Below are positions 1 through 64,000 of a stretch of 64,000 nt of DNA, piece after piece. The position numbers and the translations under genes were made by a program. Numbering within the stretch: position 1 is the stretch's first letter; each line of letters opens with the position of its first letter. The stretch comes from Streptomyces sp. NBC_01571 (GTDB lineage: Bacteria; Actinomycetota; Actinomycetes; Streptomycetales; Streptomycetaceae): contig NZ_JAPEPZ010000001.1 of assembly GCF_026339875.1 (NCBI RefSeq), positions 3,472,001-3,536,000 on the forward strand, in the 5' to 3' direction. Under the pieces are notes generated by a model. The model saw nothing but the letters and a program-made list of their open reading frames with translations. It did not search any database and was not told the origin of the DNA.

Positions 1-2
1 TG

Positions 3-623
3 GTGCCGCTGGCCGTCTCCCAGATGTTCTTCGCCCCGCGGGCCCGGCTGGTCGTGGACCGCTTCGGTGCGCGAGCCGTGTGCTCCGGCGGCCTGGTCCT
101 GACCGCCGTGGCCTTCGCCGGCTTCCTGCTGCTCGGCCAGGACACCCCCATCTGGGTCCTGGAGGTGCTGTTCTTCCTGATGGGCACGGGGATGGCACAT
201 GTGATGCCGCCCGCCACCGTCATGATCATGTCGTCGCTGCCACGGGAGAAGGCCGGCTCCGGATCCGCCGTCAACAACACCTTCCGGCAGGTCGGCGGGG
301 CGATGGGGGTCGCCGTTCTGGGGTCACTGCTGTCCACCACCTACCGCAACGGCATCGACGGGCACCTGGGCGCACTGCCCGCCGCCGACCGGCACGCCGC
401 GGGTGAATCCGTCCAGGCGACCCTGACCGTCGCCGAGAAGCTGGGACCGGCCGGCACGGCGCTGGTGCGGCCCGCGCACGACGCCTTCATCCATGCCATG
501 CACGTCACCGCGATGGGGTCGGCTGCCGTCGCCCTGGCCGGCGCGGTCGTCGTACTGGTCTTCCTGCCGGGCAAGGACGCCCCCGCGGCCGCCGACGGTC
601 ATTCCCGGCGCCGGACCGCCTGA
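3..623 (+). CDS. MFS multidrug exporter, C-terminal part (5' end outside window)
   Basis: Only the last roughly 206 residues are present; the frame is open to the window edge, so the apparent GTG at base 3 is not a real start. The fragment has the hydrophobic helices of a 14-helix DHA2 drug exporter and the family phrases [20 protein letters not shown] and [11 protein letters not shown]. It is clearly a paralogue of the complete exporter at 23919-25511, with which it shares these phrases and the FRQVGGA(M/L)G(V/I)AVLGS segment. It would act in the inner membrane as a proton-coupled efflux pump. The substrate cannot be told. Confidence 0.85.
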
Positions 624-900
624 GCCCGACGGTGCTCACCAACCGTCCCCGCGGGACACCGGAGGCGAGCGCCTGCCGGGAAAGTCCCCGCGGTGCCGGC
701 GCCGGCATCGACGCGGCGGCCGCCCTGCCGACAGCGGCGCCGACGCTCTGATCACACCTCGACACGAAGTCGTCAACTCACCCGACGCGCCTCCTCAGTT
801 CAACGCGTCAACTCAACCCCACCCGACTCACCGCCCCAACGCACCACCTCAACGCACCACCTCACCTCAGATGTTGCATCACTCCGAAGGAGAACGACCG
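624..900. other. 277-bp spacer with short direct repeats, upstream of the NmrA-like gene
   Basis: No convincing gene lies here. The stretch from about 772 to 870 is built of irregular repeats of CAACTCAACC, CAACGCACCACCTCA and similar words, a low-complexity C/A-rich leader. A GAAGGAG ribosome-binding site at about 887-893 serves the next gene. No clear hairpin terminator for the upstream MFS gene was recognised. Confidence 0.4.
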
Positions 901-1803
901 ATGACTGCCGACAACCTTGTTCTCATACCCGGCGCCGGCGGCGTGGGCCGCGCGGTCTTCGAGCACTTGCGTGCTCAGGATGTGCCGGTGCGTTTCATGG
1001 TCCGCCACGACGACGAGCGTTCGGCTGAGCTGCGGGCGCTCGGCGCGGAGGTCGTCATCGGTGACCTCACCCGGCCCGAGACGGTAGCGGCCGCGCTGCG
1101 GGGCGTGGCGCGGATGTACTTCGCGATGCGCGTGTCGCCGGACCACCTGCTGGCCGCGACCGTGGTGGCCTCCGTCGCGAGGGAGTACGGAAGGCTGGAC
1201 GCGCTGGTCGGTCTGTCGCAGATGACGGTGTCGCAGATGACCGCCACCAGCACGGAGGAGTCGCACCAGCAGCGGCTGCACTGGCTGGCGGAGCAGGTGC
1301 TGAACTGGTCCGGCCTGCCCGTGGTGCACATCCGGCCGACGGCGTTCCTGGACACCCCGCTGTTCACGACGATGGCGGCGCGGTCGATTCAGGCGAACGG
1401 CACGATCGCGCTGCCGTTCGGCACCGGACGCACCTCGCCGGTCGCGGTGGACGACGTCGCCCGGGTCGTCGCCACCGTGCTCCGCGACCCGGCTCCGCAC
1501 ATCGGGCGGGTCCACGAGCTGACCGGGCCGCGCTCGGTCGACATGCCGGAGCTGGCCGCGGAGTTCTCCCGGGCGCTGGGCCGTCCGGTGTCCTATGCGG
1601 ACATGCCGCTGGACCGGTGGGAGGCCCAGCTCCCGAAGCTGGGGATGCCGCCGCACCTCCAGCAGCACGTCGCCACCATGGCCCGGTTGCACCGGGACAA
1701 CCGCTACGACCGCACGACCGACGGTGTCGAGCGCGTCACGGGCGTCCCCGCCCGGTCGATCGAGGAGTTCGTCGCCGCCCGCAAGGACTTCTACCTGGGC
1801 TGA
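901..1803 (+). CDS. NmrA-like NAD(P)-binding oxidoreductase or redox sensor
   Basis: A 300-residue protein of the atypical short-chain dehydrogenase (NmrA/YtfG) class. The N-terminal Rossmann strand carries GAGGVG at residues 11-16. The body follows the family pattern (LGAEVVIGDLTRP, then HIRPTAFLD and the C-terminal LTGPRSVDMPELAAEFSRALGRP segment), but the Tyr-x-x-x-Lys pair of classical SDRs is not obvious, which is normal in this group. The ATG at 901 is chosen because GAAGGAG lies 7 bases upstream and homology begins there, although the frame is open further upstream. It is probably cytosolic, using NAD(P)H to reduce a quinone-like substrate or to sense redox state. It lies outside the direct repeat that starts at 1960. 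Confidence 0.8.
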   Translation: MTADNLVLIPGAGGVGRAVFEHLRAQDVPVRFMVRHDDERSAELRALGAEVVIGDLTRPETVAAALRGVARMYFAMRVSPDHLLAATVVASVAREYGRLDALVGLSQMTVSQMTATSTEESHQQRLHWLAEQVLNWSGLPVVHIRPTAFLDTPLFTTMAARSIQANGTIALPFGTGRTSPVAVDDVARVVATVLRDPAPHIGRVHELTGPRSVDMPELAAEFSRALGRPVSYADMPLDRWEAQLPKLGMPPHLQQHVATMARLHRDNRYDRTTDGVERVTGVPARSIEEFVAARKDFYLG

Positions 1804-1900
1804 ACGCCCCGGCGGGGGGCGGCCCCGTCGAGGCCCCGAGTACCTGCCTGCCACCGGGGAACCTCCTGCGGCACACGGGCCGGCCCCTCCGGGACAGCCA

Positions 1901-1931
1901 CGGGGCCCTCGGTCATCGACCGGGGGCCCCG
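1901..1931. terminator. Hairpin terminator, probably the displaced original glnA2 terminator
   Basis: The 13-bp arms 1901-1913 and 1919-1931 pair around a 5-base loop with a single G.T wobble. The hairpin lies 36 bases beyond the stop codon preserved in the 51-bp repeat copy at 1960-2010, when read on the minus strand. It can also end transcription of the NmrA-like gene from the left. Confidence 0.6.
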
Positions 1932-1959
1932 CGTACTGCATGCCAAGAAACGTCCCTGA

Positions 1960-2010
1960 CCTGCGACTACAGCACCGGCAGGTTCTTCCGCAGCTCGAAC
2001 GCCGTCACCT
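1960..2010. repeat. 51-bp direct repeat, left copy (att-like; displaced 3' end of glnA2)
   Basis: The 51 bases are identical to 11158-11208, the last codons of the glutamine synthetase gene plus its stop (minus strand, encoding FELRKNLPVL-stop). Identity ends abruptly at 2011. No other part of glnA2 is present here, so this is a fragment of a gene end. This pattern is what site-specific integration into a gene's 3' end leaves behind. Confidence 0.85.
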
Positions 2011-2316
2011 AGCTTCACCGCATCCTGCGGGCAGCACACCGCCAACTCACCCAGTCACCAGCCAGGTTGAAAATGGCTCCATGACTCTTCGGAGTCAACG
2101 GGCCCACGCATCCCTCCAGCTGATAACCCACCGACCCTGGCTGACGGGCGCCTACGGTTGCCGTTGCAAGCAGAATTGAGTGGCTGCGGCCGCCCCGCTG
2201 TCTTCCGTACCTGAGAGACCTTCAGATATGCATCGCGGGTAGAATCTGACCGGCGGAAGAGCGACCCATACCTAAGATTTGACACACCCGCCCCAAGGGG
2301 GAAGCTGGGTGGTGAG
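2011..2316. other. Spacer of about 300 bp inside the island, no supported gene
   Basis: The base composition is visibly less G+C-rich than in the core genes. Open frames here are short and show no recognisable motif. A TTGACA-like hexamer near 2279 could be part of a promoter for the LGFP-repeat remnant that follows. Confidence 0.4.
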
Positions 2317-2850
2317 ATGGCAGATGTCATTGGAGCGATTCGCGACAAGTGGACACAGTCGGTGCAGACGGCGGACTCCTCGGGCCAGCGCCAGACATTG
2401 AGCGGCCAACATTTGACGGTGTGGGGCAGCCCAGGAGTTCAATGGCGGATCCGTTTCCTGGCACCCCGAGATCGGCGCTTTCGCTGTGTGGGGGTTGATC
2501 CGGCAAAAATGGCTCAGCATCGGCAGGGAGCAATACGGCTACCCGCTGACTGACGAGTCACCTTGTCCCGACGGACATGGCCGCTTCCATCACTTCAGGG
2601 CGATGCAGCTGCAGGACAGGCCAGGAGCCTCGATCTACTGGACGCCGCAAATTGGCGCTGCAGCTGTGTACGGGGAATCCGCGCCTTCTGGGCTGAGCAC
2701 AACTGGGAAAACAATCAGGTTGGTTTCCACTCGAGGATGAACACGATCGCATGGGCCGACCGGGGCGCGTGCAACGCTTCGAGCGAGAACTGATCGTTTG
2801 GACGCCACAAAGCGGAGCATCTTTCGGTGCCCTCTCCGACGGCAATGTCG
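2317..2850 (+). pseudogene. LGFP-repeat protein remnant with several frameshifts
   Basis: Pieces of LGFP repeats occur one after another but in three different frames. GAIRDKW is in frame 1 near 2332. A near-complete repeat follows in frame 2 (IRQKWLSIGREQYGYPLTDES, then GRFHHF and IYWTPQIGAAAVYG, about 2486-2675). A piece with FWAEHNWENNQVGF is in frame 1 (about 2692-2740), and GRVQRFERELIVWTPQSGA is in frame 3 (about 2763-2820). LGFP repeats are normally found in secreted or wall-associated actinobacterial proteins. At least three frame changes rule out one functional product. No signal peptide survives. Confidence 0.65.
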
Positions 2851-3004
2851 TAGGACACCCTGCCCAGTGGCGTAGAAGACTTCATCAACGACACACTGAA
2901 GGAAGCAGCAACAGAGCCCGGAAAGGCGGCAGCAGCAGGCGTGGTGCGGTCACACTGCGCATGGATGGAGACCCGGCCACTGCATGAAATCGCCGGAGGA
3001 TCGC

Positions 3005-4063
3005 ATGACACAACCGACAGTTCCCTCAGGCGGCGCACCCGTGGACGTCGAAGGCGGGGCCCAGCTGCCGTTCTCCGAGCACGCGGCCATGGCCAGGGCG
3101 TATCCCGGCGGCAGGATGACCGTGGGCGCCATCACGCCCCTGGAGGGCTTCGACGGGCCCGTGCCGTCCCTCGCCGGGCACATCGAGCGGATCCAGCAGG
3201 CCGAGCGGGCCGGCTTCGCCTCGGTGTGGGTCCGTGACGTGCCGCTGCTGGACCCGAGCTTCGGGGACGCCGGGCAGGTCTTCGACCCATGGGTGTACCT
3301 GGGACAGCTCACCGCCCGCACCACCTCGATCACACTGGGGACCGCCAGCATCGTCATGCCGCTGCGGCATCCATTGCACACCGCCAAGGCGGCCGCCTCC
3401 GTGGACCAGCTGTCAGGCGGACGGCTCCTGCTCGGGGTGGCCACCGGGGACCGGCCCGTGGAGTTCCCGGCCTTCGGTCAGGACCTGGGCGGCCGGGCCG
3501 AGAGGTTCCGGCAGTCGCTGGAGTACTTCCGTCTCGTCCTCGAGCACCGTTTCCCGCACGTGGAGTCGCCGCTCGGCCAGATGCGCGGCACCGATCTGCT
3601 GCCCAAGCCGGTGTACCGGCGGATCCCCATACTGATGACGGGACACGGCAGGCAGGACGTCCGGTGGATCGCCGGCAACACGGACGGCTGGCTGTACTAC
3701 ACCCCGCCGCTCCAGCAGCAGGCCGAGAACATCGAGCGGTGGCGGGAGCTGACCCGCAGTGACGGCGATGGGTTCAAGCCCTACGCCCAGGCCACCTATC
3801 TGGACCTGGCCGAGGACCCGCTGGCCCTGCCCCGGCGCATCCACCAGGGCTTCTCGGTGGGCCGGGTGTCGTTCCTCGCGATGATGCGGGCCTGGCAGGA
3901 CATCGGCATCGACCAGCTGATGATCAACTTCAAGCACAGCCGCCGCCCGGTCGCCGAAGTGATCGACGAACTGGCCGAGCACGTGCTGCCGCACTTCCCG
4001 CCCGGGCGCTCCGAGGCGCGCGGCGAGCCCCGGCGGTCCGCGGGGCGGACCGCGGGGGCTTGA
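3005..4063 (+). CDS. LLM-class flavin-dependent oxidoreductase (luciferase-like)
   Basis: A 352-residue bacterial luciferase-family protein. The barrel shows MTVGAITPLE near residue 37, ERIQQAERAGFASVWVRDVP, the TSITLGTASIVMPLRHPLHTAKAAASVDQLSGGRLLLGVATGD flavin-site region (about residues 103-148) and a GHGRQDVRWIA segment. Such enzymes use reduced FMN or F420 and oxygen to oxidise small molecules. The ATG at 3005 is preferred over an in-frame ATG at 2984 because CGGAGGA lies just upstream. A flavin reductase gene faces it 74 bp downstream, which suggests a two-component monooxygenase system. It lies inside the island. Confidence 0.85.
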   Translation: MTQPTVPSGGAPVDVEGGAQLPFSEHAAMARAYPGGRMTVGAITPLEGFDGPVPSLAGHIERIQQAERAGFASVWVRDVPLLDPSFGDAGQVFDPWVYLGQLTARTTSITLGTASIVMPLRHPLHTAKAAASVDQLSGGRLLLGVATGDRPVEFPAFGQDLGGRAERFRQSLEYFRLVLEHRFPHVESPLGQMRGTDLLPKPVYRRIPILMTGHGRQDVRWIAGNTDGWLYYTPPLQQQAENIERWRELTRSDGDGFKPYAQATYLDLAEDPLALPRRIHQGFSVGRVSFLAMMRAWQDIGIDQLMINFKHSRRPVAEVIDELAEHVLPHFPPGRSEARGEPRRSAGRTAGA

Positions 4064-4082
4064 GGGAGTGCGACCTCCGGCG

Positions 4083-4149
4083 CCCTGTGTGGCAGGGCCG
4101 GTTCACTCCAGGCCCGCCCCTGTGTGGCAGGGCCGGTTCACTCCAGGCC
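4083..4149. repeat. Two tandem copies of a 32-bp word (period 35)
   Basis: The 32 bases 4083-4114 recur exactly at 4118-4149. The second copy contains the last codons and stop of the FMN reductase gene, and the first is a duplicate just beyond it. This looks like a local tandem duplication of the gene end. Confidence 0.8.
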
Positions 4150-4749
4150 GGCCCCGGACGGCCGCTCCTGAGCGTAGTCACACGTGCCCTCCGCCCGGAA
4201 CTGCAGGGCCGCCCGGGTCACCTCCGCGCCGAGGCCGCGCAATTGGTCCGCGACCGCCTGGTCGGTGAGGCGTCCGTCGCCATCGAAGACCCGGGAGGAC
4301 CGCGGGACCGCGAACACCAGCGGCACCGCCCAGCCGCGCAGCGACCGGACGATGAACTCCATCGCATTGATCGCCTGCAGGCCCTGCACTCCACCGGCGG
4401 TCGCCAGCATCCCCACGGGTGTGTTGCTCAGGTAGGGCGGGTCGTGGTCGGCCAGGAGGGCGAGCCAGTCCACCGCGTTCTTGAACGCGCCGCTGACCGA
4501 CCCGTGGTACGTCGGGCTGCTCCACAGCAGGGCGTCGGCGGCCTGCACGGTGTCCGCAAACCGGCGAGCGGACGGTGGGATCCCGTGCTCGGAGGTGTAG
4601 AACGGAAGATCCAGCCGCTTGAGGTCGATCACCTGGGTTTCGGCGCCCGCCTCGGCGGCTCCCTCGACCGCCACACACAGTGCGGTGAGGCTGGTCGACG
4701 GGGTGCGCAGCGAACCCCCCATTCCGACGACGAACGGGGGGCGCGCCAT
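4138..4749 (-). CDS. NADPH-dependent FMN reductase
   Basis: A 203-residue flavodoxin-like reductase. The flavin phosphate loop GGSLRTPSTS is at residues 11-20, the SPTYHGSVSGAFKNAVDWL motif near 85-105 and the GGVQG loop follows. It would reduce FMN with NAD(P)H and could supply FMNH2 to the LLM oxidoreductase encoded convergently at 3005-4063. The ATG at 4749 lies 13 bp after the stop of the aldo/keto reductase remnant (4763-5218), so the two were probably one transcript. Its last codons are duplicated in the adjacent 35-bp-period repeat. Confidence 0.85.
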   Translation of the reverse strand: MARPPFVVGMGGSLRTPSTSLTALCVAVEGAAEAGAETQVIDLKRLDLPFYTSEHGIPPSARRFADTVQAADALLWSSPTYHGSVSGAFKNAVDWLALLADHDPPYLSNTPVGMLATAGGVQGLQAINAMEFIVRSLRGWAVPLVFAVPRSSRVFDGDGRLTDQAVADQLRGLGAEVTRAALQFRAEGTCDYAQERPSGAGLE

Positions 4750-4762
4750 CCTGTCCACTCCT

Positions 4763-5218
4763 TCAGAGTATCTCCAGGGGAGTGGGCCCGCTGGGCGGCG
4801 GGAACGCCTCGTCGAGGGCGTCGAGCGCCTCGGCGGGAAGGTGGAGGTCCACCGCGCCGCGGATCTCCCGAACGTGGTCGGGTGATCCGGAACGAGGGAT
4901 CGCGGCCGCCCCCTGTGCCAGCACCCAGGCGAGTGCCACCTGGACCGGCGTGGCTCCGAGGGCCCGGGCCACGGCACCCACAGCCTCGACCTTCAGCAGT
5001 CGCCCCTGCTCGATCGGGGAGCAGGCCATGACCGTCACCCCGGCCTCGCGGCACCAGGGGAGCAGATCCCACTCGACGCCGCGCCGGGAGAGGTTGTACA
5101 GCACCTGGTCGACGGCCACCGCGTCGCCGCCGGGAAGGGCGGTCAGCTCGGCCATGTCGGCGACGTCCAGATTGCTCACGCCCCAGTAACGGATCTTCTT
5201 CGTTTCTGGAAGAACCAT
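4763..5218 (-). pseudogene. Aldo/keto reductase, C-terminal half only
   Basis: About 150 residues match the second half of an AKR barrel: KIRYWGVSNLDVADMAEL, then the NADP-site region VMACSPIEQGRLL, VQVALAWVLAQG and IPRSGSPDHVRE. Family members have about 270-330 residues, so roughly half is missing, including the catalytic Asp, Tyr and Lys. Homology stops near 5215, where the upstream DNA becomes unrelated. The protein cannot be an active reductase. The break is probably a deletion made during remodelling of the island. Confidence 0.75.
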
Positions 5219-5425
5219 CCACGGGCATCAAGCCGGTCGATCCGGGGTCAGCGCACCAGGCGAGGGTGGCTCTCACAGTACCTGTATCACCAGGGTCTCC
5301 TAGACGGCCAAAACGCCTGTCAACATGGACACGCACTGCGGCTTTATCCCCATCAGTTCAATTCAGCTGCCCCGAATGTGCGACCGTGTCGGCGCATTCC
5401 TCCACGACAGAAGGGACGGAGACCA

Positions 5426-6232
5426 ATGGCGGACAACCAATTCACCACTCACACAGAACTTTTCGATCTGAGTGGGAAGTACGCCCTTGTCACTGGCGGC
5501 ACCAGGGGCATTGGGATGATGATAGCGCGCGGCCTTCTCCAGGCGGGCGCCCGCGTCGTCATCAGCTCACGCAAGGCATACACGTGCGCGGAGGCACAGC
5601 ATCTACTGTCCGAATTCGGCGACGTTCAAGCAATCCCCGCCGACCTGTCCAGGCACGACGAGTGTCAGCGCCTCGCTGATCTTGTTAAAGCCGACTCGGA
5701 ACGCCTGGACATCCTGGTCAACAACGCGGGAGCGATGTGGCGCGAGCCGCTAGCGACGTTCCCGGACGAGGCCTGGGACGCAGTGATCGACCTCAACCTC
5801 AAGTCGCCGTTCTGGCTGGTGCAGGCGCTGCTCCCCGCACTTCGCAGGGCGGGCACCGCCGATGATCCCGCGCGGATCATTAACATCGGCAGTATCGGCG
5901 CCATCCACGTCGCCCAGTCGCCCAACTACTCGTACGTCAGCAGCAAAGCGGCACTCCATCAACTCACCAGAGTGCTTGCCAGAGAGCTGGGCCCACAGCA
6001 CGTCACGGTGAACGCGGTGGCACCGGGAGTGTTCCCGTCGCAGATGATGGCGTCCACACTCGATGCCATCGGCGACACGATCGCGGCGGCGGCCCCTCTG
6101 CGCCGGCTCGGGCGCGACGACGACATGGCGGGTATCGCCGTGTTTCTCGCTAGCCGGGCCGGGTCCTACCTCACGGGCACCATCATCCCGGTAGACGGCG
6201 GCATCGCGACGACCGCATCGGGTACCCCTTAA
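5426..6232 (+). CDS. SDR-family oxidoreductase
   Basis: A 268-residue classical short-chain dehydrogenase: cofactor loop TGGTRGIG at residues 23-30, NNAG near 98, and active-site Ser followed by YSYVSSK near 167-174, then NAVAPG and the C-terminal TGTIIPVDGG. It is a cytosolic NAD(P)-dependent reductase or dehydrogenase, of the type used on 3-oxoacyl or sugar-alcohol substrates. The ATG at 5426 follows GACGGAGA. The 207 bp upstream back onto the truncated aldo/keto reductase, and the damaged XRE regulator follows 26 bp downstream, perhaps once its regulator. Confidence 0.88.
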   Translation: MADNQFTTHTELFDLSGKYALVTGGTRGIGMMIARGLLQAGARVVISSRKAYTCAEAQHLLSEFGDVQAIPADLSRHDECQRLADLVKADSERLDILVNNAGAMWREPLATFPDEAWDAVIDLNLKSPFWLVQALLPALRRAGTADDPARIINIGSIGAIHVAQSPNYSYVSSKAALHQLTRVLARELGPQHVTVNAVAPGVFPSQMMASTLDAIGDTIAAAAPLRRLGRDDDMAGIAVFLASRAGSYLTGTIIPVDGGIATTASGTP

Positions 6233-6258
6233 CTGCGGGACGGGCTTACGGTGAGGGG

Positions 6259-7152
6259 ATGGCCACGATGGATCTACGCACCGAGATCCGGGGGTTTCTC
6301 AGCTCGCGTCGCGCCCGCATCGCACCCGAGCAGGCGGGCCTGCCCGCTTACGGCGGCAACCGTCGGGTCAAAGGTCTGCGCCGCTAGGAGGTAGCGCTCC
6401 TGGCGGGGGTATCGGTCGACTACTACGTGCGCATGGAGCGCGGCGGCCTCGCCGGTGCCTCCGATGGCGTGCTCGACGCGTTGGCCTCCGCCTTGCAACT
6501 CGACGAGGCCGAGCGCGACCACCTGTTGCACCTCGCGCGCCAGTCCAGGGCGCCCAGCGGCCCACGCCGGCGTAGGCCCGCCGTGACGGTGCGCTCGACC
6601 CTGCAGCAGGTGCTCGACGCGATCTCCGGTGCGCCGGCCTGGATCGGTAACGGCCGTTATGACGTGCTCGCCATGAATCAACTCGCTCGCGCGCTGTATT
6701 CACCGGTGCTGGCCGGCCCGCGACGTCCCGCGAACACAGCGCGGTTCGTCTATCTGAACCCCGAGGCGGCCAGCGATTTCTTTGTCGACTACGACCAAAT
6801 TACCGGTGACGCGGCCGCGAAGCTACGCATGGAAGCCGGCCGCAATCCGCACGACGAGGAGCTGATCGCCCTAGTCGGCGAACTGTCAACGTGCAGTGAG
6901 CTATTTCGGCAGCGCTGGGCATCTCAGGACGTGCGGCTGCACCGGTCCGGCCGCAAGCGTGTGCGCCATCCGATCGTGGGCCGGCTCGACTTGGACGTCG
7001 AGTCGCTGGAACTGCCCGCCGAACCCGGCCTGCACCTCAACGTCTACACCGCACCCGCGGGCACACCGGCCGCTGACAATTTGGCGCTCCTGGCGTCGTG
7101 GGCGGCCACCCAACAGACGCTGGCGACCGAGCTCGAAGCACACAACGGATAG
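6259..7152 (+). pseudogene. XRE/MmyB-like regulator interrupted by an in-frame TAG
   Basis: Read from ATG 6259, the sequence matches the helix-turn-helix regulators with an MmyB ligand domain up to VKGLRR. It then hits TAG at 6385-6387 and continues in the same frame with EVALLAGVSVDYYVRMERG and the whole C-terminal domain (AWIGNGRYDVLAMN, then RHPIVGRLDLDVESLELP). Relatives normally read LRREEVALLAG, so a single GAG-to-TAG change explains the break at codon 43. A restart at ATG 6433 would lack most of the DNA-binding helices. It is probably a recent pseudogene; readthrough cannot be excluded. Confidence 0.8.
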
Positions 7153-7328
7153 TCCAACCCCTTCAGCCGTACTTTAGAAGGCGCTTGGCGAGATCAACGG
7201 TGCACGCTCTCTGACCTCGCGTTCTTCGGCTGACGACTGCGGACGTGCGGCGGCTTCGACACGCATTCGGCAGAGAGGCGGGCAACGCGGGTCGGCTGAA
7301 GCCGTACGCCCGGGGTATCCGCCTGAAC

Positions 7329-7442
7329 ATGCTTGCTCTGATTGCCTACCGCTCGTACCACGGCGCAACGACCTTGTGGGCCTTCGTCGTTGCCATCCTC
7401 ATCGTGCTGGTGGCCGGTTGGTACGTCCGACGCCGAAAGTAG
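7329..7442 (+). CDS. Possible 37-residue single-pass membrane protein
   Basis: From ATG 7329 the frame encodes a short N-terminal part followed by a hydrophobic helix (LWAFVVAILIVLVAGWYV) and a basic tail RRRK, the pattern of tiny Streptomyces membrane proteins. The frame is open to 7245, but the upstream residues look random. No strong ribosome-binding site is seen. The evidence is weak. Confidence 0.3.
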   Translation: MLALIAYRSYHGATTLWAFVVAILIVLVAGWYVRRRK

Positions 7443-7885
7443 GCGCGACACCCGTAGACCTGCTTCCCCGGGTCCGGCCCCGCAGACCGCTATGGACGGC
7501 TGATCGGGATCTCGCAGACGATCTCGCAGTGAGCGGCGGGCACCACGATGTCCGCAGTCCCCACGGGCCGCCCCTCTTGTCACACACATTCGGCGGACGT
7601 CCTACAGCGACGAGCCGGGGCCAGTGACGTGCGAGTCCGGAGAACCCTGCTGAGGCCCGGGCCCAGCCGCACACGAGTGGGCGGCCCGGTTGTTGCGGAG
7701 ACAGGGGCTTCCGTTTCGACCGGCGGAGGCGCAGGTTCCGATTACCCCGCGGCGGCGCCTTTCGAGGCGTGGGCCCGCCAGTTCCGGGATGGCGGGCCGC
7801 GCGGGGGCCAACTGCCTTGTCGTGGCGCATCAGCTGCGTGGGCCGAGCTAACGGCGGGCTGCTGGCTGGGTCGCCTCAGCCCCGT
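7443..7885. other. 443-bp region without a supported gene
   Basis: Several open frames cross this stretch on both strands, but none shows a recognisable motif, a start with a ribosome-binding site or the expected codon bias. It lies downstream of the BrkB gene and may hold its transcript end. No clear strong hairpin was found. Confidence 0.35.
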
Positions 7886-8725
7886 TCATGGTCGTGCACG
7901 GCGGTCGAGATACAGGCGGCCGACCACTGCTCCCAGGTGGATGACTACGCCCACCGCCACCAGCCAGGACAAGATGATCATGACGATGCCGATGGGGCCG
8001 TACTTCTGCTGGTTGGCCACGATTGCCGAGGAGAAGTAGCGGGAGGAGAAGACTCCCAGGCCTGTCCAGCAGGCACCGGTGACCAGGGCTGCCGGAAAGA
8101 GGGCGGGCCATCGCACGGCTCCAGCCAGCAGTGTGCGCATGCTCCACCACCAGAACAACGTCGCGAAGGCGAAGCCGACCAGGCTCTGCAGTACTGGCCC
8201 GCCGAGTGTTCTGCCCACGGCCGCCTGCGCTGCACCGTATGTGAGCAGTGCCGCGAGCCAGTACAGCTGTGTACGGACGTCCCGCCAGCCTCGGGCCGGG
8301 ACGTCGAAAACAGTCTGGTACCAGCCCTGAAGGACGCTGGCGACAGCCACAGCCCCGAGGACCAGCAGGAAGGCGCTCGGCACCGTGAGTGTGCCTTGCC
8401 CCTGACCGGGCGTAAACAGGGACGCCACGGCTTGCGCGGCTGGTCGGTCCAGCCCCAGCCAGCCGGCGACCACAGCGGCGGCGTCGCGGCCCACAGCCGC
8501 AGTGATGACGATGAGGAAGGGGAAGAAGCACAGGAATGCCAGGGCGGCCAGTTGGAACGAGTGACCGAAAAAGTCGATCGCGGTGAGCTGACTCCACAGC
8601 GTGCCCGCCACGCCTGTTCGTAGTCGCTGGGCTGCCGTCCAGCGGCTGCGGTCCATGCGCATCCGGTTCAAGAACCTGCGCCGGCGTTCCCCGGGTCGGC
8701 CGGGGGTCCTGTTGTGACCCGTCAT
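7886..8725 (-). CDS. YihY/BrkB-family inner-membrane protein
   Basis: A 279-residue polytopic protein with about six hydrophobic segments. FFGHSFQLAALAFLCFFPFLIV near residue 50 is typical of the YihY/BrkB (YhjD-like) family, as is the KYGPIGIVMIILSWL segment before the C-terminus. The role of the family is not settled; old links to ribonuclease BN are incorrect. The start at 8725 lies 12 bp after the stop of the MFS gene, so the two form one operon read right to left. Confidence 0.8.
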   Translation of the reverse strand: MTGHNRTPGRPGERRRRFLNRMRMDRSRWTAAQRLRTGVAGTLWSQLTAIDFFGHSFQLAALAFLCFFPFLIVITAAVGRDAAAVVAGWLGLDRPAAQAVASLFTPGQGQGTLTVPSAFLLVLGAVAVASVLQGWYQTVFDVPARGWRDVRTQLYWLAALLTYGAAQAAVGRTLGGPVLQSLVGFAFATLFWWWSMRTLLAGAVRWPALFPAALVTGACWTGLGVFSSRYFSSAIVANQQKYGPIGIVMIILSWLVAVGVVIHLGAVVGRLYLDRRARP

Positions 8726-8737
8726 GGAACGAAGCCC

Positions 8738-10360
8738 TCAGGCAGCCGGGGTTTTGCGGAGCCGGTCTGTCGGCAGGTGCCGGGTGGACGGGAAGCCGGC
8801 GAGCGCGATGCCGGCGGTGGCGAGGACGGCGGCTTTGAGGCTGCCGAGCTGCGCCTCGGCGTATTCGGCCACGAGGGCGTCGGCCTCGGGCTTGCCAAGG
8901 CCCGCACGCTCCGCCGCGGCTCGTACCTGGTCGGTGCCGACGAAGCTGACGCCCGCTTCGATGGTGATGCCGACCTGTTGACGTGCCGCGTTGGAGATCT
9001 CCGGGTTGTCCTCGATCCGTGTAGTGAACACGTGCACCAGTGCCCCGATGAGCAGCGAGCCGATGAGGGCGGTTCCGAGGGAGGACCCCAGGTTCTGAGC
9101 CGTGTACTGGAGACCGCCGACCTCGCTGCGTTCCGATTCGCCGACGCTCGATTGGACGACGTTGCCGAGCTGGGAGGCGAGCAGGCCCATACCCGTGCCG
9201 AGCAAGGCCATCGCCCATGCGAAGGAAAGATCGTCGAGGGATGGAGTGATGGTGGCCAGCAACCAGAGAATCGCCGCGACGAGAATCAGCAGAGCCGTAC
9301 GGACCACCGTGCGGGGGGAGGCGATCCGGCCGAGCAGGGGGCCGCTCATGGAGACCACGAGCATGCTGATCGACACCGGTAGCAGCCGCAGCCCGGTCTC
9401 GAAGGCACTGAGGCCCTGCACGATCTGGAGGTACAGAGGGATGACGAAGAACAGGCCCAGCAGGATGAGGTTCTGACTGAGCAACGCGGCAAGGCCGGCC
9501 CGTAGAGCGGGCACGCCGAACAGCGAGAAACGTACGAGGGGTTCATGCCTACGCGCCTCCTGCCGTCGCTCCCACAACCGGAACAGCCACAGCACGAAGG
9601 CCCCGGCAGCGATGACGAAGACGGTGAGGGAGAAGCCGAAGACGGTCACGGGGGAGTTGCGGGGGCGCAGCCAGCCCCAGCTGCTGCTTTGCAGGACGCC
9701 CAGCACCACCAGGGCCAGGCCGACGGAGGACAGCGCGGCTCCGACCTTGTCGAGGTGCGGTCGGGAGCCGCGGTGGGGCTGCTCCTCGATCCAGCGCATG
9801 CCCAAGAGGATGGCCGCCACCAGCACAACCTCGGCGGCGAAGACCAGACGCCAGGTGAGGTAGGTGGTCACCCAGCCACCGACCAAGGGTCCGACTGCGA
9901 TGCCGGCTCCGGCCAGTCCGCCGATGACCCCGTAGGCGACGGCCCGGTCCCGGCCCCGGTAGGTCCCGGCCACGAGAGCGGCAAGCGCCGGAAGGACCAG
10001 CGCCGCGCCGAGCCCTTCGATCACGGACCAGCCCAGGATGAGCACCCACAGGGTCGGAGCCACAGCGGTGAGGGCGGAGCCCGTGGCGTACACGATCAGT
10101 CCGATGCCGAACACCTTGCGGCGTCCGAGCATGTCCCCGAGTTTCCCACCTGTGATCATGAGGGCTGCCATGACCAGGGTGTAGAGGGTGATGACGGCCT
10201 GAATCGCGGTGACCTCGGTGTCGAAGTCCTCGACCAACTGGCTGATCGAGACGTTCATGACCGAGGTGTCGAGCACCATCAGGAACTGGGCGGTACCGAG
10301 GATGATCAGGGCCCGCCATCGCCTCACCGCTTGCACCTCCAGAGGTTCCGTGTGCGTCAC
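8738..10360 (-). CDS. MFS drug exporter, DHA2 (EmrB/QacA) type
   Basis: A 540-residue, probably 14-helix proton-coupled exporter. Helix 1 carries FLMVLDTSVMNVSI, motif A is GGKLGDMLGRRKVFG and motif C is GLAGAGIAVGPLVGGW. The C-terminal 80 residues carry a soluble extension. It would expel hydrophobic compounds across the membrane. Its ATG overlaps the TGA of an alternative SHOCT reading frame (ATGA at 10357-10360), which implies translational coupling in an ancestral SHOCT-MFS-BrkB operon. It is intact cargo of the island. Confidence 0.88.
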   Translation of the reverse strand: MTHTEPLEVQAVRRWRALIILGTAQFLMVLDTSVMNVSISQLVEDFDTEVTAIQAVITLYTLVMAALMITGGKLGDMLGRRKVFGIGLIVYATGSALTAVAPTLWVLILGWSVIEGLGAALVLPALAALVAGTYRGRDRAVAYGVIGGLAGAGIAVGPLVGGWVTTYLTWRLVFAAEVVLVAAILLGMRWIEEQPHRGSRPHLDKVGAALSSVGLALVVLGVLQSSSWGWLRPRNSPVTVFGFSLTVFVIAAGAFVLWLFRLWERRQEARRHEPLVRFSLFGVPALRAGLAALLSQNLILLGLFFVIPLYLQIVQGLSAFETGLRLLPVSISMLVVSMSGPLLGRIASPRTVVRTALLILVAAILWLLATITPSLDDLSFAWAMALLGTGMGLLASQLGNVVQSSVGESERSEVGGLQYTAQNLGSSLGTALIGSLLIGALVHVFTTRIEDNPEISNAARQQVGITIEAGVSFVGTDQVRAAAERAGLGKPEADALVAEYAEAQLGSLKAAVLATAGIALAGFPSTRHLPTDRLRKTPAA

Positions 10361-10787
10361 GGCTTGTGCGCGCGACCCCTCGGGTCACCATAAAGCAGGC
10401 ATATCCGCGCTCTCGGTACATCCGTTGCTGAAAATGCGCTGCATCGATGGGACCGCCCTTGAGCTGTGGAGTTTGCTCCTGCGCGGCCTGTGTCGGTCGG
10501 TGCAGGATCTTCTCCTTGGCGCGTTGGAATTCCTCGTCCGTGAGGTCGCCCTTGGCCTTGGTCTCCGAGAGCCTCGCAAATTCGTCGGTCGCGCTTGGCT
10601 TGGCGGTGCCGGCGGACTCGCGGATGCAGTTGTCGAAGGCTTGCTGCTCGGCCTTGGCCTGCTCCGCTTCGCGTAGACCCATGTTCTTGCCGCGGGCGAT
10701 GAGGTGCACGAGGACGCCGAGGAAGGGCAGGACGAGCACGAAGATGGACCACCCTGGGAGTCCGTAGACGGGCAGCTCCGCCGCCAT
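10357..10787 (-). pseudogene. SHOCT-domain small membrane protein, probably damaged
   Basis: From ATG 10787 the frame gives one transmembrane helix (SIFVLVLPFLGVLVHLIARG, residues 14-33), a charged helix and a SHOCT motif (DEFARLSETKAKGDLTDEEF, about 68-87). Homologues have a longer N-terminal hydrophobic part, which is missing here. The frame then meets no stop and runs on past the start of the MFS gene. Stops in the two other frames at 10385-10387 and 10357-10359 suggest that a one-base slip removed the proper end. The 5' side abuts the integrase remnant, pointing to a deletion joint near 10790. Confidence 0.55.
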
Positions 10788-10800
10788 GCCATTCCCTACA

Positions 10801-11117
10801 GGGGATCGCGCCCCCTCGGCTCGTTCAAGCCGGAGCACATGCGCGACTGGCTCAGCGAACTGGAGCGCGCGGTACCCGCGTCCTCGTACCGCCGCGTCAT
10901 CTACGCGAGCGTGTCCGCCGTATTCACCGCGGCAGTGGACGACGACCACCTGCACCGGAACCCCTGCAAGGCCAGCACCGTACGTGCTCCGGCGCCCAAT
11001 CAGCGGCGGGTCACGCCGTGGACAGCGGACCGCACGTTCGCCGTGCGGGCCACCGGACGGACGGCCCACAGACGGCCCAGGGGCAGTGAGGACGGCCGCG
11101 GGGCCGGCGGTCGATAG
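10801..11117 (+). pseudogene. Tyrosine recombinase (integrase) remnant, N-terminal core-binding domain
   Basis: About 85 residues match the SAM-like core-binding domain of actinobacterial phage-type integrases: LGSFKPEHMRDWLSELER, SSYRRVIYASVSAVFTAAVDD, HRNPCKASTVRAP and RRVTPWT. The N-terminal arm domain and the entire catalytic domain (Arg-His-Arg-Tyr) are missing, so it is inactive. It is read toward the right 51-bp repeat and ends 40 bp before it, the usual position of an integrase beside its attachment site. It is the main evidence that the region entered by site-specific recombination. Confidence 0.65.
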
Positions 11118-11130
11118 CCGTCGGCCCCGC
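11098..11130. terminator. Hairpin terminator downstream of glnA2 (island-borne)
   Basis: The arms 11098-11110 and 11118-11130 form a 13-bp stem with one G.T wobble around a 7-base loop. It lies 35 bases past the glnA2 stop codon. Its distance and architecture match the hairpin at 1901-1931 relative to the left repeat copy, although the sequences differ. It serves glnA2 and possibly the integrase remnant. Confidence 0.65.
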
Positions 11131-11157
11131 TTACCGCATCGCGAAAACCGCCGCTGC

Positions 11158-11208
11158 CCTGCGACTACAGCACCGGCAGGTTCTTCCGCAGCTCGAACGC
11201 CGTCACCT
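11158..11208. repeat. 51-bp direct repeat, right copy (att-like; present 3' end of glnA2)
   Basis: Identical to 1960-2010. It spans the last 14 codons and stop of glnA2 on the minus strand plus 7 downstream bases. Because the repeat restores the coding end exactly, integration here leaves the host gene functional. Confidence 0.85.
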
Positions 11209-12526
11209 CGGAGCGGTACTCCTCCCACTCCGACTTCTTGTTGCGCAGGAAGAAGTCGAAGACGTGTTCGCCGAGGGTCTCGGCGACCAGTTCGCTGCGC
11301 TGCATGAGGGTGAGGGCCTCGCCGAGGTTCTGGGGCAGGGGCTCGATGCCCATCGCGCGGCGCTCGGCGTCGGAGAGGGCCCAGACGTCGTCGTCGGCGC
11401 CCGGCGGGAGCTCGTAGCCCTCCTCGATGCCCTTGAGGCCGGCGGCGAGCAGCAGGGCGTAGGCCAGGTACGGGTTCGCGCCCGAGTCGATGGAGCGGAC
11501 CTCCACCCGGGCGGAGCCGGTCTTGCCGGGCTTGTACATCGGGACGCGGACGAGGGCGGAGCGGTTGTTGTGGCCCCAGCAGATGTACGAGGGGGCTTCG
11601 CCGCCGGCGCCCGCGGTGCGCTCCGAGCCGCCCCAGATGCGCTTGTAGGAGTTGACCCACTGGTTGGTGACGGCCGAGATCTCCGCGGCGTGCTTGAGCA
11701 GGCCCGCGATGAAGGAGCGGCCGACCTTGGAGAGCTGGTACTCCGAGCCGGACTCGTAGAAGGCGTTGCGGTCGCCCTCGAAGAGCGAGAGGTGGGTGTG
11801 CATGCCGGAGCCGGGGTGCTCGGAGAAGGGCTTGGGCATGAAGGTCGCCTGCACCCCCTGCTCCAGCGCCACCTGCTTCATGACCAGGCGGAAGGTCATG
11901 ATGTTGTCCGCCGTGGAGAGGGCGTCGGCGTAGCGGAGGTCGATCTCCTGCTGGCCGGGCGCGCCCTCGTGGTGGGAGAACTCCACCGAGATGCCCATCG
12001 ACTCCAGCATGGTGATCGCCTGGCGGCGGAAGTCCATGCCGACGTTCTGGGGGGTGTGGTCGAAGTAGCCCGAGTTGTCGGCGGGGGTGGGGCGGGAGCC
12101 GTCCAGCGGGCGGTCCTTCAGCAGGAAGAACTCGATCTCCGGGTGGGTGTAGAAGGTGAAGCCCAGGTCGGAGGTCTTCGCGAGGGCGCGTTTGAGGACG
12201 TAGCGCGGGTCGGCGAAGGACGGGGAGCCGTCCGGCATCAGGATGTCGCAGAACATGCGCGCCGTGCCGGGGGCCTCCGCGCGCCACGGCAGCACCTGGA
12301 ACGTCGACGGGTCGGGCTTGGCGATCATGTCGGACTCGTAGACGCGGGCGAAGCCCTCGATCGCCGAGCCGTCGAAGCCGATGCCCTCGTCGAAGGCCTG
12401 CTCCAGCTCGGCCGGAGCAACGGCCACCGACTTGAGGAAGCCCAGCACGTCCGTGAACCACAGCCGTACGAACCGGATGTCCCGCTCCTCCAGTGTCCGG
12501 AGCACGAACTCCTGCTGCTTGTCCAT
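11165..12526 (-). CDS. glnA2: Glutamine synthetase family protein, GlnA2 type
   Basis: A 453-residue type I glutamine synthetase-like enzyme. It has the N-terminal beta-grasp domain (VRLWFTDVLGFLKSV), the GFDGSAIEGF loop near residue 50, the catalytic-domain motif GSGMHTHLSLF and NNRSALVRVP in the C-terminal half. The length and the opening MDKQQEFVLRTLEERD agree with Streptomyces GlnA2, which is reported to glutamylate polyamines instead of making glutamine; that activity is family knowledge, not visible here. The ATG at 12526 begins the homology. The last 14 codons lie in the 51-bp repeat that bounds the island to its left. Confidence 0.9.
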   Translation of the reverse strand: MDKQQEFVLRTLEERDIRFVRLWFTDVLGFLKSVAVAPAELEQAFDEGIGFDGSAIEGFARVYESDMIAKPDPSTFQVLPWRAEAPGTARMFCDILMPDGSPSFADPRYVLKRALAKTSDLGFTFYTHPEIEFFLLKDRPLDGSRPTPADNSGYFDHTPQNVGMDFRRQAITMLESMGISVEFSHHEGAPGQQEIDLRYADALSTADNIMTFRLVMKQVALEQGVQATFMPKPFSEHPGSGMHTHLSLFEGDRNAFYESGSEYQLSKVGRSFIAGLLKHAAEISAVTNQWVNSYKRIWGGSERTAGAGGEAPSYICWGHNNRSALVRVPMYKPGKTGSARVEVRSIDSGANPYLAYALLLAAGLKGIEEGYELPPGADDDVWALSDAERRAMGIEPLPQNLGEALTLMQRSELVAETLGEHVFDFFLRNKKSEWEEYRSEVTAFELRKNLPVL

Positions 12527-12763
12527 CTTCCGCTTCCACCCATCCTTGCTGGTCAGGCCGCCTGCTCCCACGCCTCGAAGACGGTCGGGGCACCTGAGCA
12601 TCCCACCACAACACCATTTCGTGCGCGTTGCCGACCATGATCGGCCCGCCGACCACGGAGTGAACGCCTCGCATACGGAAGGTGTCCCGCTCTGCTGCCC
12701 ATACTGCCTGCTCACCCGCCTCCTTGTAATGCCCGGCCTCCACACTCCCTCCCCGCGCTCTTT

Positions 12764-12786
12764 AAGTTGCATCTCAGATGCAACTT
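12764..12786. promoter_or_regulatory. Perfect 23-bp NsrR-type operator upstream of hmp
   Basis: Two 11-base arms (AAGTTGCATCT and its exact complement) flank one central base, giving the 11-1-11 layout of NsrR sites. It lies 73 bp before the hmp start in the 333-bp gap between divergent glnA2 and hmp. Repression relieved by nitric oxide is the expected outcome. The rest of the gap shows no gene. Confidence 0.75.
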
Positions 12787-12859
12787 TTACTACCGTGCCG
12801 TAGGACGAGGGAACCGCAACCGCAACCCTCCGCTTCCGTCGTGGCCTTGAGGAGTTCCG

Positions 12860-14053
12860 ATGCTGTCCGAGCAGTCCACCGTCACCGTGCGCGCCACCCT
12901 CCCCGCGGTCCGCGCGGCCATCGGCGAGATCGCCGAGCGCTTCTACGAGGGGCTGTTCGCCGCCCACCCCGAGCTGCTGCGCGACCTCTTCAACCGCGGC
13001 AACCAGGCCTCGGGCACCCAGCGCCAGGCGCTGGCGGGATCCATCGCCGCCTTCGCCGGTCACCTCGTCGCGCGGCCGGACGAGCGCCCCGACGTCATGC
13101 TGAGCCGCATCGCCCACAAGCACGCCTCACTGGGGATCGCTCCCGAGCAGTACGCGCTCGTGCGCGAACACCTCTTCGCGGCCATCGCCGAGATCCTCGG
13201 CGACGCCGTCACCCCCGAGGTCGCGGCCGCCTGGGACGAGGTCTACTGGCTGATGGCGAACGCGCTGACCGCTCTGGAGAAGCGGCTGTACGCCCGGCAC
13301 GCGGCCGGTTCCTCCGGCTGGCGGACGTGGGAGGTCGTGGGTCGCGACGAGGAGACCGCCGACGTCGCCACCTTCCGGATGCGCCCGGCCGACGGCGGGC
13401 CGCTGCCGGACTTCCGGGCGGGCCAGTACGTCTCGGTCCGCGTGACGCTGCCGGACGGCGCCCGCCAGATACGCCAGTACAGCCTCGCCGGCGCCCCTGG
13501 CTCACCGGACCGCCGGATCGGCGTCAAACGGGTGCTCGACGCCGGAGGCCCCGACGGCGAGGTCTCGAACCACCTGCACACCCACGTCGGAGCCGGCTCC
13601 ACCCTGGAGGTCTCCGCCCCGTACGGCGATCTGGTGCTCGACGCCACGGACGCCCCCGTGCTGCTGGCCTCCGCCGGCATCGGCGTCACCCCGATGATCG
13701 CCATGCTGGAACAGCTCGCGATCGCCGGACACCGCGCCCCGGTCACGGTCGTGCACGCCGACCGCTCCCCCGCCGACCACGCCCTGCGCGCCGACCACAT
13801 GGCGTACGCGGAGAAGCTCGCCGACGCGGCGGTGCACTTCTGGTACGAGCGGGGCGCCGAGGAGGCAGGGGCCGGCCACCGCGGCCGCGCGGACCTCTCC
13901 TCGGTGCCGGTCGCCCCGGGCACACGGGCGTACCTGTGCGGCCCGCTGCCCTTCATGCGGGCGGTGCGCGCCCAGCTCCTCGGCAAGGGGGTGGCCGCCG
14001 CCGACATCCACTACGAGGTGTTCGGGCCCGACCTCTGGCTCGCACAGGACTGA
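12860..14053 (+). CDS. hmp: Flavohaemoglobin, nitric oxide dioxygenase
   Basis: A 397-residue protein with a globin domain (about 1-140; SRIAHKHASLGI carries the proximal haem His), a FAD domain (RQYSLAGAPG near 200) and an NAD(P)H domain (LLASAGIGVTPMIAML, then YLCGPLPFM). It oxidises NO to nitrate using O2 and NADPH and detoxifies NO in the cytosol. The ATG at 12860 follows GAGGAG. The perfect NsrR-type palindrome upstream and the convergent nsrR gene downstream place it in an NO-responsive unit. Confidence 0.93.
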   Translation: MLSEQSTVTVRATLPAVRAAIGEIAERFYEGLFAAHPELLRDLFNRGNQASGTQRQALAGSIAAFAGHLVARPDERPDVMLSRIAHKHASLGIAPEQYALVREHLFAAIAEILGDAVTPEVAAAWDEVYWLMANALTALEKRLYARHAAGSSGWRTWEVVGRDEETADVATFRMRPADGGPLPDFRAGQYVSVRVTLPDGARQIRQYSLAGAPGSPDRRIGVKRVLDAGGPDGEVSNHLHTHVGAGSTLEVSAPYGDLVLDATDAPVLLASAGIGVTPMIAMLEQLAIAGHRAPVTVVHADRSPADHALRADHMAYAEKLADAAVHFWYERGAEEAGAGHRGRADLSSVPVAPGTRAYLCGPLPFMRAVRAQLLGKGVAAADIHYEVFGPDLWLAQD

Positions 14054-14100
14054 CAGGAGCGCGGGGCGGCTCGCCGTCCCGCCGGTCCCGTACCGGAAAC

Positions 14101-14150
14101 ACGGAAGGGAACGGAAGGGAACGGAAGGGAACGAAAGAGAACGGAAGGGA
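14101..14150. repeat. Five tandem 10-bp units between hmp and nsrR
   Basis: Four exact copies of ACGGAAGGGA and one degenerate copy (ACGAAAGAGA, fourth) lie in the gap between the converging genes. No role is evident; the array may vary in copy number. Confidence 0.85.
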
Positions 14151-14165
14151 AGGCATACGGGACCC

Positions 14166-14600
14166 TCAGGGCCGGCTGGAGATTCCCAGCAGCAGTGGGC
14201 CGGTCGGTGCCGCGACCATGTCCCGCACCGTCAGCGGGTCCAGCGAGGCGAAGAAGGCCTCCTGGGCCCGGCGCAGCGCACCCCGCAGACGGCACGCGGA
14301 GTGCAGCGGGCAGGGCGCGGTGCCCTCGCAGTCGACGACGTCACCGTCCCCCTCGAAGGTCCGGACGACGGCGCCGACCGAGGCCGTACGGCCCGCCTCG
14401 GTGAGCGTGAGGCCGCCGCCCCGGCCCCGGCGGGCCGCGAGCAGCCCGAGGTGCTGGAGCTCGGCGACGACCTTCGCGGCATGCGTGTAGGGCACGTCCA
14501 TGTCCGCAGCGACCTCCCGGGTCGTGGGCGTCGAGTCGCCCGCGACGGCGAGCCGCATCAGCACACGCAGGGCCAGGTCGGTGGAGCGGAGCAGCCTCAT
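14166..14600 (-). CDS. nsrR: Rrf2-family nitric-oxide-sensing repressor
   Basis: A 144-residue winged-helix protein starting MRLLRSTDLALRVLMRLAV, with the Rrf2 helix-turn-helix (TTREVAADMDVPYTHAAKVVAELQ) and wing (RGRGGGLTL). The three cysteines in DCEGTAPCPLHSAC have the C-x5-C-x5-C spacing of NsrR iron-sulfur ligands. The cluster reacts with NO and releases the DNA. The ATG at 14600 matches the family start; an upstream in-frame ATG at 14624 lies inside the putative operator. It probably represses both hmp and itself. Confidence 0.9.
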   Translation of the reverse strand: MRLLRSTDLALRVLMRLAVAGDSTPTTREVAADMDVPYTHAAKVVAELQHLGLLAARRGRGGGLTLTEAGRTASVGAVVRTFEGDGDVVDCEGTAPCPLHSACRLRGALRRAQEAFFASLDPLTVRDMVAAPTGPLLLGISSRP

Positions 14601-14615
14601 ACCGTCAGCGTAGAT

Positions 14616-14638
14616 AATGCGCATCCTCGGTTCAAATT
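14616..14638. promoter_or_regulatory. Degenerate NsrR-type site in the nsrR promoter
   Basis: Aligned in the minus-strand direction, this 23-base stretch matches 14 of 23 positions of the perfect site before hmp, with one arm (GATGC) best preserved. It lies 16 bp before the nsrR start, suggesting weak autoregulation. Confidence 0.45.
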
Positions 14639-14781
14639 ATCCGCTCGGGGCGTACGGAACCGCCGGCGCCGTTGTCGCGGAGCGCGCACCTTTGGACATT
14701 CTGTGCCCTGATCGCCTGCTGGGCACCCTCTCCCCATTACGATCAGCGGACCCGACCGTCCCATCCCCATAAGGACTCGCC

Positions 14782-15453
14782 ATGGGTTCCGCCAAGAACA
14801 CCACCTCCGCGCAGCGCAAGGCGCGCATAGAAGAGATGCGCAAGGCCGACCGTTCCCGGGAGCGTCGTAACCGGATCCTCACGATCACGGCCAGCACGGT
14901 CGTCGTGGTCGGTCTCGTGGTCGGCGGTGTCGTCCTGGTCAGGTCGCAGTCCGACAAGAGCGACACCTCGTCGAGCGACTCCAAGGGCGGTGGCTCCGGG
15001 CACTTCGTCGCGGGCAAGGACGGCGTGCGGACGTGGTCGGGGAAGCTGTCCCGCAACCACGTCACCAAGACCGTGAAATACCCGATGGAGCCCCCGGTCG
15101 GCGGTGACCACAACCAGGTGTGGATGAACTGCAACGGCGACGTCTACGCCAAGCCGGTCAACAACATGAACGCCGTGCACTCGCTGGAGCACGGCGCGGT
15201 GTGGGTGACGTACAACGGCAAGGCCTCGGACGCCGACGTGAAGTCGCTCTCGGAGAAGGTCAAGAAGACCCCGTACACCCTGATGAGCCCCGTCGAGGAC
15301 CAGAAGGACCCGATCATGCTCAGCGCCTGGGGCAAGCAGCGCACGGTGACCGGTGCGAGCGACCCGGCAGTCAACACGTTCTTCTCCGAGTTCGTGCAGG
15401 GCAAGCAGACGCCCGAGCCGGGGGCCGCCTGCACCAACGGCCTGTCGCAGTGA
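14782..15453 (+). CDS. DUF3105 membrane-anchored protein
   Basis: A 223-residue protein: a charged cytoplasmic N-terminus (residues 1-32), one transmembrane helix (ILTITASTVVVVGLVVGGVVL) and an extracytoplasmic DUF3105 domain with YPMEPPVGGDHNQVW, a central Cys, and the LEHGAVWVTYNG motif (residues about 134-145). The function of the family is unknown. The start ATG 14782 has AAGGA upstream. The next gene begins inside its stop codon (GTGA), so the two products are made together. Confidence 0.85.
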   Translation: MGSAKNTTSAQRKARIEEMRKADRSRERRNRILTITASTVVVVGLVVGGVVLVRSQSDKSDTSSSDSKGGGSGHFVAGKDGVRTWSGKLSRNHVTKTVKYPMEPPVGGDHNQVWMNCNGDVYAKPVNNMNAVHSLEHGAVWVTYNGKASDADVKSLSEKVKKTPYTLMSPVEDQKDPIMLSAWGKQRTVTGASDPAVNTFFSEFVQGKQTPEPGAACTNGLSQ

Positions 15454-16082
15454 GCCAGATGAGGCAGGCGGGCTGGATCGCGGGCACCACGGCGGCGGTG
15501 CTGGTCGCCGCCGGGGCCATCACGTACGCGGTCGCCGAGAGCGACGACCCGGGGACCAGGGCGCCGGCCGCGGACTCCGCGGACGCGGGCTTCGCGCGGG
15601 ACATGGCGGTCCACCACCAGCAGGCCGTCGAGATGTCGTACCTCGTGCGCGACCGCACGAGCGACGAGGAGGTACGGCGGCTCGCTTACGACATCGCGCA
15701 GACGCAGGCCAACCAGCGCGGCATGCTGCTCGGCTGGCTCGACCTGTGGGAGCTGCCGAAGGTGTCCGCGGACCCGCCCATGACCTGGATGGGCATGGGC
15801 GACATGGCGTCCGGCAAGGACGGCGCGCTGATGCCGGGCATGGCGACCAACACCGAGCTGAAGAAGCTGAACACGCTGAAGGGCAAGCAGGCCGAGATCC
15901 TCTACCTGCAGCTGATGACCGACCACCACAAGGGCGGCATCCACATGGCCGAGGGCTGCGTCCAGAAGTGCACGGTCGGCGTGGAGAAGAAGCTCGCGCA
16001 GGGCATGGTCGATGCGCAGCAGTCCGAAATCAAGCTGATGGCCGACCTGTTGAAGGCGCGCGGCGCGAAGGCACGCGACTAG
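15450..16082 (+). CDS. DUF305 exported or membrane-anchored protein
   Basis: A 210-residue protein with a hydrophobic N-terminal segment (WIAGTTAAVLVAAGAITYAV) and a DUF305 four-helix domain. That domain shows the paired signatures FARDMAVHHQQAVEM and LMTDHHKGGIHMAE, rich in His and Met in a way that suggests metal binding. A Met-rich stretch (MTWMGMGDM, then LMPGM) adds to this. The GTG at 15450 overlaps the upstream TGA; an ATG at 15459 is the alternative start. DUF3105 and DUF305 genes are often neighbours in actinobacteria, so they probably share a function in the envelope. Confidence 0.85.
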   Translation: MSQMRQAGWIAGTTAAVLVAAGAITYAVAESDDPGTRAPAADSADAGFARDMAVHHQQAVEMSYLVRDRTSDEEVRRLAYDIAQTQANQRGMLLGWLDLWELPKVSADPPMTWMGMGDMASGKDGALMPGMATNTELKKLNTLKGKQAEILYLQLMTDHHKGGIHMAEGCVQKCTVGVEKKLAQGMVDAQQSEIKLMADLLKARGAKARD

Positions 16083-16345
16083 GGCGTGCGCGGTGGCGGG
16101 GGAACCCCTTCACACGAAGTCGAGGGATATCCCTATGACCGTGGAAGGGGCCCTCTCCAAACCGCCCCAAACGACCTTCAATCACGTCCACTTGGCATTT
16201 CCTTGGCCTTCTCATTCCCCTTGCATGAACGGTTCATCGCCAGAGTGACCCCAGCGTGATCCATTCCGTGTGCCCTCCGTTCGGCGCACGGTCTCGCGCA
16301 TCACGGACGACCGCACATGCGACGAACCGCATCGCAGGGGGTTTT

Positions 16346-18286
16346 ATGAGATCCAATCGCGCTGCAGTACGCGCCGGAGTGAGCATGGCAGCGACATTGC
16401 CGCTGCTCGCCGGCGCGCTGGCGCTCGGCATACCCGCGGCCCACGCCGCGACCGGCCCGAGCCGGCACACCCTCGCGGGCACCAAGCCCGCGTGGGCCAC
16501 GGCGAAGGCGGACAAGGGGGCAGCGTCCGACAGCTCCCAGGTCTCCGCCCGGGTCTACTTCGCGGGCCGGGACGCCGCCGGCCTTGCCGCGTATGCCAAG
16601 GCCGTCGCCGACCCGGCGTCTGCCTCGTACGGGAAGTACCTCTCCGCCGAGCAGACGCAGGCCCGCTTCGGCGCCACCAAGGCACAGGTCGCCGAGGTGA
16701 CCTCGTGGCTGAAGTCGGCCGGCCTGAAGGTCACCGGCAGCACGCAGCACTACGTCTCCGTCACCGGTGACGTCGCCGCCGCCGAGAAGGCGTTCGGCAC
16801 CCAGCTGCACAACTACGCCAAGGGCGGGAAGACCTACCGGGCTCCGGCCGGGTCGGCCTCCGTCCCGGCCGCCCTGAACGGCGCCGTCCTGACCGTCACC
16901 GGCCTGGACAACGCCCCGCACAAGGCGACGCACAACGACACCCTGCCGCCTCCGGACGCGGTGTTCCGCAACGCCGGGCCGTTCTCCTCGTACTACGGCT
17001 CGAACACCGCGAGCACGCTGCCGGACGCGTACGGCAAGAAGATCCCGTACGCGGTGCAGGGATACACCGGCAAGCAGCTGCGCGCCGCCTACGGCGCGGG
17101 CAAGCACACCGGCAAGGGTGTCCGCGTCGCCATCACCGACGCGTACGCCTCGCCGACCATCGCGTTCGACGCGGCTTCGTACGCCAAGAAGCACGGCGAC
17201 GCGAAGTACTCCACCAGTCAGCTGCGTCAGGTGCTGCCCGGCACCTACACGAAGACCGAGGAGTGCGGCGCGGCCGGCTGGTACGGCGAGGAGACCCTCG
17301 ACGTCGAGGCCGTGCACGCGGTCGCGCCGGGGGCGAACATCACGTACGTGGGTGCCGCCTCCTGCTACGACGACGACCTGCTCGACTCGCTCAGCAAGAT
17401 CGTCGACGGTCACCTGGCCGACATCGTCTCCAACTCGTGGGGCGACATCGAGGCCAACCAGACCCCGGACCTCGCCGCCGCCTACGACCAGGTCTTCCAG
17501 TTCGGCGCGGTCGAGGGCATCGGCTTCTACTTCTCCTCCGGCGACAACGGCGACGAGGTCGCCAACACCGGTACGAAGCAGGTCGACACCCCGGCCAACT
17601 CGGCGTGGGTGACGGCGGTCGGCGGTACGTCGCTGGCGGTCGGCAAGGGCGACAAGTACCAGTTCGAGACCGGCTGGGGCACCGAGAAGGCCGCGCTCGC
17701 GGCCGACGGCAAGAGCTGGACCGGCTTCCCGGGCGCGTTCACCTCGGGCGCGGGCGGCGGCACCAGCAAGACCGTGGCGCAGCCCTTCTACCAGAAGGGC
17801 GTCGTACCGAGCGCGCTCGCGAAGGCCAACGGCACCACGGCCATGCGTACCGTGCCGGACATCGCGGCGATCGCCGACCCCAACACCGGTTTCCGCGTCG
17901 GCCAGACGCAGACCTTCCCGGACGGGTCGCAGCAGTACAGCGAGTACCGGATCGGCGGCACCTCGCTCGCCGCGCCGGTGATCGCGGCCGTCCAGGCCCT
18001 GGCCCAGGAGGCGCGCGGCGGCAAGGCGATCGGTTTCGCCAACCCGTCGATCTACGCGAAGTACGGCTCCAAGGCGTACCACGACGTGACGGACAACCCC
18101 AAGGGTTCCGGACTCGCCGTGGCGCGTGTGGACTTCGCCAACTCGTTCGACGCGTCCGAGGGTCTGCTGATCTCCGTGCGCAGCCTCGGCAAGGACAGCT
18201 CGCTGTCGGCGGTGAAGGGCTACGACGACGTGACCGGCGTGGGTTCCCCCGCCTCGGGCTACGTCAGCTCGTTCAGCCGTCACTGA
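16346..18286 (+). CDS. Secreted S53 (sedolisin/kumamolisin-like) serine-carboxyl protease
   Basis: A 646-residue preproenzyme. Residues 1-33 form a signal peptide ending in AAHA. A pro-domain of about 170 residues (YGKYLSAEQTQARFG, VTGDVAAAEKAFG) is followed by the catalytic domain. The catalytic Glu and Asp lie in YGEETLDVEAVHA (near 313), the oxyanion Asp in SSGDNGDEV (near 398) and the nucleophile in GGTSLAAP (near 536). Sedolisins work at acid pH and carry a calcium site near the C-terminus. It stands alone, with 263 bp upstream for its promoter and a strong terminator downstream. Confidence 0.92.
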   Translation: MRSNRAAVRAGVSMAATLPLLAGALALGIPAAHAATGPSRHTLAGTKPAWATAKADKGAASDSSQVSARVYFAGRDAAGLAAYAKAVADPASASYGKYLSAEQTQARFGATKAQVAEVTSWLKSAGLKVTGSTQHYVSVTGDVAAAEKAFGTQLHNYAKGGKTYRAPAGSASVPAALNGAVLTVTGLDNAPHKATHNDTLPPPDAVFRNAGPFSSYYGSNTASTLPDAYGKKIPYAVQGYTGKQLRAAYGAGKHTGKGVRVAITDAYASPTIAFDAASYAKKHGDAKYSTSQLRQVLPGTYTKTEECGAAGWYGEETLDVEAVHAVAPGANITYVGAASCYDDDLLDSLSKIVDGHLADIVSNSWGDIEANQTPDLAAAYDQVFQFGAVEGIGFYFSSGDNGDEVANTGTKQVDTPANSAWVTAVGGTSLAVGKGDKYQFETGWGTEKAALAADGKSWTGFPGAFTSGAGGGTSKTVAQPFYQKGVVPSALAKANGTTAMRTVPDIAAIADPNTGFRVGQTQTFPDGSQQYSEYRIGGTSLAAPVIAAVQALAQEARGGKAIGFANPSIYAKYGSKAYHDVTDNPKGSGLAVARVDFANSFDASEGLLISVRSLGKDSSLSAVKGYDDVTGVGSPASGYVSSFSRH

Positions 18287-18301
18287 CCGGCGTGCACGGT
18301 C

Positions 18302-18336
18302 GATGCGCCCGCCTCTCCAGTGGAGGCGGGCGCATC
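18302..18336. terminator. Strong hairpin after the sedolisin gene
   Basis: A perfect 14-bp stem (18302-18315 with 18323-18336) around a 7-base loop begins 16 bp after the stop codon. No long U run follows, as is usual in Streptomyces. Confidence 0.85.
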
Positions 18337-18433
18337 GTCGCGTCCGGCCCCGCACGGTGCTCTCCGCACCCGGCGTCCGCCGTCGATGGGGCCCGCCACA
18401 CGCCCCAGGCCCCCATCGCGTCGCTCTGACGAT

Positions 18434-18446
18434 TACACTGGGCGGG
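18434..18446 (+). promoter_or_regulatory. -10 hexamer giving a probable leaderless nadE mRNA
   Basis: TACACT at 18434-18439 fits the TANNNT -10 consensus and is separated by 6 bases from the GTG start of nadE. No ribosome-binding site precedes the GTG. A clear -35 element is not visible. Confidence 0.5.
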
Positions 18447-20500
18447 TGCCTTCTCTGAACTTCCGGTCGCTCTATCAGCACGGCTTCGCACGCGTCGCCG
18501 CCTGCACGGGCCACACCGTCATCGCGGACCCGCCCGCCAACGCCGAGGCGGTCCTGCGCCAGGCGCGCAGGTGCGCCGGGGAGGGTGTCGCCGTCGCCGT
18601 CTTCCCGGAGATGGGACTGTGCGGCTACTCGATCGAGGACCTGCTGCTCCAGGACGCGCTGCTCGACCAGGTCGAGGAGGCGCTCCGGACCGTGGTGGCG
18701 GGGTCGGCGGAACTCCTGCCGGTCCTGGTCGTGGGCGCCCCGCTGCGCCACCGCAACCGGGTCTACAACTGCGCGGTGATCGTGCACCGCGGCCGGGTCC
18801 TCGGTGTCGTACCCAAGTCGTACCCGCCCAACTACCGGGAGTTCTACGAGCGTCGGCAGATCGCCGCGGGCGACGACGAGCGCGGCGGCACGATCCGGGT
18901 CGACGGGGAGTCCGTGCCGTTCGGTGTGGACCTGCTGTTCGCCGCGGACGACGTCCCGGGCCTGGTGCTGCACACGGAGATCTGCGAGGACATGTGGGTG
19001 CCGGTGCCCCCGAGCGCCGAGGCGGCCCTGGCGGGCGCCACCGTCCTCGCCAACCTCTCCGGCAGTCCGATCACCGTCGGCCGGGCCGAGGACCGCAAGC
19101 TGATGTGCCGCTCGGCGTCGTCGCGCTGCATCGCCGCGTACGTCTACGCGGCGGCCGGCCTGGGCGAGTCGACCACCGACCTGTCCTGGGACGGACAGAC
19201 CATGATCTACGAGAACGGGGCCATGCTGGCCGAGTCCGACCGCTTCCCGCTCGACGACCAGTTCGCCGTGGCGGACGTCGACCTCGACCTGCTGCGGCAG
19301 GAGCGGCTGCGGACCGGCAGCTTCGACGACAACCGGCGCACCCACAGCCCCCGCACCGCCGATTTCCGCACGGTGTCGTTCCGGCTCGAGCCGCCGGCCG
19401 GCGACCTGGGCCTGCGGCGTCGCGTCGAGCGTTTCCCGTTCGTGCCCGCGGACCCCGACCGGCTGGCCCTGGACTGCTACGAGGCGTACAACATCCAGGT
19501 CGCGGGGCTCCAGCAGCGGCTCGCGGCGATCGGTGGCCCGAAGGTCGTCATCGGAGTGTCCGGAGGACTCGACTCCACGCACGCGCTGATCGTCGCGGCC
19601 CGCGCGATGGACCGGGCGGGCCGCCCGCGCAGCGACATCCTCGCCTTCACCCTGCCCGGCTTCGCCACCAGCGACCACACCAAGGGCAACGCGCACGAGC
19701 TGATGCGCTCCCTCGGCGTCACCGCGGCCGAGCTGGACATCACGCCGACCGCCCGGCTGATGCTGAAGGAGATGGAGCATCCCTTCGCGTCCGGCGAGCC
19801 CGTGTACGACGTCACCTTCGAGAACGTGCAGGCCGGACTGCGCACCGACTACCTGTTCCGGCTCGCCAACCAGCGCGGCGGCATCGTGCTCGGGACCGGC
19901 GACCTGTCGGAGCTGGCGCTCGGCTGGTCCACGTACGGCGTGGGCGACCAGATGAGTCACTACAACGTCAACTCGGGTGTGCCGAAGACCCTGATCCAGC
20001 ATCTGATCCGCTGGGTCATCGGAAGCCGTCAGTTCGGCGAGGACACCGACCGGACGCTCGCCGCGATCCTCGACACGGAGATCAGCCCGGAGCTGGTCCC
20101 GGGCGAGGAGATGCAGTCGACCGAGTCGAAGATCGGCCCGTACGCGCTGCACGACTTCACGCTCTTCCACGTGCTGCGCTACGGGTTCCGGCCGTCGAAG
20201 ATCGCCTTCCTCGCCTGGCACGCGTGGCACGACCCGGACGCGGGCGCCTGGCCGCCCGGCTTCCCCGAGGCCGAGCGGGTCGCGTACGACCTGCCGGAGA
20301 TCCGGCGCTGGCTGGAGGTGTTCTGCCGCCGCTTCTTCGGGTTCGCGCAGTTCAAGCGCTCGGCGATGCCGAACGGGCCGAAGGTCTCGGCGGGCGGTTC
20401 GCTCTCGCCGCGCGGCGACTGGCGCGCGCCGTCCGACAGTTCGGCCCGCACCTGGCTGCGTGACCTGGCTCGCTTCGACCCGCCGGAGACGGAGGGCTGA
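18446..20500 (+). CDS. nadE: Glutamine-dependent NAD+ synthetase
   Basis: A 684-residue two-domain enzyme. The N-terminal glutaminase (nitrilase fold) shows its triad in FPEMGLCGYS (Glu near 53), VPKSYPPNYREFYE (Lys near 123) and TEICEDMW (Cys near 179). The C-terminal synthetase has the P-loop SGGLDST near 372. It converts nicotinate adenine dinucleotide to NAD+ with ATP and ammonia channelled from glutamine. The length fits the roughly 680-residue actinobacterial form. The GTG at 18446 begins the homology (VPSLNFRSLYQHGF) and is probably leaderless. It ends 4 bp before the convergent MFS gene. Confidence 0.93.
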   Translation: MPSLNFRSLYQHGFARVAACTGHTVIADPPANAEAVLRQARRCAGEGVAVAVFPEMGLCGYSIEDLLLQDALLDQVEEALRTVVAGSAELLPVLVVGAPLRHRNRVYNCAVIVHRGRVLGVVPKSYPPNYREFYERRQIAAGDDERGGTIRVDGESVPFGVDLLFAADDVPGLVLHTEICEDMWVPVPPSAEAALAGATVLANLSGSPITVGRAEDRKLMCRSASSRCIAAYVYAAAGLGESTTDLSWDGQTMIYENGAMLAESDRFPLDDQFAVADVDLDLLRQERLRTGSFDDNRRTHSPRTADFRTVSFRLEPPAGDLGLRRRVERFPFVPADPDRLALDCYEAYNIQVAGLQQRLAAIGGPKVVIGVSGGLDSTHALIVAARAMDRAGRPRSDILAFTLPGFATSDHTKGNAHELMRSLGVTAAELDITPTARLMLKEMEHPFASGEPVYDVTFENVQAGLRTDYLFRLANQRGGIVLGTGDLSELALGWSTYGVGDQMSHYNVNSGVPKTLIQHLIRWVIGSRQFGEDTDRTLAAILDTEISPELVPGEEMQSTESKIGPYALHDFTLFHVLRYGFRPSKIAFLAWHAWHDPDAGAWPPGFPEAERVAYDLPEIRRWLEVFCRRFFGFAQFKRSAMPNGPKVSAGGSLSPRGDWRAPSDSSARTWLRDLARFDPPETEG

Positions 20501-20504
20501 CCGT

Positions 20505-21728
20505 TCAGCGGCGCACGGTCTCCTGCCGGTCGGGGACGTGAGCGGCGACCAGACGGCCGGGGGTGACCGCCTGGGCGGCCCGGTGGCGGCGGTCGACCGT
20601 GTACGCCGCCCCGGCGACGGCGAGGCCGAGCACGGCGAGGGCGGCTCCCGCGAGCGCCGGGGAGGTGGCGCCGAAGCCCGCCGCCAGCGCGAGCCCCCCG
20701 ATCCACGCACCTCCCGCGTTCGCGAGGTTGAACGCGGCCTGGTTCGCGGACGAGGCCAGCGACGGGGCCGCGGAGGCCTTCTCCATGACCATCAACTGGA
20801 GCGGCGAGCCGGTGACGAAGGCGGCCGTGCCGAGCAGGGTGACGGCGAGAGCGGCACTCCACTGCGCCCCCATCAGGACGGGGAAGAGCGCCAGCACCGC
20901 GACCAGGGACGCGAGACCACCGAAGAGCGTGCCGCGCAAGGAGTGGTCCGCCAGCCGTCCGCCCACCAGGTTGCCCACCGTCGCGCCGACGCCGAACAGC
21001 GCGAGCAGCAGCGTGACGGTGGACTCGGCGTACCCGGCGGACTCGGTGAGCATCGGCGTGACGTAGCTGTACGCGGAGAACAGCGCGCCGAAGCCGGCCA
21101 CCGTCGTCCCCAGCGCCAGCCAGACGGGGAGGGACCGCAGGGCCGCCAGTTCGCCGCGCAGGCCGCCGGTGGCCGCGTGGGTGTGGTCGTGCGGGATGAG
21201 CAGCGCCAGCGAGGCGATCGCCGCCAGACCGATCACGCTGACCCCGAGGAAGGTGGCCCGCCAGCCGAAGTGCTGGCCGATGAACGTGGCCACCGGCACC
21301 CCGGCGATGTTCGCGACGGTCAGCCCGAGGAACATCAGCGAGACGGAGCGCGCCTTGCGCTCGGGCGCGACGAGGCCGGTGGCGACGACGGCGCCGACGC
21401 CGAAGAAGGCGCCGTGCGGCAGACCGCTGAGGAAGCGCGCGGCGAGCAGCCAGTGCTGGTCGGGGGCGAGGGCGGAGAGCGCGTTGCCCGCGACGAAGAG
21501 GACCATGAGGCCGATCAGGACCTTGCGGCGGGACATCCGGGCGGTGGCCGCCGCGAGCAGCGGGGCGCCGATCACCACGCCGAGCGCGTACGCCGAGACG
21601 AGGTGTCCCGCGGTGGGGATGGATATGTGGAGGTCGTCCGCGACGTCGGGCAGCAGGCCCATCATCACGAACTCGGTGGTGCCGATGCCGAAGGCGCCCA
21701 CGGCGAGGGCGAGCAGGGCCAGGGGCAT
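20505..21728 (-). CDS. MFS exporter, DHA1 (AraJ/chloramphenicol-efflux-like)
   Basis: A 407-residue, 12-helix transporter. It begins MPLALLALAVGAFGIGTTEFVMMGLLPDVA, the signature start of the AraJ/CmlR-type family, and continues with motif A (TARMSRRKVLIG) and SGLPHGAFFGVGAVVA. The ATG at 21728 matches relatives; an open frame extends upstream without homology. It converges with nadE with a 4-bp gap. A 26-bp perfect palindrome lies 122 bp upstream of the start and may be an operator. The substrate could be chloramphenicol-like drugs or sugars; the sequence does not decide. Confidence 0.87.
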   Translation of the reverse strand: MPLALLALAVGAFGIGTTEFVMMGLLPDVADDLHISIPTAGHLVSAYALGVVIGAPLLAAATARMSRRKVLIGLMVLFVAGNALSALAPDQHWLLAARFLSGLPHGAFFGVGAVVATGLVAPERKARSVSLMFLGLTVANIAGVPVATFIGQHFGWRATFLGVSVIGLAAIASLALLIPHDHTHAATGGLRGELAALRSLPVWLALGTTVAGFGALFSAYSYVTPMLTESAGYAESTVTLLLALFGVGATVGNLVGGRLADHSLRGTLFGGLASLVAVLALFPVLMGAQWSAALAVTLLGTAAFVTGSPLQLMVMEKASAAPSLASSANQAAFNLANAGGAWIGGLALAAGFGATSPALAGAALAVLGLAVAGAAYTVDRRHRAAQAVTPGRLVAAHVPDRQETVRR

Positions 21729-21849
21729 GAAGGGGCCTTTCAAAGGAGCGGAGGGGCGGGGCGGAGGGCCTCGCAGGGGCGAGCCGACGGGCCGGCGGGC
21801 GGGGAGGACGGGCCGGCCGGGGCCGGGGCCGTTCGGCACGCACGGAGGC

Positions 21850-21875
21850 GCCCGTGCACACCGGTGTGCACGGGC
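21850..21875. promoter_or_regulatory. 26-bp perfect palindrome upstream of the MFS gene
   Basis: Each 13-base arm reads GCCCGTGCACACC toward the centre without a spacer. It could be an operator for an unlinked regulator or a hairpin ending the transcript of the downstream phosphodiesterase-like gene (minus strand, stop at 21928), which also runs toward it. Confidence 0.5.
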
Positions 21876-21927
21876 TCCTTAAGTTCAACTATGGAACAAA
21901 CTCTCTCAGGCCCAGTATTCCAGCAGG

Positions 21928-22965
21928 TTAAGAACCGGTTGCCGCGACCTTCACCCGGGCGGCGATCGGAAGATGGTCACTGGTGGTCTCGGGCAGCGTC
22001 CAGGAGGTCACCGGCTCGATGCCCTTGACCATGATCTGGTCGATCCGGGCCATCGGGAACGACGCCGGCCAGCTGAACCCGAAGCCGCTGCCCGCCGCGC
22101 CCTGCGTGGAACGCATCTGCGAGGTGACGCCGTTCAGCGCGCGGTCGTTCATCGTGCCGTTGAGGTCGCCGAGCAGGACGACCCGCTTCAGCGGCTCGTC
22201 GGCGATCGCCTCGCCCAGCGCGTCGGCGCTGCGGTCGCGCTGGCGGGCGGTGAACCCGGCCTCCAGCTTCACCCGTACCGAGGGCAGGTGGGCGACGTAC
22301 ACGGCGACGCCGCCGTCCGGTGTCGCCACCGTCGCCCGCATCGCCCGCGTCCAGCCCAGCTTGATGTCCACGGGCCTGGCCCCGGTCAGCGGGTACTTGC
22401 TCCACAGCCCGACGGTGCCCTGCACGGAGTGGTACCTGTACGTGGCGGCCAGCGCCTTCTCGTACGTCGGGACCGCCGTCGCCGTCAGCTCCTCCAGGGC
22501 CACCACGTCGGCGCCGGAGGCGGCCACGTCACGTGCGGTGCCGGACGGGTCGGGGTTCTCCGCGTTGACGTTGTGCGTGGCGACGGTGAGGTCGCCGCCG
22601 CTGCCGGTCCTGTCGACCAGCAGCCCGCCGAAGAGGTTCAGCCAGACGATCGCGGGGAGCAGCACGGCGATCAGGGCGCTCGCGGACTTCCGTACCAGGG
22701 CGAGGACCAGCAGGACCGGGACGAACAGGCCCAGCCACGGCAGGAACGTCTCGGTGAGACTGCCGAGGTTGCCGATCCGGTTCGGGATCTGCGCGTGCAG
22801 CAGCATCACCAGCGCGAGGAGCAGCGCGAGCGCGGCGAGGATCAGGCCGCGGCGCCAGATGCCGCGGTCGCCGCGCCATTTGTCCCACAGGCGTCGAAGC
22901 CGGGGTCCTCGGCGCTCGGGCCCCGAGCCGCCGCTGCCCGTCTCCGTCATATACGCCTGCGCCAT
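21928..22965 (-). CDS. Membrane-anchored endonuclease/exonuclease/phosphatase-family protein
   Basis: A 345-residue protein. Three transmembrane segments lie in residues about 39-112 (LILAALALLLALVMLL, LPWLGLFVPVLLVLALV, LIAVLLPAIVWLNLFGGLL). The EEP catalytic fold follows outside the membrane: ATHNVN, VVALEEL with the catalytic Glu, VVLLGDLNGTMND and the final TSDHLPIAARV with Asp-His. Related proteins cleave phosphodiesters of nucleic acids or lipids. It reads alone; the 220 bp upstream, between it and the TetR gene, show nothing I can name. Confidence 0.85.
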   Translation of the reverse strand: MAQAYMTETGSGGSGPERRGPRLRRLWDKWRGDRGIWRRGLILAALALLLALVMLLHAQIPNRIGNLGSLTETFLPWLGLFVPVLLVLALVRKSASALIAVLLPAIVWLNLFGGLLVDRTGSGGDLTVATHNVNAENPDPSGTARDVAASGADVVALEELTATAVPTYEKALAATYRYHSVQGTVGLWSKYPLTGARPVDIKLGWTRAMRATVATPDGGVAVYVAHLPSVRVKLEAGFTARQRDRSADALGEAIADEPLKRVVLLGDLNGTMNDRALNGVTSQMRSTQGAAGSGFGFSWPASFPMARIDQIMVKGIEPVTSWTLPETTSDHLPIAARVKVAATGS

Positions 22966-23185
22966 ACCGTCGCCTCACAACCTGCCGTGCACACCGTCAG
23001 CCCCGCGGTTACGACCCTAGGGGATGATCGGTCTCGTTCCTGCCGTCCCATGACGGCCGTACGGGCACGAGGACGAACAACTCGGGGTCAGGAGTTCCGA
23101 ATCGGGGGTGGAGCGCGCCCTCTGTGACGAAACGCGCACATTCGGCCCATCGGTCGGCCGGGTGAACGAATGTCGAACCGACGGG

Positions 23186-23806
23186 CTAACGTCCGGGCGG
23201 GCGGAGCCCCGTGAGCACCGTGTCGACGATCTGCTCCGCGAGGTCCTCTGGGAGTTCGGCGTCCGGGCGCATCACGGCACGCACCAGCATGGGTCCGACG
23301 AAGAGGTCGTTGATGACCTCTATGTCCACGTCGTCACGGAGTTCACCGTCGCGCTGTCCGCGGCGCAGGACCTCGAAGGTGGTCCGCCGCCGCGGTTCGA
23401 TGACGGTCGCCTGGTAGGCCGCCCAGATCTTCGGACTGGTCTTTATCTGGGCGTAGACGTTGTGCAGCATCGCCGACGAGCGGCTGGCCAGACCCCGCTG
23501 GCGCAGCGGTTCCAGAAGGGCGATCAGATCGTCGCGCATCGAGGTGCCCGGGAGTTCGGCGTCCGGGGGCTCGGTGGCGCGCATGACGTCGACGAAGAGT
23601 TCCTCCTTGCCGCTCCAGCGGCGGTAGATGGTCGCCTTGCCGACGCCCGCGGTGCGGGCCAGACGTTCGATGGAGATGTCCGCGAGCGGGACACCGTCCT
23701 CCAGGAGCTTCATCGCGCCCTCGATGATGGAGCGTTCCACGGCCTCGCTGCGAGGGCGTCCCCGAGGGGAACCGTCGTGCCTGGCCCGGCTGTCCGCGAG
23801 GCTCAC
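23186..23806 (-). CDS. TetR-family repressor of the adjacent MFS exporter
   Basis: A 206-residue regulator with a TetR helix-turn-helix (LADISIERLARTAGVGKATIYRRWSGKEELF, about residues 41-71) and a C-terminal ligand domain of the actinobacterial kind. The GTG at 23806 is preferred because GGAG precedes it; the open frame extends to 23878 without homology. It lies 112 bp downstream of the MFS stop on the same strand, so the pair is probably one transcript. The perfect inverted repeat at 25531-25557 before the MFS gene is the likely operator. Confidence 0.88.
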   Translation of the reverse strand: MSLADSRARHDGSPRGRPRSEAVERSIIEGAMKLLEDGVPLADISIERLARTAGVGKATIYRRWSGKEELFVDVMRATEPPDAELPGTSMRDDLIALLEPLRQRGLASRSSAMLHNVYAQIKTSPKIWAAYQATVIEPRRRTTFEVLRRGQRDGELRDDVDIEVINDLFVGPMLVRAVMRPDAELPEDLAEQIVDTVLTGLRPPGR

Positions 23807-23918
23807 GTGTCGCTCCGTTCCTTCGTCCTGCCGTGGTGGTTTCTTCCCGGCGTACGGCGTGTACGGCCTGTGGGGCACCCGGTGCCGATGCGTGGAGGTG
23901 CCCCGCCGCGTCCTTCCG

Positions 23919-25511
23919 TCAGTGCTCCGCGGTCACCAACTCCGTCCGGTCCTCGTCCTGTTGCCGGGTGGGCGGACGGCCCGGCAGGAACAGGGCCACG
24001 ATGACGGCGCCCACGATCGCGACCCCCGCGCCGCACAGAGCGGTCACGTGCATGGCGTGCAGGAAGGCGGCGTTGGCCGGGGTGACGAGGGCGTCGCCCC
24101 GGGGGCCGAGCTTGGCGGCGACACCGAGGGTGGCCTCGATGGACTCGCCCGCGGTGTGACGCAGGCCGGGCGGGAGCAGGGAGAGCTTGTCCTCGATGCC
24201 GTTGCGGTAGGCCGAGGAGAGGACCGAACCGAGGACCGCGATGCCCAGGGCGCCGCCGACCTGGCGGAAGACGTTGCTGAGGGCGGAGGCGGAGCCGGCC
24301 TTCTCGCGCGGCAGGGCCTGCATTATGACGACACTCGTCGGGGTCATGATGTGGGCCATACCGGTGCCCATCAGGAAGAAGACGACCTCGAGGAGCCAGA
24401 TCGGGGTGTCCGCCTTCAGCGTCGCGAACGCGCCGAGCATCGCGGCGAGCAGCAGCAGGCCTCCCGTGCAGGTGGCCCGGTTGCCGATGCGGTCGACGAC
24501 GAGGCGGGCGCGCGGCGCGAAGATGAGCTGGGCGGCGGCGAGCGGCAGCATCAGCACACCGGTCTTCAGCGGTGAGTAGCCGCGCACGCTCTGGGTGTAG
24601 AAGACGGAGAAGAAGGTCACGCCCATCAGCGCGAAGAAGACGAGCGCGATGGCGGCGATGGCGGCCGAGAAGACCTTGTTCTTGAAGTACGTGACGTCGA
24701 TGGAGGGATGGTCGCTGCGCTTCTCGTAGACGACGAAGGCGACGAGGACGGCGACTCCGGCGCCGATGGTGGCGAGGACCGTCGCGTCGGTGAAGGAAGC
24801 CAGCTGGCCGCCCTTGATGATGCCGTAGACGAGCAGTACGAGCCCGATGACGGACAGGACGACACCGACGAGGTCGACGCGGCCGGGGTTCGGGTCGCGG
24901 GAGTCGGGGACCAGCCAGAACATCAGGCCGAGCGCGAGGACCACGATCGGCACGTTGATCAGGAAGACCGAGCCCCACCAGAAGTGGGCGAGCAGCACAC
25001 CGCCGGTGATGGGGCCGATGGCGATGGCGAGGCCGACGCCGCCGGCCCAGATGCCGATGGCCTTGGGCTGCTCCTCGCGCTCGAAGACGTTCATGAGGAC
25101 GGCGAGGGTGGCGGGCATCACGAAGGCGGCGCCGAAGCCCATGACGGCGCGGAAGACGATGAGCTGGACGGGCGAGCCCGACTCCGCCGCCAGTGCCGAG
25201 CCCACTCCGAAGACGGCCAGACCGGCGAGCAGGACCTTCTTGCGGCCGAGCCGGTCGCCGAGGAGGCCCGCGGTGAAGAGCAGCCCGGCGAAGACGAGCG
25301 TGTAGGCGTTGATGGCCCACTCCAGCTCGCTCTGCGTGGCGCCGAGTCCGGTGGGTGCCGGGGTGGAGATCGTCTTGATCGCGACGTTGAGGATCGAGTT
25401 GTCCAGAACCACGATCAACAGGCTGAGCATGAGCACGCCGAGAATGGCCCAGCGGCGCCGATGCACCGCTTCGGACACACGCCGTTCGGCGGGGGCAGCG
25501 GGAGTTGTCAT
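23919..25511 (-). CDS. MFS multidrug exporter, DHA2 (14-helix)
   Basis: A 530-residue exporter: helix 1 with [13 protein letters not shown], motif [15 protein letters not shown], motif [16 protein letters not shown] and a C-terminal half that closely resembles the fragment at 3-623. It would expel cationic or amphipathic drugs using the proton gradient. It is controlled by the TetR gene that follows and by the palindromic site 20-46 bp upstream of its ATG, so it is expected to be induced by its own substrate. Confidence 0.9.
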
Positions 25512-25530
25512 GGGCGGGAGCGTAACGAGA

Positions 25531-25557
25531 TTCGATACGGAACCGTCTCGTATCGAA
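25531..25557. promoter_or_regulatory. TetR-type operator before the MFS-TetR operon
   Basis: Perfect 9-base arms TTCGATACG (25531-25539) and CGTATCGAA (25549-25557) flank a 9-base spacer. A second inner palindrome ACGGAACCGT (25537-25546) overlaps the left arm. The site lies 20-46 bp upstream of the MFS start, placed to block its promoter. Confidence 0.75.
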
Positions 25558-25561
25558 AATC

Positions 25562-25913
25562 CTTTACGGAGACCTTACGAAGCGGCGGGGACCAACCGGA
25601 CAGACGGGTCGAACGGGCCCGTCCGACGGGTGAAGCGGCGGGCGGACGGATGGCCGGCGGACGGTCGGCGGGGCGCACGGCGCGAGCCGAACCCGGAGAG
25701 CCGAACCCCCCGGAACCGGCCCCGAACCGCCTGGAGCCGGCCCCTGAGCGCCGGGCCGCGGGGGACGAATCCGCGGAAAGACGGATCCCGGGGGCGGAGG
25801 ATGAGACGCGTGTCGCTCGACCCGGTCTGGCCCCCGGTGGCACGAGGTGCCACCATGGAGGGGATCCGGGGACGCCGTCAGGGCGCCTCGAGATGACTGA
25901 AGGAGCCGTTGCG
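25562..25913. other. 352-bp spacer between the MFS operon and panB
   Basis: No supported gene. The stretch is rich in GGACGG/CGGCGG-type words and open frames without motifs. It must hold the panB promoter; a GAAGGAG ribosome-binding site at 25899-25905 precedes the panB start. Confidence 0.45.
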
Positions 25914-26801
25914 ATGACGCAGCTCTCTACTGCCCCGAAGCAGCCCGTGGACGGTGCGCGGGCCACCACCGACAGCGGCAAGGCGCTGTACGGAGGCAAG
26001 AGCACCCGCCGCATCACGGTCCGCGACATCACCGCGGCCAAGGAGCGCGGCGAGAAGTGGCCCATGCTCACCGCCTACGACGCGATGACCGCGTCCGTCT
26101 TCGACGAGGCCGGCATCCCGGTGATGCTCGTCGGCGACTCGGCCGGCAACTGCCACCTCGGGTACGAGACGACCGTGCCCGTCACCCTCGACGAGATGAC
26201 GATGCTGTCCGCCGCGGTCGTCCGCGGCACCAGCCGCGCCCTGATCGTCGGCGACCTGCCCTTCGGCTCGTACCAGGAGGGTCCGGTGCAGGCCCTGCGC
26301 TCCGCCACCCGGCTGGTCAAGGAGGCCGGGGTCGGCGCGGTGAAGCTGGAGGGCGGCGAGCGCTCGCACCGCCAGATCGAACTGCTCGTGGAGTCCGGCA
26401 TCCCCGTCATGGCGCACATCGGCCTGACCCCGCAGTCCGTGAACTCCATGGGCTACCGCGTCCAGGGCCGTGGCGAGGAAGCCGCCCAGCAGCTGCTGCG
26501 CGACGCCAAGGCGGTCCAGGACGCGGGCGCGTTCGCCGTCGTACTGGAGCTGGTCCCGGCGGAGCTCGCCGCCGAGGTGACCCGCACCCTGCACATCCCG
26601 ACCGTCGGCATCGGCGCGGGCCCGGAGACCGACGCGCAGGTCCTGGTGTGGACCGACATGCTCGGCCTCACCGGTGGCAAGGTGCCGAAGTTCGTGAAGC
26701 AGTACGCCGATCTGCGCGCGGTCATGGGCAACGCGGCCCGCGCGTTCGCCGACGACGTCGTCGGCGGAACGTTCCCCCTCGAGGAGCACTCCGTCCACTA
26801 G
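25914..26801 (+). CDS. panB: 3-methyl-2-oxobutanoate hydroxymethyltransferase
   Basis: A 295-residue enzyme that adds the C1 unit of methylene-tetrahydrofolate to 2-oxoisovalerate, the first committed step of pantothenate and CoA synthesis. Family marks are LTAYDAMTASVFDEAGI, the metal-site VGDSAGNCHLGY, VGDLPFGSY, KLEGGE and HIGLTPQSVNSMGGY-like HIGLTPQSVNSMGYRVQGR. The ATG at 25914 follows AAGGAG; an in-frame ATG at 25893 lacks a good site. The length is usual. It stands alone between two terminator-bearing spacers. Confidence 0.94.
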   Translation: MTQLSTAPKQPVDGARATTDSGKALYGGKSTRRITVRDITAAKERGEKWPMLTAYDAMTASVFDEAGIPVMLVGDSAGNCHLGYETTVPVTLDEMTMLSAAVVRGTSRALIVGDLPFGSYQEGPVQALRSATRLVKEAGVGAVKLEGGERSHRQIELLVESGIPVMAHIGLTPQSVNSMGYRVQGRGEEAAQQLLRDAKAVQDAGAFAVVLELVPAELAAEVTRTLHIPTVGIGAGPETDAQVLVWTDMLGLTGGKVPKFVKQYADLRAVMGNAARAFADDVVGGTFPLEEHSVH

Positions 26802-26837
26802 CGCCACCAGGCCCCAACCGAGCCATTGCGGCACGAA

Positions 26838-26873
26838 GACAGCCCGCCGAACTTCCCCCGTCGGCGGGCTGTC
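26838..26873. terminator. Terminator after panB
   Basis: A perfect 13-bp stem (26838-26850 with 26861-26873) encloses a 10-base loop, 36 bp after the panB stop. Confidence 0.85.
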
Positions 26874-26903
26874 GCCGTTCCCGGACGGCGGGGTGCGTAC
26901 CCC

Positions 26904-26974
26904 TGTCGGCGGCCTGTCGGCGGCCTGTCGGTGACCGCGGAGCGCTGTAGGCACCCTGTAGGCGGTTTGTCGGT
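26904..26974 (+). promoter_or_regulatory. Two triplets of 11-bp-spaced heptamers (SARP-type binding array)
   Basis: First triplet: TGTCGGC at 26904, TGTCGGC at 26915 and TGTCGGT at 26926. Second triplet: TGTAGGC at 26946, TGTAGGC at 26957 and TGTCGGT at 26968. Spacing within each triplet is exactly 11 bp. SARP activators are known to bind heptamer direct repeats spaced by 11 or 22 bp, with the last one about 8 bp before the -10 element. Here -10-like hexamers (TGACAT at 26981 or CATCTT at 26984) begin 6 or 9 bases after the last heptamer. An AfsR-like SARP regulator gene lies just downstream of the ABC genes. Confidence 0.65.
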
Positions 26975-26995
26975 GGGCACTGACATCTTGTGGCC

Positions 26996-28024
26996 ATGAC
27001 GCGAATCGACAAGAACCCCGGCAGCGGCGCCCGCAGCGCCGTCACCGTGCGGGGACTGGTCAAGCACTACGGCGAGACCAAGGCACTGGACGGCGTGGAC
27101 CTGGACGTCCACGAAGGCACCGTCCTCGGCGTGCTCGGTCCCAACGGCGCCGGCAAGACCACCCTCGTCCGCATCCTGTCCACCCTGGTCACCCCCGACG
27201 CCGGCCTGGCGACGGTGGCCGGCTACGACGTGCTCACCCAGCCCCGCCAGCTGCGCCGGGTGATAGGCCTCACCGGCCAGTACGCCTCGGTCGACGAGAA
27301 GCTCCCCGGCTGGGAGAACCTGTACATGATCGGGCGGCTGCTCGACCTGCCCCGCAAGGAGGCCCGCCGGCGCGCCGACGAGCTCCTGGAGCGCTTCTCC
27401 CTCACCGACGCCGCCAAGCGCCCCACCTCGACGTACTCCGGCGGTATGCGCCGCCGTCTCGACCTGGCCGCATCCATGATCGGCAACCCGTCCGTCCTCT
27501 ATCTGGACGAGCCGACCACCGGGCTGGACCCGCGCACCCGCAACGAGGTGTGGAAGGAGGTCAAGCGGATGGTGGCGGACGGCGCGACCGTGCTGCTCAC
27601 CACCCAGTACATGGAGGAGGCCGAACAGCTGGCCTCCGAGCTGACGGTCATCGACCGCGGCAAGGTCATCGCGAACGGCCGCATCGACGACCTCAAGGCA
27701 CGGGTGGGCGGCCGTACGCTGCGCATCCGCCCGCTGGACCCGCTGGAGCTGCGTCCGCTGGCCGCCCTCTTCGACGAGCTGGGCCTCACCGGTCTCGCGG
27801 CCACGGCCGTGGACATCGAGACCGGCACCGTGGTGGTGCCGATCCTCAGCGACGAACAGCTCACCGCCGTGGTCGGCGCGGTCAGCGCGCGCGGCATCAC
27901 GATCGCCTCCATCTCCACCGAACTGCCCAGTCTGGACGAGGTGTTCCTGTCCCTCACCGGCCACAAGGCCAGTGCCCCGCAGGACCCGTCCCCCGCCCGC
28001 GCCTACGAGGAGGTCTCCGCATGA
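26996..28024 (+). CDS. DrrA-like ABC exporter ATP-binding protein
   Basis: A 342-residue ATPase: Walker A GPNGAGKTT near residue 48, Q-loop GLTGQYASVDE, signature YSGGMRRRLDLA, Walker B VLYLDEPTTGLDP. TTQYMEEAE has Gln where most ABC ATPases have the switch His, which is usual in the DrrA subfamily. The C-terminal extension is the DrrA-type regulatory part. It powers export of a drug or secondary metabolite with the permease encoded next (ATGA overlap). No ribosome-binding site precedes the ATG at 26996 or the alternative GTG at 26990, so the mRNA may be leaderless. The promoter carries the SARP-like array. Confidence 0.9.
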   Translation: MTRIDKNPGSGARSAVTVRGLVKHYGETKALDGVDLDVHEGTVLGVLGPNGAGKTTLVRILSTLVTPDAGLATVAGYDVLTQPRQLRRVIGLTGQYASVDEKLPGWENLYMIGRLLDLPRKEARRRADELLERFSLTDAAKRPTSTYSGGMRRRLDLAASMIGNPSVLYLDEPTTGLDPRTRNEVWKEVKRMVADGATVLLTTQYMEEAEQLASELTVIDRGKVIANGRIDDLKARVGGRTLRIRPLDPLELRPLAALFDELGLTGLAATAVDIETGTVVVPILSDEQLTAVVGAVSARGITIASISTELPSLDEVFLSLTGHKASAPQDPSPARAYEEVSA

Positions 28025-28845
28025 GCACCGCCGTCGCCGATGCCCCCCTCGCCGCCCAGGGCGACCCGCGTATCTCACCCCGCGCGCACGCGCGCCACAT
28101 CGGCGCCCTCGTCCGCCGCAACCTGCTGTGGATCCGTCAGGACCCGGAGTCGATGTTCGACGCCGTCCTGATGCCGATCGTCTTCACCCTGCTGTTCGTG
28201 TACGTCTTCGGCGGTTCCATCGGGCAGTCGCTCGGCGGCGGGCAGGACCGGTACGTGCAGTACGTGGTGCCCGGTCTGATGGCGATGACGGCCATGAACA
28301 TCGCGACGGCCGTCGGCACCGGCTTCAACCAGGACTTCCAGACCGGTGTGATGGACCGCTTCCGCACCCTGCCGATCGGCCAGGGCTCGGTGCTCTTCGC
28401 CAAGATCGTGGTGGAGCTCATGCGGATGCTCGTCGCCACGACGATCCTCATGATCGTCGGCGTGCTGGTCGGCTTCGACATCACGAACTGGCCGGGCCTG
28501 TTCGCCTCCGTGGGCCTCGCCGTCCTCTTCGGCTCGGCCCTGATGTGGATCTTCCTGGTCCTCGGTGTGACGATGAAGAACGCGCAGTCCGTGCAGGCGA
28601 TGGGCTTCCTCGTCCTGATGCCCCTGCAGTTCGGTTCGTCGATCTTCTCGCCGCCCCGGACCATGCCGGGCTGGCTGCGCGCCTTCACCGACTACAACCC
28701 GCTGTCCACGCTCGCGGACACCACGCGCGGCCTCATGGTGGGCGGCCCGGTCGCGCACAGCCTGTGGGTGACCCTCGCCTGGACTGCGGGACTCACCGTG
28801 GTCATGGCGCCGATCGCGATCCACAAGTTCCGTACCAAGAGCTGA
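28021..28845 (+). CDS. DrrB-like ABC-2 type permease
   Basis: A 274-residue membrane protein with about six helices. It shows the ABC-2 family pattern: SMFDAVLMPIVFTLLFVYVFGGSI in helix 1, QYVVPGLMAMTAM, FRTLPIGQGSVLFAKIV before the third helix, and the conserved GWLRAFTDYNPLSTLADTTRGLMVG near the end. Its ATG overlaps the stop of the ATPase gene by ATGA, so the two are coupled. Together they form a homodimeric or heterotetrameric exporter like that of daunorubicin producers. The substrate is unknown. Confidence 0.9.
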   Translation: MSTAVADAPLAAQGDPRISPRAHARHIGALVRRNLLWIRQDPESMFDAVLMPIVFTLLFVYVFGGSIGQSLGGGQDRYVQYVVPGLMAMTAMNIATAVGTGFNQDFQTGVMDRFRTLPIGQGSVLFAKIVVELMRMLVATTILMIVGVLVGFDITNWPGLFASVGLAVLFGSALMWIFLVLGVTMKNAQSVQAMGFLVLMPLQFGSSIFSPPRTMPGWLRAFTDYNPLSTLADTTRGLMVGGPVAHSLWVTLAWTAGLTVVMAPIAIHKFRTKS

Positions 28846-28881
28846 CGTCCGCCCGGGTCATGACCGGGACTCCGGCTCGCG

Positions 28882-31800
28882 TCACACGAGGGCGGCGGCC
28901 TCCACCACGGAGAGCGCGCCGCCCTCGGCGTACGCGGCCTCGTACGCCCCGTCGTCCAGCAGGGCCCGTACCCCGGCCTCGGCCCGGACCCGCACCTCGT
29001 CCTCCATCGGGCCCACGAAGTGGCCCGACGGCAGCAGCCGGTCGGCCGCGCCGAGCAGCACGGCCGCGTCACGCACCCGACGGCCGCCGTCCAGACCGGT
29101 GAGGGCGACGGCGGCGGTGGTCAGATGCGCGGAGGTCAGATGCGGCGCGATGACCTGCGACAGCGGATCGGCCGCCCGCGCCAGCGCCTTGCGCACCTTC
29201 ACCAGGGCGGCCTCGTGCAGGCCCTCCAGCGCGTCCAGCCAGGCCTCGATGCCCAGCACGAATCCGTCGAAGACCACGAAGGTGACGGCCTCGAAGTCCG
29301 CGCGCAGCAGCCGCATCTGCTCGCGCGCCTCGGAGACCCGGCCGCTGCGGGCCAGCCACATCGACAGGAAGAGCCGGGAGGCGGGCATGGCCTCGTTCAG
29401 CGTGCCCTCACCCCGGGCCAGCACGTCCCGCAGCATCCGCTCACCGCGCTCGGACTCGCCGGACTCGATGAGGACGCCGCCCAGCCGGGTGCTGAGCACG
29501 GCCGTCTGCGCGTGCGCGCCGAGCCCTTCGGCGTACGTCATCGCCTGGGCGTAGTCGTCGGCCGCGAGCCGGTAGGCGCCCCGGCGTTCATGGGCCTCGC
29601 CGCGCGCCGAGAGCGCCTCGGCGGCCCCCCAGGCGTCTCCGATCCGGGTGAAGATCTCCAGCGCCTCGTCCGCGTCCCGGACCGCGTCACCCGCCCAGGT
29701 GGCCCGGTTGGCGAGGACGTTGGCGCGCATCTGGAGGGCGACGCCCAGCTCCCACGCGTAGCCGAGCTCGCGACAGGTGCGGACGGTCTCGTCGATGACG
29801 GCGCGCATCCGGTCCATGTCGCCCGTCATGATCACGGCGTAGAACCAGAGGTTGCCGGGGCTGCGACAGGTCTGCGGCAGTCCCGGGCTGTAGGTCCGGC
29901 TGATGGCGCGCAGTTTCTCCTTGGCCTCGGGGGTCTCCCAGGCGCCCATGTCCATGTCCATGCAGGCGAGATGGACGAGATGCAGACCGCGGCGGGCCTC
30001 GTCGAGGATCTCGGGGCGCATCGGCGGCGGGGCGTCCGTGCAGCTCTCGGCCAGCGGGGGGACCGGCCGCAGGGGCTCGGCGAAGGGGTCGGGGCCGAGG
30101 GCCATGACCTCACGGGACCAGTGGCGGGCCATCAGCCGCAGGTCACGCATCTGCCAGTACCAGGCCAGCGAGAGGACGAGGCAGAGCGCCTCCTGTTCGT
30201 CACGGGTGGCGACGGCCCGCTGCAGGGCGGCCCTGAGGTTCTCCGACTCCCGTTCCATCCGCTCGATCGCGGTGCGCTGGCCGGTGCTGCGCAACTGGGG
30301 GTCGGTGGTGCGGGCGAGTTCCCGGTAGTACGTGAGGTGGTCGCGCTCGGCGGCGGAGCGCTGCCCGGACTCGTCGAGCCGTTCACCGGAGTACTCGGCG
30401 ACGGTCTCCAGGAGCCGGTAGCGCATCGCTCCGTCGCCGGAGGGGGCCGCGACGACGAGGGACTTGTCGACGAGCGAGCCGAGCGCCTCCAGGACCGCCG
30501 GGCCGCAGACGGCCTCGGCGGCGGCGAGGTCGCAGCCGCCCGCGAACACCGACAGCCGCCGCAGGACGTCCCGCTCGTCCCCGTCGAGAAGGTCCCAGGA
30601 CCAGTCGACGACGGCCCGCAGGGTCTGCTGGCGCGGCAGCACCGTACGACTGCCCGAGGTCAGCAGCCGGAACCGGTCGTCGAGCCGGTCGGCGATCTGC
30701 CGCGGGGTGAGCATCCGCAGCCGGGCGGCGGCGAGTTCGATGGCGAGCGGCAGGCCGTCGAGCCGGCGGCAGATCTCCGCCGCGGCCTCGGCGGTCCCGG
30801 CGTCGGCGTCGATCCGGAAGCCCGGCCGGGCGGCGGCCCCGCGGTCGGCGAACAGCCGCAGCGCGAACGGCTCCGGCAGCGGTTCCACGGGCCGCAGCAA
30901 CTCCCCCGGTACGCCGAGGGGTTCACGGCTGGTGGCCAGCACGGTCAGCCCCGGGCACCGCTCCAGCAGCTCCTCGGCCAGGTGCGCCGCGGCGTCCACC
31001 ACGTGCTCGCAGTTGTCGAGGATGAGCAGCATGTCGCGCTTGGAGCAGTACTCGGCGAGCCGGTGGAGGGGGTCGTCGTGCCGGTCGGAGGCGGCCCGCA
31101 TCTCCTCGGCGCCGGCGCCGCGCAGCACCGTCTCACGGGCTCCGACGGCGGTGAGTACGGCGTCGGGCACGGCCTTCGGGTCGTCGATCGGCGCGAGTTC
31201 GGCCAGCCACACCCCGTCGCGGGCCCCGGACGCGACGGCCTCCGCCGCCTCCTGCGACAGCCGGGTCTTCCCGGCGCCGCCGGGACCGAGCAGGGTCACC
31301 AGCCGTGCCGAGGCGAGGTCGCCCCGGATGGTGTCGATGTCGGCCTGCCGCCCGACGAACGAGGTCAGCCGGGCGCGGAGGTTGCCGGGCGGCGCGGACG
31401 CGACGGGGGCGGCGGGACCTCCCCCGGCCGCGGGGACGGGCGACGCGGGTGCGGGCCTGTGCCCGGTCGGCGCGGGGGTGGGTCGCGCGGGCGCGGTGCG
31501 GACGTCGGTGCCGCCCGCGTGCGCCGGGGGCCGTGGGGGCGGTGTCGGACCGGCCGGGCGCAGCAGCTCTCCGTGCAGCGCGCGGAGCTCCGGGCCGGGG
31601 TCGGAACCCAGCCGGTCGGCCAGCAGCGCGCGCAGCGACTCGTAGGCAGCCAGGGCCTCGGCGGGGCGGCCCGCGTCGCGCAGGGCGCGCAGCCGCAGGG
31701 CGTGCAGGGGCTCGTCCAGGGGGTGAAGGTCGCACAGGGCGGTGAGCTCGGGCAGGGACTGTTCGGCGTGGCCGAGTTCCAGGGCGGCGCCGAGGCGGGC

Positions 31801-32280
31801 GCGGCGCACGTCGAGGCGGCGGGTCTCCCAGCGGGCCGACTCGGCGGTGCGGTCCGGTAGGTCGGCCAGGGCCGGCCCGTGCCACAGCGCGAGGGCGTCG
31901 TCGAGGATCACGGCCGCCTTCGCGGGGTCGCCGTCGGCGAGCGCGCGTGCGCCCTCCCCCGCGAGCCGCTCGAAACGGTGCAGGTCGATGTCCTCGGGGG
32001 TCGCGACGAGCCGGTAGCCCCCGTCGACCGAGTCCACCACGCCCGCGCCGAGCGCCCGGCGCAGCCTTCCGACCAGCGCCTGCAGGGCTGCGGGCGCGTC
32101 GGCGGGCGGGTCGTCGTCCCACACCTCGTCGACCAGGACGGCGGCGGGCACGGTCCGGCCCGGCCGCAGCGCGAGCACGGTCAGCAGGGCACGCAGTCGC
32201 GCCCCGCCGACCGGGACGGCCGTGCCGTCGGTGCGGAGTGCCTGAGTGGTTCCGAGGATGCGGTAGCGCACGGGGTCCAT
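28882..32280 (-). CDS. AfsR-like giant regulator: SARP/BTAD, NB-ARC-type ATPase and TPR
   Basis: A 1132-residue regulator. Residues 1-95 form an OmpR-like winged helix (ILGTTQALRTDGTAVPVGGARLRALL), about 95-245 the BTAD domain (DALALWHGPALADLPD, LRALRDAGRPAEALAAYE) and about 245-305 a Pro/Ala linker. An ATPase follows with Walker A GPGGAGKT near 332-339 and Walker B MLLILDNCEHVV near 416, then ETVAEYSGERL and a long alpha-helical TPR-like C-terminus. ATG 32280 is chosen because GGAGA precedes it; an ATG at 32298 is possible. It converges on the ABC exporter, whose promoter carries SARP-like heptamers. ATP or phosphorylation would be expected to control DNA binding, as in AfsR. Confidence 0.9.
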   Translation of the reverse strand: MDPVRYRILGTTQALRTDGTAVPVGGARLRALLTVLALRPGRTVPAAVLVDEVWDDDPPADAPAALQALVGRLRRALGAGVVDSVDGGYRLVATPEDIDLHRFERLAGEGARALADGDPAKAAVILDDALALWHGPALADLPDRTAESARWETRRLDVRRARLGAALELGHAEQSLPELTALCDLHPLDEPLHALRLRALRDAGRPAEALAAYESLRALLADRLGSDPGPELRALHGELLRPAGPTPPPRPPAHAGGTDVRTAPARPTPAPTGHRPAPASPVPAAGGGPAAPVASAPPGNLRARLTSFVGRQADIDTIRGDLASARLVTLLGPGGAGKTRLSQEAAEAVASGARDGVWLAELAPIDDPKAVPDAVLTAVGARETVLRGAGAEEMRAASDRHDDPLHRLAEYCSKRDMLLILDNCEHVVDAAAHLAEELLERCPGLTVLATSREPLGVPGELLRPVEPLPEPFALRLFADRGAAARPGFRIDADAGTAEAAAEICRRLDGLPLAIELAAARLRMLTPRQIADRLDDRFRLLTSGSRTVLPRQQTLRAVVDWSWDLLDGDERDVLRRLSVFAGGCDLAAAEAVCGPAVLEALGSLVDKSLVVAAPSGDGAMRYRLLETVAEYSGERLDESGQRSAAERDHLTYYRELARTTDPQLRSTGQRTAIERMERESENLRAALQRAVATRDEQEALCLVLSLAWYWQMRDLRLMARHWSREVMALGPDPFAEPLRPVPPLAESCTDAPPPMRPEILDEARRGLHLVHLACMDMDMGAWETPEAKEKLRAISRTYSPGLPQTCRSPGNLWFYAVIMTGDMDRMRAVIDETVRTCRELGYAWELGVALQMRANVLANRATWAGDAVRDADEALEIFTRIGDAWGAAEALSARGEAHERRGAYRLAADDYAQAMTYAEGLGAHAQTAVLSTRLGGVLIESGESERGERMLRDVLARGEGTLNEAMPASRLFLSMWLARSGRVSEAREQMRLLRADFEAVTFVVFDGFVLGIEAWLDALEGLHEAALVKVRKALARAADPLSQVIAPHLTSAHLTTAAVALTGLDGGRRVRDAAVLLGAADRLLPSGHFVGPMEDEVRVRAEAGVRALLDDGAYEAAYAEGGALSVVEAAALV

Positions 32281-32483
32281 TGTCTCCGGTGACATCAAGT
32301 GCGGGCTTCGGGTACGGCGAGCCGGGCCGGTGTCCCCGTCCGGTCCGGGAGTCGAACGCCTCCGTCCCCGTACGGCCGTGGGCCCACCCTCTCCGGAACC
32401 AACGACCGATCGCGAGACGTTTTCCGTCCGAGCCCGGTACGGTCGGGCAGGCCCAGCACACGCGTACCAGTCCAGGGAGTCCC

Positions 32484-33284
32484 ATGACCACCGCCGCGTC
32501 CCGTCGCAGCGACCGGAGGATCAGCCCCGTCTTCGTCGGGATCGTGGCCGTGATGGCGGTGACGGGGTGGGCGGCCTGGACCGGGTTCGCCGAGCAGCCC
32601 GGTGTGGCCGTGTTCCTGTTCGTGACGGCCGCGTGGATCGTCTCGCTCTGCCTGCACGAGTACGCGCACGCGCGCACCGCCCTGCACAGCGGCGACATCT
32701 CGATCGGCGCCAAGGGCTACCTGACGCTCAACCCGCTGAAGTACACGCACGCGCTGCTGAGCATCGTGCTGCCGGTGATCTTCGTGATCATGGGCGGGAT
32801 CGGCCTGCCGGGCGGCGCGGTCTTCATCGAGCGGGGCCGCATCCAGGGCCGCTGGAAGCACAGCCTGATCTCGGCGGCGGGCCCGCTGACGAACGTGCTG
32901 TTCGCGGTGGTGTGCACGGCGCCGTTCTGGCTGCACGCGCTGGACGGCGTGCCGCCCGCCTTCCAGTACGCGCTGGCGTTCCTCGCGCTGCTCCAGGTCA
33001 CGGCCGCGATCCTGAACTTCCTGCCGGTCCCGGGCCTGGACGGCTACGGCGTGATCGAGCCCTGGCTGTCGTACGGCGTCCGCCGCCAGGTGGAGCCGTT
33101 CGCACCGTTCGGCCTGCTCGCCGTGTTCGCGGTGCTGTGGATCCCGTCGGTGAACACGACGTTCTTCGACGCGATCTACTCCATCCTGGGCGGCCTCGGC
33201 ATCGACGACCTGCACCGCTACTGCGGCCAGAACCTCTACCGCTTCTGGGACAGCGCCGACCAGTTCTGCACCGTCAGCCGGTGA
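32484..33284 (+). CDS. Site-2 protease family (M50) membrane metalloprotease
   Basis: A 266-residue protein with about six helices. The zinc motif HEYAH (HExxH) lies in SLCLHEYAHARTALHSGD near residue 57, and the second metal ligand in LPVPGLDGYGVI near residue 185. Such proteases cut membrane-bound substrates; this short bacterial subfamily has no PDZ domain and no assigned substrate. The ATG at 32484 follows CAGGGAG. It is divergent from the AfsR-like gene across 203 bp and overlaps the convergent small membrane gene by 11 bp. Confidence 0.85.
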   Translation: MTTAASRRSDRRISPVFVGIVAVMAVTGWAAWTGFAEQPGVAVFLFVTAAWIVSLCLHEYAHARTALHSGDISIGAKGYLTLNPLKYTHALLSIVLPVIFVIMGGIGLPGGAVFIERGRIQGRWKHSLISAAGPLTNVLFAVVCTAPFWLHALDGVPPAFQYALAFLALLQVTAAILNFLPVPGLDGYGVIEPWLSYGVRRQVEPFAPFGLLAVFAVLWIPSVNTTFFDAIYSILGGLGIDDLHRYCGQNLYRFWDSADQFCTVSR

Positions 33285-33489
33285 CGGACCCGGACCGGCG
33301 GCGCGTCCGGCCGCGCCGCGCGTAGTACCAGGTCATGTTGGACGACAGACCGGCCAGCAGCACCCACACGATCCCCAGCCAGCTGCCCTGGACGAAGGAG
33401 ACCACGGCCGCGGCGACGGAGAGGACACAGACCGCGAGGGCGTAGTAGGCGAGTCGCCGGGTCGGGTCGGACGAGGGCGAGGCGGACAT
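33274..33489 (-). CDS. Small two-helix membrane protein of unknown function
   Basis: A 71-residue protein with two hydrophobic segments (ALAVCVLSVAAAVVSFV and WLGIVWVLLAGLSSNMTW) and a basic C-terminal tail (YYARRGRTRRR). No family was recognised. The start at ATG 33489 is supported by the onset of the hydrophobic pattern. Its end overlaps the end of the M50 protease gene by 11 bp tail to tail. Confidence 0.6.
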   Translation of the reverse strand: MSASPSSDPTRRLAYYALAVCVLSVAAAVVSFVQGSWLGIVWVLLAGLSSNMTWYYARRGRTRRRSGSVTG

Positions 33490-33601
33490 GGGGGACGGCT
33501 CCTGACAGACGGACGGATCGCTGGTGCTGCGGCGTCCAGTGTCCCCCATGTCCGTGCCCCCCACGCCCGTGCCCCACGCCCGCCCCGGGCCCGTGCGGCC
33601 G

Positions 33602-34306
33602 CTATACGTCCGTCACCCGCAGGCCCGCGTGGGCCTTGTAGCGCCGGTTCACCGAGATCAGGTTCGCGACCAGCGACTCGACCTGGTGGGCGTTGCGCAG
33701 CCGGCCCGCGAAGACCCCGCGCATGCCGGGGATGCGCCCGGCGAGCGCCTGTACGAGCTCGACGTCCGCGCGCTCCTCGCCGAGGACCATCACATCGGTG
33801 TCGATCTCCTCGATCTCCGGGTCCTGGAGGAGCACCGCGGAGAGGTGGTGGAAGGCGGCCGTGACCCGCGAGTCCGGCAGCAGGGCCGCGGCCTGCTCGG
33901 CGGCGCTGCCCTCCTCCGGCTTCAGGGCGTAGGCGCCCTTCTTGTCGAAGCCGAGCGGGTTGACACAGTCGACGACGAGCTTGCCCGCCAGTTCCTCGCG
34001 CAGGGCTTCCAGGGTCTTGCCGTGCCCGTCCCACGGCACGGCGACGATCACGAGGTCGCTGCGCCGGGCGCACTCGGCGTTGTCGGCGCCCTCGACACCG
34101 TGCCCCAGTTCCGCGGCGGCGGCCTGCGCCCGCTCAGCGGCACGCGAACCGATGATCACCTTCTGGCCGGCCCTGGCGAGCCGGTAGGCCAGGCCCTTGC
34201 CCTGGGGACCGGTGCCGCCGAGCACGCCCACGACGAGCCCGGAGACGTCGGGCAGGTCCCAGGGGTCCTTGGCGGGAGCCTTCTGTGCACTGTCAGTAGA
34301 GGTCAT
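33602..34306 (-). CDS. npdG: NADPH-dependent F420 reductase
   Basis: A 234-residue NpdG/FNO protein. The nucleotide-binding loop GVLGGTGPQGKGLAYRLARAG lies at about residues 27-47, followed by VIIGSRAAERA, VIVAVPWDGH and the late segments AAFHHLSAVLL and RNAHQVESLVANLISVN. It moves hydride between NADPH and coenzyme F420, supplying F420H2 to cytosolic oxidoreductases. The start ATG at 34306 begins a short acidic extension usual in streptomycetes. It is a single gene next to the sialidase-like gene on the same strand, 46 bp apart. Confidence 0.92.
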   Translation of the reverse strand: MTSTDSAQKAPAKDPWDLPDVSGLVVGVLGGTGPQGKGLAYRLARAGQKVIIGSRAAERAQAAAAELGHGVEGADNAECARRSDLVIVAVPWDGHGKTLEALREELAGKLVVDCVNPLGFDKKGAYALKPEEGSAAEQAAALLPDSRVTAAFHHLSAVLLQDPEIEEIDTDVMVLGEERADVELVQALAGRIPGMRGVFAGRLRNAHQVESLVANLISVNRRYKAHAGLRVTDV

Positions 34307-34352
34307 GGGCCGACCTTACGTGCGCGGATCCCGCCACGGGGGCTGCGGGTGC

Positions 34353-35438
34353 TCAGGTGAGGGCGGTCACCGGGACACGCCGGAAGGTGATCGTCTCGTA
34401 CGGGCCGAAGTCGCCGGTCTCGTAGAGGAGTCCCACGGTCTCCGGGTCGACGCGGACCAGATCGCAGTACGCGGCGGGCAGTCCGTCGACCGTGTGCACG
34501 GGCCGCCAGGTGGTGCCGCCGTCGGCGGAGGCACGGACCGTCATCAGGGCGCGGGCGGCGGGGTCGGCGGGGCCCGCGTACAGGAGCAGGTCGGGATCAC
34601 GCAGCTGGAGGACGCTGCCCTGGACCACCGGGGTGACGAGCCCCGCCTGCGGACGGAAGGGTTTCAGCAGGGTCCGCCCGCCGTCCGCCGAGTGGGCGTC
34701 GGCGCGGCAGCCCGGCGACGGGGAGTCGTTGCGGGTGTTGAAGTAGACACGTCCGTCGGGGAGTTCGGCGGCCGTCGTCTCGTTCGCGTTGACGTATCCG
34801 TCGGTGTTCTCGTCGAGGTAGCCGAGGTACCAGCTCGCGCCGCGGTCGTCGCTGAGGAGGCAGTGGCCGCTGTTGTACCGGCCCTCCGTGCCGTTGTCGG
34901 TGCCGGTGGGCGGCAGGGTGTGGTTGCCGGGCACGACCACGCGGCCGGTGGTGAGCTGGATCGCGTGCCCCGGCGTGGTCGCGTACCACCGCCATCCCGT
35001 TCTCTTCACCTGCGGGGTGATCTCCCGCGGCGCGGACCAGGTGACGCCGTCGTCGTCGCTGTACTGCACCCACACGCGACGGCCGTCGGCGGCGCTCACC
35101 CTGCCGCGCAGGATGGCGTCCTCGGTGGCGGTGGCCGCGGCGCGGACGTGCACGAGCAGGATGCGGCCGGTGTCGAGGACGACGGGGGCGGGGTTGCCCG
35201 CGAGGTCGTTCCCGTTCTCGGCCACGGTCTGCAGCCCACCCCAGGTGCGGCCGCCGTCCGTCGACCGTTTCAGGACGACGGCGATGCGGCCGTGGTCCTG
35301 GGCGGAGTCGACCCTGCCCTCGCAGAAGGCGAGCAGGGTGCCCGCGCGGGTGACGACGAGGGCGGGGATCCGGAAACTCGCCCGGCCCTCGGTCCCCGCG
35401 CGGAAGGGGACGCTGGTCGCTGCGTTCGGTTCGGTCAT
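34353..35438 (-). CDS. Sialidase family protein (BNR repeats) without signal peptide
   Basis: A 361-residue six-bladed propeller. The N-terminal FRIPALVV motif carries the substrate-binding Arg near residue 23. Asp-boxes follow: STDGGRTW, SDDDGVTW, SDDRGASW and SADGGTTW, with a degenerate one (SADGGRTL). The usual nucleophile region is around YNSGHCLLSDD and later tyrosines. The ATG at 35438 is the natural start by homology, and neither it nor the upstream in-frame residues form a signal peptide. The enzyme is therefore predicted to be cytosolic, unusual for a sialidase. It may act on imported sugars or not be a sialidase in substrate. Confidence 0.85.
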   Translation of the reverse strand: MTEPNAATSVPFRAGTEGRASFRIPALVVTRAGTLLAFCEGRVDSAQDHGRIAVVLKRSTDGGRTWGGLQTVAENGNDLAGNPAPVVLDTGRILLVHVRAAATATEDAILRGRVSAADGRRVWVQYSDDDGVTWSAPREITPQVKRTGWRWYATTPGHAIQLTTGRVVVPGNHTLPPTGTDNGTEGRYNSGHCLLSDDRGASWYLGYLDENTDGYVNANETTAAELPDGRVYFNTRNDSPSPGCRADAHSADGGRTLLKPFRPQAGLVTPVVQGSVLQLRDPDLLLYAGPADPAARALMTVRASADGGTTWRPVHTVDGLPAAYCDLVRVDPETVGLLYETGDFGPYETITFRRVPVTALT

Positions 35439-35517
35439 GGGCGGGCTCTGCCCCACTTGGGCGAATTCATGGTGAACTCCGCCTGACGAGTCGTCGGTTG
35501 CGGCAGGATGCGTGCGC

Positions 35518-36120
35518 ATGGATGCCGTACGGGTCGCATTGTTGCGCGAGGTCCTGGCCGGGACAGAGTGGCCGGGGGCCACCCGGCGGTTCGCGGGGGC
35601 CCTGCGGGGGTCCGTGGTGTCGTACGGGGGTGGGTTGCTGCTCGTGGGCACGGCGCGGTACGAGCCGTGGCACCTGGCCGCGCACCTGGTGGACGAGGCC
35701 GCCTGGTCGGGCACGCCGGAGCTGTCACCGACGCTGGTGCGGCACGGGGCGCGGGCCTCGGACCCGGCCCACCTCGCCGTGGGCCTCGGCCGCATCGAGG
35801 CCGCGCGCCGTGGGGAGACCCTGCTCGTGGTGGCGCCGTCCGCCCCCGGGGCGCCGCTCCTGGAGCGGGTCCACGACGCCCGGCGGGCCGGGGCGACCGT
35901 GCTCGCGCTCGACGCCGGCGACCGTGAACTGGGGGCGATGGCGCACGAGGCCCTGACCGTGCCGCCGGAGCACGAGCTCGACCTCGACACCGTCCAGCAC
36001 CTCGTCAGCGCGGCGGCCGGGGAGAACACCCTGCCCTCGCAGCGGGGGCGCCGCCGGCTGCGCGACCGGCTCTCCCGGCTCGCGGACCAGCTGACGGCCC
36101 CGCCCGCGGCACGGTGGTAG
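35518..36120 (+). CDS. Conserved hypothetical protein, alpha/beta fold
   Basis: A 200-residue acidic protein I do not recognise with certainty. It has alternating strands and helices (VVSYGGGLLLVGTARYEP, ETLLVVAPSAPGAPLLERVHDARRAGATVLALDAGD). This resembles the nucleotide-binding halves of sugar-isomerase (SIS) type proteins, but the Ser/Thr-rich phosphosugar loop is not clear. The C-terminal 30 residues are basic. ATG 35518 is taken; a GTG at 35512 is in frame. It diverges from the sialidase-like gene across 79 bp. Confidence 0.65.
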   Translation: MDAVRVALLREVLAGTEWPGATRRFAGALRGSVVSYGGGLLLVGTARYEPWHLAAHLVDEAAWSGTPELSPTLVRHGARASDPAHLAVGLGRIEAARRGETLLVVAPSAPGAPLLERVHDARRAGATVLALDAGDRELGAMAHEALTVPPEHELDLDTVQHLVSAAAGENTLPSQRGRRRLRDRLSRLADQLTAPPAARW

Positions 36121-36210
36121 GGGGCTCCCGCCGACCCGCAGGGCCCTGTCCGCGTACGGGCCTTCGTCCGCGGGGAAAAGTGGTTGCCGCTCGGGAGGCG
36201 GCCGTTCACC

Positions 36211-36516
36211 ATGAGCGCCCACGTGACCGAAGAAGCCCCCGCGCCCCCGGCTCCGCCGACCCGGGTCGGACCACCCCCGGACGACTCCTCCCCCGACTCG
36301 CGCGACCCGCGGGACGCGCACGCCTCACCTGACGCACGGGCCTCGCGTGCACGGTCGCTGCTCCCCGATCTCGCGCCCTGGTGGGCCTCCGCCGACTTCC
36401 GGCGGCTGTGGCCGTCCGGGCTGATCACCCACTTCGGCAGCTCGCTGATCCTGGTCGCGCTGCCGGTGCAGATGAAGGTGCTGACCGGGTCCGTGGGCGC
36501 GATCGGCGCCGTGGAG
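36211..36516 (+). pseudogene. N-terminal fragment of an MFS transporter
   Basis: After a Pro/Ala-rich cytosolic head of about 60 residues, the frame shows the first helix of an MFS-3-type exporter (FRRLWPSGLITHFGSSLILVALPVQMKVLTGSVGAIG). It then changes abruptly at about 36516 to arginine- and glycine-rich sequence with no hydrophobic pattern. The remaining eleven helices are absent from the window, so this is a deleted gene. About 240 bp of nondescript G+C-rich DNA (36517-36758) separates it from the next gene and may mark the deletion joint. Confidence 0.65.
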
Positions 36517-36758
36517 GCCGGTCCCCGCGACCTCCGACGCCCCGGAAGGGGTCCGGGACGGCCCCTTGCCGAGGCGGCCCGACGGTGGTGGGGCGGTGGT
36601 CGGATGGGGGGACGCCGGACCGGGACGGTGACGCCGGTCCGGGGCCGACCGGACTGCCGCGTCCCGCCGGGCGGTCACCGGCCCGGTGCGCTCGGGCGAC
36701 GTCCTGAACCGTCGCCCCGCCGGTGGGGCCGCGCCTGGCGACGAGGCCGGACCAGGGG

Positions 36759-36989
36759 TCAGTCGTCCTCCGGATTCTGGCCCTGGGCGTCGTGCCACTT
36801 GGGGTCCGTCTCCCACTCCAGGTTGCGTTCCTGGGCGGTCTCCATGGCGTGTTCGGCCTCCGCACGGGTGGTGTAGGGGCCGAAACGGTCCTTGGCAGGG
36901 CAGTCGGGCCCCTCCTCGACCTTCTGGTGGACGAGGCAGTAGTACCACTCGCCGGGTTTCGCGACGGTCCGCTTCTTGAAGAGGGCCAT
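36759..36989 (-). CDS. Small conserved actinobacterial protein (76 aa)
   Basis: A 76-residue soluble protein beginning MALFKKRTVAKPGEWYYCLVHQKVEEGP, with DRFGPYTTRAEAEHAMETAQERNLEWE in the middle and an acidic tail. The compact GPYxTxAEAEHAMExA pattern resembles SPOR-like folds. The ATG at 36989 has GGAGCA upstream. It diverges from map across 59 bp. I know of no function; the strong start signals and codon use make it a real gene. Confidence 0.75.
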   Translation of the reverse strand: MALFKKRTVAKPGEWYYCLVHQKVEEGPDCPAKDRFGPYTTRAEAEHAMETAQERNLEWETDPKWHDAQGQNPEDD

Positions 36990-37035
36990 GACCTGCTCCT
37001 TTCGCCACGGACATAGTGCCCCCATGCCCGCTGGT

Positions 37036-37041
37036 TAGACT
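37036..37041 (+). promoter_or_regulatory. -10 hexamer giving a probable leaderless map mRNA
   Basis: TAGACT matches the -10 consensus and is followed after 7 bases by the ATG of map at 37049. No ribosome-binding site is present. Confidence 0.55.
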
Positions 37042-37048
37042 CGCTGGC

Positions 37049-37906
37049 ATGTCTGGCCAGTCGCTGCTCGTACCAGGAGAGCTCTCTCCCACCCGTCCCG
37101 TCCCGGGAAACATCAGGCGCCCCGAGTATGTGGGCAAGCCCGCCCCGACGCCGTACACCGGTCCGGAGGTGCAGAACGCCGAGACGATCGAGGCGATGCG
37201 GATCGCCGGCCGGATCGCCGCGCAGGCGATGGCGGAGGCCGCCAAGCTGATCGCGCCCGGTGTCACCACGGACGAGCTGGACCGCGTCGCGCACGCGTAC
37301 ATGTGCGATCACGGCGCCTACCCCTCCACCCTCGGCTACCGCGGTTTCCCCAAGTCGCTGTGCACCTCCCTCAACGAGGTCATCTGTCACGGCATCCCCG
37401 ACTCCACGGTCCTGCGGGACGGCGACATCATCAACCTCGACGTGACCGCGTACATCGGCGGGGTGCACGGCGACAACAACGCGACGTACCTGGTCGGCGA
37501 CGTGGACGAGGAGTCGAGGCTGCTGGTCGAGCGGACCCGGGAGTCCCTCGACCGCGCGATCAGGGCCGTCAAGCCCGGCCGCCAGATCAACATCATCGGG
37601 CGCGTCATCGAGTCGTACGCCAAGCGCTTCGGGTACGGGGTCGTGCGGGACTTCACGGGGCACGGGATCAACTCCTCGTTCCACTCCGGACTGATCGTTC
37701 CGCACTACGACAGCCCGCATGCCACGACCGTCATCCAGCCTGGGATGACCTTCACGATCGAGCCGATGCTCACGCTCGGCACGCACGAGTACGACCTGTG
37801 GGACGACGGCTGGACGGTCGTGACGAAGGACCGCCGGCGGACGGCCCAGTTCGAGCACACCCTGGTGGTGACGGAGACCGGCGCGGAGATCCTGACGCTG
37901 CCGTAG
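37049..37906 (+). CDS. map: Type I methionine aminopeptidase
   Basis: A 285-residue pita-bread enzyme that removes the initiator Met from nascent proteins. The five metal ligands are visible: Asp in IINLDVTAY, Asp in [10 protein letters not shown], His in FTGHGIN, Glu in FTIEPM and Glu in QFEHTLVV. The N-terminal 40 residues ([17 protein letters not shown]) form the extension with the SH3-binding-like segment typical of actinobacterial MapB. The start ATG 37049 lacks a ribosome-binding site and is probably leaderless. A strong terminator follows at 37937-37970. Confidence 0.94.
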
Positions 37907-37936
37907 CCCGCCCGCCCGTACGTACGTCCCCCGCCG

Positions 37937-37970
37937 AAGCCCGCCCCGTCCTGCCGGACGGGGCGGGCTT
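37937..37970. terminator. Terminator after map
   Basis: A perfect 14-bp stem (37937-37950 with 37957-37970) closes a 6-base loop, 30 bp after the stop, and the right arm ends in TTT. Confidence 0.88.
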
Positions 37971-38082
37971 TCGCGTGCGCGCTCCCACGGGCCTCACCTG
38001 TGGGCTCGGCCCGGATCCGGGGTACGGTTTTACCGACAGCGTGTCGGAAACTTTGCCGACGGGGAGTCGACAACCCGTTGAT

Positions 38083-38101
38083 TTAGGTAAGCCTAACCAT
38101 A
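38083..38101. promoter_or_regulatory. IdeR/DmdR-type iron box upstream of the heme oxygenase
   Basis: TTAGGTAAGCCTAACCATA matches 15 of 19 positions of the actinobacterial iron box. It lies 43 bp before the heme oxygenase start, so the gene should be repressed by iron-loaded DmdR. Confidence 0.8.
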
Positions 38102-38143
38102 CAAAATCCGAATGGCTCTCGTTCCCTCGGCCCCGGAGATCCC

Positions 38144-38791
38144 ATGGACCCTTTCTCGACGCTCATCCGCACCGCCTCGCACGAGCAGCACGTGGAGGCG
38201 GAGACCTCGACGTTCATGAGCGACCTGCTCGGCGGAAGGCTCGGCGTCGACGCGTACGCGCGCTACACCGAGCAGCTGTGGTTCGTGTACGAGGCCCTGG
38301 AGGCGGACGCCGGGACCCTGGCCGCCGATCCGGTCGCCGGGCCGTTCATCCAGCCCGCGCTGCTGCGCCGCGCAGCCCTGGAGCGGGACCTGACGCATCT
38401 GCGGGGCGCCGGCTGGCGCTCGACGCTCACGGCGCTCCCGGCCACCGAGACGTACGCGGCGCGTGTCGCGGAGTGCGCCCGAGCGTGGTCCGGCGGGTAC
38501 ATCGCCCACCACTACACCCGTTACCTCGGCGACCTCTCCGGCGGCCAGATCATCCGCGACAGGGCCGAACGCACCTGGGGCTTCGCCCGGAAGGGCGACG
38601 GAGTCCGCTTCTACGTCTTCGAGGACATCGCCAACCCCGCCGCGTTCAAGCGCGGTTACCGCGAACTCCTGGACGCGGTCCCGGCGGACGACCTGGAGCG
38701 GCAGCGGATCATCGCGGAGTGCAGGCGGGCGTTCGCGCTGAACACGGCGGTGTTCGGAGCGCTGGACGAGGAGTTCCGGCTGAGCGCCTGA
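38144..38791 (+). CDS. Biliverdin-producing heme oxygenase
   Basis: A 215-residue all-helical enzyme of the HmuO class. The proximal His lies in the N-terminal helix (IRTASHEQHVEAE), and the distal kinked helix reads YTRYLGDLSGGQIIRD, near residues 123-138, with the Gly pair that lets oxygen bind. It opens heme to biliverdin, CO and Fe2+ in the cytosol, releasing iron. The iron box upstream shows it is made under iron starvation, in line with the EfeOBU operon 1.3 kb downstream. The ATG at 38144 begins the homology; a convergent PhzF-like gene follows after 32 bp. Confidence 0.92.
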   Translation: MDPFSTLIRTASHEQHVEAETSTFMSDLLGGRLGVDAYARYTEQLWFVYEALEADAGTLAADPVAGPFIQPALLRRAALERDLTHLRGAGWRSTLTALPATETYAARVAECARAWSGGYIAHHYTRYLGDLSGGQIIRDRAERTWGFARKGDGVRFYVFEDIANPAAFKRGYRELLDAVPADDLERQRIIAECRRAFALNTAVFGALDEEFRLSA

Positions 38792-38823
38792 CCCTCGCGC
38801 ACGGGCCCGCCCGCCGGGTCGTC

Positions 38824-39468
38824 TCAGCGTTCCAGGAACACCCGGCCGCCGATCTCCACCCATCCCTCCGGCTGCGGTGCCGTGAGGATCTGGGAGCCCC
38901 CGCCCTGGACGATGTTGAGCGCGCGGCCGAGCCGGGCCGTCAGCAGGAGGGCCGCCGCCCCGGTCGCCTCGTCCTCCTCGATCCCGTCGTCGCGGCCGGG
39001 GAAGGCGCGGGCGCGCACCCGTCCCGCGGATTCGTCCTCCCAGGCCCAGGCGTAGATCCACTCGCCCTTCGGCGGCACGGGAAGGCCGTCCACCTCGGCC
39101 GCCGACGCGTACTGGCGCAGGGTGCGGGGCGGCGCCCACTCGGGCCGCGCCTCGATCCAGCTGAACTCGCCGTCCAGCCGGACTCCCGCCACTCCGGCGG
39201 GTGTGACCAGTTCGGGCACGTCGAGCAGCCATCCCACCCCGACGCACGGATGCCCGGCGAAGGGCAGCCGCAGGGTCGGGGTGTAGATGTCGACGACGCC
39301 GCGCTCGGGGTCGTCGACGAAGACGGTCTCGCTGAAACCGAGTTTGGCCGCGAGGGCCTGACGGTCGTCGGGGTCCGGCAGCACCGAGCCCTCACGCACG
39401 ACACCGAGTTCGTTGCCGTATCCACCGTCGGGTCCGCAGAACACCCGCAGCACGTCGTAATCAGTCAC
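38824..39468 (-). CDS. PhzF-family isomerase/epimerase-like protein
   Basis: A 214-residue protein with the two-lobed diaminopimelate-epimerase-like fold of the PhzF family: GNELGVV near residue 19, LGFSETVFV with the catalytic Glu, LPFAGHPCVGVGWLL near 70 and EATGAAALLLTARLG near 167. It is shorter than PhzF itself (about 280 residues). There are no phenazine genes nearby, so a phenazine role is not supported. It is probably a cytosolic isomerase of unknown substrate, convergent with the heme oxygenase gene. Confidence 0.82.
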   Translation of the reverse strand: MTDYDVLRVFCGPDGGYGNELGVVREGSVLPDPDDRQALAAKLGFSETVFVDDPERGVVDIYTPTLRLPFAGHPCVGVGWLLDVPELVTPAGVAGVRLDGEFSWIEARPEWAPPRTLRQYASAAEVDGLPVPPKGEWIYAWAWEDESAGRVRARAFPGRDDGIEEDEATGAAALLLTARLGRALNIVQGGGSQILTAPQPEGWVEIGGRVFLER

Positions 39469-39649
39469 GCGGGCATTGAAACATCACAGGAACCACGGTC
39501 GCCTCCGGACCGGACCCGCCGGACGGTCACGACCGCCGCGCAGCCGACGTCGGGACCGGCGTCGGCTGCGCTCTTCGGCCCCGGCGTCGACCCCGGCTGC
39601 GGGCGTCAGCCCAGAGCTCGCCGCCCGCGCACCGCGACGACGACGCCTC

Positions 39650-39784
39650 GGCCTGTCCTTCCTCGGCACCCGGACGGTCCCGGCCGCCGCCTTCGTCACG
39701 GGTCTCGCCACCGCGCTCCTCGTCTACGGGATGTCGCGCTCGGGCGGCCGGACGGAGGTCGTCACGCCGATCCTCACCGGCATC
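39650..39784 (+). pseudogene. Possible FecCD siderophore-permease fragment
   Basis: About 45 residues (FVTGLATALLVYGMSRSGG, then RTEVVTPILTGI) have the helix-Gly-Gly-(P/E)-V-x-x-I/L-L-x-G-I pattern of FecCD permeases of ABC siderophore importers. A further scrap in another frame near 39835 (LVPNLLVGD) resembles their (V)VPxL(L)xGD segment. The flanks on both sides are unrelated. If right, an iron-uptake gene was lost here between the iron-regulated heme oxygenase and efe operons. Identification is by eye and uncertain. Confidence 0.35.
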
Positions 39785-40043
39785 CCCCGGCGGCGGCCGG
39801 GGCGAGGGGGGGCGCGGGGCGCGGCGTACGCGGGAATCTCGTGCCCAACCTCCTTGTCGGCGACGGGTCCTGCGCAACAGCCAGAAGGAGAACGGACTAC
39901 GGCCGGCGCCGTCCTGGTGCCCCCCCGGCCGCGACCCTTGACCATTCTTTGACCCCAGGGTGGCGACTGCTTTGAGCCACCGTGATCAAGCCGTGTCCGT
40001 GTGCCGACCGTGAGAGCTGAATCACGGGACGGGCGGGTAGCAC

Positions 40044-40082
40044 TCAGGTATGCCTCAGGTAAGTTAGGCCAGCCTCACCATA
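40044..40082. promoter_or_regulatory. Two tandem iron boxes upstream of efeO
   Basis: TTAGGCCAGCCTCACCATA (40064-40082) matches 13 of 19 iron-box positions, and TCAGGTATGCCTCAGGTAA (40044-40062) matches 12 of 19. The two are offset by 20 bp, so two DmdR dimers could bind side by side. The efeO start is 53 bp downstream. Confidence 0.65.
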
Positions 40083-40134
40083 CGAACGCGGTTCCGTCCG
40101 TGCCGTTCGTCCCCCTCGTTCTCCTGGAGCCTGA

Positions 40135-41283
40135 ATGCGAGCCGTCCGACTCTCAGTTGTCACCGCCGCCGCCACCGCGGCTGCTCTGGCCGCCGTCACG
40201 GGCTGCACCGAGAAGAGTGAAGCCCGGGACGGCGACGCGATCCAGGTGACCGCCGCCGACTCGAAGTGCACCACGTCGGCGAAGTCGGTCCCGGCGGGCC
40301 AGGTCACGCTGAAGATAGAGAACAAGGGCTCGCAGGCCACCGAGGTCGAGATCCTCTTCCCGGACGACCGGATCGTCTCCGAGAAGGAGAACATCGGCCC
40401 GGGCACCAAGTACACCCTGACCGCCGAGGTCAAGGCCGGCTCCTACGAGATCGCCTGCCGCCCCGGCATGAAGGGCCACGGCGTCCGACAGAAGCTCGCG
40501 GTCACCGGTGGCAAGGCCGCCCGGCGCGACCCGCGCCTGGACAAGGCCGTCGCCGCCTACCGCGAATACGCGCAGGAGCAGGCCGACTCGACGATCCCGA
40601 AGGTGCAGACGTTCGCCGACGCCGTCAAGGCCGGGAACATCGAGGCCGCCAAGCAGGCCTACGCCCCCTCGCGCGTGGGCTGGGAGAGCACCGAGCCGAT
40701 CGCCGAGTCCTTCGGCGACATCGACCCCAAGACCGACACCCGCGCCGACGGCCTGGAGAAGGGCCAGAAGTGGACCGGCTGGCACGCGCTGGAGAAGTCC
40801 CTCTGGGCGGACAAGAAGATCGGCGCCGAGCAGAAGACCCTCGCCGACCAGCTGGTCACCGACCTGAAGGACTGGCAGAAGCGGGTCGGCAAGGCCGAGA
40901 TCACCCCGACCTCCATGGCCAACGGCGCCAAGGAACTGCTCGACGAGGTCGCCACCGGCAAGGTCACCGGCGAGGAGGACCGCTACTCGCACACCGACCT
41001 CAGTGACTTCAAGGGCAACGTCGACGGCGCGCAGAAGTCTTACGAGCTGCTCAAGCCGGTCGCGCAGGAGAACGACAAGGCGCTGACCACCGAGCTCGAC
41101 AAGCAGTTCGCGGCGCTGAACACGGTGCTCGACAAGTACCGCTCGGACGATCCGCGGGAGAAGGAGCAGAACGGCTTCGTGTCGTACGACAAGGTCACCA
41201 AGGACCAGCGCAAGGAGCTCTCGGACGCGGTCAACGCGCTCGCCGAGCCCCTCTCCAAGCTCGCCGCGGCCGTGGTCAAGTAG
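40135..41283 (+). CDS. efeO: EfeO lipoprotein, cupredoxin plus M75 imelysin-like domain
   Basis: A 382-residue exported lipoprotein: signal peptide with lipobox AVTGC (Cys near 24), a cupredoxin-like domain with Cys and Met ligands (SKCTTSAKSVPAGQVTL, then CRPGMKGHG) and an M75 domain with the HxxE metal motif in GWHALEKSLW near 216-219. It binds iron outside the membrane and passes it to the permease EfeU. It is the first gene of efeO-efeB-efeU; the next gene starts 11 bp downstream. It is expected to be repressed by iron through the boxes upstream. Confidence 0.92.
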   Translation: MRAVRLSVVTAAATAAALAAVTGCTEKSEARDGDAIQVTAADSKCTTSAKSVPAGQVTLKIENKGSQATEVEILFPDDRIVSEKENIGPGTKYTLTAEVKAGSYEIACRPGMKGHGVRQKLAVTGGKAARRDPRLDKAVAAYREYAQEQADSTIPKVQTFADAVKAGNIEAAKQAYAPSRVGWESTEPIAESFGDIDPKTDTRADGLEKGQKWTGWHALEKSLWADKKIGAEQKTLADQLVTDLKDWQKRVGKAEITPTSMANGAKELLDEVATGKVTGEEDRYSHTDLSDFKGNVDGAQKSYELLKPVAQENDKALTTELDKQFAALNTVLDKYRSDDPREKEQNGFVSYDKVTKDQRKELSDAVNALAEPLSKLAAAVVK

Positions 41284-41294
41284 GCGAGGCGATC

Positions 41295-42560
41295 ATGACG
41301 ACGGACAGCACGGAATCCACCGACGGGCCCACACCGTCGCGGCGTTCACTGATCGGCTGGGGCGGTGCCGGGCTCGCGCTCGGTGCCGCCGCGGCCGGCG
41401 GCGCGGTGGCGATGACCCGTACCGGCAACGACGTGGACCCGGCGGGCGCCGAGACCGGCGCCGCCGTCGCCTTCCACGGAACCCACCAGGCGGGCATCGC
41501 CACGCCGGTCCAGGACCGGCTGCACTTCGCCGCGTTCGACGTGAAGACCGACGACCGCGCCGAGTTCGTCCAGATGCTCAAGGACTGGACGGCGGCCGCC
41601 CGCCGTATGACCGGCGGCCACACGGTCGGCGAGGGCGCCTACGGCGGCCTGGCCGAGGCGCCGCCGGACGACACCGGTGAGGCGCTGGGCCTCAAGCCGT
41701 CCCGGCTCACCCTGACCATCGGCTTCGGGCCGTCGCTCTTCGAGAAGTTCGGCCTGGCGCGGCAGCGCCCGCAGGCGCTCGTCGACCTGCCGACGTTCCC
41801 GGGCGACAACCTGGAAGGGGCGCGCAGCAACGGCGACCTGTGCATCCAGGCGTGCGCGGACGACCCGCAGGTCGCGGTGCACGCGATCCGCAACCTGGCC
41901 CGGATCGGTTTCGGCAAGGTCGCCATCCGCTGGTCGCAGCTCGGCTTCGGCAAGACCTCGTCGACGACGCCGGACGCGCAGACCCCCCGCAACCTGATGG
42001 GTTTCAAGGACGGCACCCGCAACATCGCGGGCACCGAGCCGGAGCGGCTGAAGAAGTTCGTGTGGGTCGGCGAGGGCGACGGCGCGGACTGGATGACCGG
42101 TGGCTCGTACCTCGTGGCGCGCCGTATCCGGATGAACATCGAGACCTGGGACCGCACCTCGCTGCAGGAGCAGGAGGACGTGTTCGGCCGGGACAAGGGC
42201 GAGGGCGCGCCGGCCGGCAAGGCCAAGGAGCGCGACGAGCCGTTCCTGAAGGCGATGAAGCCGGACGCGCACGTCCGGCTCGCGCATCCCGAGTCCAACG
42301 ACGGGATCACCCTGCTGCGCCGCGGCTACTCCTTCACGGACGGCACCGACGGTCTGGGCCGGCTGGAGGCGGGGCTGTTCTTCCTCGCGTACCAGCGGGA
42401 CGTGCGCAAGGGGTTCATCCCCGTGCAGCGCCGGCTCTCGCACTCCGACGCGCTCAACGAGTACATCCAGCACGTGAGTTCGGCGGTCTTCGCCGTCCCA
42501 CCCGGCGTCCGCGACAAGGACGACTGGTGGGGGCGCACGCTGTTCGCCAAGGAGGCGTAG
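41295..42560 (+). CDS. efeB: EfeB deferrochelatase / DyP-type peroxidase
   Basis: A 421-residue heme peroxidase exported by the Tat pathway: twin-arginine motif RRSLIGWGGAG near residues 16-26. The DyP signature GFKDGTRN lies near 235, with the catalytic Asp, and the proximal heme His region is in the C-terminal half (DAHVRLAHPESN). It is thought to oxidise ferrous iron or help remove iron from heme for uptake. It sits between efeO (11 bp) and efeU (3 bp), so all three are co-translated. Confidence 0.92.
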   Translation: MTTDSTESTDGPTPSRRSLIGWGGAGLALGAAAAGGAVAMTRTGNDVDPAGAETGAAVAFHGTHQAGIATPVQDRLHFAAFDVKTDDRAEFVQMLKDWTAAARRMTGGHTVGEGAYGGLAEAPPDDTGEALGLKPSRLTLTIGFGPSLFEKFGLARQRPQALVDLPTFPGDNLEGARSNGDLCIQACADDPQVAVHAIRNLARIGFGKVAIRWSQLGFGKTSSTTPDAQTPRNLMGFKDGTRNIAGTEPERLKKFVWVGEGDGADWMTGGSYLVARRIRMNIETWDRTSLQEQEDVFGRDKGEGAPAGKAKERDEPFLKAMKPDAHVRLAHPESNDGITLLRRGYSFTDGTDGLGRLEAGLFFLAYQRDVRKGFIPVQRRLSHSDALNEYIQHVSSAVFAVPPGVRDKDDWWGRTLFAKEA

Positions 42561-42563
42561 CCG

Positions 42564-43439
42564 GTGTTCGGCAATTATCTGATCGGCCTGCGCGAGGGAC
42601 TGGAAGCCAGCCTCGTCGTCTGCATCCTCATCGCCTACCTGGTGAAGACGGGCCGCAGGGACGCCCTGCGGCCCATCTGGACGGGCATCGCCGTCGCGAT
42701 CCTGCTGGCGCTCGGCTTCGGCTGCGCGCTCGAATTCGGCTCCCAGGAGATGACGTTCGAGGCGCAGGAGGCGCTCGGCGGTTCGCTGTCGATCGTCGCT
42801 GTGGGCCTGGTGACCTGGATGGTCTTCTGGATGCGGCGCACCGCCCGGCATCTGAAGTCCGAGCTGCACGGCAAGCTGGACGCCGCGCTGGCGATGGGGA
42901 CCGGCGCGCTGGTCGCGACCGCGTTCCTGGCCGTCGGCCGGGAGGGCCTGGAGACCGCGCTGTTCGTGTGGGCGTCGGTGCACGCGGCGAGCGACGGCAC
43001 GCCACGCCCGCTGATCGGTGTCGCCCTGGGCCTGGCGACCGCGGTGCTCCTCGGCTGGCTGTTCTACCGGGGCGCCCTGCGGATCAACCTCGCCAGGTTC
43101 TTCACCTGGACCGGCGGCATGCTGGTGGTGGTCGCCGCGGGCGTGATCGCGTACGGCGTGCACGACCTGCAGGAAGCCGACTGGATCCCCGGGCTGCGGA
43201 ACCTGGCCTTCGACATCAGCGGTGCGATCCCGCCGGACAGTTGGTACGGCACCCTCCTCAAGGGCGTCTTCAACTTCCAGCCCGATCCGACCGTCGTTCA
43301 GATCACGGTGTGGGCGCTCTACTTGGTCCCGACCCTCGCGATCTTCCTCGCCCCGGTAGGGTTCGCCTCCGGGAAGGGGAAGGTGAAGGTACCTGATGAG
43401 CAGGGATCGCGCGGGTCACAGCCCTCGAAGACTTCTTAG
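42564..43439 (+). CDS. efeU: EfeU iron permease (FTR1/OFeT family)
   Basis: A 291-residue, seven-helix permease with the two iron-binding REGLE motifs, LREGLEASLVV near residue 9 and VGREGLETALFV near 130. The basic tail ends in a Ser/Lys-rich stretch. It carries iron delivered by EfeO across the inner membrane. The GTG at 42564 lies 3 bp after the efeB stop. The next gene starts 44 bp before its end, an unusually long overlap. Confidence 0.93.
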   Translation: MFGNYLIGLREGLEASLVVCILIAYLVKTGRRDALRPIWTGIAVAILLALGFGCALEFGSQEMTFEAQEALGGSLSIVAVGLVTWMVFWMRRTARHLKSELHGKLDAALAMGTGALVATAFLAVGREGLETALFVWASVHAASDGTPRPLIGVALGLATAVLLGWLFYRGALRINLARFFTWTGGMLVVVAAGVIAYGVHDLQEADWIPGLRNLAFDISGAIPPDSWYGTLLKGVFNFQPDPTVVQITVWALYLVPTLAIFLAPVGFASGKGKVKVPDEQGSRGSQPSKTS

Positions 43440-44448
43440 CCTCGTACGGGCGGCTCTTCGCCGTCCCGGACCTGGCGGTCACCACCGTTTCGCCCTGGCG
43501 ACGGGCGCGGTGGCCGTCCTGTCCGTGACGGCGAGCGGCTGCGTGGTGGTGCACGGGGAGCGGGAGGTCGTCCCGGCGGCCACACGGGGCGAGGCCGCCC
43601 GCGCCCTCGGCGACTTCACCACCGCGTACAACAAGGCGGACAAGGCCAACGACCGTTCACTGGACGCGGACCGCGTCACGGGCGCCCTCGGGGCCATCGA
43701 CGGCGCGAAGCTGAAGGCCGGCCGGCAGAACAACCCGGGCGGCAACCCGGGGTACTCGCCGCTGGAGCTGAGCGACGCGAAGTTCGCCATACCCGCGAAG
43801 GCGGGCTGGCCGCGCTGGTTCGTGGCGGACACCGCGGCCAACAAGGGCCTGGCGGGCAGCCGTTGGCTCCTCGTCTTCACGCGCGGCAGTGCGAACGACG
43901 TGTGGCAGGCCTCCTACCTGACCGTGCTGGCGGGCGCCGATGTGCCGAAGTTCCAGCAGGACAAGGACGGTTGGGCGCAGCCGGTCACGCCGGACGACGC
44001 GGCCCTCGCCGTGGGTCCGGGGAAGCTGAGCCAGTCCTACGCGACGTATCTGAAGAGCGGCGGCGAGACCTTCGCCCCGGGCGTCCACACCTCGCAGTGG
44101 CGGGCTCTGCGCGGCAGGAACGCCAGCAGGCCCGGCCTCGCCCGGCAGTACATCGACGAGCCGCTGACTTCGGGCGACTACGCCCCGGTCGGGCTGCGCA
44201 CCACGGACGGCGGGGCGCTGGTCTTCTTCGCCACGCAGCGCTACGAGAAGCAGACCGCCGCGCAGGGCACCGAACTTTCCGCGCAGAGCGCGGACGTCAA
44301 GGCCCTGACGACCGGTGACGTCAAGCAGTCCCTCACCCTGGGGTTCGTCTCCAACCAGGCGGCCCTGGACCCGGCGAAGGGTGCTCAGGACCAGCGGGTG
44401 ACGGTGCTCGGCCGGGTCGAGGGTCTGACGGCGGCGAAGGGCGGCTGA
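43396..44448 (+). CDS. Predicted lipoprotein of unknown function after efeU
   Basis: A 350-residue exported protein: arginine-rich head, hydrophobic segment (FALATGAVAVLSVTASGC) with a lipobox whose Cys is near 49, then a soluble domain that I cannot assign to a characterised family (AARALGDFTTAYNKADKAND, WPRWFVADTA, VFFATQRYEKQTA). ATG 43396 overlaps efeU by 44 bp, and the downstream homology-like pattern supports this frame. Co-transcription with the efe genes suggests an envelope role, but this may be incidental. A terminator follows at 44463-44490. Confidence 0.75.
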   Translation: MSRDRAGHSPRRLLSLVRAALRRPGPGGHHRFALATGAVAVLSVTASGCVVVHGEREVVPAATRGEAARALGDFTTAYNKADKANDRSLDADRVTGALGAIDGAKLKAGRQNNPGGNPGYSPLELSDAKFAIPAKAGWPRWFVADTAANKGLAGSRWLLVFTRGSANDVWQASYLTVLAGADVPKFQQDKDGWAQPVTPDDAALAVGPGKLSQSYATYLKSGGETFAPGVHTSQWRALRGRNASRPGLARQYIDEPLTSGDYAPVGLRTTDGGALVFFATQRYEKQTAAQGTELSAQSADVKALTTGDVKQSLTLGFVSNQAALDPAKGAQDQRVTVLGRVEGLTAAKGG

Positions 44449-44462
44449 CGGCCCGGCCCGTG

Positions 44463-44490
44463 ACACCCGCCGGGGGTGCCCGGCGGGTGT
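44463..44490. terminator. Terminator after the efe-lipoprotein operon
   Basis: A perfect 12-bp stem (44463-44474 with 44479-44490) with a 4-base loop lies 14 bp after the stop. It stands between convergent genes and can serve both. Confidence 0.88.
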
Positions 44491-44511
44491 GGCGCCGGTG
44501 TCCAGCCGCTG

Positions 44512-45240
44512 CTAGCCGCGGTGGGGCCAGGCGGCCAGCTGGTCGGACTCGTTCTCCCCCACGTAGCGGGCGCAGGCGTCCGTCAGGGCCTCGAGCAGGG
44601 TCAGCGGGTCGGGGAGCGGGTGCTCGGGGCCGCGCAGCCAGTCGACGCTCAGCTCACCGGGGAGCTGGGCCGGCGGGACGAGGACGTAGGAACCACGGCA
44701 GTGCCAGCGCAGGCCGGGGTGTTCGTCCGTCGTCTCGGGGTGCGAGTCCAGCTCGCAGGGCCACCACTCGTCCTCGTCCTCGGGCGTACCGCGGGTGAGC
44801 GTGAAGAAGAACATGCGTCCGTCACCGCTCTCGGCGACGGGTCCGACCTCGACGCCGGAGGAGAGCAGCCGCTCCAGGGCCTCGCGGCCCGCGTCGACCG
44901 GCACGTCGAGCACGTCGTGCACCATGCCGGTGGCGGTGATGAAGTTGGCCTGCGGCTGGTGCCGTACCCATCGCTCGATCTGGGCGCGGTCGGTCGTGGA
45001 CTGGGTCTGCCAGGCGAAGGACACGGGGTGGCGCGCGGGGGTGGGGCAGCCGACGCGATCACAGGAACATCGGTAGCCGGAGGGGTACGCGGCCTGCGCG
45101 AGCGGCAGCCCAGCGGCGGCAGCGGCGAGCAGCAGGGCTTCACGCCCGCCGTCGTCGGCGATCTCCTTGGGACGGCGACCACGCAGCCACTGGGAGATCC
45201 TGCCCTGCGCGCCGGAGCGGCGGCCGAACTCTGCGCTCAT
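44512..45240 (-). CDS. Bifunctional primase/polymerase N-terminal-domain protein
   Basis: A 242-residue protein resembling the prim-pol N-terminal domain found alone in many streptomycetes. It shows the cysteine/histidine segment YRCSCDRVGCPTPARHPVSFAWQTQSTTD (about residues 59-87), then ERWVRHQPQANFITATG, VLDVPVDAGREALERLL and HCRGSYVLVPPAQLPG. The usual catalytic Asp pair is reduced to VLDVPVDAG, so activity is uncertain. ATG 45240 has GGAGA upstream. It is chromosomal and stands alone. No phage or plasmid genes surround it. Confidence 0.75.
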   Translation of the reverse strand: MSAEFGRRSGAQGRISQWLRGRRPKEIADDGGREALLLAAAAAGLPLAQAAYPSGYRCSCDRVGCPTPARHPVSFAWQTQSTTDRAQIERWVRHQPQANFITATGMVHDVLDVPVDAGREALERLLSSGVEVGPVAESGDGRMFFFTLTRGTPEDEDEWWPCELDSHPETTDEHPGLRWHCRGSYVLVPPAQLPGELSVDWLRGPEHPLPDPLTLLEALTDACARYVGENESDQLAAWPHRG

Positions 45241-45438
45241 CAATCTCCTCGCCTAGCAGTGGTGCCGACAGCGGTCGTGCCGATGCGGTCGTACCGGCGG
45301 ACGCCTTCGCGACCGGCATCCGACAAGCCCTATGGTCCCACCATCCTGCGCCCCGGGTGGACAGAGCTCGCATCCGGGGTGGGTGGGACCAGGGCTCCAC
45401 CGGCCGGAGTCGGGCAGAACGGACCACTTTGGTGTGAT

Positions 45439-46086
45439 TTATCTCCGTGGGGCGAGCCCGTACAGGGCGTAGTCGACCAGGGTGTCCGTGTACGCGTACG
45501 AAATCGGGCCGGTGCGCTGGAGCCAGCGCTGGGCGAGCGGGGAGACGAAGAGCTCCAGGGCGATCCGGGGGTCGAGGTCGGGCCGCAGGGCGCCTTCGTC
45601 CTGGGCGGACCTGAGCCGCTTCACGTACAGCTGGAGCTGGGGTTCGAGGAGTTTGGCGACGAACTCGGCGCCGAGCGCTTCGTTCACCAGGCCCTCGGCG
45701 GCCAGGGCGCGCGACGGGACCTCGAACGCGGGGTTCAGCAGCTCGTCGACCGTGCCGCGCAGGACCCGTTTGAGGTCGGCGGCGAGGTCGCCGGTGTCCG
45801 GGATCTCGTACGACTCCTGTCCCGCCTCCCGGGCGGACCGCTCCGCGAGGTCCGTGAAGGCGTCCAGGAGCACCGCGGCCTTCGAGGGCCACCACCGGTA
45901 GATCGTCTGCTTGCCGACGCCGGCGCGGGCGGCGACGCCCTCGATCGTGGTCCGGGGGTAGCCGACCTCGCCGACGAGGGCGAGGGCCGCGTCGAAGATC
46001 GCGCGACGGGACTTCTCGCTGCGCCGCGAGGAGTCGGGGGCGGACCTGCCGGCGGGCGGGGCGGGCTGGGGAGACGTCGGGTCCAT
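45439..46086 (-). CDS. TetR-family regulator
   Basis: A 215-residue regulator with a TetR helix-turn-helix (YPRTTIEGVAARAGVGKQTIYRWWPSKAAVLLDAF, about residues 43-77) and a ligand domain of the TetR_C_16-like type (LQLYVKRLRSAQDEGALRPDLDPRIALELFVSPLAQRWL). The ATG at 46086 begins a Pro-rich tail usual in streptomycetes. It is divergent from ddaH across about 180 bp and may control it. No clear palindromic operator was found in that gap. Confidence 0.87.
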   Translation of the reverse strand: MDPTSPQPAPPAGRSAPDSSRRSEKSRRAIFDAALALVGEVGYPRTTIEGVAARAGVGKQTIYRWWPSKAAVLLDAFTDLAERSAREAGQESYEIPDTGDLAADLKRVLRGTVDELLNPAFEVPSRALAAEGLVNEALGAEFVAKLLEPQLQLYVKRLRSAQDEGALRPDLDPRIALELFVSPLAQRWLQRTGPISYAYTDTLVDYALYGLAPRR

Positions 46087-46265
46087 GGGGCGAACCTAAC
46101 AGGTCGGCAAGACGGGGCGTCTCGCCGCCGTTCGGCCTGACGGGTGGGGTGCGGAGGGGGTCCGGGGGCGGCCCGCGGGCGGACCACCCGTTCGCCACCG
46201 AGCCGGACGGTGTCTCCCGGCGCACCATGGGCATCATCTGCCCCGCGGTACGTGAGGAGCGCTCC

Positions 46266-47084
46266 TTGCACCCTCTGCGCAGCGCCACACCCCGGCGCTA
46301 TCTGATGTGCCCGCCCGAGCACTTCGCCGTCACCTACACCATCAATCCCTGGATGGACCCGGCCAAGCCGGTCGACGGGGCGCTCGCCGTCGCCCAGTGG
46401 GAGGACCTGCGGGACCGCTACCGCTCACTGGGCCACACGGTCGAGGAGCTCGTCCCGCGCCGCGGCCTGCCGGACATGGTCTTCGCCGCGAACGGGGCGA
46501 CGGTCGTGGACGGCCGGGTGCTGGGCGCGCGCTTCGCGCACCGGGAGCGGGAGGCGGAGGCGGCGGTGCACCTGGAGTGGTTCCGCGCCCACGGCTTCCC
46601 GTCCGTGCGCGAGCCGGTGCACGTCAACGAGGGCGAGGGCGACTTCGCGGTCACCGCCTCGTACCTGCTCGCCGGGCGCGGCTTCCGGGCGAGCCCGCTC
46701 TCGCACGGTGAGGCCCAGGAGTACTTCGGCCGCCCGGTGCTCGGGCTCGACCTGGTCGATCCCCGTTACTACCACCTCGACACGGCCCTCACCGTCCTCG
46801 ACGACGCCACGGACGAGATCATGTACTACCCGCCCGCGTTCTCTCCCGGAAGCCGCGAGGTGCTGCGCCGGCTGATCCCCGACGCGTTGACCGCCACCGA
46901 CGAGGACGCGGCCGCGTTCGGCCTGAACGGGGTCTCGGACGGCCTGCACGTGCTGCTGCCGCAGGCCGCGACCGGGCTCCTCGAGCCGCTCCGCGACCGG
47001 GGGTTCGAGCCCATCGGCATCGATCTGAGTGAACTCCTCAAGGGCGGCGGCAGCGTGAAGTGCTGCACGCAGGAACTGAGGTGA
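46266..47084 (+). CDS. ddaH: Dimethylargininase (DDAH) / amidinotransferase family
   Basis: A 272-residue enzyme of the guanidino-group-modifying superfamily: RRYLMCPPEHFAVTYTINPWMD at the start, PDMVFAANGATVVDGRVLGARF, NEGEGDF with the substrate-binding Glu, catalytic His in SDGLHVLLPQA and catalytic Cys in the C-terminal KCCTQELR. It hydrolyses methylated arginines to citrulline, or arginine-like substrates. TTG 46266 is chosen because GAGGAGC lies 5 bases upstream; an ATG at 46227 would add 13 residues. An array of four GTGAGGCG units follows the stop. Confidence 0.85.
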   Translation: MHPLRSATPRRYLMCPPEHFAVTYTINPWMDPAKPVDGALAVAQWEDLRDRYRSLGHTVEELVPRRGLPDMVFAANGATVVDGRVLGARFAHREREAEAAVHLEWFRAHGFPSVREPVHVNEGEGDFAVTASYLLAGRGFRASPLSHGEAQEYFGRPVLGLDLVDPRYYHLDTALTVLDDATDEIMYYPPAFSPGSREVLRRLIPDALTATDEDAAAFGLNGVSDGLHVLLPQAATGLLEPLRDRGFEPIGIDLSELLKGGGSVKCCTQELR

Positions 47085-47112
47085 GGCGGTGAGGCGGTGA
47101 GGCGGTGAGGCG
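47081..47112. repeat. Four tandem GTGAGGCG units after ddaH
   Basis: Exact 8-bp units run from 47081 to 47112; the first overlaps the ddaH stop codon. It is a simple repeat that may vary in copy number. Confidence 0.85.
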
Positions 47113-47143
47113 GGAGACCGCGCGGCCGTGAACGTACCGGGTG

Positions 47144-48139
47144 TCAGTCCTCGTCGGCCGGGGGCGGCCAGGGGTCGCCCCAGTCCGCGTCCCGGGCCGC
47201 GCGGTAGAGCGGCCCGTGGCGCTTGGTCACCGTCTCGCGGTGCAGGGACTCGTCCGGGCCGCACAGGTCGAGCAGCACCTGCCCCTTGCGGATCTGCGGC
47301 TTGCGCACCACGCGGGAGGAGGCCGGGTCCGCCGGGAGGCGGGTGGCGGCGACGTAGCTGAACTTCTCGTCCTCGTACGCCAAAGAGCCGCCCTTGACCT
47401 GCCGGTGGAGGGAGGAACGGCTGACCCTGGCGGAGAAGTGGCACCAGTCCTCGCCGGGCACGATGGGGCAGGCCGCACTGTGCGGACAGGGCGCGGCGAC
47501 GCGGAACCCGGCGTCGATCAGACGGTCGCGGGCCTCGATCACCCGAGCGTATCCGTCGGGCGTGCCCGGCTCGATGATCACGACGGAGGCGGCCGCGGCG
47601 GCCGCGGCCGTCACCACGGAGACGCGGTCGGCGGCGGTGAGTTCACCGAGGACGTAGGACACCGTCACGAGATCGGTGCTCTCGAGTGTGAGCGCCGCTC
47701 CGATGCGGGTGCGGTGCCACTCCGCGGGCTTCAGCTCCGGGTTCGTGGCGGCGATCTCGCGGCCCAGCGCGAGAGCGGGCTCGGCCCAGTCGAGCACGGT
47801 CACGGGGCGTGCGCCCGGCCAGGTGGCGTTCACCGCCCAGGTCGCGGCGCCCGTGCCGCCGCCGATGTCCACGTGGCTCGTCGGTGCCCACGCCGGCACC
47901 GCGTCCGCGAACGCCTCCAGCGCGGCGCGCACCGCCTCGAACGTCGCCGGCATCCGGTAGGCGGCGTACGCGACGACGTCCGAGCGGTCGCGGAGGATCG
48001 GTGCGTGGGTCGGGGTGGTCCCCCGGTAGTTCGCGATCAGCCGCTCGACGGCCTGGGCGGCGGCCTTCGGCGGCAGCCCGTCGAGCAGACCCGCGAGGGC
48101 GGTGCGCAGGGTGTCGGCGGGGGGTGCGGGGGCGTTCAC
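47144..48139 (-). CDS. Rsm22-like SAM-dependent methyltransferase
   Basis: A 331-residue protein of the small-ribosomal-subunit Rsm22 family. The SAM loop is HVDIGGGTGAATWA near residue 89. A late cysteine cluster, CPHSAACPIVPGEDWCHF (about residues 218-235), marks the family's putative iron-sulfur or zinc site. RKPQIRKGQVLLDLCGPD and HGPLYRAARDADWGDPWP close the protein. In mitochondria the family is needed for small-subunit assembly; the bacterial substrate is not known. The ATG at 48139 begins the homology. It converges with ddaH. Confidence 0.87.
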   Translation of the reverse strand: MNAPAPPADTLRTALAGLLDGLPPKAAAQAVERLIANYRGTTPTHAPILRDRSDVVAYAAYRMPATFEAVRAALEAFADAVPAWAPTSHVDIGGGTGAATWAVNATWPGARPVTVLDWAEPALALGREIAATNPELKPAEWHRTRIGAALTLESTDLVTVSYVLGELTAADRVSVVTAAAAAAASVVIIEPGTPDGYARVIEARDRLIDAGFRVAAPCPHSAACPIVPGEDWCHFSARVSRSSLHRQVKGGSLAYEDEKFSYVAATRLPADPASSRVVRKPQIRKGQVLLDLCGPDESLHRETVTKRHGPLYRAARDADWGDPWPPPADED

Positions 48140-48212
48140 GCGGTGATTCTACGGGGGTGGAGCGACCCGCCCGTATTCTCGCCCCCGCCGCCCCTACCCG
48201 ACCCATCCCGTA

Positions 48213-48400
48213 CCCGGGGGCTCCGCCCCCGGACCCCCTACCGGCCTCAAGGGCCTTGTCCTCAAACGCCGGACGGGCTGATGGTGCGGGCCTGGGCTGC
48301 GGATATTCAGCCCGTCCGGCGTTTGAGGACGAGCCCTTCGGGCGATGCGGGGGTCCAGGGGGCGCAGCCCCTTGGCGGGGTCCGGGGCGGAGCCCCCGGG
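48213..48400. repeat. 190-bp nested inverted repeat (Streptomyces interspersed palindrome type)
   Basis: Outer arms 48213-48237 and 48377-48400 are complementary except for one extra C. Inner 24-base arms 48258-48281 and 48307-48330 are perfectly complementary around a 25-base loop (core word CAAACGCCGGACGGGCTG). A third pair (GGACCCCCT at about 48231 and GGGGGTCC at about 48349) lies between. The whole occupies the gap between the ends of two genes. Such CTCAAACGCCGGACGGGCT palindromes recur in Streptomyces genomes. Confidence 0.8.
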
Positions 48401-48443
48401 TGAAGGGGAGGGCAGGGGCGGCGGGGGCGAAAGAAACCCGGGG

Positions 48444-49625
48444 TCAAGCGCCCCGTACCGCCCGAGCCATCCGCGTCGCCGCCTCCACCCGCGGCCCGTT
48501 CCGCACCGCCCGCCGCCGGGGATGCACGGTGTTCGCGAGCAGCACGAGAAACGTGCCCGTCGCCGGGTCCAGCACCAGCGACGTCCCCGTGAAGCCCGTG
48601 TGTCCCGCCGCGCCGCCCTCCGCCAGGGCCCCCATGAACCAGGACTGACCGATGGCGAAGCCGAGGCCGGGCGGGGTGAGCATCAGCTCGACGAAGTCGG
48701 GACCGAGGATGCGCGCGGGGCCGTAGGAACCGCCCGCGAGCAGCGCGCGGCAGAAGACGGCGAGGTCACGGGCGGTGGAGAAGAGGCCCGCGTGCCCCGC
48801 CACCCCGCCGAGCGCCCACGCGTTCTCGTCGTGCACCACCCCCCGCAGCATCCCGCGGTCCGCCTTGGCCCACGGCCGTCGCTGGTCCTCGGTCGCCGCC
48901 GCGTCCGGGCACGGCCCGAAGCGGGTGGCCGTCATCCCCAGCGGCCGGGTGATCCCGTCCCTGATGAGGACGTCGAGGGAACGGCCGGTGATGCGTTCCA
49001 GGACGTGCTGGAGGAGGAGCAGGTTCAGATCCGAGTAGAGGTACTCCCCCGGCTCGGACGAAGGCCCTTCCGCCCGCAGCATCGCCAGGCGCGCCCGCTC
49101 GTCCGGGCAGTCGTACAGCGGGAGTTCGGGCCGCAGCCCGGAGGTGTGCGTGAGCAGCTGCCGCACGGTGACGTCGTTCGCGGACGCCGCGCGGAACTCC
49201 GGCAGGTACGCCCCCACCCGCGCGTCGATGCCGAGCGTGCCGCGCTCCAGCTGCTGCACCGCGGCGACCGCCGTGAACAGTTTGGTGAGGGAGGCCAGGT
49301 CGAAGGGGGTGCGCACGCTCATCGGAAGCCGCTCCGTGGGCGGCAGTTCGACCCCGGTGTCGGTCTTCTCGTCGTACGACGCGTAGCGCACCGCCCAGCC
49401 CGCCGCCTCCTCGACGGCGATGACCGGGCCGCGTCCGGCGACCACGACGACGCCGGCCGCCCAGGGGTCGGGGCCCCGGGTGAGGGCGCGGACGTCGCGT
49501 ACGAGGTGGCGCAGTTCGGCCGGATCGAGCCCGGCCCGCTCCGGTGTGTCGACGCGCAGTTTCGGTGCGCTCAGCTGTCCGCCGCCTTTCCGTCCATGGT
49601 GTGTCCCGTCCGCCAGGGACGGCAC
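48444..49625 (-). CDS. Serine hydrolase, class C beta-lactamase/esterase family
   Basis: A 393-residue protein with the three family motifs: SLTK (nucleophile Ser and Lys) in DLASLTKLFTAVAAV near 112, YSD in YLYSDLNLLLL, and HTG in GHTGFTGTSLVLDP. No signal peptide is evident, so it is probably cytosolic. Relatives include D-aminoacyl hydrolases and esterases. The ATG at 49625 overlaps the upstream MFS gene by 55 bp; a later start near 49570, just where the MFS gene ends, is possible. Co-transcription with the exporter is likely. Confidence 0.83.
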   Translation of the reverse strand: MPSLADGTHHGRKGGGQLSAPKLRVDTPERAGLDPAELRHLVRDVRALTRGPDPWAAGVVVVAGRGPVIAVEEAAGWAVRYASYDEKTDTGVELPPTERLPMSVRTPFDLASLTKLFTAVAAVQQLERGTLGIDARVGAYLPEFRAASANDVTVRQLLTHTSGLRPELPLYDCPDERARLAMLRAEGPSSEPGEYLYSDLNLLLLQHVLERITGRSLDVLIRDGITRPLGMTATRFGPCPDAAATEDQRRPWAKADRGMLRGVVHDENAWALGGVAGHAGLFSTARDLAVFCRALLAGGSYGPARILGPDFVELMLTPPGLGFAIGQSWFMGALAEGGAAGHTGFTGTSLVLDPATGTFLVLLANTVHPRRRAVRNGPRVEAATRMARAVRGA

Positions 49626-50995
49626 AGTCCCATGAAGCAGGCGACGGCCACCAGTACCGCCACCAGTTGGACGACGGCCATCGGGACGGCGGTGCGCTCA
49701 CCGGCGATGCCGACCAGCGGCGAGGCGACCGCTCCGATGAGGAAGGAGGAGGTGCCCAGCAGCGCGGAGGCGGAGCCGGCGGCGTGCCGTACGCGCATCA
49801 GGGCGAGCGCCTGAGTGTTGGGCAGCGCGAGACCCATCGCGGACATCAGGACGAACAGGGCGGCGGCCACCGGCGCCAGCCCGACCTCGCCGAAGACGCC
49901 GGAGGACATCAGGAGCAGCGCGCTCGCGCCGAGGCCGATGAGGGTGAGGCCCATGGCGAGGACCTTGTCGAGGCCGACCCGGCCGACCAGGAGCTTGCCG
50001 TTGATCTGGCCGACGACCACCAGGCCGATCGAGTTCACGCCGAAGAGCAGGCTGAAGGTCTGCGGGGACGCGCCGTAGATCTCCTGGATCACGAAGGGCG
50101 AGGCCGAGATGTACGCGAAGAGCGCGGCGAAGGCGAAGCCGCCCGCCAGCATGTAGCCGGTGAAGACCCGGTCGGCCAGCAGGGCGCGCATCGAGTGGAG
50201 GGCTTCGCCGACTCCGCCGCCGTGCCGGTCGCCGGGCGGGAGGGTCTCGGGGAGCTTCGTCCAGACGAGCGCGGTGAGTCCGACGCCGACGGCGGTGAGG
50301 ACGACGAAAACTCCTCGCCAGTCGGTGGCGCGCAGGATCTGCCCGCCGATGAGGGGCGCGACGACCGGGGCGACGCCGGAGATCAGCATGAGGGTGGAGA
50401 AGAAGCGGGCCATCGCCATGCCGTCGTACAGATCGCGGACGACGGCCCGCGCGATCACGATGCCGGCCGCTCCCGCGAGACCCTGCGCCAGCCGGAAGGC
50501 GACGAGGAGTTCGACGTCGGGCGCGACGGCGCACAGGGCGGTGGCGAGGACGTAGACGACCAGTCCCACGAGCAGCGGTCTGCGCCGCCCCCACTTGTCG
50601 CTCATCGGCCCGACGACGAGCTGGCCGAACGCCATTCCCGCGAGGCACGCGGTCAGCGTGAGCTGGACGGTCGCGGCCGGGGCGTGCAGGGAGCGGGTGA
50701 CCTCCGGCAGCGACGGGAGGTACATGTCCATGGCCAGCGGGGGTGTCGCGGTGAGCCCGCCGAGGATCAGGGTGACGAGAAGTCCGGTACGGCGGAGCGC
50801 CCCGGGGTCGCGCGGTTCGGCGTCCCCCGGGCGTGCGTCCCGTGGGCCGCAGTCCTCCGCCGCGGGCGTCGCCCTGGGGGGCACGACGGCGGGCGCCGGG
50901 CCGGCGAAGACCGCCGAGGTGTCGGCGACGGCGGTGTTCGGTATGTGCCCCTGCGGGCCTTCCTGGTCCCTCGTGGTGCGCCCGCGCTCGGGCAT
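49571..50995 (-). CDS. MFS drug exporter, Bcr/CflA family
   Basis: A 474-residue, 12-helix transporter with a Pro/Ala-rich head of about 65 residues. The hydrophobic part begins LLVTLILGGLTATPPLAMDMYLPSLPEV, the Bcr/CflA signature with its acidic MDMYLPSLP loop. Motif A is GPMSDKWGRRRPLL, and FFSTLMLISGVAPVVAPLIGG is helix 5. ATG 50995 is preferred because GGGAGGGG precedes it; GTG 51025 is in frame. It would expel bicyclomycin- or chloramphenicol-like compounds. It is divergent from the Gfo/Idh/MocA gene across 99 bp. Confidence 0.88.
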   Translation of the reverse strand: MPERGRTTRDQEGPQGHIPNTAVADTSAVFAGPAPAVVPPRATPAAEDCGPRDARPGDAEPRDPGALRRTGLLVTLILGGLTATPPLAMDMYLPSLPEVTRSLHAPAATVQLTLTACLAGMAFGQLVVGPMSDKWGRRRPLLVGLVVYVLATALCAVAPDVELLVAFRLAQGLAGAAGIVIARAVVRDLYDGMAMARFFSTLMLISGVAPVVAPLIGGQILRATDWRGVFVVLTAVGVGLTALVWTKLPETLPPGDRHGGGVGEALHSMRALLADRVFTGYMLAGGFAFAALFAYISASPFVIQEIYGASPQTFSLLFGVNSIGLVVVGQINGKLLVGRVGLDKVLAMGLTLIGLGASALLLMSSGVFGEVGLAPVAAALFVLMSAMGLALPNTQALALMRVRHAAGSASALLGTSSFLIGAVASPLVGIAGERTAVPMAVVQLVAVLVAVACFMGLCRPWRTGHTMDGKAADS

Positions 50996-51094
50996 GTGCC
51001 CCTCCCTCTCCGGGTGATCCGCCACCTATGCTCTCAGTTCGAACGGAGTGTTCGGGGTCACAGAGCATCAGGGTGACAGAGCGAAGGGCCGGGA

Positions 51095-52102
51095 ATGACG
51101 GGCGAGCACGAGCGGGTGCGGTGGGGGATTCTGGCGACCGGTGGGATCGCCGCGGCGTTCACGGCGGATCTGGTGGACATGCCGGACGCCGAGGTGGTGG
51201 CCGTGGCCTCACGGACCGACGCCTCGGCGAAGGCGTTCGCCGAGCGGTTCGGGATTCCCCGGGCGTACGGGGACTGGGCGTCGCTCGCCGCCGACGAGGA
51301 CGTCGATGTCGTGTACGTGGCCACTCCGCACTCGGCGCACCGGCAGGCGGCCGGGATGTGTCTGGAGGCCGGGCGTCATGTGCTGTGCGAGAAGGCGCTG
51401 ACGCTGAACGCGCGGGAGGCGGAGGAGCTGGTCGCGCTCGCCCGCCGCCACGACCGCTTCCTGATGGAGGCCATGTGGATGTACTGCAACCCGCTGGTCC
51501 GCAGGCTCAAGGGGCTCGTGGACGACGGAGTGATCGGTGAGGTCCGCACCGTGCAGGCCGACTTCGGGATCAACGGCCCGTTCCCGCCCTCCCACCGGCT
51601 GCGCGACCCGGCGCAGGGCGGCGGGGCGCTGCTCGATCTCGGTGTCTACCCGGTGTCGTTCGCGCATCTGCTGCTCGGGGAGCCGTCGGGCATCACGGCG
51701 AGAGCGGTGCTCTCCGACGAGGGCGTCGATCTCCAGACGGGAGCGGTGCTCACCTGGGAGAGCGGTGCTCTCGCTTCGGTGCACTGCTCCATCAACGGCA
51801 GCACCCCCGTCACCGCCTCCGTCACCGGCTCGCAGGGCCGCATCGACGTCCCCGGCGGCTTCTTCTTCCCGGAACGGCTCGTACTGCACCGCGACGGGCG
51901 CGACGCGGAGGAGTTCACGGCCGACCCGGCGCACGGCCCCCGCACCAGCCTCAAGCACGAGGCCGCCGAGGTGATGCGCGCACTGCGGGCCGGCGAGAAG
52001 GAGTCCCCGCTCGTCCCCCTCGACGGCAGCCTCGCCGTGATGCGGACGCTCGACGCGGTACGCGAGCAGATCGGCGTCCGCTACCCCGGCGAGACCGACT
52101 GA
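51095..52102 (+). CDS. Gfo/Idh/MocA-family NAD(P)-dependent oxidoreductase
   Basis: A 335-residue dehydrogenase: Rossmann start VRWGILATGGIAAAFTADL (residues 8-26), VVYVATPHSAHR, and the catalytic EK motif as CEKALTLNAREAEELV near 98. The C-terminal sheet domain has HRLRDPAQGGGALLDLGVYPV. It reduces or oxidises a sugar-like or diol substrate in the cytosol. The ATG at 51095 is followed directly by the Rossmann fold. It is a single gene. The 218 bp after it hold the GACGGCT repeat. Confidence 0.87.
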   Translation: MTGEHERVRWGILATGGIAAAFTADLVDMPDAEVVAVASRTDASAKAFAERFGIPRAYGDWASLAADEDVDVVYVATPHSAHRQAAGMCLEAGRHVLCEKALTLNAREAEELVALARRHDRFLMEAMWMYCNPLVRRLKGLVDDGVIGEVRTVQADFGINGPFPPSHRLRDPAQGGGALLDLGVYPVSFAHLLLGEPSGITARAVLSDEGVDLQTGAVLTWESGALASVHCSINGSTPVTASVTGSQGRIDVPGGFFFPERLVLHRDGRDAEEFTADPAHGPRTSLKHEAAEVMRALRAGEKESPLVPLDGSLAVMRTLDAVREQIGVRYPGETD

Positions 52103-52134
52103 CCGGCCCGACGGCCGAACGGACGGGAAGACTC

Positions 52135-52209
52135 ACGGCTGACGGCTGACGGCTGACGGCTGACGGCTGACGGCTGACGGCTGACGGCTACCGGCTACCG
52201 GCTACCGGA
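52135..52209. repeat. Tandem heptanucleotide array GACGGCT / ACCGGCT
   Basis: About eight copies of GACGGCT (seven exact at 52141-52189, one partial before) are followed by two ACCGGCT copies and a partial one to 52209. Scattered related words continue to about 52256. The array lies in the gap between two genes and may change length by slippage. Confidence 0.9.
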
Positions 52210-52320
52210 CTGATGGCTGACGCCCGACGGCCGTTGGCCGTCGGCTGACGCTGACGGCTCCGGAAAGGGGGACGCGAGGCGCCCCGCCTCCCCGCCATGC
52301 CGTCGATACGCTGCGTCCCC

Positions 52321-53079
52321 ATGAATGCCAAGCAGACGAAGATCGCGGTGGTGACCGGGGCGGGCTCCGGCATCGGCCGCGCGGTGGCCGTCGAACTGCT
52401 GCGCGCCGGCTGGTCGGTGGCGCTGGCCGGACGCCGGACCGAGCCCCTGGAGGAGACGGCGGCCCTCGTCCCCGAGGCCCCCTCGGCGGCCGTACGGGCC
52501 GACGTCGCCCGCCCCGAGGAGGTCGCCGCCCTCTTCGCCTCCGTGCGCGAGCGCTTCGGACGGCTCGACCTGCTCTTCAACAACGCCGGGACGTTCGGTC
52601 CGGGCGGCGTCCCGGTCGAGGAACTGCCGTACGAGGCCTGGCGGCACGTCGTGGACACCAACCTCAACGGCGCTTTCCTGTGCGCGCAGGCCGCGTTCCG
52701 GCAGATGAAGGAGCAGGACCCGCAGGGCGGCCGGATCATCAACAACGGCTCGATCTCGGCGCACGCGCCGCGTCCGCGGTCGATCGCGTACACGGCGACC
52801 AAGCACGCGGTGACGGGCCTGACCAAGTCGCTGTCCCTGGACGGGCGCGCGTACCGGATCGCGTGCGGTCAGATCGACATCGGCAACGCCGCGACCGACA
52901 TGACCTCCGGCATGCGCACGGGAACGCCGCAGGCGAACGGGGAACTGGCGGTCGAGCCGGTGATGGACGCGGCGGACGTGGCCCGCACCGTGCGGCACAT
53001 GGCGGAGCTGCCGCTGGCGGCGAACGTGCAGTTCGCGACGGTGATGGCCACCGCGATGCCCTATGTGGGGCGCGGCTAG
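52321..53079 (+). CDS. SDR-family oxidoreductase
   Basis: A 252-residue classical short-chain dehydrogenase: [15 protein letters not shown] near residue 13-27, [11 protein letters not shown] near 90, active-site Ser in [11 protein letters not shown] and the YTATK catalytic pair near 159-163, then [29 protein letters not shown]. It is a cytosolic NAD(P)-dependent enzyme; the substrate is not evident. ATG 52321 matches the usual start (an in-frame ATG at 52297 is upstream). The heptanucleotide array occupies its promoter region. Confidence 0.88.
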
Positions 53080-53349
53080 GGGACGTCCGCGCCTTTGGTC
53101 GACGTCTCAACTTGCACAAACGGAAGCTGAACCTCCGCACTATAAGGCCCGGTAGCGGGCTTATGCTCGTGTCGCCTCCACGAGAGCTTCACACTCGGAG
53201 TGGAGGACTTCGGTACGACCACGGTCCACACCGAGGGGGGAGGTGGCAGCCGTTCCGCGGCCCCGCTGGGGGGCGGACCTCGCGCGGGACCGCGAGGTGG
53301 GCCATGGGACGGCTGCCTCCGCATCATTTCGACGACGGCCCCGGCACCG

Positions 53350-54621
53350 TCAGGGCCGACGACGAGCGCCGGAATCTCCCGGGTCCGAAGTCCCCAGGTC
53401 GGAGGTCCCCGACGCCGGGGCCCCGCCGGCCGCCACCGCGCGCCGCCGCCTGTGCCACGCGACCGCGCCGCCCGCGAGCAGCGCGACCGCTCCCCCGGCC
53501 CCGCCGACCAGCCCCCACGACGAACTGCTCGTCTCCGCCCGGGCGGGCGCCCCGGCGGCGGCCTTCGGGGCCTTCCTGGTGGGCGTCGCCCTGGCGCCGC
53601 CCTCGCTGAGCGGGGCGACCAGCGTGCCCACCGGACGCGCGTTCGCGCCCTGCCGGAACCCCCAGTCGAGCAGCGCCGCCGTCTCCTCGTAGACGCCGCT
53701 GCCGCCGCTCTTCGGGTGCATCACCGTGACCAGGAGGGTCCGGCCGCCGCGGGTCGCGGCGCCGGTGAAGGTGTTGCCGGCGTTGCTGGTGTAGCCGTTC
53801 TTGACGCCGATGAGACCGTCGTACGTCGGCACGCCCCACGCGCCGGTCAGCAGACGGTCCGTGTTCTGTATCTGGAAGGTCTTCTTGCCGCCCGCCGGGA
53901 AGTCCGCGGTCCTCGTCGAGCAGTAGGCGCGGAAGTCGGCGTCGGCGAGGCCGTGCCGGGCGAAGAGCGTCAGGTCGTACGCGGAGGACACCTGGCCCTT
54001 GTGGTCGAACCCGTCGGGGCTGACCACGTGTGTGTCCAGGGCCTGCAGGTCCTCGGCCCTGGCCTGCATCTGCGCGACCGTGGTGTCCACGCCGCCGTTC
54101 ATGTGGCTGAGCACGTGCACCGCGTCGTTTCCGGAGCGCAGGAAGACGCCGAGCCACAACTGCTCGACGGTGTAGGTGATTCCGGGCTTGACGCCGACCA
54201 GGCTGGAGCCGGCGGGAATCCCGGCGAGGTCGGCGTCGGTGACCCGGTGGCGCTCGGTGCGTTCGAACTTCTGCAGCACGGTGTCCGCGAAGAGCATCTT
54301 CAGCGTGGAGGCGGGCGCCAGCAGCCGGTGCGCGTTGTACGACGCGAGCACCTCGCCGCTGACGTGGTCGGCGACGAGCCAGGAGCGGGCGGTGAGCCGC
54401 TTGGGCAGTCCCGAGGCCCCGCGCACCTGGACGCCGCCGCGGCCCAGCAGTTCACCACCGATCGTGGCGGCGCGGGCGGCGGACGGCGTGACAGCGGGCG
54501 TGGCGGAGGGGCTGGCGGCCGCCGGGGACGCCGCGGCCAGCGGGACGGCCGCTGCGAGGCCGAGCGCGGCACGGCGGGACAGCACGGCGGCACGCGGGGG
54601 AAGCGGAGAGGAATCGCGCAT
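53350..54621 (-). CDS. D-alanyl-D-alanine carboxypeptidase (S11), membrane-anchored
   Basis: A 423-residue exported penicillin-binding protein. A twin-arginine-like head (VLSRRAALGLAAAVPLAAASPAAA) leads into the S11 domain with SxxK in PASTLKMLFADTVL near 105, SGN near 163 and KNG in GVKNGYTSNAGNTF near 272 in place of the usual KTG. A Pro/Ala/Lys linker, one transmembrane helix (WGLVGGAGGAVALLAGGAVAW) and a basic cytosolic tail follow. It trims the terminal D-Ala of peptidoglycan stems. ATG 54621 begins the signal peptide; the frame is open further upstream without homology. Confidence 0.88.
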   Translation of the reverse strand: MRDSSPLPPRAAVLSRRAALGLAAAVPLAAASPAAASPSATPAVTPSAARAATIGGELLGRGGVQVRGASGLPKRLTARSWLVADHVSGEVLASYNAHRLLAPASTLKMLFADTVLQKFERTERHRVTDADLAGIPAGSSLVGVKPGITYTVEQLWLGVFLRSGNDAVHVLSHMNGGVDTTVAQMQARAEDLQALDTHVVSPDGFDHKGQVSSAYDLTLFARHGLADADFRAYCSTRTADFPAGGKKTFQIQNTDRLLTGAWGVPTYDGLIGVKNGYTSNAGNTFTGAATRGGRTLLVTVMHPKSGGSGVYEETAALLDWGFRQGANARPVGTLVAPLSEGGARATPTRKAPKAAAGAPARAETSSSSWGLVGGAGGAVALLAGGAVAWHRRRRAVAAGGAPASGTSDLGTSDPGDSGARRRP

Positions 54622-54933
54622 CTCGGGACCGTACAAAGCCGGTCCGCGGCACCGTACGGCGGGGTCGCACAAGAAAGGCACAGCGTGTCCACAGGCGTGG
54701 CGGGACGGCGGCCCGTGCGCCGCACCGGCTGTCGTGTGCCACCGACACCCCACCCAACAGGGGTTTCCTGGCAATGACCCCTCCGGACCCTGGGAATCAG
54801 CTGTCTTACGCGATATTGATTCCGCAGCCGGCTTTCTCAGCTCTCGCACACCTCCCGCTCAGCCCCGCTCAAAGGTTTCTCCATAGCTTGTGGCCGCGCC
54901 CACAGCGGGCGCCGAGAACCTTTGGGGAACGGG
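54622..54933. other. 312-bp gap between divergent dac and ABC genes
   Basis: No supported gene. It must hold both promoters. Its right end carries the nested stem-loop described separately. Confidence 0.45.
54871..54923 (+). promoter_or_regulatory. Nested stem-loop in the leader of the ABC operon
   Basis: AAAGGTTTCTC (54871-54881) pairs with GAGAACCTTT (54914-54923), with one bulged T, around an inner GCGCCC/GGGCGC stem (54896-54901 with 54907-54912). The structure ends 10 bases before the ATG at 54934 and abuts the GGGGAACGGG ribosome-binding site, so it could control transcription or translation. Confidence 0.45.
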
Positions 54934-56412
54934 ATGTTTGGCATCTATCTCAAGCGTGAGCTGAGCCGGCGCAAGAAGGCGGCCCTGGTGATCGCCATGG
55001 GTCTGGCGCTCGGAATCGCGCTGGTCATCACCGTCGACTCGGTGTCGGCCGGCATGCAGCAGGCCCAGGGCAAGGTCCTGAAATCGCTGTACGGGCTCGG
55101 CACCGACATGACCGTCACGAAGGCCCGTCCGGCGGCCACGGGCAGCTCCTCCGGACGGCCGAAGTTCGATTTCGACGCCAAGTCCGACAGCAGCACGACA
55201 CAGAGCTCGGACCGGGTGATGACGCAGGGCGGGCAGTCCCTGAAGTCCTCGCTCGTCACCCAGGTCGCCGCGCAGAAGGGCGTGTCGAGCGCGGTGGGCG
55301 CGCTCAGCCTGAACGTCACCAAGGTCGACGGCTCCTTCACCCGGGGCACGGCGAAGTCCTCCACCTCCTCGGGGTCCGCGGGCTCCTCCGGGTCGCAGCA
55401 GGGCGGCCCCGGCGGCGGCACGGGCCAGCCGCAGGTGCAGGGCGGCGGCGCGTCCTTCGACGTGAACTCGTACTCCGTCGCGGGCGTCGACGTCACCCAC
55501 CAGGACCTCGGCCCGCTCGCCACCTCGAAGATCACCACGGGCCGGACCTTCACCGCGGCCCAGACCGACGCGAAGGTCGCGGTGCTCAGCGCGTCGTACG
55601 CCAAGGAGAACAAGAAGACGGTCGGGGGGACCCTCACGATCTCCGGCACCAAGTACACGGTCATCGGGATCGCGACGCCGGACAGCGGCGAGTCGACGAC
55701 CGACGTCTACCTGCCGCTGAAGCAGGCGCAGACACTGGGCGACTCGAAGGACGAGGTCACCACGATCTACGTCAAGGCGACCGACTCGCAGCAGATCGAC
55801 ACCGTCAAGGCGACCATCCGGAAGAACATCTCGGGGACGACGGTCACCACCTCCGCGGACCTCGCGTCCACCGTCTCCGGCTCCCTGTCGACCGCCTCGA
55901 ACCTGGCGACCAGCGTCGGCAAGTGGCTGTCCGTCGCGGTGCTCGTGGCCGCGTTCCTGGTGGCGGCGCTGCTGACCTCCTCGGCCGTGTCCCGCCGGGT
56001 GCGCGAGTTCGGCACGCTCAAGGCGCTCGGCTGGCCGTCCCGCAGGGTCACCCGCCAGGTCGTCGGTGAGTCCGTCGTGAACGGTCTGCTCGGCGGCGCG
56101 CTCGGCATCGCCCTCGGCCTCGGCGCGGCGTACGCGGTGACGGCGATCAGCCCGAAGCTGACCGCGGAGCTCGGTGCCACCGGCGGTGGCGGCGCGGGCG
56201 GTGGCGGTATGGGCGGTGGCCCCGGTGGTGGCGGGCCCGGCCGGCAGGCGGTCAAGAACACCATGGAGATCGCGCTCTCCGCGCCGGTGTCGGTGACCAC
56301 CATCGCGCTCGCGGCGGGACTGGCCATCGCGGGCGGCCTCGTCGCCGGCGCGATGGGCGGCTGGCGCGCCTCCCGGATGCGCCCCGCGGACGCGCTGCGC
56401 AGCGTCGCGTAA
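54934..56412 (+). CDS. MacB/FtsX-like ABC transporter permease
   Basis: A 492-residue permease: helix 1 (ALVIAMGLALGIALVITVDSV, residues about 17-37), then a roughly 290-residue extracytoplasmic MacB-type domain containing a Ser/Gly/Gln-rich low-complexity insert (about 140-180), then three helices (SVAVLVAAFLVAALLTSSAV, GLLGGALGIALGLGAAYAV and TIALAAGLAIAGGLVAGAM) with the EFGTLKALGWPSRRVTRQ coupling loop. A glycine-rich stretch lies before the last helix. Such transporters extract lipoproteins or export peptides and drugs. ATG 54934 has GGGGA upstream; TTG 54922 is in frame. The ATPase gene follows after 95 bp. Confidence 0.88.
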   Translation: MFGIYLKRELSRRKKAALVIAMGLALGIALVITVDSVSAGMQQAQGKVLKSLYGLGTDMTVTKARPAATGSSSGRPKFDFDAKSDSSTTQSSDRVMTQGGQSLKSSLVTQVAAQKGVSSAVGALSLNVTKVDGSFTRGTAKSSTSSGSAGSSGSQQGGPGGGTGQPQVQGGGASFDVNSYSVAGVDVTHQDLGPLATSKITTGRTFTAAQTDAKVAVLSASYAKENKKTVGGTLTISGTKYTVIGIATPDSGESTTDVYLPLKQAQTLGDSKDEVTTIYVKATDSQQIDTVKATIRKNISGTTVTTSADLASTVSGSLSTASNLATSVGKWLSVAVLVAAFLVAALLTSSAVSRRVREFGTLKALGWPSRRVTRQVVGESVVNGLLGGALGIALGLGAAYAVTAISPKLTAELGATGGGGAGGGGMGGGPGGGGPGRQAVKNTMEIALSAPVSVTTIALAAGLAIAGGLVAGAMGGWRASRMRPADALRSVA

Positions 56413-56507
56413 CCCCTCCCCCTGGGCGAAGGACACCCGAGCCGGGGCGCCGCCTCCACTTCGCCCCCGACCATGGCGCCCCACCCCTTTCATCTTCGGA
56501 GAACCTC

Positions 56508-57227
56508 ATGTACAAGCTCACCGGCGTCACCAAGCGCTACACGCGGGGCAAGGAGACGGTGGAGGCGCTGCGCGGCGTCGACCTCGCCATCGAGGACGGC
56601 GACCAGCTCGTCATCCAGGGCCCCACCGGCGGCGGCAAGTCGACCCTGCTCCAGATGATCGGCGGCCTGGACCGCCCGTCCTCCGGCAGCGTCGAACTGG
56701 ACGGCGTCGACCTCGCCTCCGTCGGCGAGGCCGGACTGACCCGGCTGCGCGCCGAGAAGATCGGCATCATCTTCCAGTCGTTCAACCTCATCCCGACGCT
56801 GACCGCGCAGGAGAACGTCGAGACCGCGCTCGTACCGCTCGGGGTGAAGCCCGCGGAGCGACGCGAGCGCGCCGCCGAGGCGCTGCGCTCGGTCGGTCTG
56901 GGCGAGCGCCTGACGCACGCGCCGTCCGAACTCTCCGGCGGCCAGCAGCAGCGTGTCGCCATCGCGCGTGCCCTGGTCAAGAAACCGAAGGTGCTCCTCG
57001 CGGACGAGCCGACCGGCAACCTGGACGAGGGCACCCGTGACGACATCATGGGGTTGCTGGAGGGGTTGTGGCACGAGTACGGGCTGACCTTCGTCCTGGT
57101 CACCCACGACTCGTCGATCGCCCGCCGGGCGCCGCGTCTCGCCACCATCAGGGCGGGGCGGATCACGCTGACCGAGCGGGGCGGCAGCGGCACGCGGCGC
57201 GCCGAGCCCCGGCACTCCGTCGGCTGA
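56508..57227 (+). CDS. MacB/LolD-like ABC transporter ATP-binding protein
   Basis: A 239-residue ATPase: Walker A GPTGGGKSTLL near residue 39, Q-loop IIFQSFNLIPTLTAQENVE, signature LSGGQQQRVAIARAL, Walker B VLLADEPTGNLD and switch His in LVTHDSSIARR. The pattern is that of the LolD/MacB group and pairs with the upstream permease. ATG 56508 has CGGAGAA upstream. The operon ends at the strong hairpin 57292-57325. No third component such as a membrane-fusion protein is encoded here. Confidence 0.92.
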   Translation: MYKLTGVTKRYTRGKETVEALRGVDLAIEDGDQLVIQGPTGGGKSTLLQMIGGLDRPSSGSVELDGVDLASVGEAGLTRLRAEKIGIIFQSFNLIPTLTAQENVETALVPLGVKPAERRERAAEALRSVGLGERLTHAPSELSGGQQQRVAIARALVKKPKVLLADEPTGNLDEGTRDDIMGLLEGLWHEYGLTFVLVTHDSSIARRAPRLATIRAGRITLTERGGSGTRRAEPRHSVG

Positions 57228-57291
57228 GGGGGCGGCGGACGGCGGTGAGGGGCGGCGGGAGCGGGCGGGAGCGGCGTTCGGCACGCGAGCC

Positions 57292-57325
57292 GGGGGAAGG
57301 GGCCGGAGATCCGGCCCCTTCCCCC
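57292..57325. terminator. Bidirectional terminator between convergent operons
   Basis: A perfect 15-bp stem (57292-57306 with 57311-57325) with a 4-base loop AGAT. G-rich on one arm and C-rich on the other, it can end the ABC operon and the convergent SnoaL-like gene. Confidence 0.9.
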
Positions 57326-57386
57326 GTTCTCCGTACGGGCGTTACGGGTGTCACAGGTGTTACGTGCGCTGCGGCTGCTACGGGTC

Positions 57387-57710
57387 CTACGCCTGGCCCG
57401 TCTCGAAGCGGGTGATCCTGCCGCCGTCGACAGTGAAGCTCCACCGCGTCTTCATCTCGCCCCAGGTGTCGTTGCTGTAGCGGACGACGAGGGCGTGGCC
57501 GCCCCGGGACTCGTTGTCGACGTCCATGTGGCCGTGGGAGGAGAAGATCTCCTGCTCGGTCCAGTCGGCGAGGTCCCGGTCGGAGCCGTCGTCGGACATG
57601 GTCGCACCGGGCGCGAGGACGGCCTCGAACGCCTCTCGGTCGTGGGCGTTCACAGCGGTGACGAAGGCCCGCACGGCCGGGTCGCTGAGTCTGGCTACCT
57701 GAATCGTCAT
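57387..57710 (-). CDS. SnoaL/NTF2-like protein
   Basis: A 107-residue single-domain protein of the cone-shaped NTF2-like fold: RAFVTAVNAHDREAFEAVLAPGATMSDDG at residues about 14-42, DLADWTEQEIFSSHGHMDV and TRWSFTVDGGRITRFETGQA at the end. Members bind small ligands or act as isomerases and polyketide cyclases; none of these roles can be chosen here. The ATG at 57710 begins the homology. It converges with the ABC operon. Confidence 0.82.
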   Translation of the reverse strand: MTIQVARLSDPAVRAFVTAVNAHDREAFEAVLAPGATMSDDGSDRDLADWTEQEIFSSHGHMDVDNESRGGHALVVRYSNDTWGEMKTRWSFTVDGGRITRFETGQA

Positions 57711-57910
57711 GGCAGTCAGCGTCACACCGCTCCCGCCGGCCCGCCACCCGTCCCACCGCGCGGCCGGCCCCGGTCGACCGCACGAACAGCCCCCGGACAG
57801 CCACCCGAACAGCCGCGCGCGCCGGGTGCGGGACGGCGGCACGGGCGACGGTGGACGAAGGCCGGCGGAGGAAGCACGCCGTCATCACGCGAGCCCGGTT
57901 GGGAGCCACC

Positions 57911-58456
57911 GTGACCTGTTTCGACCGTAGAGACCTCGGACTGCTGCTGCTCCGTCTGGGCACGGGCGGCGTGCTGGCCGCGCACGGGGCGCAGAAGCTG
58001 TTCGGCTGGTTCGGCGGGGGCGGGCTCTCCGGGACGGGAATGGCCATGGCGGCGATGGGTTACGTGCCCGGGAAGCGGAGCGCGCTCGCGGCGGGCCTCG
58101 CCGAGGCGGGCGGCGGCACACTGCTCGCGCTGGGCCTCGCGACACCCGCGGCCGGTGCCTCCGCGGCCGGTGCGATGACGGGCGCGACCGCGGTGCACCG
58201 GCCGCACGGGTTCTTCGCCCAGGAGGGCGGCTACGAGTACGCGGCCTCGCTGGGCCTGACGGCGGCGGGCCTCGCCGTGACGGGCCCCGGCCGGATCTCG
58301 CTGGACCATCTGCTCGGCCACACCGTGAACCGGGGCTGGATGATCCCCGCAGCGCTGGGGGTGACGGCCGCGGCCACGCTGGCCGTGGTGGGCGCGCGTA
58401 ACAACCGGGTGCGGCGGGCCGCCGAGGGTGAACAGCCCACGCTGTTCGACGAGTAG
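57911..58456 (+). CDS. DoxX-family membrane protein
   Basis: A 181-residue four-helix membrane protein of the DoxX family: RDLGLLLLRLGTGGVLAAHGAQKLFGWFGGGGLSGT at the start is the family signature, followed by GKRSALAAGLAEAGGGTLLALGL and PHGFFAQEGGYEYA. In mycobacteria a DoxX protein joins a superoxide-detoxifying membrane complex; the role here is not known. GTG 57911 is preferred because GGGAG precedes it; the frame opens at 57851. A MazG-like gene follows after 77 bp. Confidence 0.85.
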   Translation: MTCFDRRDLGLLLLRLGTGGVLAAHGAQKLFGWFGGGGLSGTGMAMAAMGYVPGKRSALAAGLAEAGGGTLLALGLATPAAGASAAGAMTGATAVHRPHGFFAQEGGYEYAASLGLTAAGLAVTGPGRISLDHLLGHTVNRGWMIPAALGVTAAATLAVVGARNNRVRRAAEGEQPTLFDE

Positions 58457-58533
58457 GAACGGTTCCACGGCTCTCCCGGGCGACGGGTCCACGAACAGGC
58501 GTCGGGAGCACCGCCCCTGGGGAGGCTGGTCCC

Positions 58534-58914
58534 ATGGCTGATGAAGACGTCTGGGACTCGATCGACCGCCTGCACGACTGGCTCGACGCCGACCGGTCGC
58601 GAGAGGGTCACCCGCACGACGACCGGACGCACGTAGACCGGGCGCACGACGGCCGTGAGGAGCTGCTCCTGCGCATCCTGAAGCTGTCGGAGGAGGTCGG
58701 CGAGGTGGCCCGGGCGGTGATCGGCGCGACCGGTCAGAACCCGCGCAAGGGCACCACGCACACGTGGGACGACGTACGGGCCGAGCTCTGCGACGTCGTG
58801 ATCACGGGCCTGGTCGCTCTGCGCACCCTGGGGCCGGACGCGCGCGAGGTGTTCACGGCCCACCTGGCGGGCGTCACGGACCGGTCGCTGGGGACGGACC
58901 GCGGCTCCGGGTGA
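58534..58914 (+). CDS. MazG-like nucleotide pyrophosphohydrolase
   Basis: A 126-residue all-helical protein. The metal-binding glutamates of the MazG fold lie in LRILKLSEEVGEVARAVIG (about residues 48-66), and the second metal motif is ELCDVVITGLVAL (about 87-99). It would hydrolyse a (deoxy)nucleoside triphosphate or related compound, cleaning the nucleotide pool. The first 45 residues are His/Asp-rich. ATG 58534 follows GGGGAGG. It is probably transcribed with the DoxX gene. Confidence 0.8.
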   Translation: MADEDVWDSIDRLHDWLDADRSREGHPHDDRTHVDRAHDGREELLLRILKLSEEVGEVARAVIGATGQNPRKGTTHTWDDVRAELCDVVITGLVALRTLGPDAREVFTAHLAGVTDRSLGTDRGSG

Positions 58915-59027
58915 ACTGCCGCCGGTGCCACGGGAGTCCTCCGGGCGACCGGGTTCGCGGTCGGAGGCCGGGACGTACCGCGCGGGGGGCTCCGTACCGT
59001 CGTACCGCCGTCTGAGAGGGTGACCGT

Positions 59028-59714
59028 ATGCGCCTCATTCTCGTCCGCCACGGACAGACACCGTCCAATGTGGAGTTCCTGCTGGACACCGCCACGCCGG
59101 GGCCGGGGCTCACGGCCCTCGGGGAGAAACAGGCCGCCGCGCTGCCCCAGGCCCTGGCGGACGAGAAGATCGACGCGCTGTACGCCTCCACGCTGACCCG
59201 CGCCCAGCTGACCGCCGCTCCGCTGGCGGCCGCGCGCGGGCTGGAGGTGCGCGTCCGGGAGGGTATCCGCGAGCTGTCCGCCGGGGACCTGGAGATGCTG
59301 CGCGGGGACACCAAGGAGGCGCGGGCGTACCTCACGACGGCGTTCGCCTGGGCATCCGGGGAGACCGCGCTGCGGATGCCGGGCGGGGAGAGCGGCACGG
59401 AGGCACTGGGCCGGTTCGACGCGGTGGTCGCGGAGGCGGCGGAGAGCGCGGCGGGCGCCGTCGCGATGGTCAGTCACGGCGCCGCGATCCGGGTGTGGAC
59501 GGCGGCACGCGCGCGCAACGTCGAGGTGTCCTTCGCGACCGGCCACCGGCTGGACAACACGGACGTGGTGATCCTGGAGGGTTCCCCGGAGGACGGCTGG
59601 ACGGCCGTGTCCTGGGCGGGCACACCGCTGGACGAAGCGGCTTCCGGCCGGGAGAGCGGGCCCACGGGACAGCCGCTGGGTCCCGCCGGGGAGTCGGCGG
59701 TTCCGAACGAGTAG
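59028..59714 (+). CDS. Histidine phosphatase family protein
   Basis: A 228-residue phosphoglycerate-mutase-like phosphatase: catalytic RHG in LILVRHGQTPSNVEF near residue 7, STLTRAQLTAAPLA near 62, the acid-base Glu in REGIRELSAGDLEMLRG and the second His in VAMVSHGAAIRVW near 148. The substrate could be a sugar phosphate or nucleotide. The C-terminus has a Pro/Gly-rich tail of about 30 residues. ATG 59028 has GAGAGGG upstream. The following 206 bp up to the LacI-type gene show no gene. Confidence 0.88.
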   Translation: MRLILVRHGQTPSNVEFLLDTATPGPGLTALGEKQAAALPQALADEKIDALYASTLTRAQLTAAPLAAARGLEVRVREGIRELSAGDLEMLRGDTKEARAYLTTAFAWASGETALRMPGGESGTEALGRFDAVVAEAAESAAGAVAMVSHGAAIRVWTAARARNVEVSFATGHRLDNTDVVILEGSPEDGWTAVSWAGTPLDEAASGRESGPTGQPLGPAGESAVPNE

Positions 59715-59920
59715 GCCGCCGGCGCTCGCGGGCTGCCGCCCGGCGGAGGGACGACGGCCTCCTGCCGGCCGCCGCCTCCCCGTCCGGCGCCCGCGGGCTG
59801 CCGCTGGGCCGGCCTGTCCGCTCCCCCCGGGAATTCCTGCCCGGCCCATCGGGTCATCGGGTCCCCGCCCGGGTCACCCCAGCCAGCGGGTCACCCGGTC
59901 GCCGGGTCACCGCGGAGACC

Positions 59921-60943
59921 TCACCCCGGCGGCATGTTGTACGGCGTGACCACCTGGATCGCCGACGGGAGGAGCGGGCCCTCGTCCGGGAGTGCCTGGT
60001 GGGCCCGCATGATGGTCTGGCAGGCGCGGCGCATGTCCTGGCGCAGGTCGTGATGGAGCACCGCGGACAGCCGCCGCTCCCCCAGGAGCCGGGTGTTGTC
60101 GTGGTCCAGGTCGTGCGCGACGAAGGCCAGCAGGTCCCGGCCGAGCGTGTCGAAGGCCTCGATGGTCGCGGTGTTCCCGCCGCCGATGGAGTAGACGGCG
60201 TTGATCTCCGGGTCCCGCTCCAGGGCCTCGCGGACGAGTTCCCGCTGGGTGGAGTCGAGCCCGTCGCTGTCGGTGACCTCGACCAGCCGGCGTTCCGGCC
60301 GCGCGGCGCGCATCTCGCTGCGGAAGCCCATCTCGCGCTCCTCCTCGTTGCGGAAGGAGCCCCGGCTGATGGTGACGAGCACATGGCCGGGACCGTCGCC
60401 GAGCCACTGCCGGACCAGGTAGGCGGCGGTCGCTCCGGCGGCCCGGTTGTCGATGCCGACGTACGCCCTGCGCGGGCTGCTGGGCAGGTCCGTCACGAGC
60501 GTGACCACGGGGATGCCGGCCGCCACCAGCCGTCCGACCGCGGTGGTGACCTCGGGCACGTCGGGCGCCTTGAGGATCACTCCCTGCGAGCCGCGCGCGG
60601 CGATCCTGTCCAGGTCCTTCACCAGCTCCGCGGCGGGGTCCGTCTCACGGAAGTGGAAGCGTGAGCGCACGATCGCCGGGTGCAGGGACGGCAGTTCGGC
60701 CTCCAGGGCGTCGCGCACCGCGGACGAGAACCGCTCGGGTGTCTGCATCACGATGTCGATCATGAAGGTGCGCCCGCCGATACGGACCTGGGTGCGCTGG
60801 CGGTCCAGGTCCTCGATGGCCTGCCGGACCTCCCGGGCCGTGCTCTCGCGGACGCCGCCCCGGTGGTTGAGGACCCGGTCGACCGTCGCCTCGCTCAGTC
60901 CGGCCTGACGGGCGATCTCACGGATCGTATAGGGGTGTCCCAT
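59921..60943 (-). CDS. LacI-family repressor of the adjacent catabolic operon
   Basis: A 340-residue regulator: LacI helix-turn-helix TIREIARQAGLSEATVDRVLNHRGGVRESTAREV (residues about 6-39), then a periplasmic-binding-like sugar domain (VILKAPDVPEVTTAVGRLVAAGIPVVTLVTDLP, YVGIDNRAAGATAAYLV, INAVYSIGGGNTATIEAFD). It is divergent from the PhyH-like gene across 108 bp that carry repeated TGATGGG words. It is expected to sense a sugar or inositol-like inducer and to repress the operon at 61052 onward as well as itself. ATG 60943 begins the HTH homology. Confidence 0.9.
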   Translation of the reverse strand: MGHPYTIREIARQAGLSEATVDRVLNHRGGVRESTAREVRQAIEDLDRQRTQVRIGGRTFMIDIVMQTPERFSSAVRDALEAELPSLHPAIVRSRFHFRETDPAAELVKDLDRIAARGSQGVILKAPDVPEVTTAVGRLVAAGIPVVTLVTDLPSSPRRAYVGIDNRAAGATAAYLVRQWLGDGPGHVLVTISRGSFRNEEEREMGFRSEMRAARPERRLVEVTDSDGLDSTQRELVREALERDPEINAVYSIGGGNTATIEAFDTLGRDLLAFVAHDLDHDNTRLLGERRLSAVLHHDLRQDMRRACQTIMRAHQALPDEGPLLPSAIQVVTPYNMPPG

Positions 60944-60961
60944 GGCTGTTCCCGGGGTCGG

Positions 60962-61004
60962 TGATGGGTTTTTGATGGGTTTCTGCTCATTGAATGATGG
61001 GCTC
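60962..61004. promoter_or_regulatory. Direct repeats and palindrome between the LacI-type and PhyH-like genes
   Basis: TGATGGGTTT occurs at 60962-60971 and 60973-60982, and TGATGGGCTC at 60995-61004, giving spacings of 11 and 22 bp. An 11-base palindrome TCATTGAATGA lies at 60987-60997. These are candidate operators for the divergent repressor. Confidence 0.5.
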
Positions 61005-61051
61005 GGGTTCATAAGACTGACGGAAACGGCCGCGCGGCGAAAGGACCCTGC

Positions 61052-62218
61052 ATGGCTTCCCGGAATGCGGGACCTCGGATGTGGCTGAGCGGGGAGACGG
61101 ACTGCGACCTCGACGCCTTGCGCGCGCTGGTCGCCGAGCGCACCGATCCGCGCGACTACCCGCACGCCGCCGAAGTCGAGCGCAACGTCCCGCTCTACGA
61201 CAGCGACCGTGTCCGGGCGGCCGACCCGACGGCACTGCGGACCGAGTGGGTGCGCGCGCTGCTGGACGGGCCCGGCATCGTGGTGCTCCGGGGCGCGTTC
61301 GCGGACCTGGACGTGGTGGACCGGGCCTCGGACGTCTTCCGCGCGCTGATCGAGCGGGAGCGGGCGAGCGGCACGGCCCGCGGCGACCACTTCGCGAAGC
61401 CCGGCGCCAACGACCGGGTGTGGAGCGCCCTGGACAAGACGGCCCTGCACGCTCCCGACGTCTTCGCCGACTACTACGCCAACGACATGCTGGCCCTGGT
61501 CTGCGAGGCCTGGCTCGGCCCCGGCTACCAGGTCACCTCCCAGATCAACGTGGTCAACCCGGGCGGCGCGGCGCAGAGCGTGCACCGGGACTACCACCTC
61601 GGTTTCCTCTCCGACGAACGGGCGGCCCGCTATCCGGCGCACGTCCACCGGCTCTCCCCCGTGCTCACCCTGCAGGGCGCGGTGGCGCACTGCGACATGC
61701 CCGTGGAGTCCGGCCCGACGCTCTACCTGCCGCACTCGCAGAAGTACGAGCCCGGCTATCTGGCCTGGCGGCGCCCGGAGTTCATCGCGTACTTCGAGGA
61801 GCACCACGTGCAACTGCCGCTGGCCAAGGGGGACGCGGTCTTCTTCAACCCCGCGCTCTTCCACGCGGCGGGCCACAACCGCACGACGGACGTCAGGCGG
61901 ATGGCGAACCTGCTGCAGATCTCCTCCGCGTTCGGCCGGGCGATGGAGACGGTGGACCGGGAGGCGATGGTGAACGCGCTGTTCCCGGTGCTGCTGCGGC
62001 GCCGGGGCGAGGGTGTCGGCGAGGCGTGGCTGCGCCGGGTGGTGGCGGCCTCCGCGGAGGGCTACCCGTTCCCCACGGACCTCGATCTGGACCCGCCCCT
62101 GGAGGGGCTCGCCCCGCCGTCCCAGGCCGACACGGTGTGGCGGGCCGTGGCGGAGGAGTGGGACCCCCCGCGGCTGCGCCGGGAACTGCGGGCCGGCGCC
62201 GAGCGCCGCCGCACCTGA
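61052..62218 (+). CDS. Phytanoyl-CoA dioxygenase (PhyH)-family Fe(II)/2-oxoglutarate oxygenase
   Basis: A 388-residue non-heme iron oxygenase. The first two iron ligands are in SVHRDYHLGF (HxD) near residue 178, the distal His in FHAAGHNRTTDVRRMAN with the oxoglutarate-binding Arg near 290. GPGIVVLRGAF near residue 71 and CDMPVESGPTLYLPHSQ support the fold. It would hydroxylate a small substrate using O2 and 2-oxoglutarate in the cytosol. It opens an apparent operon with an SDR (23 bp) and a Gfo/Idh/MocA dehydrogenase. The context suggests that it starts breakdown of a polyol or sugar derivative, not a lipid. Confidence 0.85.
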   Translation: MASRNAGPRMWLSGETDCDLDALRALVAERTDPRDYPHAAEVERNVPLYDSDRVRAADPTALRTEWVRALLDGPGIVVLRGAFADLDVVDRASDVFRALIERERASGTARGDHFAKPGANDRVWSALDKTALHAPDVFADYYANDMLALVCEAWLGPGYQVTSQINVVNPGGAAQSVHRDYHLGFLSDERAARYPAHVHRLSPVLTLQGAVAHCDMPVESGPTLYLPHSQKYEPGYLAWRRPEFIAYFEEHHVQLPLAKGDAVFFNPALFHAAGHNRTTDVRRMANLLQISSAFGRAMETVDREAMVNALFPVLLRRRGEGVGEAWLRRVVAASAEGYPFPTDLDLDPPLEGLAPPSQADTVWRAVAEEWDPPRLRRELRAGAERRRT

Positions 62219-62241
62219 GTACTCACGTCAGGGGAGAACCG

Positions 62242-63006
62242 ATGGGACCACTTCTCGAGGACAGGGTCGTCCTCGTCAACGGCGGCAGTCAGGGCGTCGG
62301 CGCGGGCGTCGTACGGGCGGCCGTACGCGAGGGCGCGACCGTCGCGTTCACCGGGCGCCGCGCCGAACTCGGTGAGCGGTTCGCCGCGGAGACCGGCGCC
62401 ACCTTCGTACGGGCCGATCTGGCCGATCCCGCGCAGGCGCACGCCGGTGTCGAGCGCGTCGTGGCGGCGCACGGGCGGCTCGACTGCCTCGTCAACGCGG
62501 CCGGGCTGACCTCGCGCGGCACCCTCCTCGACACCACACCCGAACTCTTCGACGCGCACATCGCGGTCAACCTGCGGGCGCCGTTCTTCGCGATGCAGGC
62601 TGCGGTCCGGCACCTGGTGGACCGCGGGGCGCCGGGCACCGTCGTCAACATCATCACCTCCTCCGCGCACGGCGGACAGCCCTTCCTCGCCCCGTACGTG
62701 GCCGCCAAGGCCGGGCTGGCCGGCCTCACCCGCAACGCCGCGCACGCCCACCGCTGGGACCGGATCCGGATCAACGGCCTGAACATCGGCTGGACGGACA
62801 CCGAGGGCGAGGACGAGATCCAGCGCGCCTTCCACGGCGCGGGCGACGACTGGCGGGAGGAAGCGGCGAGGAGCCGCCCGATGGGCAGGCTCGGCCAGGT
62901 CGACGAGATCGCCGACTTCGTCGTCTTCCTGCTCTCCGACCGCAGCGGTGTGGTCACCGGTTCGGTCGTCGACTGGGACCAGACCGTTCTCGGCGGACTG
63001 GACTGA
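62242..63006 (+). CDS. SDR-family oxidoreductase of the LacI-controlled operon
   Basis: A 254-residue short-chain dehydrogenase: NGGSQGVGAGVVRAAV in the cofactor loop near residues 14-29, VNAAGLTSRG (variant of NNAG) near 84, Ser in IITSSAHGG and YVAAK near 153-157. The tail is SGVVTGSVVDWDQTVLGG. Like relatives in sugar and inositol clusters it probably oxidises a ring hydroxyl to a ketone. ATG 62242 follows GGGGAGA, 23 bp after the oxygenase gene, so the two are one operon. Confidence 0.9.
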   Translation: MGPLLEDRVVLVNGGSQGVGAGVVRAAVREGATVAFTGRRAELGERFAAETGATFVRADLADPAQAHAGVERVVAAHGRLDCLVNAAGLTSRGTLLDTTPELFDAHIAVNLRAPFFAMQAAVRHLVDRGAPGTVVNIITSSAHGGQPFLAPYVAAKAGLAGLTRNAAHAHRWDRIRINGLNIGWTDTEGEDEIQRAFHGAGDDWREEAARSRPMGRLGQVDEIADFVVFLLSDRSGVVTGSVVDWDQTVLGGLD

Positions 63007-63085
63007 AATGCGGCCCCGCTTCCGCCCCACGGGGCTGCGCACCGGGCCGACGGTTATGAATTTTGGGCTTTAGGAGCAACTTCTC

Positions 63086-64000
63086 ATGCGTATAGGCATC
63101 TTGGGACTGGGCCGGATCGGCGCCTTCCACACCGCGACGCTCGCCGGGCTCGACGCGGTGGACTCGCTGGTGGTCACCGACCCGGTGGCCGCGGCGGCCG
63201 CGGCGGCGGTCGAGCGCTTCGGGGCGACGGCGGTGGACTCGCCCGAGGCGGTGCTCGCCGCCGGGGTCGACGGCATCGTGGTGGCGGCGGCCACCGACGC
63301 GCACCCCGCGCTGATCCTGGCCGCGGTCGAGGCGGGCATCCCCGTCTTCTGCGAGAAGCCGGTGGCACGGACGGTCGAGGAGAGCGTCGCCGTGCTGCGC
63401 GCGGTCCAGGACAGCGGCGTCGAGGTGCACATCGGCTACAACCGGCGGTTCGACGCGGGCTGCGTGGCCGCGCGCAAGGCCGTGGTGAGCGGCGAACTCG
63501 GCAAACTGCACACCGTACGGTCCACGACCTTGGACCCGGCGCCGCCGCCGGCCGCGTACGTGGCGGTCTCCGGCGGCATCTTCCGCGACTGCGCCGTGCA
63601 CGACTTCGACATCGTGCGCTGGGTCACCGGCCGCGAGGTGGTCGAGGTGTACGCGGCCGGCGGCAACCGGGGGGCCGAGTACATCGCCGAGGCGGGCGAC
63701 GTCGACACCGCGTCCGCGATTCTCACCCTCGACGACGGCACCCTCGCGCTGGTCTCCAACTCCCGCCACAACGCGCGCGGTTACGACGTCCGCCTGGAAC
63801 TGCACGGCATGCGCGACAGCATCGCCGTGGGCCTGGACGACAAACTCCCCCTGCGCTCCGTGGAACCCGGGGCCACCTTCCCCGCCGGCGTCCCGCACGA
63901 CTTCTTCATGGACCGCTTCGCCCCCGCCTACCGGGCCGAACTGACCGCCTTCACCGAGGTCGTCGCGGGCCGCGCCACCTCACCGTGCACGGTCGCCGAC
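63086..64000 (+). CDS. Gfo/Idh/MocA dehydrogenase, inositol 2-dehydrogenase-like (3' end outside window)
   Basis: The frame stays open to the window edge: 305 codons without a stop. The Rossmann loop GILGLGRIGAFH lies at residues 4-15, the catalytic EKP in VFCEKPVARTVEES near 92, GYNRRFDAG near 119 and the active-site CAVHDFDIVRWVTG (Asp and His) near 172-185, all as in IolG-type inositol dehydrogenases. ATG 63086 has AGGAG at 63072-63076. It is probably the third gene of the operon that begins at 61052. Substrate by context: myo- or scyllo-inositol, or a related sugar. Confidence 0.88.
   Translation, partial: MRIGILGLGRIGAFHTATLAGLDAVDSLVVTDPVAAAAAAAVERFGATAVDSPEAVLAAGVDGIVVAAATDAHPALILAAVEAGIPVFCEKPVARTVEESVAVLRAVQDSGVEVHIGYNRRFDAGCVAARKAVVSGELGKLHTVRSTTLDPAPPPAAYVAVSGGIFRDCAVHDFDIVRWVTGREVVEVYAAGGNRGAEYIAEAGDVDTASAILTLDDGTLALVSNSRHNARGYDVRLELHGMRDSIAVGLDDKLPLRSVEPGATFPAGVPHDFFMDRFAPAYRAELTAFTEVVAGRATSPCTVAD

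Follow-up and report, generated by a model that had tools for sequence, protein, structure and literature searches.

The window, the whole 64-kb stretch of Streptomyces sp. NBC_01571 DNA analyzed here, contains an ABC ATPase gene and a membrane permease gene convergent to the gene of a large SARP-type regulator, with an array of heptameric repeats directly before the ATPase gene. The features of the locus are:

26010–26777, + strand: panB (ketopantoate hydroxymethyltransferase domain), the upstream neighbor of the array
26838–26873: 13-bp perfect inverted repeat after panB, a possible terminator
26904–26932, + strand: distal triplet in 11-bp steps, TGTCGGC (26904–26910), TGTCGGC (26915–26921), and TGTCGGT (26926–26932)
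26946–26974, + strand: proximal triplet in 11-bp steps, TGTAGGC (26946–26952), TGTAGGC (26957–26963), and TGTCGGT (26968–26974); the core site, which is conserved and overlaps the -35 region
26981–26989, + strand: extended -10 element TG-A-CATCTT (TG at 26981–26982, hexamer CATCTT at 26984–26989)
26996–28024, + strand: DrrA-like ABC ATPase (PF00005, PF13732; TIGR01188)
28021–28845, + strand: ABC-2 membrane permease (PF01061, 107.5 bits, cut-off 26.9), overlapping the ATPase gene by 4 bp
28882–32298, − strand: large convergent SARP with an OmpR-type HTH, a BTAD, a STAND-type ATPase, and a long C-terminal part

Read directly from the window, the six heptamers (TGT(C/A)GG(C/T)) all lie on the + strand in steps of 11, 11, 20, 11, and 11 bp, and the two 11-bp-spaced triplets described in the first-pass annotation are indeed present, with starts at 26904, 26915, and 26926 and at 26946, 26957, and 26968; the 20-bp gap between the triplets corresponds to one two-turn step. 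The + strand of the window carries four heptamer doublets and two triplets, compared with 0.02 doublets and 0 triplets expected per 64-kb strand from 150 order-1 Markov sequences modelled on the window. When we ran the genome-wide heptamer search that the first-pass annotation had proposed, exact triplets were found only at this locus in the strain's own 11.5-Mb genome. Allowing up to two mismatches yielded one further triplet place there (C8:42320, locus L003), and three more exact doublets were found (L114, L119, and L120), with those at L114 and L119 lying inside long open frames with GC-rich third positions. A 33-bp element composed of two heptamers and the extended -10 matched the window site alone in this genome at up to two mismatches.

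The extended -10 that follows the last heptamer reads TGACATCTT, and nine bases separate the end of that heptamer from CATCTT, which agrees with the -10-like element that had been placed 6–9 bases past the array. SARP-dependent promoters carry 11-bp direct repeats, the last of them ~8 bp from the -10; the array has 11-bp steps and a distance of 9 bp, and the earlier reading of its spacing as known SARP-binding geometry is supported as far as sequence goes. Because no ribosome-binding site is evident between the -10 hexamer and the ATPase ATG (26996), which lies 6 nt past it, the ATPase mRNA is probably leaderless. Upstream, the inverted repeat at 26838–26873 is a possible terminator separating panB from the array; this hairpin holds TCGGCGGGCTGTC, which is near the heptamer word, and by eye similar words precede several orthologous arrays. 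Such a word might have been the seed of the repeats.

The exporter had been described as DrrAB-like, which we found to hold for one of its two subunits. The ATPase passes the drrA model TIGR01188 (393.3 bits versus a cut-off of 312.45), and its top-scoring model is the Otr(C) ATPase, yet under that model's cut-off (415 versus 750). The permease is an ABC-2 protein by Pfam and falls below the drrB cut-offs (63.4 of 223 bits for TIGR01247 and 68.7 of 146.9 for TIGR00025). At E ≤ 1e-60, 219 of 245 genomes from the order contain a match to it. The likeness to DrrAB- and Otr(C)-type drug exporters thus lies in the drrA-type ATPase and the ABC-2 permease, and the differences are the permease score and the surroundings, in which we saw no adjoining biosynthetic cluster. 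The neighbors scanned with Pfam, a part of the genes in the window, include an MFS protein, an NAD synthase, a kumamolisin-like protease, an F420-type oxidoreductase, a BNR-repeat protein, a TetR protein, an EfeO-like protein, and a DyP peroxidase, with no biosynthetic cluster among them, which fits the earlier placement of the locus outside any antibiotic cluster. A cupredoxin/imelysin protein followed by the DyP peroxidase (40135–42560) forms an EfeOB-like iron-uptake pair.

The end of the SARP gene lies 36 bp from the permease stop, and its start can be placed at a TTG (1,138 codons) or at an ATG at 32280 (1,132 codons), the latter giving the 1,132-residue, convergent, AfsR-like large SARP of the first-pass annotation. 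Its N terminus matches PF00486 Trans_reg_C (33.8 bits, cut-off 26.2) and then PF03704 BTAD (146.1, cut-off 22.1), and residues 330–446 match the ATPase family PF13401 AAA_22 (29.1 bits, cut-off 27), with STAND-specific models under their cut-offs. At the C terminus, there is no Pfam TPR family, and all NCBIfam TPR-protein matches are below cut-off. Relatives in the PDB are AfsR (8hvr, 8k60, and 8jke) and EmbR (2fez). In the strain's own genome, three SARP matches, each containing one in-frame TGA, occur in triplicate at identical scores (C1:18–32 kb, C2:2.5–16 kb, and C3:263–277 kb), which suggests a repeated, perhaps terminal, segment in the assembly.

To place the locus among its relatives, we used the best 80 of 582 confirmed loci from a search with the SARP gene; all come from Streptomyces and relatives and hence are not independent events. 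In 80 of these best 80 of 582 loci, an ATPase and a permease gene are convergent to the large SARP, and in the same 80 of 80 the ATPase promoter carries an array by our rule (three heptamers with ≤2 mismatches in total, steps of 10–12, one gap of 20–23 allowed), versus 0 of 4,000 random 250-bp pieces taken from the same loci on the strand opposite to the array. In 61 of the 80, panB is found on the same strand no more than 4 kb upstream; of the remaining 19, 5 include less than 1.2 kb of upstream DNA. The rule was passed by 35 of 37 further ABC promoters, picked by permease similarity or as special cases (L279 and L283 fail), and each of the 30 loci returned by a search with the exact pattern is the site of the ATPase ortholog. 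Within the loci of the SARP search, doublets sit at the ABC promoter, the exception being one opposite-strand doublet (L057); we saw no sign in these loci of SARP autoregulation through the array and dropped this idea, as the doublets are at the ABC promoter wherever the flanks are covered. Four loci (L072, L077, L078, and L083) considered as natural nulls lacking the DNA-binding domain were rejected, the domain being present in frame.

For base-level comparison, we assembled 111 promoters; 108 of them were sufficiently different to be counted, and the last heptamer served as anchor in 107. Of these 107, 27 came from the exact-pattern search and are thus biased toward the array, and the other 80 are 79 SARP-search loci plus the window. 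The exact proximal triplet is present in 83 of the 107 (57 of the 80 that were not pattern-found). Within the heptamers, 17 of 21 columns reach at least 1.5 bits (16 of 21 in the 80), and upstream of the core triplet, 48 of 53 columns stay below 0.4 bits (46 of 53 in the 80), with spacer and some flank columns partly conserved (for example, -38, with 79% G and 0.92 bits). An array lost among orthologs that keep its flanks was the outcome that the first-pass annotation had named as speaking against its reading; we found the reverse, an array kept throughout the best 80 loci with flanks that are mostly unconserved. The -10 is similarly fixed, with its last T in 107 of 107 anchored promoters and the TG letters in 102 and 106 of 107, and in orthologs it is mostly CACCGT/CACCTT-like (consensus CACCGT). 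Counted from the ATG, the start of the last repeat is at -29 in 85 and at -28 in 14 of the 100 promoters whose last heptamer is exact, the window being one of the 14.

Copies beyond the core triplet follow the same geometry. We counted 120 exact distal heptamers in the 107 promoters, whereas 200 shuffles gave 4.9 on average and never more than 10, and the opposite strand of the same promoters has 16. At a period of 10.6 bp, the distal copies are phased with the core (R = 0.79, versus ≤0.30 in 2,000 random sets), although copies within one promoter are not independent and the phase p values are too small for this reason; in the 80 promoters that were not pattern-found, R is 0.81 at 10.7 bp. Their number varies among orthologs, and the helical phase is kept. 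The first-pass annotation had called the number of repeats unusual, which is right in degree: at least six exact copies within 100 bp occur in 8 of the 107 anchored promoters, three being the commonest number.

These comparisons bear on the simplest alternative, that the repeats are accidental or structural and play no part in regulation. GC-rich tandem words do arise, and one of the array places described below (L162) is a plain 11-bp tandem without a clear target, but only ~0.0004 exact triplets are expected by chance in 11.5 Mb on both strands, and an exact triplet is found in 243 of 392 Streptomyces genomes, versus 18 of 392 with a non-zero count for a reversed-pattern control (our own tally). 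The constant distance to the -10 also argues against it. With this expectation, the genus-wide recurrence, and no other exact triplet in the strain's own genome, we dropped the chance reading as extremely improbable. Because relatives of the strain keep the same arrangement, the array looks like a conserved control unit.

The best-described counterpart is AfsR of S. coelicolor. According to the afs-box passages of PMC10936776, the box has 11-bp repeats at -40 to -30 and -29 to -19 from the TSS, AfsR contacts the first 8 bp of each repeat, Arg92 reads T-38 (repeat position 3), Thr88 reads the base opposite repeat position 5, and the afsS promoter has a weak -10, CACTGT. With the ATPase ATG taken as +1, the starts of the ortholog repeats fall at -29 and -40, in the same register as the afs box. 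The conserved part of the ortholog repeat is the heptamer plus the next G, which matches the first-8-bp contact zone in those same passages (PMC10936776); also alike are a large SARP with an ATPase part, the 11-bp repeats, and a weak CANNNT -10 (PDB 8hvr, 8k60, and 8jke). In an alignment of the window SARP with AfsR, Trp74, Pro79, Arg92, and Arg94 are kept and Lys95 is Arg, and Thr88 is replaced by Ala, Arg87 by Gln, Ser91 by Gly, and Gln48 by Arg. In the first and second core repeats, position 3 is a T in 107 of 107 promoters; in the third, the anchor dictates the letter. Because Arg92 and this invariant T are kept while Thr88, Arg87, Ser91, and Gln48 are replaced, the grip on DNA looks the same as in AfsR, with a read-out that would differ at other bases, as the box does. 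The two systems also differ in the heptamer (TGTCGGY here versus the CGTTCAT type), in the target (an exporter rather than afsS), in the number of repeats (three core repeats plus phased distal copies versus two), and in family membership, as the window SARP scores 181 bits on the NCBIfam AfsR equivalog model SARPRegAfsRStmc, whose cut-off is 1,430.

In the strain's own genome, we take AfsR to be the SARP gene at C1:4779555, which adjoins an afsS-like small gene, and we take afsS from its place after this AfsR-like SARP and its repeats. By eye, the promoter of the presumed afsS carries a different repeat, CGTTCATCGAACGTTTATC, of the CGTTCAT/CGTTTAT type, and on account of this presumed afs box, we dropped AfsR as the reader of the array. 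The difference at base-reading residue 88 (Thr versus Ala) likewise argues against AfsR, and the company that the array keeps at SIP genes, where it goes with the window-SARP clade, argues against both AfsR and any other OmpR-type regulator. PhoP-type proteins are OmpR-type regulators with 11-bp direct repeats, and we consider it very unlikely that one of them, or AfsR itself, reads the array. In favor of AfsR, its box in the passages cited above (PMC10936776) shares this geometry, and the -10 sequences resemble each other.

Arrays of this kind are also found at SIP genes. In genome G225, a 51% relative of the SARP is convergent to a gene for a SIP-type flavoprotein, and the array is at the SIP promoter. 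We scored 300 bp before the match at 13 SIP loci (L161 plus the first 12 of 30 SIP loci listed), finding the array in 5 of 5 with a convergent SARP of this clade (L161, L195, L196, L197, and L204) and in 0 of 8 without one; two of the five arrays (L196 and L204) are degenerate, and both sequences were known before the rule was chosen. A stricter doublet pattern gives 3 of 5 versus 0 of 8 at these loci and none in the remaining 18 SIP loci, which were scored for this pattern alone. Some SARP-less SIP loci (L199, L201, L203, and L206) have TTACG-type palindromes instead. The ABC promoters that fail the rule are of two kinds. At L279 (G503, another genus of the family), no SARP accompanies the ABC genes within the 15 kb covered, and their promoter shows only TGTCAGC words at -71, -60, and -40, with none at -29; at L280 (G527, a further genus), SARP and array are both present. 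L283 (G419:C1:1217000–1232000) fails although a SARP (61%) is present, its repeats reading TGTAGGA/TGTCGGG/TGTCAGC; this genome has the usual SARP-ABC module (L284) and, as L283, a diverged second one with drifted repeats.

This co-occurrence also weighs on a closer competitor. The strain's own genome encodes an orphan paralog (C1:5115659–5119000) whose recognition-helix letters, QALVGRLRR, are identical to those of the window SARP; its locus (L150, C1:5108000–5124000) adjoins a gene with sigma-70 and NPCBM domains. This paralog could be the main reader of the array, or both paralogs could read it, the neighboring SARP then only tuning the promoter. It is widespread, with matches of at least 65% identity in 55 of 121 genomes (our own tally, partial matches included), and no array was seen at its own locus, so its targets would lie elsewhere. 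We nevertheless judge this reading improbable: the array adjoins the module SARP in 80 of the best 80 of 582 loci, and at SIP genes it is present with a clade SARP and absent without one, in the counts given above.

Arrays are also found before genes of other kinds. From the matches listed in the pattern search, we deliberately chose 12 array places that were odd or second in their own genome, and these precede six flavin monooxygenase genes, one SIP gene, one short-chain dehydrogenase gene, one response-regulator-like start (by eye), and two ABC genes, the last place being a plain 11-bp tandem. This tandem (GTCTTGTCGGC; L162, G359:C5 near 160445) has four copies and no clear -10 or target gene. 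The flavin monooxygenase call rests on FAD_binding_3 by Pfam in the four tested and on similarity in the other two; for two that were tested, the best NCBIfam match is Tet(X), far under cut-off. Among the 30 best-scoring FAD loci (L207–L236), 24 have an array by the rule, versus 0 of 6,000 shuffles, which is not a genus rate, as the 30 are the top scorers from a longer list and the query itself has an array. The arrays at FAD genes (L153–L157, L160, and L207–L236) often have 3–5 copies with a leadered -10. Of the six array-less FAD loci, five (L208, L213, L225, L231, and L235) show TGGAAC...GTTCCA-like palindromes by eye. The strain's own genome has three more distant FAD relatives and no second exact-triplet site. 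Either the window SARP or the orphan paralog, which share their recognition-helix letters, may read the FAD promoters.

We regard it as highly probable, from comparative sequence evidence, that the array is the operator of a drrAB-like operon, read by the convergent SARP, which would activate the exporter through the phased multi-copy array as a switch of the core genome. SARP protomers would line up next to each other along the 11-bp repeats; those bound to the final two copies would occupy the -35 place and hold RNA polymerase at the weak extended -10 promoter, which would start the apparently leaderless ATPase mRNA, and the extra helically phased copies upstream would load further protomers. 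The STAND ATPase and the C-terminal part would presumably gate SARP activity in response to a small molecule, and the exporter would therefore be made when this molecule, either toxic or the cell's own metabolite, is present.

SARPs have been studied mostly as activators inside antibiotic clusters. Pathway-specific SARPs, in the binding-site passages of PMC10972967, use heptameric direct repeats overlapping the -35, two or three per site, and the array resembles the sites of ActII-ORF4, DnrI, and SanG in this respect. These three act inside biosynthetic clusters, whereas the window SARP adjoins an exporter with no cluster among the scanned neighbors, and the exporter promoter is the one place in the genome with exact triplets. 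For S. avermitilis, the relevant part of PMC8780764 predicts SARP heptamer sites from TSS data with 4- or 15-nt spacing upstream of TSSs, similar to the spaced heptamers here, with the difference that the predictions in that part are confined to secondary-metabolite clusters. SARP activation is a mechanism of a known kind; new here appear to be the box itself, an exporter as a target outside any cluster, additional copies in phase, and co-targets of a detoxification-like character. We found no report of the SARP-exporter module, nor any literature on SCO2257–SCO2259, taken as gene names for the module, in a search that covered open-licence papers alone and is weak evidence of absence.

From its sequence, the candidate SARP-exporter switch is spread through Streptomyces, on a larger scale than the first-pass annotation had seen. 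One SARP seems to have an exporter of its own and a defined DNA code, by which its targets can be listed across genomes, and this makes testable the molecule sensed by a STAND-type SARP, the cargo of the exporter, and the effect of phased extra repeats on promoter strength. Taken as targets, an exporter and flavin monooxygenases suggest a role in self-protection or detoxification. More tentatively, we suggest as a possibility a genus-wide chemical-defence regulon outside antibiotic clusters, in which NLR-like (STAND) SARPs sharing one recognition helix might sense a toxic molecule and, through the phased TGTCGGY code, switch on the exporter as its core and TetX-like flavin monooxygenases and the SIP-type flavoprotein as its variable part. 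If this is true, SARPs would be xenobiotic sensors besides activators of antibiotic production.
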